40,201 nt of DNA from assembly GCA_937942475.1 (NCBI GenBank), contig CALDEP010000105.1:1-40201 (forward strand), in the 5' to 3' direction. The notes under the pieces were generated by a model, which did not search any database, was not told the origin of the DNA, and worked only from the letters and a program-made list of their open reading frames with translations. The DNA comes from an uncultured Aureispira sp. GTDB lineage: Bacteria; Bacteroidota; Bacteroidia; Chitinophagales; Saprospiraceae. How positions within the stretch are numbered: position 1 is the first letter of the stretch; each line of letters begins with the position of its first letter. Positions 1 through 40,201 of the stretch are shown in pieces. A program made the position numbers and the translations under genes.

Positions 1-1615
1 CCAAACTTCCTGTAGGTCGAACAATTACAGTTACTGTATCCGAACTTGTACATTTTGTAATTGTATCCGTCATGTTAACCACATAACTAGTCGTCACGAT
101 TGGACGGACATAAATGGTCGAAGAGGTATCTATTTCAGAAATATCTCCTATGCTTGTCCACGAATACACCAATTGATTGAAAGTACTACTTCCAGTAGCA
201 GTCAATTTTACAGAATCCCCTGGACATACTGTTGTATCTGAACGAAGGGCCACTACTGTCGAATCACAACAACCTGATAATGTTCCCCAAATCAATGAAT
301 TGGAAGAAGGAAGGGTATTATTAAATGTTGTGTTTTCAATAGTAATTATTGTATCTGACGCTAATGTTGATAGTGACACTGTTATGTTTGTCGTATCAAG
401 TGAAGAGGTATCAGCACAATCTAAATTCATAAAGGTATCTGTCTTCACCAAATAAGCTTGATTATTAGACTGTGTTCCTATATGCATTACAGAACCATCA
501 CTAAAAGGAAACACTTTAAGTCCTGTTGTATTTGCGGCTAAAGCTAAATAAGAGTTAACCGTTCCGTCTGTATCTAGATAGGCTATTTTTGACCTACGAC
601 TTGCTCCTGTTCCTTCATCATTAAATATGTTTGCAACAAACCCTAACAAACTATCTGAGTCATTAAAATAAGGTTGAAAATTATTCATTCTATGAACATC
701 ATTAACGGTTGTATTATAGATAAAACTAGTAACAACCGTGTCATTACCATTCGTATTCACTTCTATCCACATCGGTCTAGTATCATTAGATACATTACTT
801 CCTATATGATACGTTCCTGTTGCTATAAGATTTCCATTAGGTCTCAAATAAGCCTCATCAAAAATCCAATTAAAGCCATTTGCCGTAGTATATCGAGTTG
901 TTCTTTGAAGGCTTCCATCAGAGCTTGTTTTTATAATAAGGGTCCCAACTAAATAGATGTCATTGGAACCAGGCACTTCTTCTAAAGCATAAGCCCACGT
1001 AGAAACAGAATTAGCTCCATAAGATCGCTCCCATATTCTGTTTCCATTAAGACTCAGTCGAGCCAAATAACGCTCGCTAAAATTTGCAGAAGGTCCTGTT
1101 ACTAAAAAAGTAGGCTCTCCAGTAATAGTATCTAAAACATCCGATTCCATCACTTCTGTAATATTCGACCTTGCTGTTCTGTTAAATGTTGAAGAGGCAA
1201 TAACATTACCCATTGTATCAACACGTAAAAACCACATATCAGCAGATCCATTATTAACACTTTGATTGGCAAAACCAACCACTATAATTGTACTATCTGA
1301 TGCTTGAATAAGGTTATGAAAATTATCCGTATTTCCCCAGCCATAAGCTTTTGACCATATTGTCAGACCTGTTTTCGGGTTCATTTCTGTCAAAAAGCCA
1401 TCCGTTCCTGAGCTTGCATTGACACCATTTTGAGTTGACCCAGCAATCAATAAGTTGCCATTCGCAAGTTCTATAGTTGCCTTTCCATTATCGACACTAC
1501 CCGTTCGATCATAAGTCAACTCAAAAGGATTTTGCGCCGAACTACTTTGCCAACCAAACAGCAAAGCCATCCAACAAAGCGCAAGGGGTATGAATTTGTT
1601 TGCATTCATAATCAT
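1..1615 (-). CDS. Large secreted protein with delta-60/propeller-like repeats and Ig/PKD-like region (C-terminus outside window)
   Basis: An open frame on the minus strand runs from ATG codons at 1615/1609 to the window edge with no stop, so the gene is cut at its 3' end; about 538 residues are visible. It begins with a signal peptide (positively charged start, hydrophobic stretch ending ...SSSAQ), followed by repeated units of the kind seen in SBBP/delta-60 propellers: ANGNLLIAGS, GFLTEMNPKTGLTIW, DSTIIVVGF, MWFLRVDTMGN, RYLARLSLNGNRIWERSYG. After about residue 440 it changes to a Thr/Ser-rich Ig-like region with cysteines (CPGDSVKLTATGSS, YVVNMTDTITKC). Proteins of this build in Bacteroidota usually end in a type IX sorting domain, which would lie outside the window. 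The role is probably cell-surface or extracellular; no enzyme motif is visible. A tandem repeat at 1769-1798 precedes it and may be a regulator site. Confidence 0.85.
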   Translation of the reverse strand, partial: MIMNANKFIPLALCWMALLFGWQSSSAQNPFELTYDRTGSVDNGKATIELANGNLLIAGSTQNGVNASSGTDGFLTEMNPKTGLTIWSKAYGWGNTDNFHNLIQASDSTIIVVGFANQSVNNGSADMWFLRVDTMGNVIASSTFNRTARSNITEVMESDVLDTITGEPTFLVTGPSANFSERYLARLSLNGNRIWERSYGANSVSTWAYALEEVPGSNDIYLVGTLIIKTSSDGSLQRTTRYTTANGFNWIFDEAYLRPNGNLIATGTYHIGSNVSNDTRPMWIEVNTNGNDTVVTSFIYNTTVNDVHRMNNFQPYFNDSDSLLGFVANIFNDEGTGASRRSKIAYLDTDGTVNSYLALAANTTGLKVFPFSDGSVMHIGTQSNNQAYLVKTDTFMNLDCADTSSLDTTNITVSLSTLASDTIITIENTTFNNTLPSSNSLIWGTLSGCCDSTVVALRSDTTVCPGDSVKLTATGSSTFNQLVYSWTSIGDISEIDTSSTIYVRPIVTTSYVVNMTDTITKCTSSDTVTVIVRPTGSL

Positions 1616-1657
1616 TTCATTTTTGTTTTAATAAATTGGGTAAAAAAACTACTCTGC

Positions 1658-1680
1658 CTTTGAATTTTTAAGATTCAAAG
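1658..1680. repeat. Small hairpin in the leader of the secreted protein gene
   Basis: CTTTGAAT (1658-1665) is the exact reverse complement of ATTCAAAG (1673-1680), with a 7-nt spacer. It lies about 45 bp upstream of the start codon at 1615, so it would probably be in the 5' leader of that transcript. Function unknown. Confidence 0.4.
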
Positions 1681-1768
1681 ACAATTCACTTTTCTTGTGA
1701 ACAAGCAGTATAATTAGTTATTTAACCCTGCAAAAATGAAATAAAAAGCGGAAAGGAAAGTTGGTCAA

Positions 1769-1798
1769 CTTCCCAAATGACGGTTTGAGTTTCCGAAT
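1769..1798 (-). promoter_or_regulatory. Candidate LytTR-type direct-repeat operator upstream of the secreted protein gene
   Basis: On the minus strand TTTGGGAAG (1769-1777) is preceded 21 bp away by ATTCGGAAA (1790-1798), a 6 of 9 match. Known LytTR regulators bind two roughly 9-bp direct repeats separated by about 12-13 bp, on one face of the helix. The same nonamer occurs as a perfect tandem pair at 2709-2738. The site overlaps the stop codon of the LytTR gene itself and is 154-183 bp before the downstream start codon. Binding is inferred only from spacing and shared sequence. Confidence 0.4.
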
Positions 1799-2547
1799 TA
1801 GTTTCCCTGAAGAATTTCAAACAATTCTTTCTTTTTCTCTTTAGAAACAGACACCATTTCGTTATTGTCCATGACAATATAACCGCCATCTTTACTGACG
1901 TATTTTTTGAGATATTGGAGGTTGATTAGGTAAGAGCGATGTGGCTTGTAGAAGGTTTTGACGTGTTCCAAATTTTCTAAAAAGAACTTCAAAGGCTTGC
2001 TGACAATAAACTCACCATCATTTTGTGTAAAGACTTTAGTGTACATTCTTTCTGCTGATAATAAGATAATCTCATCAAAGGCAACAAATAAGATACCGTC
2101 CGATAGCGGAAAAGCTACTTTAGAAACTTGCGGGCTTTGCAAACTATTTTTGAGTTCTTCTAGCCGTTTGCTCAATTGGCTTTGACCAATTTTTTCTTCT
2201 ACTTTTTTAATCGCTTGTACCACTTGGTCTGGTCGAAGTGGTTTGAGCAAATAATCAATCGCATTCAGCTCAAATGCTTTGATGGCATATTGACTGTAAG
2301 CTGTTGTAAAAACCAATTCAAAATTGATTTGGCTAGGATTAAAAAAATCCAAAATTTGAATGCCTGAATATCCAGGCATTTCTATATCCAAAAACACAAT
2401 ATCTGGCTGAAAATCATTAATCAAGCGTACACCTGCTGGTAAATTTTCCGCCTCTCGTATTTCTGTAATTTGAAAGCAATTCTCTGTAATTAAAATAGTT
2501 AATAACCGTCTTGCCTTTTTCTCATCATCAATAATTGCTACTTTCAT
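1798..2547 (-). CDS. LytR/AlgR-family response regulator (receiver + LytTR DNA-binding domain)
   Basis: 249 residues, a normal length for this family. Residues 1-120 form a CheY-like receiver with acidic pair D7/D8, phospho-acceptor D54 in FLDIEMPG, conserved T82 and K102 in DYLLKPL. Residues about 145-247 are a LytTR domain with the typical FYKPHRSYLIN core. It should act as a cytoplasmic transcription regulator switched by the LytS-type histidine kinase encoded immediately upstream at 2753-5743, on the same strand. The 205-bp gap between the two genes holds a perfect tandem repeat (2709-2738) with LytTR geometry, suggesting autoregulation. The start ATG at 2547 gives the usual MKVAIIDDE beginning. 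Target genes are not known; the secreted protein gene downstream is the obvious candidate. Confidence 0.93.
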   Translation of the reverse strand: MKVAIIDDEKKARRLLTILITENCFQITEIREAENLPAGVRLINDFQPDIVFLDIEMPGYSGIQILDFFNPSQINFELVFTTAYSQYAIKAFELNAIDYLLKPLRPDQVVQAIKKVEEKIGQSQLSKRLEELKNSLQSPQVSKVAFPLSDGILFVAFDEIILLSAERMYTKVFTQNDGEFIVSKPLKFFLENLEHVKTFYKPHRSYLINLQYLKKYVSKDGGYIVMDNNEMVSVSKEKKKELFEILQGN

Positions 2548-2708
2548 AAACTATCTCTTTTAAGACTGTAATCGAGAATTAAATAACTCCTGTTGTAATA
2601 AAAACAGCTACTCCCCTCACTTAGAAATATATATCTTTTACCTACACGATTCCCTTTGTCTAATTCCGCATAATAATACCACTAAACGGCAGCAGCTATT
2701 CTCTCTAA

Positions 2709-2738
2709 CTTCCCAAACCGCTATTTCACCTTCCCAAA
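2709..2738 (-). promoter_or_regulatory. Perfect tandem nonamer, candidate LytTR binding site
   Basis: CTTCCCAAA occurs at 2709-2717 and again at 2730-2738 (TTTGGGAAG on the minus strand): identical 9-mers, 12-bp spacer, exact 21-bp period. This is the arrangement bound by LytTR-domain dimers in studied members of the family. It lies between the kinase stop and the regulator start, 162-191 bp before the regulator ATG. A related pair is found at 1769-1798. Confidence 0.5.
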
Positions 2739-2752
2739 AGGCTTATTTAGCT

Positions 2753-5743
2753 CTACAACTCCTCTTCTTCTACTGTTGTATTCCAATCCAAAGGAATTTG
2801 CAGCACAACTCTAGTTCCGATGGCATCCCCAGAGGACTCGTCTTTCAAATCCTCTAACACTACTACAATAGGATGTTTTTTGTTATAATTTAATAATTCC
2901 AACCTTTTTTGAGTCGCTGAACTAGAAAAGGATTCGTGATAAAGTGCTCGTTGGAGATTAATTTCAGCTGATTTCTCCCTTCCTACCCCATTATCTTCTA
3001 TGGTACACAAAAGTCTTTTGGGAGAAGATTGATAGTCAAACTTGATTTTTAATAAACGATTGTATTGCTTGTGCAACAAACCGTGCTTAAAAGCATTTTC
3101 AACATAAGGCTGAATCAACATGGGAGGAATAATAATATTATCCACATCCAAATCAGGCGCTACTTCATAATGAATCCTTAGGCTATCTTCAAAACGCACT
3201 TTTTCTAAATCTAAGTATAAATTTAAAGCTTCCAACTCTTCTGACAGGGCAATTGTATTTTTCCGACTTTGGTTCAAATACATCCGCATCAAATCGGCAA
3301 ATTTACCCAAATATTGCCCCGCCAACTTCTTTTCATTCACCATAATCATTTCTTGAATAGAATTCAAGGCATTGAACAAAAAGTGTGGATTCATTTGCGA
3401 ACGCAAAGCAGTCTGCCGAGATTCTATCAACTCTTTTTCCATCGCCTTTTTTTCTAATAACAATTGGTTTTGTTGTTGGAGTATTCGAATTCGAATTAAA
3501 AAAAACAAGGCCACCAAAGCAGCAACCCCTAAGATACACAAAACAAAAAACCACCAAGTTTGCCAATAAGGAATTGCAATAGAAAAAGTATACTCAATTG
3601 CGGGGGAAACATTCCCCTCTATATCTATCAATTTAATTTCAAATACATACGTCCCTGCTGCTAAAGCATTGTATCGAACTGAATTTTCATGGTAATTTAA
3701 TACTTGCCACTCATCGTCCATTCCCTTTAGTCTATATTCGTAATGAAAGGTATTTTCATTAGAATACGATTTGGCAAAAAATTCAATGGTCACTTTATTT
3801 TGGTCATAATCAAAGACTCCTTTTTTATTCCATTCAACCAACTGTTCGTTCACTAAAACAGATGAAAAAACAAGCTTTGGAGCCACATTTTTTTGTTCTA
3901 AAATAGCCAAATTAAATCGCTGTAATCCTTTTCCTGTTACCAACCAAACAAAAGGTTCTTCTACCAAAAAATCAACAATATTGGCCTTCAAAAAACCATC
4001 TAATTCACTAAATGTTTGCCATTCATCGGTCAATAAATTTAAACGCTGAAAAGCTTTATCAGTAGAAATGTATAAAAAATGCTCCCTGCACTGAATTTTC
4101 GTTACCTTATTGGACAAAAGCCCATTTTCGGTACTGATCCTTCGTTTCACTTCTTGCCCTTCTAGCACCAAGATTCCACTTTGAGCAGCAACAAAAATAG
4201 TTTCCTTATATTGACTAATAGACCTTGCAGCAATGGACTTGCCTTGATAAGACAACTTGGAACTATCTCCATTCGCCTTCAATAAGATTAAGTTATCAGA
4301 AGTTCCTGCCCAAATAATGTCACTCAAACTATCATAATGAATACTATTAGAACGATTCAATCGCAAATTAGCAGAACCACCTTTTGTGACATCAAGCAAT
4401 GATAAAGGTGCATGTTTCTGCAAACGAGCTGTTGCCAACTGTTCCTGCTCGTTTTTGCTAAACATCGTAATTCCAGACATCGTACCAATCAACAAATCGT
4501 CTTCGTTAAACTGTTCTATATCTTTAATTGTCAAGCCTTCTTGTTTCTTAAATTGATTTGTATTTAGATCTAAGGTCCCTTCATCCCAATAAAGCAGATT
4601 GGCTTTTTCGTAGAAAAATAATTCTTCCAAATCATGCAGTTGATTTTCTATCAGAATAGAAACACTGTCCTTAGAGTCGATGGCGTAAATTGTTCCGTTC
4701 CTTGCTGCAACATAAACCCTTCCTTTTGGACCTTTCTCTATACAAGAAATTTTATGCTTTTGAAAAATGGGATGCCTAGAAAAATCGACCACTTCTAAAG
4801 AAGGGATAAATAACAAACCTTTTCTGAAAGTCCCCCCCCATATATTTCCATCTTGGTCTTGAATCGCTTCAGAAATGATATAATCGTCCAACACCTTATT
4901 CGGAAAAAATGCCTTGCCCTCTAAATCAAACAAATGCGCTCCCATTGAATTACAACTAAACCACAATTGTTTTTTATTAAAAAAGAAAAAATTTAAAGGT
5001 GCCGTACAATAGCTCTCCGCATTTGGTAATGGAACAAGACTCCATCCTATATTTGTTTTTTTAAGGACTTCCTTTGTTTTTCGAGAAACAATAATTTCTT
5101 GTCCTTGAGTAGAAAAAATTTGAAGGTCAATATAGTCTCCCAACAGCTCGCTTGGATAGTCCTTTTTCACAAAGGTATCTGCTCGCCATTCTCCAATTTT
5201 CGATTTCTTTTCAGTTAAAATAAAAGTCAAGGTTCCATCCTCTTTTTTAACGATATTGGTAGGATATATTTCCTCTGAATCATAAATTATTTCTATACTT
5301 TTATCCTGATTTACTTTTATCAATTTTTCAGCAAAAACAATTAAATTATTGTTATTATCAAAATGAAAAGCATAACCTATACTTGCCAAGTCATCAGGTA
5401 CTTGAAAAAACACTACTAAAGAATCCTTCAACACTTGCACAATTTGTCCACTAAAATTGTAATAATAAACCACGCCATTATTATCCATTAACAAGTTAAA
5501 TACATCTCGATTCTTCAGCCCTTCCCCTTCCCAAGTTTTGAAAGTACTTCCATCATAACGGACTAATCCTGCATCTGTTCCAACCCAAATATTGTGTTCT
5601 CTGTCTTCTAAAATACTATAAATGTCTTTGTCCTCAAAAAATGTTTCTCCCAAAATTCGATAAGAAGGATCTTGCGCTGATAGAGAATAAGTGCAAGCAA
5701 AAAACAGGAAGAAAAGGAACGTGTTTCTGTAATTTATGCTCAT
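2753..5743 (-). CDS. Sensor histidine kinase: extracellular two-component propeller, Y_Y_Y domain, LytS-type kinase
   Basis: 996 residues. A signal peptide (1-23, ending SLSAQ) is followed by a large propeller region with two-component-regulator blades such as EDREHNIWVGTDAGLVRYDG and DQDGNIWGGTF, then a Y_Y_Y domain (YEYRLKGMDDEWQ ... LAAGTYVFEIK, about 640-715). One transmembrane helix lies at about 730-752, followed by a short coiled coil and a HisKA_7TM/LytS-type kinase: QMNPHFLFNALNSIQ with phospho-accepting H787, N-box PYVENAFKHG (N883) and G-box EDNGVGRE (D917, G919, G921). The periplasmic propeller probably binds a ligand, and the kinase should phosphorylate the LytTR regulator at 1798-2547. 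It is divergent from the TonB receptor at 5867 with 123 bp between starts, so transport and sensing may be coupled, although no SusD partner or shared operator was found. The ligand cannot be read from sequence. Confidence 0.93.
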   Translation of the reverse strand: MSINYRNTFLFFLFFACTYSLSAQDPSYRILGETFFEDKDIYSILEDREHNIWVGTDAGLVRYDGSTFKTWEGEGLKNRDVFNLLMDNNGVVYYYNFSGQIVQVLKDSLVVFFQVPDDLASIGYAFHFDNNNNLIVFAEKLIKVNQDKSIEIIYDSEEIYPTNIVKKEDGTLTFILTEKKSKIGEWRADTFVKKDYPSELLGDYIDLQIFSTQGQEIIVSRKTKEVLKKTNIGWSLVPLPNAESYCTAPLNFFFFNKKQLWFSCNSMGAHLFDLEGKAFFPNKVLDDYIISEAIQDQDGNIWGGTFRKGLLFIPSLEVVDFSRHPIFQKHKISCIEKGPKGRVYVAARNGTIYAIDSKDSVSILIENQLHDLEELFFYEKANLLYWDEGTLDLNTNQFKKQEGLTIKDIEQFNEDDLLIGTMSGITMFSKNEQEQLATARLQKHAPLSLLDVTKGGSANLRLNRSNSIHYDSLSDIIWAGTSDNLILLKANGDSSKLSYQGKSIAARSISQYKETIFVAAQSGILVLEGQEVKRRISTENGLLSNKVTKIQCREHFLYISTDKAFQRLNLLTDEWQTFSELDGFLKANIVDFLVEEPFVWLVTGKGLQRFNLAILEQKNVAPKLVFSSVLVNEQLVEWNKKGVFDYDQNKVTIEFFAKSYSNENTFHYEYRLKGMDDEWQVLNYHENSVRYNALAAGTYVFEIKLIDIEGNVSPAIEYTFSIAIPYWQTWWFFVLCILGVAALVALFFLIRIRILQQQNQLLLEKKAMEKELIESRQTALRSQMNPHFLFNALNSIQEMIMVNEKKLAGQYLGKFADLMRMYLNQSRKNTIALSEELEALNLYLDLEKVRFEDSLRIHYEVAPDLDVDNIIIPPMLIQPYVENAFKHGLLHKQYNRLLKIKFDYQSSPKRLLCTIEDNGVGREKSAEINLQRALYHESFSSSATQKRLELLNYNKKHPIVVVLEDLKDESSGDAIGTRVVLQIPLDWNTTVEEEEL

Positions 5744-5866
5744 AATGTTAAATAATCGCCACTTTTTGTGATTCTAGGATTTTCACTAAACTCTTTTCTA
5801 GCAAAATCATTTTAATTGTAGTAAATTTAAAGTTATATTCTTGATAAAAAATAGCCCAGCAAAACC

Positions 5867-8272
5867 ATGCAAATTAAATACAAACTCTTCTGCTTCTTTT
5901 TGTTATTCAGTACCACTCTAATTGCCCAAAAACGAGTCACTATGAGTGGTTACATCAAAGACGCTCTGAGTGGAGAAGATTTAATTTATGCCAACATCTA
6001 CGACCAAAGTAACACTTTAGATGGTGTTACCTCCAATAATTATGGTTTCTATTCTTTGTCCCTCAAACCTGGCGAGTATACTATTGTTGCCAGTTATATT
6101 GGTTATGAAGATAAAAAAATAGCCATAGACCTCACAAAAGATACTACATTCAATATCGAAATGTCTAGTGGAGCTATGTTCGATTCTGTTATTGTGGTAA
6201 CGGACAAACGGGGCAACAGCAATGTAGAAAGCACGCAAATGGGCACGATAGAGCTCGAAATGAGTGACATCAAAAAACTACCTGCTCTAATGGGAGAAGT
6301 CGATTTACTCAAAACCATTCAGCTTTTGCCAGGCGTACAATCTGCTGGAGAAGGAACCGCTGGATTCTTCGTTCGTGGTGGTGGTATTGATCAAAATTTG
6401 GTCTTATTAGACGAAGCCGTTGTTTACAATGCAGGACATTTGCTAGGTTTTTTCTCTGTTTTTAATTCCGATGCCATCAAAAAAGCCACCTTAATCAAAG
6501 GTGGAATGCCTGCCAATTATGGCGGGCGGCTTTCTTCTGTCTTGGACATTCAAATGAAAGATGGTTATGACGATAGGTTTGGTATTGAAGGTGGAATTGG
6601 AATTATTTCTTCGAGATTAACCATTCAAGGACCAATTGTCCCTAAAAAGGGCTCTTTTATTATTTCGGGTAGAAGAACTTATGCTTTTGAGGTCGCACAA
6701 CCCTTTATTGATGGGACGGCTTTTGAAGGCACCAACTACTATTTCTATGATTTAAACATCAAAGCAAAATATCAAATAACCGATAGAGATCGCATCTTTT
6801 TGAGTGGTTATTTTGGTCGAGATGTCTTGAATTTAAAGAACCCCGATCGAGGTTTTGTTTTTAATATGCCTTATGGAAATGCAACGGCAACCTTGCGTTG
6901 GAATCATATTTTTGACGACAAATTGTTTATGAATTTCATTTTTGTTTACAACGATTATGATTTTTCAGTAGAAGGAGGACAAGAACAATTTTCCTTTAAG
7001 TTGAATTCTGGAATTAGAGATTTTGGGGGCAAAGTAAGCTTTGACTATTATCCAAATCCACGCCATCAAATCAAATTTGGTATGGATTATACCTATCATA
7101 CCTTTACGCCCAATCGAGCAGAAGCCTTTTCGGGCGAAGAAGCCTTTATCATTGATCCTGAACGCAAACACTCGCACGAAGCAGGATTGTACATCACTGA
7201 CAATTGGAAAATTAGTAAGATATTTAGTGTCAATGTTGGACTGCGTTTCTCTATGTTTCAGCAAGTCGGTCCTTATACTGGAAAAGTAGATACCACCCGA
7301 ACGTATGGCAGACTAGAACCTGTAAAAACCTATTATGGTGTAGAGCCAAGATTTAGTGGCAAAGCAACCGTTTCTCCTTTCTCTTCCATCAAAGCAGGCG
7401 TTACTTTAGGTCGTCAATACGTACATTTGGTGAGTAATTCCACCAGTACTTTGCCAACAGATTTGTGGGTTCCTAGTACCGAGATCGTTCGACCTCAATT
7501 GGGTTTACAATATGCTTTGGGTTATTTTCATAATTTCTTTGACAATACCTTTGAAGCCTCGATTGAAGTGTTCTACAAGGATATGTTTAATCAATTGGAT
7601 TATTCAGAAAATTATACGCCTACTCCAGATACCGACTTGGAAGATCAATTTATCTCTGGGCGTGGTCGTGCCTATGGTTTAGAACTCTTTGTCCGCAAAC
7701 AAAAAGGACGTTTTACAGGCTGGATTTCTTATACGCTCTCTCGTTCTGAGCGTACCTTTGATGCCATTCGTGGCAAAACGTTTTTGGCTGGCTTTGACCG
7801 AACCCACGACTTGTCGGTTGTGCTGAGTTATGATATTTTTGATTGGTTTACCGTGAGTTCTACCTTTATTTATGGTTCAGGAGCACCTTACACGCCGATC
7901 AAATCGGTCTATATTGTTAATTTTAATCCAACCCTAGAATATGGTTTGCGAAATTCGGCTCGTTTGCCTGCTTATCATCGAATGGATGTTAGTTTGTCTT
8001 TTAGATTAACAAAAAAAGAAAAGCCCTTTCAAGCAGATATGGTGCTTTCTGTCTACAATGTTTACAACCGTCAGAACATCTTTTTCACTTACACAGCCCC
8101 CGAAACAGATGCAGCTTCAGGGCAAATAGAACTGCGTTCTTATCAAGTTTCTCTATTCCCTGTGATTCCTGCGGTAACCGTTAATTTCAAATGGAAACAA
8201 CCTAAAAAGGGTTATTATAAAGAACAACGTGCCAATAGACAAGCAAAACGTGCGGCTAAAAAGATGGGGTAA
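5867..8272 (+). CDS. TonB-dependent outer-membrane receptor with N-terminal CarboxypepD_reg-like domain
   Basis: 801 residues. Signal peptide 1-20 (ending LIAQ); a carboxypeptidase-regulatory-like beta-sandwich at about 24-100 (SGYIKDALSGEDLIYANIY, GFYSLSLKPGEYTIVASYIGY); plug domain at about 130-235 (LLKTIQLLPGVQSAGEG, FFVRGGGIDQNLVLLDEA, ATLIKGGMPANYGGRLSSVL); then a 22-strand barrel region to the end. It should import a substrate across the outer membrane using TonB energy. No SusD-like gene follows, so this is not a SusCD pair. Unusually, the last barrel strand (AVTVNFKWKQ) is followed by a basic tail of about 20 residues rich in K and R, where most barrels end in an aromatic residue. A weak terminator follows at 8284-8306. 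Substrate unknown. Confidence 0.93.
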   Translation: MQIKYKLFCFFLLFSTTLIAQKRVTMSGYIKDALSGEDLIYANIYDQSNTLDGVTSNNYGFYSLSLKPGEYTIVASYIGYEDKKIAIDLTKDTTFNIEMSSGAMFDSVIVVTDKRGNSNVESTQMGTIELEMSDIKKLPALMGEVDLLKTIQLLPGVQSAGEGTAGFFVRGGGIDQNLVLLDEAVVYNAGHLLGFFSVFNSDAIKKATLIKGGMPANYGGRLSSVLDIQMKDGYDDRFGIEGGIGIISSRLTIQGPIVPKKGSFIISGRRTYAFEVAQPFIDGTAFEGTNYYFYDLNIKAKYQITDRDRIFLSGYFGRDVLNLKNPDRGFVFNMPYGNATATLRWNHIFDDKLFMNFIFVYNDYDFSVEGGQEQFSFKLNSGIRDFGGKVSFDYYPNPRHQIKFGMDYTYHTFTPNRAEAFSGEEAFIIDPERKHSHEAGLYITDNWKISKIFSVNVGLRFSMFQQVGPYTGKVDTTRTYGRLEPVKTYYGVEPRFSGKATVSPFSSIKAGVTLGRQYVHLVSNSTSTLPTDLWVPSTEIVRPQLGLQYALGYFHNFFDNTFEASIEVFYKDMFNQLDYSENYTPTPDTDLEDQFISGRGRAYGLELFVRKQKGRFTGWISYTLSRSERTFDAIRGKTFLAGFDRTHDLSVVLSYDIFDWFTVSSTFIYGSGAPYTPIKSVYIVNFNPTLEYGLRNSARLPAYHRMDVSLSFRLTKKEKPFQADMVLSVYNVYNRQNIFFTYTAPETDAASGQIELRSYQVSLFPVIPAVTVNFKWKQPKKGYYKEQRANRQAKRAAKKMG

Positions 8273-8283
8273 ATGCTGAATTT

Positions 8284-8306
8284 CTATCTTTATGGATAGT
8301 TTTTTT
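8284..8306 (+). terminator. Weak intrinsic terminator after the TonB receptor gene
   Basis: CTATC (8284-8288) and GATAG (8295-8299) form a short stem followed by a run of seven T. It overlaps the stop codon of the convergent LRR gene. The five-pair stem is short, hence the low confidence. Confidence 0.35.
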
Positions 8307-8955
8307 CAAAGTAATTATTTTCGACATGCAGTTCCTTCAGATGTACTAAGTTTGAAAAACTATCGGGTAATTTTCTAAGGCGATTATTCTGTAAATTTAA
8401 GCCTTTTAGTTTTGTTAAGTTTCCAAAATCATCAGGTAAAGACTCCAATTGATTGTCTTCTAAATACAAATAAATCAGGTTTGTTAAATTTGAAAAGCCA
8501 CTAGGAAGCATCTTTAGTTTGTTATTTTCTAGATGTAATTCCTCTAGAGTCTTTAATGCTGAAATGCTATCGGGCAGTGCCCTTAATTGATTGTCCGACA
8601 GCAATAAGATTCTAAGTTTCTTTAGCGCTCCCAAACTATTCGGCAAGAATTCTAATTGCGTTTCTTGTATGGTTAAGTCTTCTAGGTTTTTAAAAATCTC
8701 CCACCCCTCTGGCAAGATTCTAAATTGATAGCTCTTTAAGGACAATCGATCTAGATGTGTTAATTTATAAACGCCCTCCAAATTAGAATATTCATTCCCA
8801 AAAACCAATTCAAGCAAATCTAGCCAAGGCGCTACTAGTTTTCGTTCTGAAATACGTCGCCCTTTTGCCACTTCAAAGGCTAATTCAATATTCTCTTTTT
8901 TGCCAGAAAGAATCAAGGCTTGCAACTGCAACAGTTCTTGTTTTTTATCCATCAT
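8290..8955 (-). CDS. Leucine-rich repeat protein
   Basis: 221 residues without a signal peptide. After an alpha-helical N-terminus (about 1-60) there are six to seven LRR units of 23 residues with the pattern LPxxxxxLxxLxxLxLxxNxL, for example LPDSISALKTLEELHLENNK and LPDDFGNLTKLKGLNLQNNR. This is the small bacterial LPXX-type LRR, normally a protein-binding solenoid. The N-terminal part (LQLQALILSGKKENIELAFEVAKGR) resembles the helical leader common to Saprospiria LRR proteins. It converges on the TonB receptor with 17 bp between stops and appears to be a single transcription unit. No catalytic domain is present; the partner is unknown. Confidence 0.85.
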   Translation of the reverse strand: MMDKKQELLQLQALILSGKKENIELAFEVAKGRRISERKLVAPWLDLLELVFGNEYSNLEGVYKLTHLDRLSLKSYQFRILPEGWEIFKNLEDLTIQETQLEFLPNSLGALKKLRILLLSDNQLRALPDSISALKTLEELHLENNKLKMLPSGFSNLTNLIYLYLEDNQLESLPDDFGNLTKLKGLNLQNNRLRKLPDSFSNLVHLKELHVENNYFEKNYP

Positions 8956-9080
8956 GCTTCTAATTTCTTAGCTAATTTATAGCTAAACCATAGATTACTT
9001 TTAGTATTAATCGACGATTAAAATACAGCCATTGTTTCTAAAACAATCCATTTCCGCTCTTTTTTTTATAAATAAAAAAA

Positions 9081-9104
9081 CCACAGCTAAACGTTTAGCT
9101 GTGG
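9081..9104 (-). terminator. Perfect 24-bp palindromic terminator
   Basis: CCACAGCTAAAC followed directly by its exact reverse complement GTTTAGCTGTGG. On the minus strand the stem is followed by a T-rich run (TTTTTTTATTTATAAAAAAA), so it should end transcripts of the T9SS cargo gene at 9280-11358. A modular repeat (9163-9274) lies between that gene and the stem. Confidence 0.75.
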
Positions 9105-9162
9105 TGTGCAACAAATCTAACTTTCCCCCGAAAGTTATTTCTCTATGTTTTGTTCTATATGT

Positions 9163-9274
9163 TAATACTTAGCTGCGCTGCTACTTATTCGCTATGCTCA
9201 TGAGCGCTTTGCTTAGAGTTCGTGGTCGTGGAGTTTAGCTGCGCTGTTACTGCCTGATCTACACGAAGCATAGT
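9163..9274. repeat. Short modular intergenic repeat, copy A1
   Basis: It begins TAATACTTAGCTGCGCTG, contains GCTCATGAGC and TTCGTGGTCGTGG, repeats TTTAGCTGCGCTGTTACTG, and ends CTACACGAAGCATAGTAT. The outer parts form an imperfect inverted repeat (AATACTT / AGTAT). The same modules recur at 12598-12625, 18005-18052, 20241-20338, 27031-27076, 32088-32116 and 39211-39264. No reading frame of note is found in the rest of 8956-9279. Confidence 0.6.
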
Positions 9275-9279
9275 ATCTT

Positions 9280-11358
9280 CTATTGTTTAATAATTTGTTT
9301 TTGCTGTGTGAATTGCTCCCCTCTCAAAACAAGGGTATAACAACCAGCATCCCAAGTTGCCGCTTCTGCAATTCCTATACGAATTTGACCTCTTGACAAG
9401 GTTTTTTCAGTCGCATAAACCACTTGACCTAAGGTATTATAAACTAGAATAGAAGCTTGGCTTTCATGCTCAGAATTGCTATATAACTCTACATTCAATA
9501 CCTCCTTAAATGGGTTGGGTGCGACACGCATTGTATAAGGTTCTAGATCGTCAAAAGAAACAATTCTGATTTCTGAATAAGTAGCTTCTCCATTGATTTC
9601 GACCATTTTTAGTCGGTAATAATTACGCCCCAAATAAGGTGCTTCATCTTTCCAAGTATAATAATTGGTTTGATTTTTTGCCTGAGTAGAAATAGATGTC
9701 AGCCTTTCAAAGTGAACACCATCCACACTACGCTCCAAGTCAAAATGACTCATATTGCGTTCTTCTTTTGTACTCCAAGTCAAGTCAACGCTTTTAGCGA
9801 CTCGTTTTGCCTCAAAATCCAGCAATTTTAAATCTAATAAAATGGCTGTTCCCGTTGTGGTGCCTCCAACAGGCACGACTCCCGTAATCAAACCACCACC
9901 AGAAAAACTATTGATGTCATGAATTTCAACATAGTTAGTTCCATTTGGAGCTGTTTGATTGTCCATAAAGTTCGTCAATTCTATCCCCGTATAAACCCCT
10001 TCTGGATGCAAAGAAGTTGGGGTACTGTAGGGTACTCCCGTCGTTTTGAAAAAATAGGTAGGACTTTGCACGCCACCATTCGTTCCTTGCCAATTCGCTG
10101 CTACCGTATTCATAGCGGCACGCTCTGCTCCTTGATAATAAAAACGAATCCAAACGGGATCAACAAGGTTACCAGAAAGCACCTCCACGTTCCAATAACG
10201 CCCCATTACAAATCGAGCAAGTTGCTGAGGAACATCCGTTCGCTTATAACAATCAGAGGTTGAATTATTGCGTACTTGAATGTTTGCTTGAGCAGTAAAA
10301 CTATTATTTCCTAAATTCATAGGATCGTGTGCAATTGCAAAAAGTAAATCATCAGGATCACTACTATTATAATAATACGTCCAATCTACCCCTGATTCTG
10401 TAACCGTACAACTAGCATCTGAACTTGTTAACGTATTAACAGGCGTATAAGTAGGTTCTTTTACGCTTGCCGTTACCAAAGTACGTGGGCTAGAACAAGG
10501 TCCACTTCCGCTTGTATAATGGATGTCTCCATTAAAATTACGCACTCGAAAAGTTAATCCAAAAGGATATGATTTTCCGACGCCCTCATACATCGTTAGA
10601 TTTGCATCAGAAGCCCAAACATTACCAACCGTTATTCCATCGGTATAAGACGTTCCTCCACCAAAATCATTGGTAATATAAAAAGAGTAGGTCTGTCCAG
10701 CAGGAATGCTCACATTAACAGGAATAGGAAGCACGGTTGGTAAATTATTACCAGCAGAAGTAATCCCTGTTGCCCCTCCTATGAACGTCCAAGCCCCTGC
10801 ATTTGCTTCAAAACCTACATGTGTCCCTGCTCGATAATAAATTTCATAATTCGCAGTCGTACCAGCATATAAATTGGCGTCAAAATTAGTAATCGTTACC
10901 GCATTCGTTGCGGTTAAATCAAACATACAGCCTCGTTGTCCATTATTAGAATTATAAGGTGCGGTCAAAAAAGAAGCGCCGCCACTAGCTCCTCCAACAA
11001 CTTCTTCTACCCAATAATTGGTTGTTCCTCCAACTGTCGGGCTAAAGGTAGCGCCTGTTCCTATGGCAGTTCCTCCTAAGGCAAGGCTGTACCAATTCAA
11101 CACCCCTCCTGCGGAAGCCGTTGCGGTCAAATTAGCTGCCATTCCTGGTCCACATAAATTATCACCACTGGCAACAGGAGCTGGGGGAGCCGTTCGCCCA
11201 TTGTTCTGATGATTGGGATTTACTTGTTGAAGAATGGATAAATCGCTTACCTCTTGACCGTAATTTTTTTGCGCTAAGTCGTCTACTGTCTGAGCGGATA
11301 AATCAATCGTAGCTAAAAGGGTTATAGCTGCAATAGTGTATGTAAATAATTTTTTCAT
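9280..11358 (-). CDS. Secreted protein with Ig-like domain and C-terminal type IX secretion sorting domain
   Basis: 692 residues from the ATG at 11358; the frame extends upstream to 11448, but only from 11358 does it begin with a proper signal peptide (MKKLFTYTIAAITLLATIDLSAQ). An Ig-like unit of the Bacteroidota adhesin type follows (GGVLNWYSLALGGTAIGTG, TFSPTVGGTTNYWVEE). The central part is beta-rich and unassigned. Near residue 535 there is a fibronectin/Por-associated unit (KSVDLTWSTKEERNMSHFDL, typical 'V.L.W.T..E.N...F.IERS' signature), and the last 85 residues are a Por/T9SS type A sorting domain (VAPNPFKEVLNVELYS ... GCYTLVLRGEQFTQQKQIIK). It should be exported through Sec, then the type IX system. 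A tandem repeat of 21-bp period precedes it (11452-11482), and a strong terminator follows. Confidence 0.88.
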   Translation of the reverse strand: MKKLFTYTIAAITLLATIDLSAQTVDDLAQKNYGQEVSDLSILQQVNPNHQNNGRTAPPAPVASGDNLCGPGMAANLTATASAGGVLNWYSLALGGTAIGTGATFSPTVGGTTNYWVEEVVGGASGGASFLTAPYNSNNGQRGCMFDLTATNAVTITNFDANLYAGTTANYEIYYRAGTHVGFEANAGAWTFIGGATGITSAGNNLPTVLPIPVNVSIPAGQTYSFYITNDFGGGTSYTDGITVGNVWASDANLTMYEGVGKSYPFGLTFRVRNFNGDIHYTSGSGPCSSPRTLVTASVKEPTYTPVNTLTSSDASCTVTESGVDWTYYYNSSDPDDLLFAIAHDPMNLGNNSFTAQANIQVRNNSTSDCYKRTDVPQQLARFVMGRYWNVEVLSGNLVDPVWIRFYYQGAERAAMNTVAANWQGTNGGVQSPTYFFKTTGVPYSTPTSLHPEGVYTGIELTNFMDNQTAPNGTNYVEIHDINSFSGGGLITGVVPVGGTTTGTAILLDLKLLDFEAKRVAKSVDLTWSTKEERNMSHFDLERSVDGVHFERLTSISTQAKNQTNYYTWKDEAPYLGRNYYRLKMVEINGEATYSEIRIVSFDDLEPYTMRVAPNPFKEVLNVELYSNSEHESQASILVYNTLGQVVYATEKTLSRGQIRIGIAEAATWDAGCYTLVLRGEQFTQQKQIIKQ

Positions 11359-11451
11359 TTGTTGTAATTTGTGTGATTTGTGATTTAATGGTTGGGACGA
11401 AAATTTTACAACATTTTCTTTAACACAAAGTAAAGCCTTCACAAACATTCA

Positions 11452-11482
11452 AAACGGACATCCTTGCTTCCTAAACGGACAT
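11452..11482 (-). promoter_or_regulatory. Tandem 10-mer with 21-bp period upstream of the T9SS cargo gene
   Basis: AAACGGACAT occurs at 11452-11461 and again at 11473-11482 (ATGTCCGTTT on the minus strand), an exact 21-bp period. It is 94-124 bp before the start codon at 11358. On the minus strand the promoter-proximal copy runs into TTTTG, which stands about 17 bp before TACTTTG, a near match to the Bacteroidota promoter. The direct-repeat geometry fits a LytTR-type activator, although the sequence differs from the TTTGGGAAG sites. Confidence 0.45.
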
Positions 11483-11550
11483 ATTGGCTTTGGAGGCTTT
11501 TTTAAGCTATTTCTGTCTATTCTGGAAGCCTTCTTTTGTTCTTTTTTTAA

Positions 11551-11770
11551 TAACTGATGTTACGCAGAATTTTTTTATTCCTATTAAGAACCCGAAATTT
11601 GCTCCTTGAACCTTTGTTTTAATTTTTAATGTTGAATGCTTAATTTTTAATGCTAATTCTATTATAAAGCATTCAACATTAAAAATTAAGCATTCAACAT
11701 TCAGAATAAATTTATACAGGAACATTAATTTTTTATCTCCTTAATTGTGTTTTTGCGTAACATGAGTTAA
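11551..11770. mobile_element. MITE-like element, copy 1
   Basis: About 220 bp. Left end TAACTGATGTTACGCA, right end TGCGTAACATGAGTTA: terminal inverted repeats with one mismatch. Inside, ATTTTTAATGTTGAATGCTT-type units are mirrored by AAGCATTCAACATTAAAAAT, giving a long hairpin. Read on the minus strand it is nearly identical to copy 4 (32068-32313) over about 105 bp. There is no transposase. It fills much of the gap 11359-11889; no other gene was seen there. Confidence 0.75.
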
Positions 11771-11889
11771 TAAAAAGAATCCCTTTGATCTTTTTTCTTC
11801 ATCTAGCATGGCATAACTTTTGACAAAACAGAAGGGTATATTATCCATCATAACCCACCCACTTCTATCAAACTGAAACATTCTATTTA

Positions 11890-12486
11890 ATGAAACATCT
11901 ACTCGTACTTCTTAGTCTATTTGTCTTAACTCATAGTAGTTTTGCACAACAATCTTTTAGTGCAAAAGGAAACAATGCGCTCAAAGTTGATATTCCTAAC
12001 CGTAACTTCTCTGTTCAGCAAACAAAAGCACAGAGTATCATTGTTGATATTGAGGTTAGTACGAACTATCCCAAAGCAGTGATTGAGCAACTGCAAAAAG
12101 TAAATCGTTACAAAGTAACGTCTAAATCACAAGACGGCACCTTTGTTTTAAGTCTGCCTAATCTCAAAAATGGCGTTACGATAGGTGGAAAAGCCTTGAC
12201 GGAAACCATTAAGCTTAGTGTAAAAATGCCTAATGGATTCACGACTAAAGGAAATACTATATTTAAGGCTGAAAATCAAAAAACAATTGACCAATCGGTT
12301 CAAGTAAATGTCCGTTTTGTCTATCCAACAGGACGTACTGCTGCACCTCAAGCCAAAGCGCCTAGCAAAGGAGGAGCGGTGAAACGTTCTGCCAAGAAAA
12401 AAGTGCCTAATTCAACGAATGAAGTCCAAGCCTTATATGGTGACATCATTATTGGAAATATGCCTATTGATGATTTTTACGATTAA
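11890..12486 (+). CDS. Secreted protein of unknown function
   Basis: 198 residues beginning with a clear signal peptide (MKHLLVLLSLFVLTHSSFAQ). The body is beta-strand-like with Lys and Thr (SIIVDIEVSTNYPKAVIEQL, VTIGGKALTETIKLSVKMP), and residues about 150-170 form a basic, Ala/Lys-rich stretch (APSKGGAVKRSAKKK). No family is recognised and no catalytic motif is seen. It stands alone, after MITE copy 1 and before the OmpH-like gene with a repeat-rich gap of 321 bp. Periplasmic or surface location is inferred from the leader alone. Confidence 0.75.
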   Translation: MKHLLVLLSLFVLTHSSFAQQSFSAKGNNALKVDIPNRNFSVQQTKAQSIIVDIEVSTNYPKAVIEQLQKVNRYKVTSKSQDGTFVLSLPNLKNGVTIGGKALTETIKLSVKMPNGFTTKGNTIFKAENQKTIDQSVQVNVRFVYPTGRTAAPQAKAPSKGGAVKRSAKKKVPNSTNEVQALYGDIIIGNMPIDDFYD

Positions 12487-12560
12487 ATTTTATCGTCTAA
12501 AGTTCCTTAGGAATGAGAAAGAAATAAAGTGAACAAGTGTTGTTAAATATTTTTGAGGAT

Positions 12561-12720
12561 GAAAGTTTTAAAAAATGAGTAGTGTAACGGGTTACACGTC
12601 CGACCACGAAGTAGCAGCGAAGCTATTTTTTTGAAACTTTCAGACCAAAAAGATGACGCAAAACGTTCATTTTATTTTTTGAACGTTCCTTATCTCTACT
12701 AATTTGAATTTTGCGTTAAG
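12561..12720. repeat. Nested inverted repeats with a fragment of the modular repeat
   Basis: The region upstream of the OmpH-like gene contains three stacked inverted repeats: GAAAGTTTTAAAAAA (12561-12575) against TTTTTTTGAAACTTTC (12626-12641); inside it GTGTAACGGGTTACAC (12582-12597); and further on AACGTTCA (12662-12669) against TGAACGTT (12680-12687), flanked by ACGCAAAA/TTTTGCGT (12656-12663, 12709-12716). A module GACCACGAAGTAGCAGCGAA (around 12603) is shared with the A-type repeats. It may be a decayed mobile element. TAAATTTG at 12739-12746 could be the -7 box of the next gene, but no well-spaced -33 box was found. No gene is seen in 12487-12807. Confidence 0.5.
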
Positions 12721-12807
12721 ATAATTCGTAATTTATTGTAAATTTGTAATTTAGAATCGAATATAATTCCTCAATAAGTTGTTATCAACTTCCAACAAAT
12801 CAATGCA

Positions 12808-13320
12808 ATGAAATACTTACTTTTACTCATACTATCGAGTTTTCTTTTAACAACTAGTGCTTTTGGACAACAAGAAAAGATTGGCTTTTTTAGTTCTTCC
12901 AAATTAGTTGCCCTTTTTCCTGAAGCCAAAACAATTCAAGTCGAAATTGAAAAAATGAGCACGGAAAAGCAAACCGTCGGAACGGCTTTAGAGAACGAAC
13001 TTAAATCTAAAGTTCAAAATTTTGAAAAAGAAAAAGCGGGTCTAGCAAAGATCTTACAAGAATCTCGTATTGAAGAAATAAGAAATCTTGAAGGCAAAAT
13101 TCAAAATTATTACGCTACTGCTCGTAAAGAAATAGACACCAAACGTCAAGAACTGTTAAAACCTGTTTTTGAAAAGGTAAATGCTGGCATCAAAAAGGTA
13201 GCAGAAAAACACAAATATACGGCAATCATTGATTTGGATACTGGCGGTCAGTTTCTATTATATATTGATGCTTCTAGAGATATTTTAGAGTTAATGAAAA
13301 CAGAATTAGGGCTAAAGTAA
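12808..13320 (+). CDS. OmpH/Skp-family periplasmic chaperone
   Basis: 170 residues, the usual size for the family. Signal peptide 1-21 (MKYLLLLILSSFLLTTSAFG), then the OmpH start motif KIGFFSSSKLVALFPEAKTI (compare 'kigyvd...l...Pe'), a long charged coiled coil (about 50-120, EKEKAGLAKILQESRIEEIRN) and the C-terminal beta part EKHKYTAIIDLDTGGQFLLY ending ASRDILELMKTELGLK. Skp-type proteins are trimeric and hold unfolded outer-membrane proteins in the periplasm. In Bacteroidota several OmpH copies are normal, often next to bamA; here it is a single-gene unit ended by a strong terminator at 13343-13390. Confidence 0.88.
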   Translation: MKYLLLLILSSFLLTTSAFGQQEKIGFFSSSKLVALFPEAKTIQVEIEKMSTEKQTVGTALENELKSKVQNFEKEKAGLAKILQESRIEEIRNLEGKIQNYYATARKEIDTKRQELLKPVFEKVNAGIKKVAEKHKYTAIIDLDTGGQFLLYIDASRDILELMKTELGLK

Positions 13321-13342
13321 GTTGCTCGTTTTCTATTTCCTC

Positions 13343-13390
13343 AAGCCACACCAAGCTAAATTAGTTCGCTCGGTGTGGCTTTTTTATTTT
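13343..13390 (+). terminator. Rho-independent terminator after the OmpH-like gene
   Basis: AAGCCACACCAAGC (13343-13356) pairs with GCTCGGTGTGGCTT (13368-13381) with one mismatch, followed by a T-rich tract (TTTTTATTTT). It is placed 23 bp after the stop codon. Confidence 0.88.
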
Positions 13391-13460
13391 CTTCGCAGGC
13401 AGAAAGCAGCCATCCATTCAAAAAATTAAGTCACATTAACTTAACATAAGCCGCCTTTTT

Positions 13461-13492
13461 TTGCTAGGCTTAAGACAATTTGAGTATATTTG
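13461..13492 (+). promoter_or_regulatory. Bacteroidota-type promoter for the DUF4956-VTC-CotH operon
   Basis: TTG (13461-13463), 21-bp spacer, TATATTTG (13485-13492), a perfect match to the TAnnTTTG -7 element used by Bacteroidota primary sigma factor. It predicts a leader of about 95-100 nt before the ATG at 13597. Confidence 0.6.
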
Positions 13493-13596
13493 CCGTGAAA
13501 ATATTAATTACTGTTTATTCTTACTACCCTGCTTCATGCTAATTCTCATTTAGACAAATAGGAATTTTATCATCAAGTAGTTTACGTTATCTAAAT

Positions 13597-14271
13597 ATGA
13601 ACATAGAACAGCTCATAGAGAATTTTAATAATTCTGTCAACATTTATGCCTTCTTACTGAACCTAATTGTTGCGACAGTTTTAAGCCTTTTACTGGGTCA
13701 ATTTTATATGCGATTCGGAAACGCCGTTGCCAATCGTCAAAAATTTGCTACTAACTTTATTCCTCTAGCACTAACAACTGTTCTGATTATTACCATTATC
13801 AAAACATCTATTGCACTTTCCTTGGGCTTAGTTGGGGCATTGTCTATCGTTCGTTTTAGAGCAGCCATTAAAGACCCAGAAGAACTGATTTATTTGTTTT
13901 TAGTCATTGCTATCGGCTTGGCAACAGGCGCTAATTATCCTATATTAGCTAGTATTGCTGTTTTATTTATCTTGGTTTTATTGTTCATCAATTACAAAAT
14001 CCAAGATCGCAGTCGATATGCTAAGGAAAATATGATTTATGTCAATATTGCTTCTGAAACAACCAATATTGATGCCTTTATAAATACCTTGAGGGATAAG
14101 ATGGATTATGTAGAATTAAAAAGAATGGATCGGATGTCAACAGGAGTAGACATTACCTTTATTTGCAAAGCGCCTAGTTTGGATGCCATTACTGCCATGC
14201 AAGAGCTCATTGTTACTTCTACGCCAAATACAACCGTTTCTATTGTTGATCAACCAGATTTGATTGTTTAA
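13597..14271 (+). CDS. DUF4956-family membrane protein
   Basis: 224 residues. Four hydrophobic segments lie in the first 130 residues (about 17-40, 53-75, 78-85/95-110 and 112-132), with the conserved DUF4956 block GLVGALSIVRFRAAIKDPEE between them; the remaining 90 residues are soluble (NIASETTNIDAFINTLRDK ... VDITFICKAP) and look like a small ACT/ferredoxin-like fold. DUF4956 proteins are commonly encoded next to VTC-domain and CotH proteins, as here: VTC starts 62 bp after, CotH 93 bp after that. The operon has its own promoter at 13461-13492. The biochemical role of DUF4956 is not established; a membrane scaffold or regulator for the VTC protein is an inference. Confidence 0.88.
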   Translation: MNIEQLIENFNNSVNIYAFLLNLIVATVLSLLLGQFYMRFGNAVANRQKFATNFIPLALTTVLIITIIKTSIALSLGLVGALSIVRFRAAIKDPEELIYLFLVIAIGLATGANYPILASIAVLFILVLLFINYKIQDRSRYAKENMIYVNIASETTNIDAFINTLRDKMDYVELKRMDRMSTGVDITFICKAPSLDAITAMQELIVTSTPNTTVSIVDQPDLIV

Positions 14272-14333
14272 GTAGAAATCCAGTGCTATTCTGTAGCGTA
14301 AACTTCTATCCTTACATATGAATTAATACAGCT

Positions 14334-14966
14334 ATGCGTTTTGAACGAAAATATAGGGTGGAGAATTTATCTATGCCACACATTAAACAGATTATAAAAT
14401 CGCATCCTGCTTCTTTTTATAAACTGTATCCTAATAGAACTGTTAACAACATTTATTTTGATACGCCAAATATGGTTTGTCTGAACGACAATCTAATGGG
14501 AATTAATGTCCGTAAAAAATATCGTACCCGTTGGTATGGATCAGATATAAGAGCTATTGTAGATCCAAAGCTAGAGGTTAAATACAAAGAAAATGAATTG
14601 GGAGGAAAAACTATTTTTCCACTTTCTTCTTTTGAATTGTCGAATATAAAAGGACTTCAAAAAGAAGTCAATCGGTGGATTCCTCAACAATTTTCATTAC
14701 AAGCTACCTTATTAAACTCTTACGAGCGTTCTTATTGGGGAACCAAAGATGGTAAATTTAGAATCACGATTGACTCTAATTTACGCTTTCATTCCTTGTT
14801 ACATTCCCCAAATTTCAAGCAGTATTTGCATAGAGATCCTGTTGTTATTGTAGAACTAAAGTACGATCGAGAAGATGAAAAAGATTTGCGACGTATTACT
14901 CGTTTCCTACCCTTTCGCTTGTCCAAAAATAGCAAGTATGTAAATGGTATTTTGTTAACACAATAA
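14334..14966 (+). CDS. VTC-domain protein (polyphosphate-polymerase-like)
   Basis: 210 residues, about the length of one VTC catalytic tunnel domain. Conserved features are visible in order: FERKYRV near the N-terminus, TVNNIYFDTPNM, RKKYRTRWYG, LEVKYKENELGGKT, LLNSYERSYW, FRITIDSNLRF and VIVELKYDRE. These supply the rings of Arg/Lys and the acidic metal-binding residues of the tunnel in yeast Vtc4 (known for that family). In bacteria the domain is fused or adjacent to DUF4956 and CotH proteins, and its true product is unclear. No transmembrane segment is present, so it may be recruited to the membrane by the DUF4956 protein. The start ATG at 14334 gives MRFERKYRV, the expected beginning. Confidence 0.9.
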   Translation: MRFERKYRVENLSMPHIKQIIKSHPASFYKLYPNRTVNNIYFDTPNMVCLNDNLMGINVRKKYRTRWYGSDIRAIVDPKLEVKYKENELGGKTIFPLSSFELSNIKGLQKEVNRWIPQQFSLQATLLNSYERSYWGTKDGKFRITIDSNLRFHSLLHSPNFKQYLHRDPVVIVELKYDREDEKDLRRITRFLPFRLSKNSKYVNGILLTQ

Positions 14967-15059
14967 AACTATTCCAAGTATCCATCTCTCCAACGTTCTC
15001 AATGAATTTAGAGATATACCTAAGGACGAATGTAGAAACAATTTGATGATATTACAATT

Positions 15060-17984
15060 ATGATTATACAAACTAATACTGCTAACGAAAGGCAACAGAG
15101 ACAATCCGTTTTACTTAAAAAGGGAGTATCCCTATTAATAGTAGTATTAATAATACTTGGCGTATTTCTTCTAGCCCCTTCTGCTTGGAAGTCATTTAAT
15201 AAAAAAGAAGTTCAAGGAACCCTTCTCGCAGATGCGGAAACCAAAGAGGGCGAATTTTTGGTCTTAAACGAGCATAAAGCAAGTGGTGCCGCAGCACAAA
15301 CAAGTTCGGAAGCTTATGACGGTCGTCATTCCATCAAATTGAGTAAAAATAACATGGCTTATGGTTTCTCAACACAATTAACCGATGTTCATGTTGGGGA
15401 CGAAGTTACGGTAAAAGTATGGGTGCGTTCGCCTTCCAAACAAGTCGCTCGTTTGGTGGTAACCAGTGCTGATGGAAAATCGTTTTACTTGCAAAGTGAA
15501 AAATTTGAATACACAGATGAATGGCAACAAATAGAAGTTTTTCTAGATGTCACAAGCCCCTTCCCTCAAAATATCATCAAAATTTATTGCTTTAATTTTA
15601 ATGAAGAACCTGTTTATTTTGATAACCTTTCTTATTCTAAAAACAGTTCTTACGAAGCAGAATTAGTCAAAAAATGGCAACCTGATAACATTCACATTTT
15701 TGTTAAAGAAGGGGAATACAATAAAATAAAACAAAAACGCCACGAAGCAATACAGCAAGGGATGTTGATTAGCTCGGATGATTCTTGGGTAAAAGGTGCT
15801 ATCTTTCCTAAAGAAAAAAAAGAGGCAAAAATCAGTGTAAAAATGCGACTCAAAGGAGACTGGACCGATCACCTTTTGGGGGATAAATGGTCTTTTAGAG
15901 TGTCGACACAAACCGATAAATCTTGGAATCGTCTAAAGACTTTTTCCTTGCAAAATCCTTCTACACGGGGTTATTTATTAGAATGGGTCTTGCATGAGTT
16001 CTTTAAGTACGAAGACATTCTAACGACTCGTTATGAGTTTATCAACATGAAACTCAATCACAAAGATTTGGGACTTTATGTGTATGAAGAACACTTCTTG
16101 AAACAATTGCCTGAGTTTTCAAAAAAGAAAGAAGGTCCAATCATTCGATTTGTAGAAAGTGGTTTTTGGGAGGCTCAATTGCAACAATTCAAATTAGATG
16201 CTGATTTGGATGGTGAATTAGTCGTTGGCAGCCCTGAAATTAAACCGTTTTCAGAAGGCAAAACTTTCAAAACACCTGTTTTAGCAGAGCAGTATAAAAT
16301 TGCTCAAAATTTACTCTATCAATATCAATATGGATTAAAACCTGCCGAAGAAATTTTTGACATTGATTTGCTTGCTAAGTATTATGTTATTATGGACATT
16401 ACAGCGGGTTATCATGGAATTGCATGGCACAATCAACGGTATTATTACAATCCTGTAACAGGTAAATTAGAGCCAATTGGCTTTGATGGGTTTTCAGATA
16501 TTGGCTTAGATCATGCGCCTCAAAAACCCTTTTTGGGGGTTGACCTTTCTTCCATTGAGGGCAATAATGAGCTGCATCGAAAATTATTTAGAGACAGGGG
16601 CTTTTTGAGAAAATACCATCAATATTTAGAAAAATTTGCCGATGATACTTATCTCAAAAACTTCACGAAGTCTATTTCTACGGCACTGTATTCACGCTTA
16701 AAGATCGTTCAAGAAGAGAAACCCGATTATAATTTCTCTATCCAATATTTATACAAAAGAGCTAGTAATATTCTCAATGCCTTGTATCCAAATACGGCTT
16801 CTTTGCAGAGCAAAACAGTAGAACCTGGTTTGATTGCGGTTTGTAATCGCCACCAAATTCCTATTGAAATTGTTGGCACCATGAGTCAAGCAGGCGGTGT
16901 TATTACTTATGTAGACACGGCTAAAGTTATTTATACGACCCGTTTTAGAGATTTACCAGATTATAGCGAACGGATTGCCGTTCCTATCAACGCAAAATTC
17001 TTCGTTTATCGTGTGATTGGTTTGGATCAAAACTTTTATACTAGTATCAATCCTTGGCCAATTCCAGAGGGTTTGAGTCCTGTTCAGGAGTTAAAAAGCA
17101 CTTTGCGAGAAAATCATCCTGCCTATGCTTACGCTGCTGGACAAACACACCTTATTTTTAAGCAAAACGCTGTTGTTGACGAGCCGATTGTTATTCCTGC
17201 TGGATATGACGTTACGTTTAAGCCTGGAACAAAGGTAGACCTTATCAAAGGTGCTTTTATACTTTCTTATTCTCCTGTTCAATTTCTAGGAACTGAGGCG
17301 GCTCCAATTATGATTCAGTCTAGCGATAGTTCTGCCAGAGCATTTTCCGTTATTCAGGCAGGAGGACAATCTCAAATTAGCCATACTGTATTTTCTAAAT
17401 TAGGGGCTTTTTCTTACAAAGGTTGGAACCTGCCAGGTGCGGTCAACTTCTATGAATCCAATGTTGACATTTACCACAGTGTTTTCACAGACAACAGCTG
17501 TGAAGACATTCTAAATATTGTGCGCTCTGATTTTGATTTTCAATACAATACCATTAGCAATACCTTTGGCGATGGTTTTGATGCCGATTTCTGTAAAGGA
17601 ACGGTCGCCCATTGTTATTTTAACAATACAGGAAATGATGCCATTGACTTTTCTACTAGTGTGGTCACCATTCGAGATTCTAAGATCAAAAATGCTGGTG
17701 ACAAAGGCATTTCTATGGGAGAACAAGGAACTGCCACAATCATTAATACTAGTATTGATGGGGCTGTTATTGGGATTGCTTCAAAAGATTTGTCTAAGAC
17801 AACCGTGACCAATGTAACGCTAAAGAATTGCCAAACAGGCTTTTCTGCTTACCAAAAAAAGCCAGAATATGGACACGGTTTCATTAAAGTTAATTCTTAT
17901 GAGAGTGATAATTCAGGTACTTTACACAGAATATTGCCTGGTTCTAAACTGATCTTAGTGGGTCAAGAAATCTTAGGTAAATAA
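15060..17984 (+). CDS. Membrane-anchored CotH-kinase-family protein with C-terminal right-handed beta-helix
   Basis: 974 residues. One transmembrane helix near the N-terminus (about 23-42, LLIVVLIILGVFLLA), then a jelly-roll carbohydrate-binding-like domain (about 50-195, EAYDGRHSIKLSKN ... EWQQIEVFLDVT), a CotH kinase domain (about 215-570) and a parallel beta-helix (about 715-960) with repeated strands such as IRDSKIKNAGDKGISMGEQ. CotH motifs visible are MRLKGDWTDH, YEEHFLKQ (Glu), HGIAWHNQRYYYNP (449-462) and IGFDGFSD (about 474). CotH of Bacillus is an atypical protein kinase of the spore coat (known); here the target is probably an envelope component. It is the last gene of the DUF4956-VTC-CotH operon. 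The final codons run straight into MITE copy 2, whose first TAA is the stop codon, so the natural C-terminus may have been altered. Confidence 0.9.
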   Translation: MIIQTNTANERQQRQSVLLKKGVSLLIVVLIILGVFLLAPSAWKSFNKKEVQGTLLADAETKEGEFLVLNEHKASGAAAQTSSEAYDGRHSIKLSKNNMAYGFSTQLTDVHVGDEVTVKVWVRSPSKQVARLVVTSADGKSFYLQSEKFEYTDEWQQIEVFLDVTSPFPQNIIKIYCFNFNEEPVYFDNLSYSKNSSYEAELVKKWQPDNIHIFVKEGEYNKIKQKRHEAIQQGMLISSDDSWVKGAIFPKEKKEAKISVKMRLKGDWTDHLLGDKWSFRVSTQTDKSWNRLKTFSLQNPSTRGYLLEWVLHEFFKYEDILTTRYEFINMKLNHKDLGLYVYEEHFLKQLPEFSKKKEGPIIRFVESGFWEAQLQQFKLDADLDGELVVGSPEIKPFSEGKTFKTPVLAEQYKIAQNLLYQYQYGLKPAEEIFDIDLLAKYYVIMDITAGYHGIAWHNQRYYYNPVTGKLEPIGFDGFSDIGLDHAPQKPFLGVDLSSIEGNNELHRKLFRDRGFLRKYHQYLEKFADDTYLKNFTKSISTALYSRLKIVQEEKPDYNFSIQYLYKRASNILNALYPNTASLQSKTVEPGLIAVCNRHQIPIEIVGTMSQAGGVITYVDTAKVIYTTRFRDLPDYSERIAVPINAKFFVYRVIGLDQNFYTSINPWPIPEGLSPVQELKSTLRENHPAYAYAAGQTHLIFKQNAVVDEPIVIPAGYDVTFKPGTKVDLIKGAFILSYSPVQFLGTEAAPIMIQSSDSSARAFSVIQAGGQSQISHTVFSKLGAFSYKGWNLPGAVNFYESNVDIYHSVFTDNSCEDILNIVRSDFDFQYNTISNTFGDGFDADFCKGTVAHCYFNNTGNDAIDFSTSVVTIRDSKIKNAGDKGISMGEQGTATIINTSIDGAVIGIASKDLSKTTVTNVTLKNCQTGFSAYQKKPEYGHGFIKVNSYESDNSGTLHRILPGSKLILVGQEILGK

Positions 17985-18257
17985 CTGATGTTACGCATAA
18001 CTTAAAGCGCAGCGCTCATGAGCAAAGCGACCACGAAGTAGCAGCGGAGCTAACTAAAGTTAATTAGGCTGCTCAAAACTAGTAAACGGTTCAATAAATA
18101 TAGTTTAATTTTGAATTTTGAATGCTTAATTTTGAATGTCCTATTTTTAACCAAAAGACATTAAACATTCAAAATTAAGCATTCAGCATCAAAACAATAT
18201 TTTTTAAGTAAAAACAAGTTCAATACTATCTAAAATGTTCTTGCGTAAATGAGTTAA
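17982..18257. mobile_element. MITE-like element, copy 2 (supplies the CotH stop codon)
   Basis: Left end TAACTGATGTTACGCA at 17982, right end TGCGTAAATGAGTTA near 18256. The core has GAATGCTTAATTTTGAATGT mirrored by ACATTCAAAATTAAGCATTC. Next to the left end it carries an A-type module (18005-18052) with GCTCATGAGC and GACCACGAAGTAGCAGCGGA. No transposase. Confidence 0.72.
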
Positions 18258-18267
18258 TAAATAGATT

Positions 18268-18330
18268 TGAAAAGTGAATTTGAAATTTTTTAGAAAATCG
18301 TACTATTCAAAATTTCAAATTCACTTTTCA
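18268..18330. terminator. Bidirectional terminator hairpin between convergent genes
   Basis: A perfect 22-bp inverted repeat: arms 18268-18289 and 18309-18330 (TGAAAAGTGAATTTG... and its reverse complement) with a 19-nt loop. It lies between the CotH operon and the convergent propeller gene. The AT-rich stem and lack of a clean T-run make the strand of action uncertain. Confidence 0.55.
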
Positions 18331-18344
18331 CATTTTCAAATCTC

Positions 18345-19919
18345 CTACCCTTCTATAGCCTTTCTAAACGCTTGCTTGAGTCGATCATTTGTAAACAAAG
18401 TATCTAACAGATAAAAGTTCTCTATATCTGAGGTATAATAATAGGCAAACTTAACCAATTCTAAGCGCATATACTCTACCTCAAACAAACGAGCCAAGCG
18501 CAAGACCTGCATCGTCTCTAAACATCTATTTTGTAGTGCTTTTAAGGCATAATCATAACGAGCTTGTTCTGTTTCCAAGTCCTTTAATCGTGCTTCTATT
18601 CTAGCTATTTCTGTTTTAGTAATTGGTGTATACTGGCAATCGCTTTGTGGTGTATTCGAATTATTATTTGAGTTGTTATTCGTGTTATTAGAATTATTGT
18701 TGTTAACGTTATTATGCACAACTGGCTTCGGTTGATTATAATTGTTATTCGGCTTGCTCTTCTTAGGACTTGGTTTGCCATCTTTATTTTCTAAAGTGAC
18801 AATATTACCACCAAAAAAATTAGAAATATACACGTGCTGGTTATCTGGACTAAAACTAGCTCTGTAAGGCGTAACAATACGTGGCAGGTTGTTTTTCTTA
18901 TGAAAAGATTTCACAAAAGTCAAGGCTCCTGTATCTTCATTTCGCTTAAAAACATGTACCCCAGAAGCTTCACCTCCTGTCAATATGTACAAATAACCAC
19001 CACTCCCATCGAGGTAAATATTTTTCATAGTTTCTATCTGAAATGTTGGAGGCAGCTTATAATAAGCCTTTTGCAAGGTCAGCGTTCCATTAATCCAACG
19101 ATAATGCATAAAAGCGCTGCGACTTCCGTTAGGATACCATTCTGATCCTTCCATATAAACGTCTTTGCCATCGGGCGAAAAAGCCATGTATTCCAACTTT
19201 GGCGAAACGTCATATTGGCGTTTTTCTCCATCGATATAAAAAGTAGTTCCAGGAATTAGATAATCCTCGGATAATGATCCTTTTATCTGAAGCTTCCCTG
19301 TTGTTTCATCTAAAGTCAATATTGTATTATGAGAATTTCCATCAAAATGATAATTCCCAATAAAAACATGTTTATTATCTGGACTAAACGTAATCGTTCC
19401 ATGATAAGAGCGTTCCAAGACATGCTCCTCCACATAACTAATCGCTCCCTCCTCAAAGCGAAGGGTCATTAAAGTACGATCAGATTCTAAAAACAAATAA
19501 CGACCACTTGGCGAAATAGCAAAGTCTGACACTTTATTCATCAATTCTTTTCCATCTCTTGTTTCTGTATATTTTTTGTACAAAGACAATTTTCCATCCG
19601 AGGTATTTCGCTTATAAACGACCAGCATGGCTTCACTATAACCTGTTCTAATTACATATTGATTATCAGGTGTTAAAATCAAATTAGTTGCTCCTCTTTC
19701 AATTTTTATTTCTTGTATATTTTCTAATAATTTTGTCTGTGGATTGATTTTATAAACCCCTAGTCCCTTTCCATGTGATACATAATAATAATTCCCATCC
19801 TCACTAATAGCCGAATTGCTAGGACTACTAATATATTTGGTATAGCTCTTAATTTCAACTTGAGCCATTGCTGTACTAAGCATTCCTAATAATAGAAGTA
19901 TCAAATAAACTAATCTCAT
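18345..19919 (-). CDS. Secreted lactonase/YncE-like beta-propeller with Asn-rich linker and DUF4476-like C-terminal domain
   Basis: 524 residues. Signal peptide 1-19 (MRLVYLILLLLGMLSTAMA). Residues about 25-385 are seven propeller units with the lactonase/YncE signature FSPDNKHVFIGNY, FSPDGKDVYMEGS, FSPDNQHVYISNF, each followed by short strands. A linker of about 20 Asn/Ser/Thr residues (NNNNSNNTNNNSNN) leads to a helical C-terminus (about 425-524) containing CLETMQVLRLARLFEVEYMR and KFAYYYTSDIENFYLLDT, which resembles the DUF4476 domain common in Bacteroidota. Probably periplasmic or surface-exposed; propellers of this type can bind ligands, and the catalytic residues of true 6-phosphogluconolactonase are not obvious. 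It forms a single-gene unit. Gene upstream leader contains a hairpin (19945-19963). Confidence 0.8.
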   Translation of the reverse strand: MRLVYLILLLLGMLSTAMAQVEIKSYTKYISSPSNSAISEDGNYYYVSHGKGLGVYKINPQTKLLENIQEIKIERGATNLILTPDNQYVIRTGYSEAMLVVYKRNTSDGKLSLYKKYTETRDGKELMNKVSDFAISPSGRYLFLESDRTLMTLRFEEGAISYVEEHVLERSYHGTITFSPDNKHVFIGNYHFDGNSHNTILTLDETTGKLQIKGSLSEDYLIPGTTFYIDGEKRQYDVSPKLEYMAFSPDGKDVYMEGSEWYPNGSRSAFMHYRWINGTLTLQKAYYKLPPTFQIETMKNIYLDGSGGYLYILTGGEASGVHVFKRNEDTGALTFVKSFHKKNNLPRIVTPYRASFSPDNQHVYISNFFGGNIVTLENKDGKPSPKKSKPNNNYNQPKPVVHNNVNNNNSNNTNNNSNNNSNTPQSDCQYTPITKTEIARIEARLKDLETEQARYDYALKALQNRCLETMQVLRLARLFEVEYMRLELVKFAYYYTSDIENFYLLDTLFTNDRLKQAFRKAIEG

Positions 19920-19944
19920 AATTTGTGATTTTTAAAAAGAAATC

Positions 19945-19963
19945 AACCAAAATCATTTTGGTT
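19945..19963. repeat. Palindrome upstream of the propeller gene
   Basis: AACCAAAAT-C-ATTTTGGTT is a perfect 9-bp inverted repeat with one central base, extended by GAAAT/ATTTC with a bulge. It is 26 bp upstream of the start codon at 19919 and may be an operator or a leader hairpin. Confidence 0.4.
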
Positions 19964-20240
19964 ATTTCAATAAATTAAAGGTGTGTTTCTTGCTACCTTT
20001 CCTCTTTTTATACTCCCTACTTTGGTATAATAATAAAGCAGCTTAGAACAAGAAATACAAAAAGCAATCCGAGATAATTAAATTAACCCCTATTGCACCT
20101 TTACATTGAACACCTGCAGGCGTTTTATGCTTAATAATTCAGTTACAAAAATCAATAAAGCATTAAAAATCAAAAGATTAAACAAAGTAAAAACACAACT
20201 CATAAAAATCAATGATAAGTCTTATTCTTTCTATCATTTA
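19964..20240. other. Gene-free AT-rich spacer
   Basis: Part of a 498-bp gap between the propeller gene start and the PspA gene stop. No reading frame, RNA gene or clear promoter could be supported here; the remainder of the gap holds repeat A2 and the PspA terminator. Confidence 0.5.
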
Positions 20241-20338
20241 TACAAGTAATACTTAGCTGCGCTGCTACTTCGTGGTCGTGGATTTTTTGTTTTTAGCTGC
20301 GCTGTTACTGCGTGATCTACACGAAGTATTGTACAAGC
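20241..20338. repeat. Short modular intergenic repeat, copy A2
   Basis: Begins TACAAGTAATACTTAGCTG, contains GCGCTGCTACTTCGTGGTCG, then TTTTTAGCTGCGCTGTTACTG, and ends CTACACGAAGTATTGTACAAG. The two ends are imperfect inverted repeats (ACAAGTAATACTT / AAGTATTGTAC). Same modules and order as copy A1 at 9163-9274 but without the GCTCATGAGC block. Both copies sit beside a terminator. Confidence 0.62.
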
Positions 20339-20350
20339 CTACAAACAGAA

Positions 20351-20382
20351 AAAGGGTTCTTAGCAATTGCTAAGAACCCTTT
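20351..20382 (-). terminator. Perfect 32-bp palindromic terminator after the PspA gene
   Basis: AAAGGGTTCTTAGCAA followed directly by its exact reverse complement. On the minus strand the stem ends in a T-rich run, suited to ending the YbjN-PspA transcript. A second small hairpin (TAGCGTA / TACGCTA, 20384-20402) lies between stop codon and stem. Confidence 0.8.
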
Positions 20383-20417
20383 GTAGCGTAAAAAATACGC
20401 TATATTTTAATCGACAA

Positions 20418-21218
20418 TTAAGCTGGACTATCCGTATCTGTTGTATTCGGTTTGTCTACTTCAATTTTGATTGTTTCTTCTATTTTTTCTTTAATTTCGA
20501 TCTTCTCTTCTGCTGGTAATAACCCCATTTCACGTTTTAGATCATCCAAAGCAGCACTAGAAGTCAAAGTAGTATCTGCCAAAGCCGCATTGATTTCTTC
20601 ATCAATCGTTTTGGTTTCGTCAGCCATGTCACCATAAGCATCTGATAACGCTTCTTGCTCTTCTACTTTTTCTTTCATTTTTTCTAGCATAGATAAGGTT
20701 CCGCTAGAATCAATGTTTGCCAATTGTTTGTTCAATTTACCAGTAGCTTTACTCACTTTATCACGAGCAATCAATGTTTTCAATTCATTTTCCCACTTGG
20801 CAACTTGACTTTTCAGGCTACGAATTTTAGTCTCCATTTTAGACACCAACTCTTCGAATTTATCTTGATTCGTTTTAGCTACTTGGTACAACTTTAGAGA
20901 TTCCTCTCTACGAGCCATAGCTTCTGCTGCCAAACGGTTTGCTTCTGCTTCGTCTTTTCTACCATCCAAAGCCATTTGAAGCAATGCTTTTGCTTTCTTT
21001 TTGTAATCTTCAGCAGCTTCCATGTGGTTGTTCGCTTCTCTTTTCGAGCGAATAGCCGTTGCTTTTACTTCTGCCAAACTTTTTAGACTTTCGTCCAAAT
21101 CTTTTTTCAAATCACGAATACCTTGTTTGGTAAGAGTGATTGGACGTTCTAACTTATCTACTGCAGCGTTTGCTTCTGCTTTTCCTATTCTAAATAATCG
21201 TTTGATAAATTCCCACAT
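20418..21218 (-). CDS. PspA/IM30-family protein
   Basis: 266 residues, slightly longer than E. coli PspA (222). It starts MWEFIKRLFRIGKAEANAAV, an amphipathic helix typical of membrane binding, followed by an almost wholly helical coiled-coil hairpin (about 25-185; LDESLKSLAEVKATAIRSKR, MARREESLKLYQVAKTNQDK, SKMETKIRSLKSQVAKWENE) and ends with a short acidic helix and a Glu/Lys tail (EKIEIKEKIEETIKIEVDKP) not found in PspA. Members form ESCRT-III-like rings and rods that guard or remodel membranes (known for the family). The YbjN-like gene at 21281-21691 lies 62 bp upstream on the same strand, probably in one operon, so the pair may act together. No pspF/pspBC partners are nearby. Confidence 0.85.
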   Translation of the reverse strand: MWEFIKRLFRIGKAEANAAVDKLERPITLTKQGIRDLKKDLDESLKSLAEVKATAIRSKREANNHMEAAEDYKKKAKALLQMALDGRKDEAEANRLAAEAMARREESLKLYQVAKTNQDKFEELVSKMETKIRSLKSQVAKWENELKTLIARDKVSKATGKLNKQLANIDSSGTLSMLEKMKEKVEEQEALSDAYGDMADETKTIDEEINAALADTTLTSSAALDDLKREMGLLPAEEKIEIKEKIEETIKIEVDKPNTTDTDSPA

Positions 21219-21280
21219 AACTTATATTAAGAGTTTATTTGTTTACTAATGAATGATTGAGTTTTAAATGAAAGAAACTA

Positions 21281-21691
21281 TTAAGCAACAGGCTCCTGTA
21301 AAGCCCATCCCAATAGTTCATCTGTATTTTCGACCAAAGCGATTGCCAGGGCATTTAGAGATCCTTCCAACTCGTTCGAGTCTAAATTAGATAACTGTAA
21401 AGTATCTCTAAACAAAAGTTTTGTTGCATCTTCATTTAAGACAAATGCTCCATGAACAACTTCTCTATTAATTTGAAGTAAGCGTTTGTATGCTTCTGTT
21501 TGGTTGGCATCTAAGTTAATGATATGCTGCTCAATCACCAAGATTTCACCTTCACAATCTAACATCGTATTCATTAATCCTTTGCTCTCATCTGTTATAA
21601 GTAACATACCGTCTCCAGCATCTTCACTAACAATCTCGTGTCCCAAATCTAACAGATAGCCTTTTACTTTTTCAAAGTAGTTCAACATCAT
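21281..21691 (-). CDS. YbjN-like small protein (type III secretion chaperone-like fold)
   Basis: 136 residues; ATG codons at 21691 and 21688 are both possible. The order of elements, YFEKVKGYLLDLGHEIVSED, MLLITDESKGLMNTMLDCEG, EILVIEQHIINLD, YKRLLQINREVVHGAFVLNE, ATKLLFRDTLQL, SLNALAIALVENTDELLGWA, matches the alpha-beta(4-5)-alpha plan of YbjN/Tir-chaperone-like proteins, which often serve as partner-binding proteins. No signal or membrane segment. It is the first gene of a likely two-gene operon with PspA/IM30, suggesting a role in membrane stress. Family membership is judged from pattern only. Confidence 0.65.
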   Translation of the reverse strand: MMLNYFEKVKGYLLDLGHEIVSEDAGDGMLLITDESKGLMNTMLDCEGEILVIEQHIINLDANQTEAYKRLLQINREVVHGAFVLNEDATKLLFRDTLQLSNLDSNELEGSLNALAIALVENTDELLGWALQEPVA

Positions 21692-21776
21692 AATTTTAAT
21701 TGGATTTTTATTTATTTATAAAAAAAATCTATTGATCTATCTATCCTATCATGTATAGATATAACCGAATTTGTAT

Positions 21777-21789
21777 TGTACGGTGTACA
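21777..21789. promoter_or_regulatory. Possible operator palindrome upstream of the YbjN-PspA operon
   Basis: TGTAC-GGT-GTACA, a 5-bp inverted repeat with 3-nt centre, about 86 bp before the YbjN-like start. It is in an intergenic region of 300 bp (21692-21991) that otherwise holds the scpB promoter. Low certainty. Confidence 0.3.
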
Positions 21790-21877
21790 TACTCCCGAAA
21801 TTTACAATTTTTTTGTTATTATTAGATAGGATAAGGCCTCTTTTTTTGTCTCACTCTAAAAACTTATGCTTCTAGGC

Positions 21878-21908
21878 TTGCTAATAGGTAGGAAAACTGC
21901 TAATTTTG
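21878..21908 (+). promoter_or_regulatory. Bacteroidota-type promoter for scpB
   Basis: TTG (21878-21880), 20-bp spacer, TAATTTTG (21901-21908), a perfect TAnnTTTG -7 box, about 83 bp upstream of the scpB start. Same spacing as the promoter predicted at 32020-32050. Confidence 0.6.
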
Positions 21909-21991
21909 TCGTAATAGTACAACTCACTAACATCAATTTAGTTTGCTTTGTTCCCTGTTTTTAATAAAACAACAAAAAATTATACCTAATT

Positions 21992-22555
21992 TTGGATAAC
22001 ATCACCTTACATATAGAAGCTTTGATTTTTGCCAGCGACAGTCCAATGTCTCTAAAAGAAATTCAACAATGCTTAGAATCTGTTTTGGATCAAGAATTAG
22101 ATAAGACCGTTTTGCAAAATAAGATTACTGCTTTGCAACAAAAATATAATTCTAAGAACTCCTCTTTCAGCATCATGGAAATTGCAGATGGGTATCAGTT
22201 TTTGAGCAAGCCAGAATTTAATGAAACCCTCAGCGTTCTTATTCAACAGAGAAGCAACAAGAAATTGAGCAAATCCGCCTTAGAGACCCTTTCTGTTATT
22301 GCTTATCGCCAACCCATTACCAGAGGCGAAATGGAACGCATTAGAGGCGTAAATTGTGATTATGCCGTTCGAAAATTACTAGAAAAAGAACTCGTCACCA
22401 TCAAGGGACGCTCGCCCGATGTTGGTCGCCCTTTATTATATGCTACTAGTGAAAAATTCATGCAGCATTTTGGGTTAAAATCAATAAAAGAACTTCCTAA
22501 ACTCAAAGAGTTTAAGCACGAAGAAAATGAAATCGGAGATATTATTGACGAATAA
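21992..22555 (+). CDS. scpB: Segregation and condensation protein B (SMC-ScpAB complex)
   Basis: 187 residues, typical for ScpB. It has the two winged-helix domains: N-terminal HIEALIFASDSPMSLKEIQQ and C-terminal SALETLSVIAYRQPITRGEM followed by RGVNCDYAVRKLLEKELVTI and KGRSPDVGRPLLYATSEKF, the hallmark of the family. ScpB dimers with ScpA bridge the SMC heads and help chromosome segregation. The start codon is TTG at 21992 (TTG GAT AAC); no ATG is available upstream and the MDNITLHIEALIFAS beginning fits homologues. A promoter is predicted at 21878-21908. Neighbouring genes are unrelated. Confidence 0.93.
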   Translation: MDNITLHIEALIFASDSPMSLKEIQQCLESVLDQELDKTVLQNKITALQQKYNSKNSSFSIMEIADGYQFLSKPEFNETLSVLIQQRSNKKLSKSALETLSVIAYRQPITRGEMERIRGVNCDYAVRKLLEKELVTIKGRSPDVGRPLLYATSEKFMQHFGLKSIKELPKLKEFKHEENEIGDIIDE

Positions 22556-22618
22556 TCTTTGTTTCTACATTTAATTGTACTTTGTTTTAGTCATCCACTA
22601 AAAAATAAACTACTATAT

Positions 22619-23773
22619 ATGAAAGGCAAGTTACTTTACTTCCTAAGTATTTTACTGTTGGGGACTATCATTTTTCTTTATATTAGAAACCAACAAGAAC
22701 AACAGATAGATTTAGAAAGTAATACAAAAAATGCCTCAAGTCTAAATGTTGAGTCATCAGCACCTTCACCAGCCAATACAGAAAAAAGAGTTAGCCTAAA
22801 TAAATTCACTATAGAAGAGTTGGAGGGAGACTATTGGAATCATCCTTACATCAAGTTAAACAACGAAATGAGTGATGTAAGTTTAATCTTGGAGTATAAT
22901 GACCAAGACCAATTAGAGGTGCGGTTTCTGTACTATGAATCCGTACCTGTGGAAGAAGATGAAGAGGAATGGGGCGTACAGCGAGAGGGACCAACGACCA
23001 CCTTAACTCCATTATCAGATACGGTATTCATCATAGACCGCCCAAGTGACCTTTTTGATAGTGATTTTCTTTACATCATTAAAACAGCCAATCAAATTGG
23101 ACTTTCCCTTGATGGTAAAGAAATTGCTTATTATAAGCACCAATATATCATGCCTGAATTATCTGATGAAGCACTAATAAATCATTTTTATGGCAGTGCA
23201 AAAGAGGAAGGACTTCGTGTAAATGTGGGGCGCATTGAGCGGTTTACAGAGCTAGAGACAGATTATGCCTTAGTTTTTTTTGAAGAATCTTATAACGAAC
23301 TAGATGGTTTTAAAGTTGGTGGCAACAATAATTACCTAAGTGTTGCAAAATTCAAAATAGAACCCTCTGGTATGCATTTAATCACCTTCTTAAGAACCTG
23401 TCCCTGTGGGCACTATGAGGATGGTTATTCCTCTAATGACATTATGATTTACCCTACCTTTCAAAAAATAGGACATAAGCATTTTTTGCTTCGAAAAATA
23501 CCTAAAAGAGAAGGACGACTCAACAAGACCATCTTTCAGGTCTATGATGTTGATAAATTTGAAGAAGTTCTAAGCATAGATTTAGAAACGTATACCCCTA
23601 ATGCTCAAGGAGGAAAGAAATACATACAAAAAAAGAGTTTTTCTTTTACAGAGGACGACTGTGCGATTATTATTCAGCAAGACCCATTGGTAGAGGAACA
23701 AACTAATTTTAAGTTGAAACAGGATATTTATTTATTTGAAGATGAAAATAATGCTTTTCTTAAAGTAGATTAG
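22619..23773 (+). CDS. Membrane-anchored protein of unknown function
   Basis: 384 residues from the ATG at 22619; the open frame starts at 22559, but only the later ATG gives a sensible N-terminus: MKGKLLYFLSILLLGTIIFL, a signal anchor. The rest, about 360 residues, is soluble and beta-rich (DVSLILEYNDQDQLEVRFLY, DTVFIIDRPSDLFDSDFLYI), with a CPCGHYEDG motif near residue 260 and an acidic patch EEDEEEWG near residue 120. No family recognised. It could be a periplasmic protein tethered to the inner membrane. It follows scpB after 63 bp and might be co-transcribed, but a functional link is unlikely. Confidence 0.75.
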   Translation: MKGKLLYFLSILLLGTIIFLYIRNQQEQQIDLESNTKNASSLNVESSAPSPANTEKRVSLNKFTIEELEGDYWNHPYIKLNNEMSDVSLILEYNDQDQLEVRFLYYESVPVEEDEEEWGVQREGPTTTLTPLSDTVFIIDRPSDLFDSDFLYIIKTANQIGLSLDGKEIAYYKHQYIMPELSDEALINHFYGSAKEEGLRVNVGRIERFTELETDYALVFFEESYNELDGFKVGGNNNYLSVAKFKIEPSGMHLITFLRTCPCGHYEDGYSSNDIMIYPTFQKIGHKHFLLRKIPKREGRLNKTIFQVYDVDKFEEVLSIDLETYTPNAQGGKKYIQKKSFSFTEDDCAIIIQQDPLVEEQTNFKLKQDIYLFEDENNAFLKVD

Positions 23774-23856
23774 TACATTAATATTATCGTTCTTTGACAA
23801 CTCGTAGAACAAGCCAAATAAAACATAGATAAATCCTTAATAAAAACAACAAAATC

Positions 23857-24402
23857 ATGGCAAAAGAAACCACTCCCGCAAGATATTACAGCATTGTTAA
23901 TGCCTGCATCGTTGGTCTTGTCTGCGCTACAGTAGCCTTATTTATTGGCTTCTTAATCCATGAAGGAACGATAAAACATGAGTTTGACGTCCTTTTCCCT
24001 TATGCTGGCGTAGGGATTATGATTAGTTTGCTCAACTTTAAACCACTTTCTAAACTAGCCATCATCTTATTGCCGCCTGTTTATGCTTTAAGTGGTTTTG
24101 GAATCATGTTGGGTCCTATTTTGATGTATAAATTAAACTGGGAAAAAGAGCAGGTTAGCGACACGATGGCTTTGATTATTGAAAATGTGCCTTTCTTTAT
24201 TGTGGCTTCTATTTTGTACAATTGGTATAGCTCTTTGGCAGGCAAAAAGAAATTTCTAGTATATGCTGTTTTTGCCACCACAACAGTTGTGGTGAGTATG
24301 CTTATTTTTGGAGACAAATACCCTATGTGGATCGTTCAAGGCTGCTATTTAGGGTTTGGTGCTTTTTTGTTTAGTTTATTGCACCTAAAACAACCGATTT
24401 AA
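23857..24402 (+). CDS. Multi-pass membrane protein of unknown function
   Basis: 181 residues with five to six hydrophobic helices at about 12-32 (IVNACIVGLVCATVALFIGF), 44-60, 65-95 (LAIILLPPVYALSGFGIMLG), 105-122, 128-148 and 155-175. No conserved catalytic motif or named family is recognised. It ends 5 bp from the convergent hydrolase remnant at 24408. No terminator is evident between the two. Confidence 0.72.
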   Translation: MAKETTPARYYSIVNACIVGLVCATVALFIGFLIHEGTIKHEFDVLFPYAGVGIMISLLNFKPLSKLAIILLPPVYALSGFGIMLGPILMYKLNWEKEQVSDTMALIIENVPFFIVASILYNWYSSLAGKKKFLVYAVFATTTVVVSMLIFGDKYPMWIVQGCYLGFGAFLFSLLHLKQPI

Positions 24403-24407
24403 ATGAT

Positions 24408-24716
24408 CTAGAATTTAGGGGTACTATTTTCTAGGACAGCATGAATGATTTCATTGATAATGGACGCCTTTCTGTAGACCATAAAATGTGCGCCATCTTC
24501 TATTGTATAAGTAGGTTTATCCATCAATTTTATTGGAAAGGTTTTGTCCAAAGCACCACTAATTTGAATAATTTCAGTGCGATCAGTAAGTGCTGCACCT
24601 TGCCATGCTGACAAGGTTTTTAAAGCCCATTGTAAATAATGATTGGACTGCTTCAAGTCTAATTTAGAAAAAACCCGTTGATCAAAACCAAGTCCAGGTA
24701 TTAAGTATATGTTCAT
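24408..24716 (-). pseudogene. Alpha/beta hydrolase remnant with a large in-frame internal deletion
   Basis: 102 residues, against about 220-250 for intact relatives. The first 21 residues (MNIYLIPGLGFDQRVFSKLD) match the beginning of Bacteroidota alpha/beta hydrolases, and residues from about 27 onward (YLQWALKTLSAWQG, IIQISGALDKTFPI, YTIEDGAHFMVYRKAS) match their C-terminus, including the DKTFP acid region and the catalytic His of GAHFMV. Everything between, with the GxSxGG nucleophile elbow, is missing, without a frameshift. The product could not be a hydrolase. The gene probably arose by deletion; it is still an open frame and could be expressed. Converges with the membrane protein gene at 24402. 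Confidence 0.75.
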
Positions 24717-24737
24717 TTGTTAGTCTGTTAATCCTAC

Positions 24738-24770
24738 AAAAAAAGGTCAAACAACTTTCGTTATTTGACC
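24738..24770 (-). terminator. Terminator after clpX
   Basis: On the minus strand GGTCAAA ... TTTGACC (arms 24745-24751 and 24764-24770) is followed by seven T. It lies 31-63 bp after the clpX stop. Confidence 0.7.
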
Positions 24771-24800
24771 CCTTCTATATATTCTACCAAAAAAAATAGC

Positions 24801-26063
24801 TTATACAACTTGTTCCAAAATAGCCAATTTAGTTTTGTCTAATTTAGATTCCGCATATTCTTTTGTAATTTCAAATTTGTCTACTCCCTCTTGAGAAGGC
24901 ATTTCAAACATAGCATCTGTCATAATTGCCTCACAAATAGAACGTAAGCCCCTTGCTCCTAAACTGTATTCAACGGTCTTATCAACAATCAAATCCAAAG
25001 CTTCATCTGTGAAGATTAACTCAATATCTTCCATCTCAAACAGTCGCTTATATTGCTTCATCAAAGCATTTTTAGGCTCTATTAGAATACGACGCAAAGT
25101 TGCTTTGTCCAAAGGGTTTAAATGCGTTAAAACAGGCATACGTCCTAACAATTCAGGAATCAAACCAAAAGATTTTAAATCTTGGTGAGACACATATTGA
25201 AGTAAATTTTCTGTATCCACTTCTTCATCCGTATTTCCTTTAAAACCAATTACTTGCGTATTAATACGCTTCGCAATTTGTTTTTCAATTCCTGCAAAAG
25301 CACCACCACAAATAAACAATACATTTTTGGTGTTTACTTTTACTAATTTTTGTTCAGGATGCTTACGACCTCCTTGTGGCGGTACTAAGATATCTGTTCC
25401 TTCCAACATTTTAAGCAACGCTTGCTGTACTCCTTCCCCAGAAACATCTCTAGTAATTGAAGGATTATCATTTTTACGAGCCACTTTATCTATCTCATCA
25501 ATGTATACAATACCACGTTCTGCAGAAGGTACATCATAGTCACAAGCCTGCAAAAGGCGCGTCAACATACTCTCTACATCTTCCCCTACATAGCCTGCTT
25601 CTGTAAATACAGTCGCATCAACAATCGTAAAAGGAACGTTTAGCAAACGTGCAATGGTACGAGCCAACAAGGTTTTCCCTGTTCCTGTTCGTCCAAGCAT
25701 CACCACATTTGACTTTTCAATTTCTACATCATCTTCTTCACCCTGCGATTGTTGCATAATACGTTTATAGTGATTATAAACTGCAACCGCTAAGATCTTT
25801 TTGCTTGCGTCTTGACCAATAACATATTCATCCAAGCGTTCTTTAATTTGCATGGGTTTCAACATCTTAATGTCTTTACCGTCAATTGGATTTACTTGTG
25901 CCAATTCTCCATCTTTCTCAAATGGCATGATTTCATCTTCTATGATTGCTTGTGCCTGTTCTACACAAGATTCACAAATATAGGCATCTACCCCTGAAAT
26001 TAATATAAGTGCTTGATCTTTGGGCTTGTGACAAAAAGAACATTTTGCTCCTGGTTTCGTCAT
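24801..26063 (-). CDS. clpX: ATP-dependent Clp protease ATP-binding subunit ClpX
   Basis: 420 residues from the ATG at 26063; the frame reaches 26120, but [11 protein letters not shown] is the normal ClpX beginning. Zinc-binding domain with C8, C11, C30 and C33 (CSFC ... CESC), then AAA+ with Walker [13 protein letters not shown], Walker [14 protein letters not shown], pore loop region of the type [10 protein letters not shown], sensor region [12 protein letters not shown], and sensor 2 [13 protein letters not shown]. It unfolds tagged proteins and feeds them to ClpP, encoded just upstream at 26280-26987 on the same strand. A hairpin terminator (26173-26215) and a promoter (26155-26185) between them suggest separate control of clpX. 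Confidence 0.96.
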
Positions 26064-26154
26064 TCTTAATTTGTTTTGTTCTGGTTTTAATGATGGACTT
26101 ACAATTGTATTTTCTAACAACCTTTCCTATCCACTTTAATTTACAATTGAGCTG

Positions 26155-26185
26155 TAAATATACGTTTATTCTAAAAAAGAACCAA
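26155..26185 (-). promoter_or_regulatory. Candidate clpX promoter overlapping the clpP terminator
   Basis: On the minus strand TTG (26185-26183), 20-bp spacer, TATATTTA (26162-26155), one base off TAnnTTTG. The -33 box lies in the stem of the clpP terminator. Predicted leader about 85 nt to the ATG at 26063. Confidence 0.5.
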
Positions 26186-26215
26186 GTTGAACAGGCAAAA
26201 CCCATCCAACTTGGT
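26173..26215 (-). terminator. Terminator after clpP
   Basis: On the minus strand ACCAAGTTG (26215-26207) and CAACTTGGT (26189-26181) form a 9-bp stem followed by TCTTTTTTAG. It lies 65 bp after the clpP stop. Confidence 0.72.
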
Positions 26216-26279
26216 CATATACTGATAAACTTAATTCCTTTTTTAACCTTTTGGTCAAAAAAACGAATGAAATTCAGTT

Positions 26280-26987
26280 TTATTTTTTGCGAGTTAATAC
26301 CTCATCTACCAAACCATACGCTTTAGCTTCTCCTGAAGTCATCCAGTTATCACGTTCACAATCTGCTTCAATTGTCTCGTAAGGTTGTCCAGTATGTGTT
26401 GCGATGATATCGTATAATTCTTTTTGAAGTTGCTTAATCAACTTGTAAGAGATTTCCATATCTGTTACTTGACCTTGCATGCCTCCCAATGGTTGGTGAA
26501 TCATCACACGACTGTGTGGCAAACAACTACGCTTTCCTTCTGCTCCAGCACAAAGTAATACCGCTCCCATAGAAGCAGCCAAACCTGTACAAATCGTTCC
26601 TACATCAGGCGTTACATATTGCATGGTATCATAAATACCTTGACCTGCAATCACAGAACCACCAGGACTGTTGACAAAAATTTGGATGTCACGTTTAGGA
26701 TCTGTAGACTCTAAGAACAACAATTGTGCTTGTACGATATTCGCTACATAATCATTAATTCCCTGTCCTAAGAAAATAATTCTATCCATCATCAAACGAG
26801 AAAATACGTCCAACTGAGAAATGTTCATCTGACGCTCCTCAATTACATAAGGAGTCAAACCAGTTACATTTGGCATTCCCATATTCATTGCTTGCTTTGC
26901 TGTATTTTCAGCATACGTATCTACGTGCATTCCCGTCATTCCCATATGCTTAACAGCATACTTTCTAAATTCGCTTTTATTAAACAT
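26280..26987 (-). CDS. clpP: ATP-dependent Clp protease proteolytic subunit ClpP
   Basis: 235 residues, with an N-terminal extension of about 40 residues (AVKHMGMTGMHVDTYAENTA) common in Bacteroidota ClpP. Catalytic triad visible: S139 in GLAASMGA, H164 in MIHQPLGG and D213 in ERDNWMTSGEA. Handle region and NSPGGSVIAGQGIYDTMQYV are typical. It forms the tetradecameric proteolytic chamber that works with ClpX at 24801-26063. A terminator follows the gene, and repeat A3 (27031-27076) lies 44 bp upstream of the start, so the promoter may be within or beyond that repeat. Confidence 0.96.
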   Translation of the reverse strand: MFNKSEFRKYAVKHMGMTGMHVDTYAENTAKQAMNMGMPNVTGLTPYVIEERQMNISQLDVFSRLMMDRIIFLGQGINDYVANIVQAQLLFLESTDPKRDIQIFVNSPGGSVIAGQGIYDTMQYVTPDVGTICTGLAASMGAVLLCAGAEGKRSCLPHSRVMIHQPLGGMQGQVTDMEISYKLIKQLQKELYDIIATHTGQPYETIEADCERDNWMTSGEAKAYGLVDEVLTRKK

Positions 26988-27030
26988 GTTCTTTTATTTT
27001 TGTTTTATTAATTTTATTCTACATTTCGTT

Positions 27031-27076
27031 TTAATACTTAGCTACGCTAAGCCTTCTGGTTCTATATGAAGTATAG
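27031..27076. repeat. Short modular intergenic repeat, copy A3
   Basis: TTAATACTTAGCTACGCTAAG ... TCTATATGAAGTATAGT, a shortened version of copies A1/A2 with the same inverted ends (AATACTT / AAGTAT). It lies just upstream of clpP. The adjoining DNA up to 27260 is AT-rich with no gene seen. Confidence 0.5.
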
Positions 27077-27260
27077 TCCTTTAGAAAAATCCACGAAATA
27101 CTATTTATAATAGCATACGCAAGGCGTTCCACTAATATATACGGTTTTATTTGGGTTTCCTAATTTTTAAAGGCTGTATTTTTTATTCCTAATTATCTAT
27201 TAAATGTTCTAAGAAGTTATCAAAAGAAGCCCTTTTGTTTTCATAAAATCCTATCCTCTA

Positions 27261-27788
27261 CTAATTTATTAAATGCTCAGATAGGTCCACAAAATCAGGA
27301 TTTTCAAAATCTATATTTCTCAACAAAGTTGTCAATTCATGGTGTGGAATTCCTAACAATCTACTATTTAGCAACATGGGTGTTTTCTTGGTAAGCAAGT
27401 GAATGCTTTGAACCAATTTCTTAAAGAACTTTTTCTCTTTTTGAATGACCGCACTTGGGTCTTTAAAGATAACTTGTACGTTTTGGATTAGAAAAAGTTG
27501 TTTGCTTTTGATTGAATCAACTGCTTCCCATTCGACACGCCCTAAACTGTACCAATGCGTGTTATCAACAATACCTTCTCTATCAATAATTAAGGCAGGT
27601 CTTTTTCCTATTAATCCTCGCCAAGTTCTCCTAATATTCCATAGCAAAAAAAATGCTATAGGGATTATCAAGAAAATAAACTCCCATCCAACAAAAATCC
27701 AAGAGCATACAATTAATAAAACAAATAGACTAGTAAAAAGGATTCGTATGGAGTGCAGTTTCGCAAAATTAACAGTAATTGTCTTCAT
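27261..27788 (-). CDS. STM3941-like small membrane protein (two TM helices, PH-like domain)
   Basis: 175 residues. Two adjacent membrane helices at about 12-52 (SIRILFTSLFVLLIVCSWIF, FIFLIIPIAFFLLWNIRR) followed by a soluble domain with ALIIDREGIVDNTHWYSLGR and VEWEAVDSIKSKQLFLIQNV, which follows the pattern of the STM3941/YcxB type PH-like domain (L.I...GI.D......G.I.W..I..I). Function unknown for the family. It stands between clpP and the kinase gene; 96 bp separate it from the kinase stop, so it may be the last gene of the kinase operon. Confidence 0.7.
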   Translation of the reverse strand: MKTITVNFAKLHSIRILFTSLFVLLIVCSWIFVGWEFIFLIIPIAFFLLWNIRRTWRGLIGKRPALIIDREGIVDNTHWYSLGRVEWEAVDSIKSKQLFLIQNVQVIFKDPSAVIQKEKKFFKKLVQSIHLLTKKTPMLLNSRLLGIPHHELTTLLRNIDFENPDFVDLSEHLIN

Positions 27789-27884
27789 TTTGTTTAGGAT
27801 AATTAATTAAGCCTTCAATTTTGTGCCAGTCTATTTTCAATGCCAAAATAGCGGACTATTGGCAATTCTGGCAGGCTTTAGCGA

Positions 27885-30536
27885 TTACTTTTGAGTCAAT
27901 TTGCGTATATAGTTACCAAAATTAATCTCTTTGTACTTCTGCGCTTCAAAAGCTTTTGCCTCCAATTTGGGCAACAATTGTTTTAATTCTCTTAAGTTTT
28001 GTGCTAGCTCTCGATACGATTTTTGAACCTTAGGATGGTTAATTTTCTTGTTGTATTTTTGCAACTCTTCTTCCAATTCCTCTACTTCATTTGCCACTCG
28101 ATCAGCACGTGTTTCACAATCTTTCACGATAGATTCATAGAGGCTTCGATAATCTTGCAAGACTAGATTTTCTTCTTTTTCATAAGCCGTTTCCAATTCC
28201 GTGACATACTCTGTTACTGTTTCGTATTGCTCCTGCAAATTAGCATAAGGCGCTCCCAAGACAATTTTCCGAGTTTCTATTTTCACCTTTTCCAACTCCC
28301 CACGCTTAAAACGATCCAAATTTTTCAATTCCATTCGTTTTTCGGTCTCCAAAGCACTTCTTTTCTGACGATATTCTTTTTTCAAAAGCGCTTTTTCTTT
28401 ATCCAAAGCATTTAATTGATGCTTGGTTTCATCGTGCCAATGCTTCAAATTATTTAAAATGGTTTTAGACGCTCTAAATACTTTAGCATTAATTTTTTGA
28501 CCATCTTTGAGCACAATTTCTCCTGTTCTAGTATTAATACTATAAACTTGCAAAACAGAAGAGAACTTCAGTTCTTCCAAGGTATCTTTTAGGTCCTTTT
28601 TCATAGCCTCTGTAATGTTTCGTTTCCCCTTCCAAAGTCGATATATATGATTTTCAATAAAAGTATCCTCTCTAATATCTTGATACAATAATTTAATTTT
28701 CGCTTCTTGCTCATTGTACAAAGTCGTTAGTTTTGCTCCAATTAAATCACTAATTTTTGTTCGCTTGTTTTTCATCAAGCTATTAATCGCTATTTTTCCC
28801 TCCTTCATAAAAGGATGACTATCCTTTATGGGCTGATCTTTTACGAGTTGATCCACTGCTTTTTTATGGGCACTGTGAATGGCAATTCTAATTTTAGCCA
28901 AATTATTATAATTCCCATCTTCTACCCTAGCAATAATTCGATGCCCGATTGCCTTGTCGACATATTTTTGATTTAGATGCTCATATTGTTCTACTGCCTT
29001 GTTTTCTAATTCTTTTACTCGGTCATCCTGTTTTTTCAAATAAGCTTTAAGTCCCGCTATTTGTTCTTTTACTTCCTCTGTAAGGCGTTCTATCTTGGGC
29101 ACTATTCTACGAACACTTCGCTTAAAGCTCTTCCGACTTTGGGCAACTCGATAGGATTGTTTCTGATACTCTTTTTGGGTGGCAGCCAAAGCTATTTTAA
29201 TTCGTTCAGCCTGAAGGTAGGTACCATCTTTTCTGAAGTTTTTATCCGCTCGATACAGTAAAAAAAAGACTAGTAAAATGCCAACAATGGGCGTTGCTAT
29301 TACAAAAGATAAACCAACAAAAAGCCCCCAGCTCATTAATTGCCCCAGTTTAAGGGGCTTTACTTTAAAATCTTTCAGCTCCCTTTCGTTTGGAACACGT
29401 ACTTGGGGTTTTGGCAACTCATTATTATTACTCAACTCAACCAACTGCGTAGCAGCCATTGAATAAGAAGGCAAATCTATTCGAGCAGAAGGCAAAGGAA
29501 ATCGAGGTTTTCTAGTGTACAAACCACCTCCTAAAATATGCCCGTAACGCTTGTACGCAGTCTCATCATCTAGGCTTAATAAAATAGCCGCACACCACTC
29601 CTCTGCACTTGGGCGCAAATCAGGGTTTTCATTCCCATCAATAAAACAACGAAAAAACAAATCTTGTAAGCTCTTATCTAACTTATAAAAGGCTTTGTGT
29701 GGTGGAGGAATAATGCTAAACGAAGATTTTTTTGCAGGATGATGCACAAACAAACCATGCTTAATTTTATCATGCAAGGTCGTCAATCGCTCATAAGGCG
29801 CACCCGAGCTTGCCGCAAAAGGATGAATCCCAAATAGTAGTTTGTACAAAATCACCCCTAAACCAAAACGATCCCAAGCTTCTCTTTCTGTTGGGTCATA
29901 ATCTAGTTTTCTATAATGCTCTGGTGGAGTATATTCAGGAGTTGCCACAGGTGCATCAAACAAACTTTTCCCCGACTCCACCACTTCCACTGAGTCTGTA
30001 TCCACAATAGAAACCAAGCCATTGGTCTGAATCACAATGTTATCAGGCTTCATATCCACCAAAACATAGCGTTCTATAGAATGTACTTGATGAATGGCTG
30101 CGCAAATATTAAAGGATAATTTCAGCCGCATATCCATCGCCTTAGGTGATTTTTTAAAATCAAACCTTGCCCATTCTTGACGTAGTTTTTTAGGAATTTT
30201 GGGCGTACACAATATTTCTAGCTTCTCTCCCTCCGTATAAGGCATGATAAAACCTACAAATCTCCCCTTATCATAAAGCGAATCCTTGACCCAAATAACA
30301 GAATTGTGCGCTCCTGCATTTTCATCTGATTGAATGGGCGGATAAGCCGCTAAATAGTTGATTTTTTTCTCCCGTACGGGCGTTAGTTTATGTGGATGGT
30401 ATAATTTAGCAACGTACTTTCTTAATTCTTTTGGTGCTGTAATTTTATATAAATTCCCCTCTCCTCCTCCAGCAAAAGGCTTTGCTGAAAGGCTGACCCA
30501 AAGACCACTTTTTTCTAATTTATATTGTTTTGCCAC
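27885..30536 (-). CDS. Atypical Ser/Thr protein kinase with transmembrane region and long coiled coils
   Basis: 883 residues, start codon GTG at 30536 (no in-frame ATG upstream before a stop). Residues about 10-330 form a protein kinase domain: glycine-rich loop FAGGGEGNLYKI (21-32), VAKLY lysine K44, catalytic loop LVDMKPDNIVI with D161, K163 and N166 (the usual HRD is VD here), metal-binding D179 in DTD (in place of DFG) and a PEYTPPEHY activation end. Two close hydrophobic helices lie at about 405-435 (LMSWGLFVGLSFVIATPIVG). The remainder, about 450 residues, is highly charged coiled coil. This resembles the YegI-type membrane kinases (family-level inference). The coiled coil may act as an oligomerisation or sensing module. 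MITE copy 3 ends 28 bp upstream of the start; the GNAT gene beyond it is on the same strand. Confidence 0.85.
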   Translation of the reverse strand: MAKQYKLEKSGLWVSLSAKPFAGGGEGNLYKITAPKELRKYVAKLYHPHKLTPVREKKINYLAAYPPIQSDENAGAHNSVIWVKDSLYDKGRFVGFIMPYTEGEKLEILCTPKIPKKLRQEWARFDFKKSPKAMDMRLKLSFNICAAIHQVHSIERYVLVDMKPDNIVIQTNGLVSIVDTDSVEVVESGKSLFDAPVATPEYTPPEHYRKLDYDPTEREAWDRFGLGVILYKLLFGIHPFAASSGAPYERLTTLHDKIKHGLFVHHPAKKSSFSIIPPPHKAFYKLDKSLQDLFFRCFIDGNENPDLRPSAEEWCAAILLSLDDETAYKRYGHILGGGLYTRKPRFPLPSARIDLPSYSMAATQLVELSNNNELPKPQVRVPNERELKDFKVKPLKLGQLMSWGLFVGLSFVIATPIVGILLVFFLLYRADKNFRKDGTYLQAERIKIALAATQKEYQKQSYRVAQSRKSFKRSVRRIVPKIERLTEEVKEQIAGLKAYLKKQDDRVKELENKAVEQYEHLNQKYVDKAIGHRIIARVEDGNYNNLAKIRIAIHSAHKKAVDQLVKDQPIKDSHPFMKEGKIAINSLMKNKRTKISDLIGAKLTTLYNEQEAKIKLLYQDIREDTFIENHIYRLWKGKRNITEAMKKDLKDTLEELKFSSVLQVYSINTRTGEIVLKDGQKINAKVFRASKTILNNLKHWHDETKHQLNALDKEKALLKKEYRQKRSALETEKRMELKNLDRFKRGELEKVKIETRKIVLGAPYANLQEQYETVTEYVTELETAYEKEENLVLQDYRSLYESIVKDCETRADRVANEVEELEEELQKYNKKINHPKVQKSYRELAQNLRELKQLLPKLEAKAFEAQKYKEINFGNYIRKLTQK

Positions 30537-30564
30537 GAATGAGGGTATTTTTTATTATTATAAC

Positions 30565-30767
30565 TAACTGATGTTACGCCAGAACCTTTTTTAGTTCAGT
30601 ATTAAACTCATCGTTACTTATTTAAGGACTGTTTTAATGTTGAATTCTTAATGCTAAATTTTTAATGTCTGTTGTGCTCTAAAGCATTTAACATTAAAAA
30701 TTTAGCATTAAGAATTAAGAACATTGATTTCTCATCAACATAATCCATTTTTTCGTAAAATGAGTTA
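30565..30767. mobile_element. MITE-like element, copy 3, with 7-bp flanking duplication
   Basis: Left end TAACTGATGTTACGCC, right end CGTAAAATGAGTTA. Internal arms TTAATGCTAAATTTTTAATG and CATTAAAAATTTAGCATTAA form a long hairpin. TTATAAC lies immediately outside both ends (30558-30564 and 30768-30774), consistent with a target-site duplication. It lies between the GNAT stop and the kinase start, so in a joint transcript it would be between the two cistrons. Confidence 0.7.
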
Positions 30768-30773
30768 TTATAA

Positions 30774-31904
30774 CTATGTAAAAGCAGCATCTGCATCTCC
30801 ATCTTGAATGATAAAGTCGGGGGTTGCTGCCAATTGGTCGCCCAAAACTTTACCTATAATATAGTGTCGGTTAAAAGCTCTTGTCTTAAAGAAAGGCGTT
30901 TTGCCATTTTTGATGACTTTTACCAAAGCAGGATGAAAGACGGTTAACATATCCAACTTTAAACCAAGCATATGTTCATAGACCACTTCTAAGACCTGTT
31001 CTTCTGCTCCATTCAAAAAGTAAGCGTAAGGTATTTTCATGTTTTTGCCTCGAATGCTGATGACTAAAAAACCAATCATTTTTAAGGCTTTATCATAAAC
31101 CTTGACATTTAAGAAAGTAAAAGAAGCATCTGTTGCTGAAAAATGATAACGTTTGGCATTGTGATCTTTTAATCCAGAAGACAACAGCCATTGATTTTTA
31201 ACTACCCAGGTCAAATCTGTTCGATTGCGATTCATCAATTCTTTCGATTTATTCGCCTCTATAAACGACCAAGCTTCTTCATCTATTTCAGACAAATATT
31301 CAAAGGAAATTCCCTTCGATTCCAATCTATTGCTTTTAGCCCATTTTAAACGCAAGGCATTCGGCAAATTAAACAGCGTATCTATACAAATCAAAAAAGG
31401 TTTCCATTTGTTCCATTTTTCGTCTTTTTTTGGAAGAAGGTAGGCTAAATTTAGACGAAGGTAGCCTCGAACGCCTTCAGGCTTTGCCAAATCTAGAAAC
31501 TGTTCTGTTCGATTGTACAAACCATGTGCCGCAGGCGTAAATTCGGTCACCAAGATTTTATAGTCCCAAGCTTCAAAAACAGCTTGAATTAATTTCTTGG
31601 CAATGCCTTTTCCTCTCATAATCGGATTCACCCACATACAGCTCAACCACCCAACGTGCTCTACTCCTGTCGAAAAATGCAAATCATCCGCAAAAACACC
31701 TAAATAAGCAACCATTTCTCCTCCTTCATAGATCAAGACTAAAACCAAATCATCCGCTTTCACCCGAGGGTTTCGAATATGAGATAAGGCTCTATGTTTA
31801 CTGATCGCAACATACTTTGTGGTCTTATATTCCTTAGAGTCTATATAAGCTTGTAATTGGTGTTGTCGAATTTCTCTTATTTCCATATTTTCTGTTAAAT
31901 GCAA
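30774..31904 (-). CDS. GNAT-family N-acetyltransferase with C-terminal extension
   Basis: 376 residues. The first 150 form a GNAT domain: ADDLVLVLIYEGGEMVAYLG, WLSCMWVNPIMRGKGIAKKLI (acetyl-CoA loop R-G-K-G-I-A) and KILVTEFTPAAHGLYNRTEQ. The next 220 residues (FEYLSEIDEEAWSFIEANKS, LTWVVKNQWLLSSGLKD, GFLVISIRGKNMKIPYAYFL) look like a second, degenerate GNAT-like half. ATG codons at 31904 and 31886 are both possible. Substrate unknown. Its TAG stop abuts MITE copy 3, and the kinase gene follows on the same strand after that element; the two might be one transcription unit. Confidence 0.8.
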   Translation of the reverse strand: MHLTENMEIREIRQHQLQAYIDSKEYKTTKYVAISKHRALSHIRNPRVKADDLVLVLIYEGGEMVAYLGVFADDLHFSTGVEHVGWLSCMWVNPIMRGKGIAKKLIQAVFEAWDYKILVTEFTPAAHGLYNRTEQFLDLAKPEGVRGYLRLNLAYLLPKKDEKWNKWKPFLICIDTLFNLPNALRLKWAKSNRLESKGISFEYLSEIDEEAWSFIEANKSKELMNRNRTDLTWVVKNQWLLSSGLKDHNAKRYHFSATDASFTFLNVKVYDKALKMIGFLVISIRGKNMKIPYAYFLNGAEEQVLEVVYEHMLGLKLDMLTVFHPALVKVIKNGKTPFFKTRAFNRHYIIGKVLGDQLAATPDFIIQDGDADAAFT

Positions 31905-32019
31905 GTGCTTTATTCAAATATAAACTATAACTTAGAAAAAGTAAGGATTTGAAAGATTATTCCTGTTAAAGATACTTACAATACTACAAGATTTTACTGT
32001 AAATAATTTGTTAAAAGAC

Positions 32020-32050
32020 TTGACTTAGTGTAACTTTTTTGATACATTTG
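32020..32050 (+). promoter_or_regulatory. Bacteroidota-type promoter for the STM4011-4015 cassette
   Basis: TTG (32020-32022), 20-bp spacer, TACATTTG (32043-32050), a perfect TAnnTTTG box. Transcription should start near 32057, only about 11 bp before MITE copy 4, so the whole element would be in the leader of the first cassette gene. No other gene was seen in 31905-32067. Confidence 0.6.
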
Positions 32051-32067
32051 AAGAGAACAAACTTACC

Positions 32068-32313
32068 TAACTCATGTTACGCAAAACTCAAAGCGCAGCG
32101 CTCATGAGCGAAGCGAACTAAAAATAATTAAGGAGATAAAAATTTAATGCTCCTGTATAAACTTGTTCTGAATGTTGAATGCTTAATGTTGAATGCTTTC
32201 AAATAGAATTAGCATTAAAAATTAAGCATTCAACATTAAAAATTAAAACAAAGGTTCAAGGAGCAAATTTCGGGTTCTTAATAGGAATAAAAAAATCTGC
32301 GTAACATCAGGTA
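32068..32313. mobile_element. MITE-like element, copy 4 (in leader of the STM4015 gene)
   Basis: Left end TAACTCATGTTACGCA, right end TGCGTAACATCAGGTA. Opposite in orientation to copy 1 (11551-11770) and nearly identical to it over about 105 bp at the right side, indicating recent spread. It contains an A-type module (32088-32116, AAAGCGCAGCGCTCATGAGC) that copy 1 lacks. Internal arms built of GAATGCTTAATGTTGAATGC and AGCATTAAAAATTAAGC can pair. Confidence 0.75.
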
Positions 32314-32347
32314 CCTAAAGTATATTAATCATCTAATTAAACACATC

Positions 32348-33274
32348 ATGACATTTTCAAGAAACGCATTTTACTTTAATAAGAAAAAAGTAATTGATTT
32401 TGATATTGAAAAAGGTATCGAAAATACGGAACTAGCCTATCGTTTTCGCACAGAATACGATGGTCCAGAAAATGAGGTTCAAAATATGATCAAAGCTTTT
32501 TTGAACGATCCTAAATTAGGCGAAGTAGATAGTTTTGTCATTGGACATTGGGGACCAGAACACGATGATTCTCCCCTCTCTATTATTCAATTATTAGTGG
32601 ATAACAAAGCTAAATTACAACACATCAAGGGCATCTTTTTTGGAGACATTACCTATGAAGAAAATGAAGTTTCATGGATTGAAAACTGTAATCATGGTCC
32701 CGTTTTAGCTGCCTTGCCCAATCTAGAGTTTTATCAAGTTCGTGGTGGTAATGGTCTTGCTTTTGGTGAATTAAACCATTCCAATCTAAAAAAATTGGTC
32801 ATCCAAACAGGTGGCTTATCCAAATCCATTTTTGCAGAGCTTTCCAAGGCGGGTTTACCTGCTTTAGAACACTTAGAACTGTGGTTAGGTTCTGATAATT
32901 ATGGTTTTAATGCCACTCCTGAAGAGGTGGCAGCATCTTACAGAGGCGCTGGCGGCAATCACTTACCTTCCTTGAAATATTTGGGTTTAAGAAATAGTGA
33001 AATTGCAAATGAATTAGCACAATTCATAAAAGGAGATCCTATCCTAGATCGTATTGAAATATTAGATTTTTCTAGAGGAACGATTGACGATATAGGGGCG
33101 GAGGCATTGGTTGATAATCCTGCTATTAAAAACTTAAAAAAACTAGACTTGCACCACAATTTCATCTCCGATGAATGGGCAGCAAAATTAGAAGACTTAG
33201 GCATCAAAGTAGATCTTAAAGAAAGAGAACCTGATGCCGATGAAGACGATCGTTATATTTCTGTTTCAGAGTAA
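32348..33274 (+). CDS. STM4015-family LRR-like protein
   Basis: 308 residues, no signal peptide. The sequence follows the STM4015 family pattern: SFVIGHWGPEHDDSP, GIFFGDITYEENEVSWIENC, LEFYQVRGGNGL, LEHLELWLGSDNYG, LKYLGLRNSEIANELA, IEILDFSRGTIDDIGAEALV, LKKLDLHHNFISDEWA, and the family's C-terminal end DDRYISVSE. The LRR-like units are irregular (about 24-28 residues) and probably form a protein-binding solenoid. In Salmonella and many other bacteria it is encoded beside STM4011-STM4014 (known from the naming of these families); no biochemical role is known to me. It is the first gene of the cassette, 17 bp before the ATP-grasp gene, behind a predicted promoter (32020-32050) and MITE copy 4. 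Confidence 0.88.
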   Translation: MTFSRNAFYFNKKKVIDFDIEKGIENTELAYRFRTEYDGPENEVQNMIKAFLNDPKLGEVDSFVIGHWGPEHDDSPLSIIQLLVDNKAKLQHIKGIFFGDITYEENEVSWIENCNHGPVLAALPNLEFYQVRGGNGLAFGELNHSNLKKLVIQTGGLSKSIFAELSKAGLPALEHLELWLGSDNYGFNATPEEVAASYRGAGGNHLPSLKYLGLRNSEIANELAQFIKGDPILDRIEILDFSRGTIDDIGAEALVDNPAIKNLKKLDLHHNFISDEWAAKLEDLGIKVDLKEREPDADEDDRYISVSE

Positions 33275-33291
33275 ATTCTAGACATTATCAG

Positions 33292-34434
33292 ATGCAATTT
33301 ACGCTTATTGGAAATCCAGAAAATAGACGTTGTCCATATTTTATAGCGGCAGTAAAATCTCAAGGTTTTACTGCCCCTTTTGTTGTTTCTTATTTAGATC
33401 TATTACAACAAAAAGTAGATTTAAAAAAGATACTTGCCCAAACAGATTATTTGAGGGTAGAATCTCCTGGAGAAAATCGAGCGGTTAGCAATGCCTTTCT
33501 AAAATTGGGCGTAGAACATCCTTTATTAGCTGATGCCCCTTCGATTGGTCTTTCAGCCATAGCGCAATTGCCTTTCGAAAAAGGGCGCATTCAATTTTTG
33601 CGACAAAATCACCTTGGATTTCTTGTTTTTTTGGATCAATTACAACAAGCAATTGCACCACATACACAGTTGAAGTTGATGAATAGTCTTGCAGGAATCA
33701 AATTGATGTTTGACAAAGCGGCTTGCCATCAACATTTTTCTCAACAGGCTATTTCTGTTCCATCGGCACTTTATAAGATCAAAAACTACGAGGATTTACG
33801 TACTCAAATGCAGGAAAAAGGTTGGCAACGAGTTTTCATCAAGCCCATTCATGGTTCTTCTGCTTCTGGTGTCATTGCCTTTAGAGTTCAAAAAGATAAA
33901 ATTCAAGCCATTACTTCTGTTGAATTGGTCAAAGAAAAAGCTTCTTTTAAATTATTCAATGCTTTAAAAATTCGTACCTATAACAACACTAAGGAAATTG
34001 CCTATTTAGTAAATACATTAGCAAAAGAGGGCATTATTGTAGAACAATGGATTCCTAAAGCTACTGTAGAAGGTGGTGCTTTTGATTTGAGAATGGTCGT
34101 TATTGGTGGCAAAACACAGCAAGTTGTTGTCCGTCAAAGTCATTCTCCTATGACCAATTTGCATTTGGGCAATCAAAGGGGCAGTATAGCGGAAGTAAAA
34201 GCGGTCATTGGCTTAGATAAATGGCAAAAAATGAGCGACTTAGCCGAACAAGCAGCTCGTACCTTACCAAACACCCTTTATGCTGGCATGGATGTTATGA
34301 TTTCAAATACCTTGAAAAAAAGCTACATCTTAGAAGCCAATGCCTTTGGGGATTTGTTGCCCAATGTGTTTATTAATAACATGGATACTTATACTAGCAC
34401 CATAAATTATATAAAAGAACAAGAATATGCTTGA
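33292..34434 (+). CDS. STM4014-family ATP-grasp-like protein
   Basis: 380 residues. An N-terminal domain (1-125) precedes an ATP-grasp fold: K139ish MFDKAACHQHF, K184 in VFIKPIHGSSASGV, hinge EQWIPKA, D265/R267 in FDLRMVVIGG, R281 in VVRQSHSPMTNLHLGNQRG, D334 in AGMDVM, and E348/N350 in YILEANAFGD, which together give the ATP and Mg ligands of RimK-like ligases. An amide- or peptide-bond-forming ligase is a reasonable inference; substrate unknown. It overlaps the following HAD gene by 8 bp and follows the STM4015 gene by 17 bp, so the three are translationally coupled or co-transcribed. Confidence 0.85.
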   Translation: MQFTLIGNPENRRCPYFIAAVKSQGFTAPFVVSYLDLLQQKVDLKKILAQTDYLRVESPGENRAVSNAFLKLGVEHPLLADAPSIGLSAIAQLPFEKGRIQFLRQNHLGFLVFLDQLQQAIAPHTQLKLMNSLAGIKLMFDKAACHQHFSQQAISVPSALYKIKNYEDLRTQMQEKGWQRVFIKPIHGSSASGVIAFRVQKDKIQAITSVELVKEKASFKLFNALKIRTYNNTKEIAYLVNTLAKEGIIVEQWIPKATVEGGAFDLRMVVIGGKTQQVVVRQSHSPMTNLHLGNQRGSIAEVKAVIGLDKWQKMSDLAEQAARTLPNTLYAGMDVMISNTLKKSYILEANAFGDLLPNVFINNMDTYTSTINYIKEQEYA

Positions 34435-35080
34435 TTCTATTACAACCATATATTTTGACCTTGACAATACGCTCATCAATCGCAATGCTGCTTTTTTAGC
34501 TTGTATGCAACAGTTTTTTGATGAGAATATGCCGAACTACTATTTTAAAAACGAAGAATTTGAAATAGAGAAGGTGGATCAGTTTGGTTATGCACCACGA
34601 GAAGAATTTGTAGAATGGTTTATTCAATATTATCAACCATCGGGCTGGAACGAAACGAATTTGTGGAATTATATGCATGCTAATATTAGTAATTTTGTGC
34701 GCCCCATTTCACCCACTTTGAGAGACTTCTTATTATCACTACAAAAAAGATATAGAATTGGGATCTTAACAAATGGTTCTATTAGTAACCAAAGTCGAAA
34801 AATTCACAAGGCGCAACTAGATGCTATTTTCCCTACAGAAACGATCCATATTTCTCAGCAATACCGTCTATCCAAACCCAATCCTGCCTTATTTGAATTG
34901 GTATTAGAACAATGGCAACTCCAACCACAACAATTATTGTATGTGGGTGACGATCCCATGAACGATATAAAAGGAGCCGCAAAAGTAGGCATCAAAACCG
35001 CTTGGCTGAGCCACAAAAGAGAATGGATTCACAAAATAAAACCAGATATCATCCTTGAAAACATCTTTGATTTAGGATAA
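34427..35080 (+). CDS. HAD-superfamily hydrolase (subfamily IA, YjjG/phosphoglycolate-phosphatase-like)
   Basis: 217 residues, normal for the class. Motif I FDLDNTLINR with D11 and D13, motif II ILTNGS, motif III YRLSKPNPALFE (Lys), motif IV YVGDDPMNDIKGAAKVG. A helical C1 cap lies between motif I and II. It should be a phosphatase acting on a small phosphorylated metabolite. Its ATG lies inside the last codons of the ATP-grasp gene (8-bp overlap), so it belongs to the cassette even though the core named set is STM4011-STM4015. The product could generate or remove a phosphate of the pathway intermediate. A 356-bp repeat-rich gap follows. Confidence 0.88.
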   Translation: MLDSITTIYFDLDNTLINRNAAFLACMQQFFDENMPNYYFKNEEFEIEKVDQFGYAPREEFVEWFIQYYQPSGWNETNLWNYMHANISNFVRPISPTLRDFLLSLQKRYRIGILTNGSISNQSRKIHKAQLDAIFPTETIHISQQYRLSKPNPALFELVLEQWQLQPQQLLYVGDDPMNDIKGAAKVGIKTAWLSHKREWIHKIKPDIILENIFDLG

Positions 35081-35111
35081 ATTTTTGTTACGTTTTGTAA
35101 TAATTTGCTAC

Positions 35112-35382
35112 GTACAGGACATTTTTTTATCTAATAAAATATTGAATGTGCTTAACACTTTTTATTAGATTTTAGATCGTTTCACTTTTAGATTTTAGAT
35201 ATTAGACCTTATTAAGCTGTAATAGGGTCTAATATCTAACAGCAAAGCGATCTAATATCTAAAAGCATTCGCAAAGCGACCGAGCTGTTTTGTGTTATAC
35301 ACAAACAGGGATGCTCGATCTAATTCTTAGTTTTTAATAGATTTAAGATTTAAAGTATTTAGCTTTACTTTTTGTCCTGTAC
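35112..35382. mobile_element. Second inverted-repeat element inside the cassette
   Basis: Perfect 10-bp ends GTACAGGACA (35112-35121) and TGTCCTGTAC (35373-35382). Internally GATATTAGACC... is mirrored by ...GGTCTAATATC, and modules with GCAAAGCGA resemble the A-type repeats. AATAATTTGCTAC lies just outside the left end and AATAATTTGCCTAC just beyond the right end, perhaps a target duplication. No transposase or other gene is seen in the gap 35081-35436. Confidence 0.55.
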
Positions 35383-35436
35383 ATAGAATAATTTGCCTAC
35401 AGTAACATTTCATAATTTCAAAACCTTCTTATTGGT

Positions 35437-36240
35437 ATGCCATATAACATGAACGAAATTGTCGCTGAAAGTGACCTCGTTTTGATCACCTTAGATACCT
35501 TGCGTTATGATGTTGCTCAGACACTTTGGATAAAAGGCAAATTGCCCAACTTTTCTAAATGGCTGTCCCCTAATGGATGGGAAAAACGCCATACCCCTGG
35601 AAGTTTTACTTATGCTGCACACCATGCTTTTTTTGCTGGTTTTTTGCCAACTCCTATCGCTCCAGGAAAGCATCCTCGCCTCTTTGCTACGCAATTTGCA
35701 GGCAGCGAAACAGCCGTTCAAAATACATGTACCTTTGATGCGCCCAACATTGTAGAAGGACTTCAACAGAAAGGCTTTAAGACCATTTGCATTGGAGGCG
35801 TTGGTTTTTTCAACAAACAAACACCCTTGAGCACTGTTTTTCCTAACTTATTTGAAGAAAGCTATTGGGAACCTTCTTTTGGCGTAACCAACAAACAATC
35901 CACCCAAGTACAATTTGAAAAAGCCGCTGATTTGTTAGAAAAAAATTCAGATCCTGTCTTTTTATTTATCAACATTTCCGCTTTGCACCAACCCAATTGT
36001 TTTTATCTAGAGAATCAATTGCACGACAGCATTGATAGCCATGCCGCAGCCTTGGAATATGTCGATAGTCAACTTCCTATTTTGATGGAAGCCTTGAACA
36101 AACGCAAACAAAGCTTTGTCATTTGCTCTGCCGATCATGGCACTACCTATGGCGAGGATGGTTATACGGGGCATCGAATTGGGCATCCCAAGGTTTGGAC
36201 TGTTCCTTATTTGGAAGTTTTGTTGACCAATGCCTCCTAA
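35437..36240 (+). CDS. STM4013-family hydrolase (alkaline phosphatase/sulfatase superfamily)
   Basis: 267 residues; the ATG at 35449 (MNEIVAESDLVLITLDTLRY) is an alternative to that at 35437. Metal-binding D of LVLITLDTLRYD, putative nucleophile in TPGSFTYAAHHAFFAGFLP, later CSADHGTTYGEDGYTGHRIGHP with D-H and H ligands, as in alkaline-phosphatase-superfamily phosphatases, phosphodiesterases and sulfatases. It is shorter than usual sulfatases (about 450-550), no signal peptide, so cytoplasmic. It may cleave a phosphate or phosphodiester of a pathway intermediate. It is separated from the HAD gene by the element at 35112-35382 and from the radical SAM gene by MITE copy 5, whereas the same genes are compact elsewhere. 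Confidence 0.87.
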   Translation: MPYNMNEIVAESDLVLITLDTLRYDVAQTLWIKGKLPNFSKWLSPNGWEKRHTPGSFTYAAHHAFFAGFLPTPIAPGKHPRLFATQFAGSETAVQNTCTFDAPNIVEGLQQKGFKTICIGGVGFFNKQTPLSTVFPNLFEESYWEPSFGVTNKQSTQVQFEKAADLLEKNSDPVFLFINISALHQPNCFYLENQLHDSIDSHAAALEYVDSQLPILMEALNKRKQSFVICSADHGTTYGEDGYTGHRIGHPKVWTVPYLEVLLTNAS

Positions 36241-36460
36241 TTATCTCTGTTGAGCAAAAAAATGATTCGGTAGCTAAATAATTCAATGTTCCTGTATCAA
36301 ATAGCCTTAATTTTTAATGCTTAATTCTTAATGTGGAATGCTTTATAGTAGAATTAACATTAAAAATTCAGCATTCAACATTAAGAATTAAAAGAAGCGT
36401 TCAATAAGCAAGTCTCGAGTTCTCAATAGGAGTAAAAAAATCTTGTGTAACATCAGTTAA
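36241..36460. mobile_element. MITE-like element, copy 5 (degraded)
   Basis: Starts right after the STM4013-like stop; left end TTATCTCTGTTGAGCAAAA is a decayed form of TAACTCATGTTACGCAAAA, right end TGTGTAACATCAGTTAA. The inner arms TTAATTTTTAATGCTTAATT and AATTAACATTAAAAATTC are preserved, as is the AAAGGTTCAAGGAGC-like region in changed form. Same orientation as copy 4. Confidence 0.6.
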
Positions 36461-36495
36461 TTAAATACAAACACATCAAGAACGAAAATCATAAA

Positions 36496-37815
36496 ATGAC
36501 CAAATTAAAATCAATCATAGGCGACAATTATTTTCAAGGTTACGCCTATTCTTACCCTCATAAATCGAGTTATCGCCCTTTTGAAAATCCAATTCCTTTG
36601 AAAGAGGCTTGGGCAGTAGAAAACAAGGAACAACTTTTCTTGTACGTACACATTCCTTTTTGTGAAATGCGCTGTGGTTTTTGTAATTTATTTACCATTG
36701 CCAATCCAAAATCAACGCACGAAAGTCCTTTTATTCAAAGCTTAGAACGCCAAGCCATTGAAACCAAAGCAGCTTTAGGAAAAGCAACGTTTAATCGCTT
36801 GGCAATTGGTGGGGGAACGCCTACTTTTTTGAGCCTGCCTGATTTAGAGCGCTTGTTTTATCTTATTAATAACATCATGGGCGCAGATACGATTGCGATT
36901 CCAAGCTCTGTAGAAATGTCTCCCAAAACGGCTAGTCCAGAAAAACTAGCTTTATTAAAAGAAAAAGGCACGACTAGAGCCAGTATTGGCGTACAAAGTT
37001 TCTTGTTAGAAGAGACCAAAGCACTTGGTCGCCCACAAAAAACCGTAGAAGTACAAAAAGCTTTACAAATCATCAAAGATTCAGGTATTCCTGAGATGAA
37101 TATTGATTTGATTTATGGCATGGCTGGACAAACGCTCCAATCTTGGCAATATTCTCTAGAGCAAAGTGTGGCTTTTCAGCCAGAGGAAATTTTCTTGTAC
37201 CCACTCTATGTTCGTGCCCTCACAGGTTTGGGTTCTAAAGAAAAAGCATGGAATGATCATCGCTTAAATCTATATCGCTTTGGTCGAGACTTCTTATTAT
37301 CACAAGGCTACGAACAAGTTACCATGCGTATTTTCAGAAATACAAAAGCCGTCCAAATGCCTACGCCTCCTTACAACAGCCCAGAAGATGGGATGGTTGG
37401 CTTGGGTGTTGGCGCACGTTCGTACACCAAAACGCTGCACTACAGTTCCGAATATGCCGTTGGTCGCAAAGGGGTTAAAAATATCATTCACGATTATAAT
37501 GAAAAAACAAGCCAAGATTTTCAAAAGGTTCTGTACGGAACGACACTATCTCTAGAAGAACAAAAACGTCGTTATGTGATCAAATCCATCTTAGAAGGAA
37601 GTTATTTAGATTTCAAGGCTTATCATAACTTTTTTGGAAGTGCCGCCTTGGATGATTTGCCAGAGTTACATGAATTATACGAGCTTAATTTGGCTTCAAA
37701 AGAACAAGATAAATTGCAACTCAGTCAAGCTGGCTTGGAGCTTTCCGATGTCATTGGTCCTTGGCTATATTCAGAACGGGTCAATGCCATGATGCAGGAT
37801 TTTGAACTGGTTTAA
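36496..37815 (+). CDS. STM4012-family radical SAM protein (HemW/HemN-like)
   Basis: 439 residues. Radical SAM core with the cluster motif HIPFCEMRCGFCNLF: C56, C60, C63 (CX3CX2C), followed by LAIGGGTPTFLS (GGGTP, SAM-binding), SVEMSPKTAS, ASIGVQSFLLEETKALGR and MNIDLIYGMAGQ, all in the order of HemN-type proteins. The C-terminal HemN-like domain (SQDFQKVLYGTTLSLEEQKR onward) is present. It is not HemW itself: it lacks heme-biosynthesis neighbours and sits in the STM4011-4015 cassette. It probably carries out a radical reaction (dehydrogenation, decarboxylation or methylthiolation cannot be separated by eye). It is followed 26 bp later by the STM4011-like gene. Confidence 0.9.
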   Translation: MTKLKSIIGDNYFQGYAYSYPHKSSYRPFENPIPLKEAWAVENKEQLFLYVHIPFCEMRCGFCNLFTIANPKSTHESPFIQSLERQAIETKAALGKATFNRLAIGGGTPTFLSLPDLERLFYLINNIMGADTIAIPSSVEMSPKTASPEKLALLKEKGTTRASIGVQSFLLEETKALGRPQKTVEVQKALQIIKDSGIPEMNIDLIYGMAGQTLQSWQYSLEQSVAFQPEEIFLYPLYVRALTGLGSKEKAWNDHRLNLYRFGRDFLLSQGYEQVTMRIFRNTKAVQMPTPPYNSPEDGMVGLGVGARSYTKTLHYSSEYAVGRKGVKNIIHDYNEKTSQDFQKVLYGTTLSLEEQKRRYVIKSILEGSYLDFKAYHNFFGSAALDDLPELHELYELNLASKEQDKLQLSQAGLELSDVIGPWLYSERVNAMMQDFELV

Positions 37816-37841
37816 ATCGAATTTAAAAATTGATTCTTAAC

Positions 37842-38699
37842 ATGACAAACTGGTCTATTTTATATCGTGGTCCACTTTCTAGCTGCAATTATGGTTGCAC
37901 CTATTGTCCTTTTGCAAAGACTAAAAACACCCGTGCAGAATTGGCAGAGGATGCTCAACGCTTGCAAAAATTTGTGGCTTGGGTGAAGAGCCGTTCCGAA
38001 AACATTAGCATTTTATTTACGCCTTGGGGAGAAGGCTTGATTCGCAACTATTATCAAGAAGCAATGACCACACTCAGTCATTTGCCGCAGGTAAAAAAAG
38101 TGACAATTCAAACCAACCTTTCCTGTGCTACAAAGTGGATGGAGAAGGTCAATAAAGAGACCTTTGCCTTGTGGACGACCTTTCATCCTACTCAGATTAG
38201 CTTAGATAAATTTGTTGACAAATGCAGTCAATTGGATGCTTTAGACATTCAATACAGTGTTGGTTTTGTTGCCTTCAAAGAAGAATTAGACATCTTGGAA
38301 CGCTTGCGGAATCGCATTCATCCCAAACGCTATGTTTGGGCAAATGCTTACAAACGGGTTGCCGATTATTATTCGGAAGCAGATATTTTGAGAATTGAAA
38401 AGGTAGATCCTTTGTTTCGTTATAATACCGTTTATCACCAAAGTTTGGGCAAATCTTGCCAAGCAGGGCATACTTCTTTCACCATAGATGGCAATGGTGA
38501 TGTACGTAGTTGTCATTTTATTGATAACATTTTGGGGAATATATATGTGGATGACATGCAAGCAATTTTAGCACCAAGAACTTGTATTAATGCCACTTGT
38601 GGCTGTCATATTGGCTATGTTCATTTGGATGAACTCAATTTGTATGAAACGTATGAGGATGGTGTTTTGGAGCGTATTCCTGCTGCTTATCGAAGGTGA
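37842..38699 (+). CDS. STM4011-family radical SAM protein
   Basis: 285 residues from the ATG at 37842; a TTG at 37830 is in frame, but MTNWSILYRGPLSSCNYGCT is the usual beginning. Radical SAM cluster C15, C19, C22 (CNYGCTYC). The glycine-rich SAM region is FTPWGEGL. The C-terminal part has five further cysteines (KSCQAGHTSFTIDGNG, VRSCHF, RTCINATCGCHIGY), likely ligands of an auxiliary iron-sulfur cluster as in SPASM proteins (inference). It is the last gene of the cassette, and a long hairpin follows at 38823-38892. Confidence 0.9.
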   Translation: MTNWSILYRGPLSSCNYGCTYCPFAKTKNTRAELAEDAQRLQKFVAWVKSRSENISILFTPWGEGLIRNYYQEAMTTLSHLPQVKKVTIQTNLSCATKWMEKVNKETFALWTTFHPTQISLDKFVDKCSQLDALDIQYSVGFVAFKEELDILERLRNRIHPKRYVWANAYKRVADYYSEADILRIEKVDPLFRYNTVYHQSLGKSCQAGHTSFTIDGNGDVRSCHFIDNILGNIYVDDMQAILAPRTCINATCGCHIGYVHLDELNLYETYEDGVLERIPAAYRR

Positions 38700-38822
38700 T
38701 TTTTTAATAAAATCATTCTATTTTATTTCCATAACTTCAACTAAGATTATTTTGATTTACTTAGTACAGTGTGTAAAATATTATTACATAATAAAGCATA
38801 AAAAGCTGCTCTTGCAGGATAA

Positions 38823-38892
38823 GCCTGCTTCGTACCTCGCAGAGACAGCCCTAGTTTAAAGACTGGTTGTCTCTGCGAGGTACGAAGCAGGC
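38823..38892. repeat. Long perfect hairpin downstream of the cassette
   Basis: Arms 38823-38847 (starts GCCTGCTTCGTACCTCGC) and 38868-38892 are perfect reverse complements over 25 bp, with a 20-nt loop. They contain TTCGTACCTCGCAGAGACA, not the A-module sequence. It is much longer than a normal terminator and has no T-run, so a mobile or processed-RNA role is possible. Confidence 0.6.
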
Positions 38893-39017
38893 CTATCTTG
38901 TATTTACTTTGGAGCTTGTCCAATATTTACTTCAAAACTTGCTCTATTCTATTAAAAAATTATGTTACAGGTACTTAGTTTCTAACTAAAAAGACGTACC
39001 AATTCAAGGGTTTAAAT

Positions 39018-39065
39018 AAAAGGTTTCAAAACTTTCAATTATAATTGAAAGTTTTGAAACCTTTT
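39018..39065. terminator. 48-bp perfect palindrome
   Basis: AAAAGGTTTCAAAACTTTCA followed to the centre AATT|ATAATT by an exact mirror; it is flanked by T/A-rich DNA (CTTTTTG). It could serve as a bidirectional terminator, although its distance from the cassette (319 bp) is large. Confidence 0.45.
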
Positions 39066-39210
39066 TGTACTTTAGTGGGTATACATGATAATAATACTTC
39101 GTGGAGTTTTTAGTTTTCTTACAAAAAACATAAAAACACATCTTGCATTAGATTGATTATCAGCATTATTAATGCTTCGAGCGCATAAAACTCATCTAGC
39201 TAATAATCAA

Positions 39211-39264
39211 TATAATACGATTTAGCTACGCTGAGTCTTCGAGTTCTACACGAAGTATAGTAAT
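39211..39264. repeat. Short modular intergenic repeat, copy A4
   Basis: ATAATACGATTTAGCTACGCTGAGTCTTCGAGTTCTACACGAAGTATAGTAAT-type unit: begins ATAATACGATTTAGCTACG and ends CTACACGAAGTATAGT. It is closest to copy A3 and directly precedes the membrane protein gene. Confidence 0.5.
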
Positions 39265-39271
39265 AAATGAC

Positions 39272-39658
39272 TTGCTAATTCTAAAAAAAAAGCTGGTGCA
39301 AATAGAAACATATACCATATTACTATACCTTTTTATCGCTGTGGCGATAACCGTTCAACTAGGAAATATTCTATATAAAAGAGGAGGCGTCTTGTTATCG
39401 CATATTTTTAAACAACAAATTGCTTTGGCTACTCCTGTGAATAAAATTATGCTTTGTGGTTTCTATTTACTGAATATTGGGGTTTCTACGATTTATTATA
39501 ATCAAGGGATTGATCTCTATACGCCCCTTGAAGCTTTAGAATTTTTATCCTGCAAAATAGGTGGGCTCTTATTTATAATTGGAAGTATCCATTCATTTAA
39601 TGTCTTATTTTTCCTAGTACTCAAATGGCATTATTTAACAGCAGGCAAACAGATGTGA
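39272..39658 (+). CDS. Small membrane protein, paralogue of the next gene (unknown function)
   Basis: 128 residues if read from TTG at 39272; GTG at 39299 (LVQIETYTILLY) is an alternative and no in-frame ATG exists upstream. Three hydrophobic segments: about 12-36 (YTILLYLFIAVAITVQLGNI), 58-76 (KIMLCGFYLLNIGVSTIY) and 92-118 (KIGGLLFIIGSIHSFNVLFF). It shares with the next gene the pattern GFYLLNxGV, EAL..LS.KIGG and a distal F-rich helix, so the two arose by tandem duplication. No family recognised. Confidence 0.6.
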   Translation: MLILKKKLVQIETYTILLYLFIAVAITVQLGNILYKRGGVLLSHIFKQQIALATPVNKIMLCGFYLLNIGVSTIYYNQGIDLYTPLEALEFLSCKIGGLLFIIGSIHSFNVLFFLVLKWHYLTAGKQM

Positions 39659-39689
39659 AATTAATTTACAAATCAAACAATATAATATT

Positions 39690-40061
39690 ATGAGCTTAAT
39701 CGTCATTGGATATTTAATCTATCTTCCCTTAGCCATCTTCTTAATTTACTGGGTTTCTTCTGTACTTTTTAAAAATAGTATGGTCTTCATGCTCGATATT
39801 TTTAGAGGTAGAGAAGAAATTGCAGCAGCAACAAATAGTCTTTTTAAGATTGGCTTTTATTTACTTAATTTTGGCGTAGCACTCTATATCTTAAAAATGA
39901 ACTTTATTCATACCAATCAAAATTTGATAGAAGCTTTAAGTATAAAAATTGGTGGATTCTCTATCCATCTAGGAGTCATGGTTTTTCTTAATCTCTATCT
40001 CTTTTTTAGAGGGAAACGCAAGAGCAAAGAAAATACAGTACAGGCAGTTGTGACTAGCTAA
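39690..40061 (+). CDS. Small membrane protein, paralogue of the previous gene (unknown function)
   Basis: 123 residues, ATG start, 31 bp after the preceding stop. Hydrophobic segments at about 3-26 (IVIGYLIYLPLAIFLIYWVS), 52-69 (KIGFYLLNFGVALYILK) and 85-108 (IKIGGFSIHLGVMVFLNLYL), then a short basic tail (RGKRKSKEN). Same GFYLLNxGV ... EALSIKIGG frame as the previous protein. The pair is probably one operon and might form a heteromer. Confidence 0.7.
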   Translation: MSLIVIGYLIYLPLAIFLIYWVSSVLFKNSMVFMLDIFRGREEIAAATNSLFKIGFYLLNFGVALYILKMNFIHTNQNLIEALSIKIGGFSIHLGVMVFLNLYLFFRGKRKSKENTVQAVVTS

Positions 40062-40134
40062 GTACATTGTAACATAAATTTTCAACATTTATTAAGCGAG
40101 CCTTTTTGCGAACTTCTTCGTCCTGTCCTCGTTC

Positions 40135-40152
40135 TGATAGCTAAGGCTATCA
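40135..40152. repeat. Small hairpin near the window end
   Basis: TGATAGC-TAAG-GCTATCA forms a 7-bp stem. Surrounding DNA (40080-40201) contains GC-richer pieces (CCTGTCCTCG, GCGGGAGTCC) and may be the start of another repeat cut by the window end. Confidence 0.35.
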
Positions 40153-40201
40153 AACTGCGGGAGTCCTCGAATTTCATCAAAAATCCTCTGTAATAAAAGT
40201 C

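Follow-up and report, generated by a model that had tools for sequence, protein, structure and literature searches.

ATP-grasp ligases such as ArgX, RimK and PsnB act on the carboxylates of proteins or peptides. RimK extends ribosomal protein S6 at its C-terminal glutamate, and in the graspetides the nucleophile of the ring is a serine, threonine or lysine. Amino-group carrier systems (LysW with LysX or ArgX, and Vzb22) are described as an acidic carrier that ends in glutamate, an ATP-dependent ligase and downstream tailoring enzymes, and opposite-charge pairing is reported for these carrier proteins (PMC9303977). The same source describes the pearlins, where a ribosomal carrier has a small molecule assembled at its C-terminus (PMC9303977). 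The locus examined here lies in a window of 40,201 nucleotides, by which we mean the whole stretch of DNA that was analyzed. We propose, with the balance tilting slightly in favor, that the STM4015 to STM4011 cassette found there alters the C-terminal end of the LRR protein it encodes, which would be loaded at glutamate by STM4014 and reworked by radical SAM enzymes.

Gene content and order of the locus

All six open reading frames of the first-pass annotation were found on the plus strand where it had placed them. Its family names and the collinear order STM4015-4014-4013-4012-4011 also held: five proteins scored above the curated cut-offs of the named NCBIfam families (NF038073-NF038076 and NF006067), none was placed in an unrelated family by profile searches, and the HAD phosphatase was encoded between them. 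Based on these cut-offs, the cassette was assigned as five adjacent and collinear genes on one strand. Intergenic gaps of 356 bases 5' of STM4013 and 255 bases 5' of STM4012 were observed. For STM4011, the ATG at 37842 (MTNWSILYRG, same in relatives) appears a more likely start than the TTG at 37830.

Co-occurrence and distribution of the cassette

The genome loci used for comparison were ranked by STM4013 similarity and represent the best 80 of at least 563; because loci were chosen in this manner, the set is biased to relatives that have a true cassette. The full five genes were found to co-occur at 75 of the 90 loci of the set that includes these best 80 of at least 563. Within this same set, 26 of the 75 full loci held more than one STM4015 copy, with up to four copies per enzyme set, as expected for substrates. 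Co-occurrence, the check that the first-pass annotation had named for a refutation, turned out in its favor, and together with the collinear order it supports the earlier suggestion of one conserved pathway. The statement that STM4011-STM4015 are without assigned function was likewise borne out by the accessible portions of the open-licence literature, which give none. STM4013.S is present in the ChIP-chip site table of a sigma-54 study and STM4015 is given as hypothetical in a selection study; the parts of these two sources that were available are uninformative on function.

As judged by organism names, the STM4011-STM4015 families span about a dozen bacterial phyla, and the cassette is found in genera as far apart as Salmonella, Streptomyces, Nostoc, Deinococcus and Aureispira. 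When 101 genomes from one Streptomyces genus were compared, all five proteins scored above cut-off in 41, none of the cassette type was detected in 52 and some were detected in 8. Across 296 genomes of Actinomycetota, the 6 with STM4015 were the same 6 with STM4011 above cut-off. The cassette is rare in the window's own phylum, with STM4015 matches in 4 of 296 genomes (including that of the window), two of these strong (297.6 and 273.6 bits). When complete genomes of E. coli were searched by megablast with the Salmonella cassette, none matched. A solitary STM4012 gene was observed in two genomes (G313 and G328); the surroundings of the gene in G328 suggested no chemistry for STM4012. A phage origin was rejected, as the best tblastn matches in the phage collection (among the best 10 of 37 records) resemble bacterial contigs filed as phage (Salmonella) and the rest are distant HemN relatives. 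A defense system was also rejected, with PADLOC yielding two weak radical SAM matches only.

STM4015 is an LRR protein with a conserved C-terminal tail

The first gene of the cassette (32348..33274, plus strand) encodes an STM4015 family LRR protein of 308 aa (NF038076, 297.7 bits; cut-off 275), the proposed substrate or carrier. In NCBIfam it matched fam_STM4015 only and in Pfam LRR models only, the latter at 25.8, below the Pfam cut-off of 27. The LRR fold is assigned because of the AlphaFold model (AF2, pLDDT 93.8), which like all structure predictions used here is of a single chain, and its match to the nearest solved structure, 2ra8 (E 1.9e-21). This Bacteroides fragilis protein is a relative of STM4015, and its native chain seems to be terminated by glutamate too. 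STM4015 proteins are acidic (median pI 4.5, window copy 4.8). The LRR body includes several columns whose conservation equals that of the tail.

STM4015 ends in RY-x-x-V-x-Glu, preceded by a variable acidic linker, a feature that the first-pass annotation did not note. In the window copy, the linker assigned by sequence spans residues 289-301 (33212..33250, plus strand) and is followed by the tail RYISVSE and stop codon (33251..33274, plus strand), of which Glu308 is the proposed attachment site. Family-wide, residues -20 to -9 of the linker carry a mean of 4.3 net acidic charges, with 3 or more in 77%. The last residue was found to be glutamate in 122 of 125 distinct STM4015 matches over 60 bits and in 29 of 29 representatives of less than 45% identity, and E308 was an invariant column in the alignments A2 and A6. 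All 81 loci with STM4015 carried at least one Glu-ending copy (locus set including the best 80 of at least 563), and the three of 125 copies without this residue (L026, L030 and L034) each adjoined intact copies. Among 126 STM4015 copies, Tyr was present at position -6 in 109 and Arg at -7 in 107, while position -4 was mostly occupied by Ala (83) or Ser (22) and position -2 mostly by Ser (41), Gly (38), Ala (19) or Thr (10). Because Tyr -6 (4.05 bits) and Arg -7 (3.63) outscore the glutamate (3.51) in information, the reactive residue could instead be the tyrosine. The tail has an AlphaFold pLDDT of about 87 and, thus, may not be a free arm.

The tail was also detected on a different repeat scaffold. 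At one locus (L020), a pentapeptide-repeat protein (PF00805) encoded beside two STM4015 genes has the C-terminus HRYELVGE and was the only match to the tail pattern among 14,339 other open reading frames in the loci. A second pattern, which fits the commonest tail only and misses, for example, this pentapeptide-repeat protein, gave 44 matches in 50 genomes. These were assigned, partly by coordinates, to 36 intact STM4015 ends, 2 degenerate remnants adjoining them, 3 matches without a stop codon and 3 chance matches; the reversed pattern gave 4 matches in the same genomes. As judged by these pattern searches, the commonest tail is specific to STM4015 genome-wide, and no further non-LRR protein with it was found in the 50 genomes. 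Of six distinct weak LRR relatives, one was Glu-terminated, without the remainder of the tail.

The tail was next compared to the presence of the enzymes. A Glu-ending STM4015 was detected in 42 of 42 enzyme-bearing genomes (41 with one copy each examined; G297 as L043). By contrast, terminal glutamate was found in 0 of 3 genomes that encode STM4015 without STM4014, STM4012 or STM4011 above cut-off. These three lone proteins, from three genomes of one genus, have bodies that are 47-69% identical to a cassette copy. Cassette genomes also encoded 9 further, unlinked copies of STM4015, of which 3 were without the glutamate. The LRR protein had been suggested as a binding partner; since its conserved extreme C-terminus tracks the presence of the enzymes, the role of substrate or carrier is the more likely one.

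STM4014 is related by predicted fold to carboxylate ligases

The adjoining gene (33292..34434, plus strand) encodes an STM4014 family ATP-grasp ligase of 380 aa (NF038074, 377.3 bits; cut-off 175). Residues K142, K184, R267, D334 and N350 were present in 82 of 82 proteins, and E348 in 81. By sequence, the match to LysX and RimK is weak: chains of these two enzymes were the only PDB matches of the STM4014 profile at E <= 0.01 (1e-4 to 7e-3), with scores of 17.9 bits for TIGR02144 (LysX, cut-off 275.6) and 30 bits for TIGR00768 (RimK, cut-off 143.4). In fold comparisons with the AF2 model (pLDDT 95.1), the top three matches were ArgX (two complexed with LysW); PsnB and RimK ranked next, and the graspetide ligases among the fold matches include MdnC as well as PsnB. 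TM-scores, normalized to query length, were moderate at 0.50-0.60, and those of D-Ala-D-Ala ligases were nearly equal. STM4014 proteins are mostly basic (median pI 8.6, 10-90% range 6.1-9.5, window copy 9.4), with a negative net charge in 28%.

Radical SAM enzymes, phosphatases and neighboring genes

Both radical SAM enzymes have intact motifs. STM4012 (36496..37815, plus strand; NF006067, 558.1 bits, cut-off 380) is HemN-like, with CxxxCxxC in 81 of 81 proteins. Its nearest solved structures are HemN (1olt, 6.6e-25) and NocN, a radical SAM methyltransferase (9p2u, 4e-18). A role as heme enzyme or chaperone was rejected based on scores of 140.5 versus a cut-off of 205.4 for HemW and 138.5 versus 324.95 for HemN. 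STM4011 (37842..38699, plus strand; NF038073, 378.7 bits, cut-off 200) has CxxxCxxC in 80 of 80 proteins and a SPASM-like, Cys-rich C-terminal part, in which C206, C224, C248, C253 and C255 were found in 80 of 80 and C-x(9-15)-G-x4-C in 79. Its Pfam scores were below cut-off for SPASM (18.5 bits, cut-off 21.5) and Radical_SAM (25.6, cut-off 29.5), and the radical SAM assignment is made because of its NCBIfam family and CxxxCxxC motif. SkfB (6efn, E 6.6e-4) was the one PDB match at E <= 0.01.

STM4013 (35437..36240, plus strand; NF038075, 399.7 bits, cut-off 250) is a hydrolase of the alkaline-phosphatase superfamily with D20, T58, D233 and H234 in 89 of 89 proteins and H246 in 87. In sulfatases, a Cys or Ser at the nucleophile position is converted to formylglycine. 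T58 is likely at this position in STM4013, and a sulfatase was rejected on the basis of this invariant Thr, a residue that nucleotide pyrophosphatase/phosphodiesterases also have there.

The HAD phosphatase (34427..35080, plus strand; PF13419, 7.6e-26) is accessory. It matches generic HAD families outside the five named ones, with best NCBIfam matches to TIGR02253 and YjjG below their cut-offs and with DxDxT in 20 of 20 proteins. The first-pass annotation had counted it in the cassette; it is present at this locus but is not a constant member, as it was found at 21 of 79 loci with STM4012 and STM4011 (from the locus set including the best 80 of at least 563). At these 79 loci, a DUF6745 protein was present in 37 and a protein of about 100 residues in 31, and this pair joined the HAD protein in one locus only. 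The pair was rejected as tail-bearing substrates, as their C-termini (12 of 30 DUF6745 and 31 small proteins) are mutually alike and unlike the tail. Among the 25 most frequent neighbor groups within 4 kb (of 47 in at least 5 loci), no release enzyme was evident and no LysK-type hydrolase was noticed. A single neighbor group, present in 6 loci, encodes a peptidase; it is of the M23/LysM cell-wall type and is taken to be unrelated to the cassette.

Proposed mechanism and alternatives

STM4015 is probably a substrate or carrier because of its tail conservation, the association of the tail with the enzymes, the tail of the pentapeptide-repeat protein and the folds related to STM4014. The product, the chemistry throughout and all contacts between the proteins are inferred, as follows. 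STM4015 would present a folded, strongly acidic LRR domain and, after the variable acidic linker, the tail RY-x-x-V-x-Glu-COOH. STM4014, of the ArgX/LysX/RimK structural group, would use ATP to activate a carboxylate of the terminal glutamate and couple it to the amino group of a small molecule or amino acid. STM4012 and STM4011 would alter the protein-held group or the adjacent tail residues, STM4013 (and the HAD enzyme where present) would strip a phosphate-type group, and the enzymes would recognize the LRR body. The product may stay on STM4015 as a prosthetic group or be freed by an enzyme from outside the cassette.

Conserved Tyr -6 and Arg -7, the SPASM-like cysteines of STM4011 with SkfB as sole PDB match, and PsnB and MdnC among the STM4014 folds are also consistent with a RiPP-like pathway. 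Here, the radical SAM enzymes would cross-link Arg, Tyr and Glu of the tail and STM4014 would perform a graspetide-type closure, with the LRR body as a giant leader and no external group. We regard this as unlikely, since the tail is without a conserved Ser, Thr or Lys ring nucleophile, the Salmonella and Methylobacterium proteins have the terminal glutamate but not Tyr -6, and the 29 distant representatives vary at position -6 but never at -1. A tail that merely docks into an enzyme such as STM4014 would likewise be conserved at its end, lost with the enzymes and transferable to another repeat scaffold, and the product would then be a free small molecule with STM4015 as scaffold or sensor. 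Most of the nearest STM4014 folds (ArgX, RimK and PsnB), however, use protein or peptide carboxylates, and several STM4015 copies per enzyme set are less expected for a scaffold, such that we find docking rather improbable. RimK is among the best STM4014 matches by profile and fold, and STM4014 might add amino acid(s) to the STM4015 C-terminus as a regulatory tag, as in RimK/S6, with the other enzymes serving a separate purpose; this is very improbable, as the radical SAM enzymes and STM4013 are too strictly tied to STM4014 and STM4015 for an unrelated role. Our preferred reading, in which STM4015 carries a group on its terminal glutamate, is directly testable because its relative 2ra8 already has a solved structure.

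Comparison with known systems

There is, in our estimate, an even chance that the cassette represents an unrecognized class of carrier-protein biosynthesis or protein-borne cofactor, in which LRR (and at least once pentapeptide-repeat) proteins bear a radical-SAM-reworked group on a C-terminal glutamate. If so, five families known by Salmonella locus numbers only would be given a concrete substrate, the site at which it is modified and an initial reaction. In the available parts of the open-licence literature, we found no example of a folded repeat protein that serves as carrier for chemistry involving two radical SAM enzymes.

The amino-group carrier systems, as far as described in the source cited above, are similar in their acidic Glu-ending carrier, ATP-grasp ligase of nearest fold and tailoring enzymes, and their charge pairing resembles that of acidic STM4015 and mostly basic STM4014. 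By contrast, LysW is a small domain, whereas the STM4015 carrier would be a 300-residue LRR protein without LysW-type match; STM4014 is nearest to this group by fold but far under the LysX family cut-off; the cassette adds two radical SAM enzymes; and the LysK-type release of the carrier systems has no counterpart noticed among the 25 top neighbor groups. In the carrier systems, the cargo is attached by an isopeptide bond to the side chain of the glutamate. RimK/S6 shares an ATP-grasp ligase and C-terminal glutamate, but STM4014 is under the RimK cut-off and the cassette differs by its radical SAM enzymes. Pearlins are loaded by a tRNA-dependent PEARL, whereas the loader here would be an ATP-grasp enzyme and the carrier a large repeat protein; none of the six proteins matched a PEARL (LanB-like) ligase in Pfam or NCBIfam. 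Radical SAM RiPPs (SkfB and other SPASM maturases) and graspetides similarly have radical SAM or ATP-grasp enzymes that act on ribosomal precursors, but with a short leader, whereas the cassette has a folded LRR body and no conserved ring nucleophile; peptidases and transporters were absent among the widely shared neighbors of the cassette (25 most frequent groups examined, with the M23/LysM peptidase in 6 loci). The NCBIfam models for STM4011-STM4015, to all five of which the window proteins belong, provide names without function, and the tail and carrier idea for STM4015 is new here.

Organization of the cassette in the window

Six ORFs on the plus strand at 32348-38699 make up the cassette. 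The family names proposed in the first-pass annotation were upheld for five of the six proteins (STM4015, STM4014, STM4013, STM4012 and STM4011), which exceeded NCBI curated cut-offs, and the sixth was likewise found to be a HAD phosphatase by Pfam / NCBIfam matches. Closest among the matches listed was Aureispira sp. CCB-QB1 (locus L014), with the same six genes and an STM4013 84% identical to that of the window. A 133-base repeat containing internal palindromes is dispersed in the window: copies 83% identical lie upstream of STM4015 (32166-32298) and of STM4012 (36311-36443), and related pieces occur at 11617-11691 and 18103-18130; the repeat resembles a small mobile or REP-like element. Directly past the cassette, a strong 36-base inverted repeat (92%, 14-base loop; 38815-38900) is a candidate terminator. 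Upstream, on the opposite strand, a protein-kinase-like protein of 883 aa is encoded at 27885-30536, and its long C-terminal part has a coiled-coil-rich look.

Gene order, distribution and neighbours

Genome contigs were scanned with an STM4013 profile, and the best 80 of at least 563 relatives were combined with nine plasmid loci and the window into a set of 90 loci. All five named genes were present in 75/90. The collinear order claimed from the window alone was the rule in this set, as 4015-4014-(HAD)-4013-4012-4011 with at least one leading 4015 copy; 4014 and 4015 were on the opposite strand in five loci, 4012-4011 came first in one, and 4015 copies were further inside in a few. Locus L002 has the order 4012-4011-4015-4014, and its Bacteroidota STM4015 (1501-2610) carries an N-terminal WGR domain (PF05406, 8.7e-17). 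Partly from organism names, we take the loci to span Bacteroidota, Pseudomonadota, Desulfobacterota, Cyanobacteria, Actinomycetota, Chloroflexota, Myxococcota, Planctomycetota, Verrucomicrobiota, Lentisphaerota, Deinococcota and Bacillota. In 26 of the 75 full loci a single set of enzymes was accompanied by more than one STM4015 copy (maximum four), and such multiplicity would fit substrates better than subunits.

Co-occurrence of the genes, also expected at first pass, was borne out in a set of 101 genomes from a single Streptomyces genus, where 41 had all five over cut-off, 52 were without any of cassette type and eight had some. These eight were G313 and G328, with a solitary STM4012 over the family cut-off and no other cassette gene over cut-off (L136 5051-6562 and L137 5082-7022); G321, with a partial STM4011; G331, G374 and G401, with STM4015 and none of the enzymes; G333, with STM4015, 4012 and 4011 on broken contigs; and G373, with a decaying cassette containing stops. 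Only cassette-type STM4013 was tallied (41 of 46 genomes over cut-off), the sole homologue in G326, G340, G352, G363 and G374 being of a second kind (~340 bits). This second kind is found outside the cassette at 5.9-9.3 kb of locus L010, and in Streptomyces albidoflavus it is grouped with a radical SAM protein of another kind, a thymidylate-kinase-like protein and a NUDIX hydrolase. Among 296 Actinomycetota genomes, the same six had STM4015 and STM4011 over cut-off.

The 25 most frequent neighbour groups were examined, out of 47 present in at least five loci. In the 79 loci with STM4012 and STM4011, the neighbours shared widely were DUF6745 (37), a ~100-residue HEEH protein (31) and HAD (21). 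DUF6745 (PF20530; beside the cassette in L005, L007, L008, L012, L040, L043, L080 and others) was mostly encoded opposite the cassette strand (27/30 matches), and its ~100-residue partner, also beside the cassette in 31 of the 37 DUF6745 loci, has conserved TGHxH and HEEH-like motifs; examples of both scanned in Pfam and NCBIfam yielded no function. This pair and the HAD gene were nearly exclusive, with both in one locus. One of the 25 groups (six loci) was an M23/LysM peptidase, probably a cell-wall enzyme.

Conservation of the STM4015 tail

A C-terminal Glu was common to the aligned STM4015 proteins, preceded by an acidic linker varying in length and sequence. Glu was last in 123 of 126 matches (>60 bits, stop codon present, all loci), or 122/125 once the duplicate of the window (L001) was removed. 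Counting back from the end, Arg was found at -7 in 107/126, Tyr at -6 in 109/126 (Phe in 11/126) and Val at -3 in 105/126. When proteins were clustered on the body without the tail, all 29 representatives below 45% identity ended in Glu. In Salmonella (YMNAMYTE) and Methylobacterium (YRSIAVSE), the Glu is retained and the Tyr at -6 is not. The three exceptions to Glu (L026, L030, L034) each adjoin intact copies, and at least one Glu-ending copy was present in 81/81 loci with STM4015. The tail is not the sole constraint on STM4015, since the best-conserved body columns had information content equal to that of the tail or higher. Among six distinct weak LRR relatives (<100 bits), the tail motif was found in none and Glu was last in one.

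The tail in relation to the enzymes

In G331, G374 and G401, the three Streptomyces genomes that have STM4015 while STM4014, 4012 and 4011 are not over cut-off, STM4015 bodies were 47-69% identical to a cassette copy and none of the three ended in Glu; the partial STM4011 match of G401 (53.9 bits) contains a stop codon and may be what is left of a lost cassette. A Glu-ending copy was detected in 42/42 enzyme-bearing genomes of the genus, namely G333 and the 41 complete ones (one copy each from 41, and G297 through locus L043). The broken gene of G373, with an early stop at a chance Glu codon, was left out. Were the genomes independent of each other, which is not the case, a split of 0/3 versus 42/42 would have a chance of ~7 in 100,000. 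Of nine additional STM4015 copies unlinked to the cassette in cassette genomes, six ended in Glu and three did not. The tail was also present where STM4015 is elsewhere in the genome than the scanned locus (L096, L097, L100, L101, L105); no STM4015 was found in two genomes with an STM4013 match (L048, L063). Taken together, these sequences indicate that the tail follows the presence of the enzymes, the enzyme-free side being three genomes.

In a Xenococcaceae metagenome bin (L020), a pentapeptide-repeat protein (PF00805, 3.5e-26) adjoining two STM4015 genes ends HRYELVGE, the sole fit to the tail pattern among 14,339 non-STM4015 ORFs of the loci; looser patterns gave five further ORFs with the appearance of chance frames. 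A second pattern, which fits the commonest tail, had 62 matches within the loci, 60 of them at the ends of intact STM4015 genes and two in degenerate Nostoc remnants. In 50 genomes this second pattern gave 44 matches versus 4 when reversed. As placed by ORFs and coordinates, 36 of the 44 end intact STM4015 genes, two are the Nostoc remnants beside such genes, three are without a stop codon and three are chance. On this evidence, the tail appears both portable and specific. The pattern search also reached three STM4015 genes in Calothrix (G705; L178 2501-12597), of which two carry the tail and the third has a different end, at another place in G705 numbering than L030.

Folds and probable active-site residues of the cassette proteins

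An STM4014 profile (51 sequences) matched, at E <= 0.01, solely the PDB entries of LysX/LysX-like proteins (1uc8, 1uc9, 3vpd) and RimK (5zct, 4iwx), with E-values of 1e-4 to 7e-3. The best fold match of its AlphaFold model (pLDDT 95.1) was ArgX, which took ranks 1 and 2 with LysW, Glu and ADP bound (3vpb; E 5.8e-15, 2.9e-14), followed by ArgX 3vpc, PsnB (a graspetide ligase) and RimK, with D-Ala-D-Ala ligases close behind; TM-scores were moderate (0.50-0.60 by query length). K142, K184, D334, E348 and N350, likely ATP and metal residues by analogy, are each conserved in at least 81 of 82 sequences. CxxxCxxC was found in 81/81 STM4012 proteins, with HemN and the radical SAM methyltransferase NocN the nearest solved proteins, and, with five further cysteines, in 80/80 STM4011 proteins, for which SkfB was the one weak PDB match. 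In STM4013, D20, T58, D233 and H234 are present in 89/89, and weak PDB matches were to sulfatases and phosphodiesterases; a Thr (T58) at the likely nucleophile position points to a phosphodiesterase or phosphatase.

The AlphaFold model of STM4015 had a pLDDT of 93.8 (tail ~87), and the nearest structure was 2ra8 of Bacteroides fragilis (E 1.9e-21). The profile match to 2ra8 stops at ITE (residue 354) in a construct of 362 residues, and we take the last eight residues for a presumed purification tag. Median pI was 4.5 for STM4015 (window 4.8) and 8.6 for STM4014 (10-90% range 6.1-9.5; window 9.4).

Proposed function and comparison with known systems

The first-pass statement that no function is assigned still stands, as the five families have names only, and no paper on STM4011-STM4015 was found in the open-licence literature searched. 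By analogy, the cassette probably works most like amino-group carrier systems, in which, according to one account (PMC9303977), a C-terminal Glu holds a building block by its amino group, through the side-chain carboxylate, during tailoring by other enzymes and the acidic carrier pairs by charge with basic enzyme patches. The C-terminal Glu of STM4015 would hold an amino group in this manner, the acidic STM4015 would pair with the mostly basic STM4014, and the radical SAM enzymes would tailor the group held. We infer the chemistry of this carrier reading throughout.

A RiPP-like cross-link of tail residues is a serious rival, because the information content at Tyr -6 and Arg -7 equals that at the Glu. 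Three further points count against the carrier reading: ATP-grasp folds are mutually alike, with D-Ala-D-Ala ligases scoring close behind for STM4014; AlphaFold does not predict disorder for the STM4015 tail; and the enzyme-free side of the tail comparison consists of three genomes.

By the features tested, the cassette system falls outside the families of LysW, RimK, graspetides and pearlins. With amino-group carrier systems it would share the same logic, to which it would add a carrier body of LRR type and tailoring by radical SAM enzymes.
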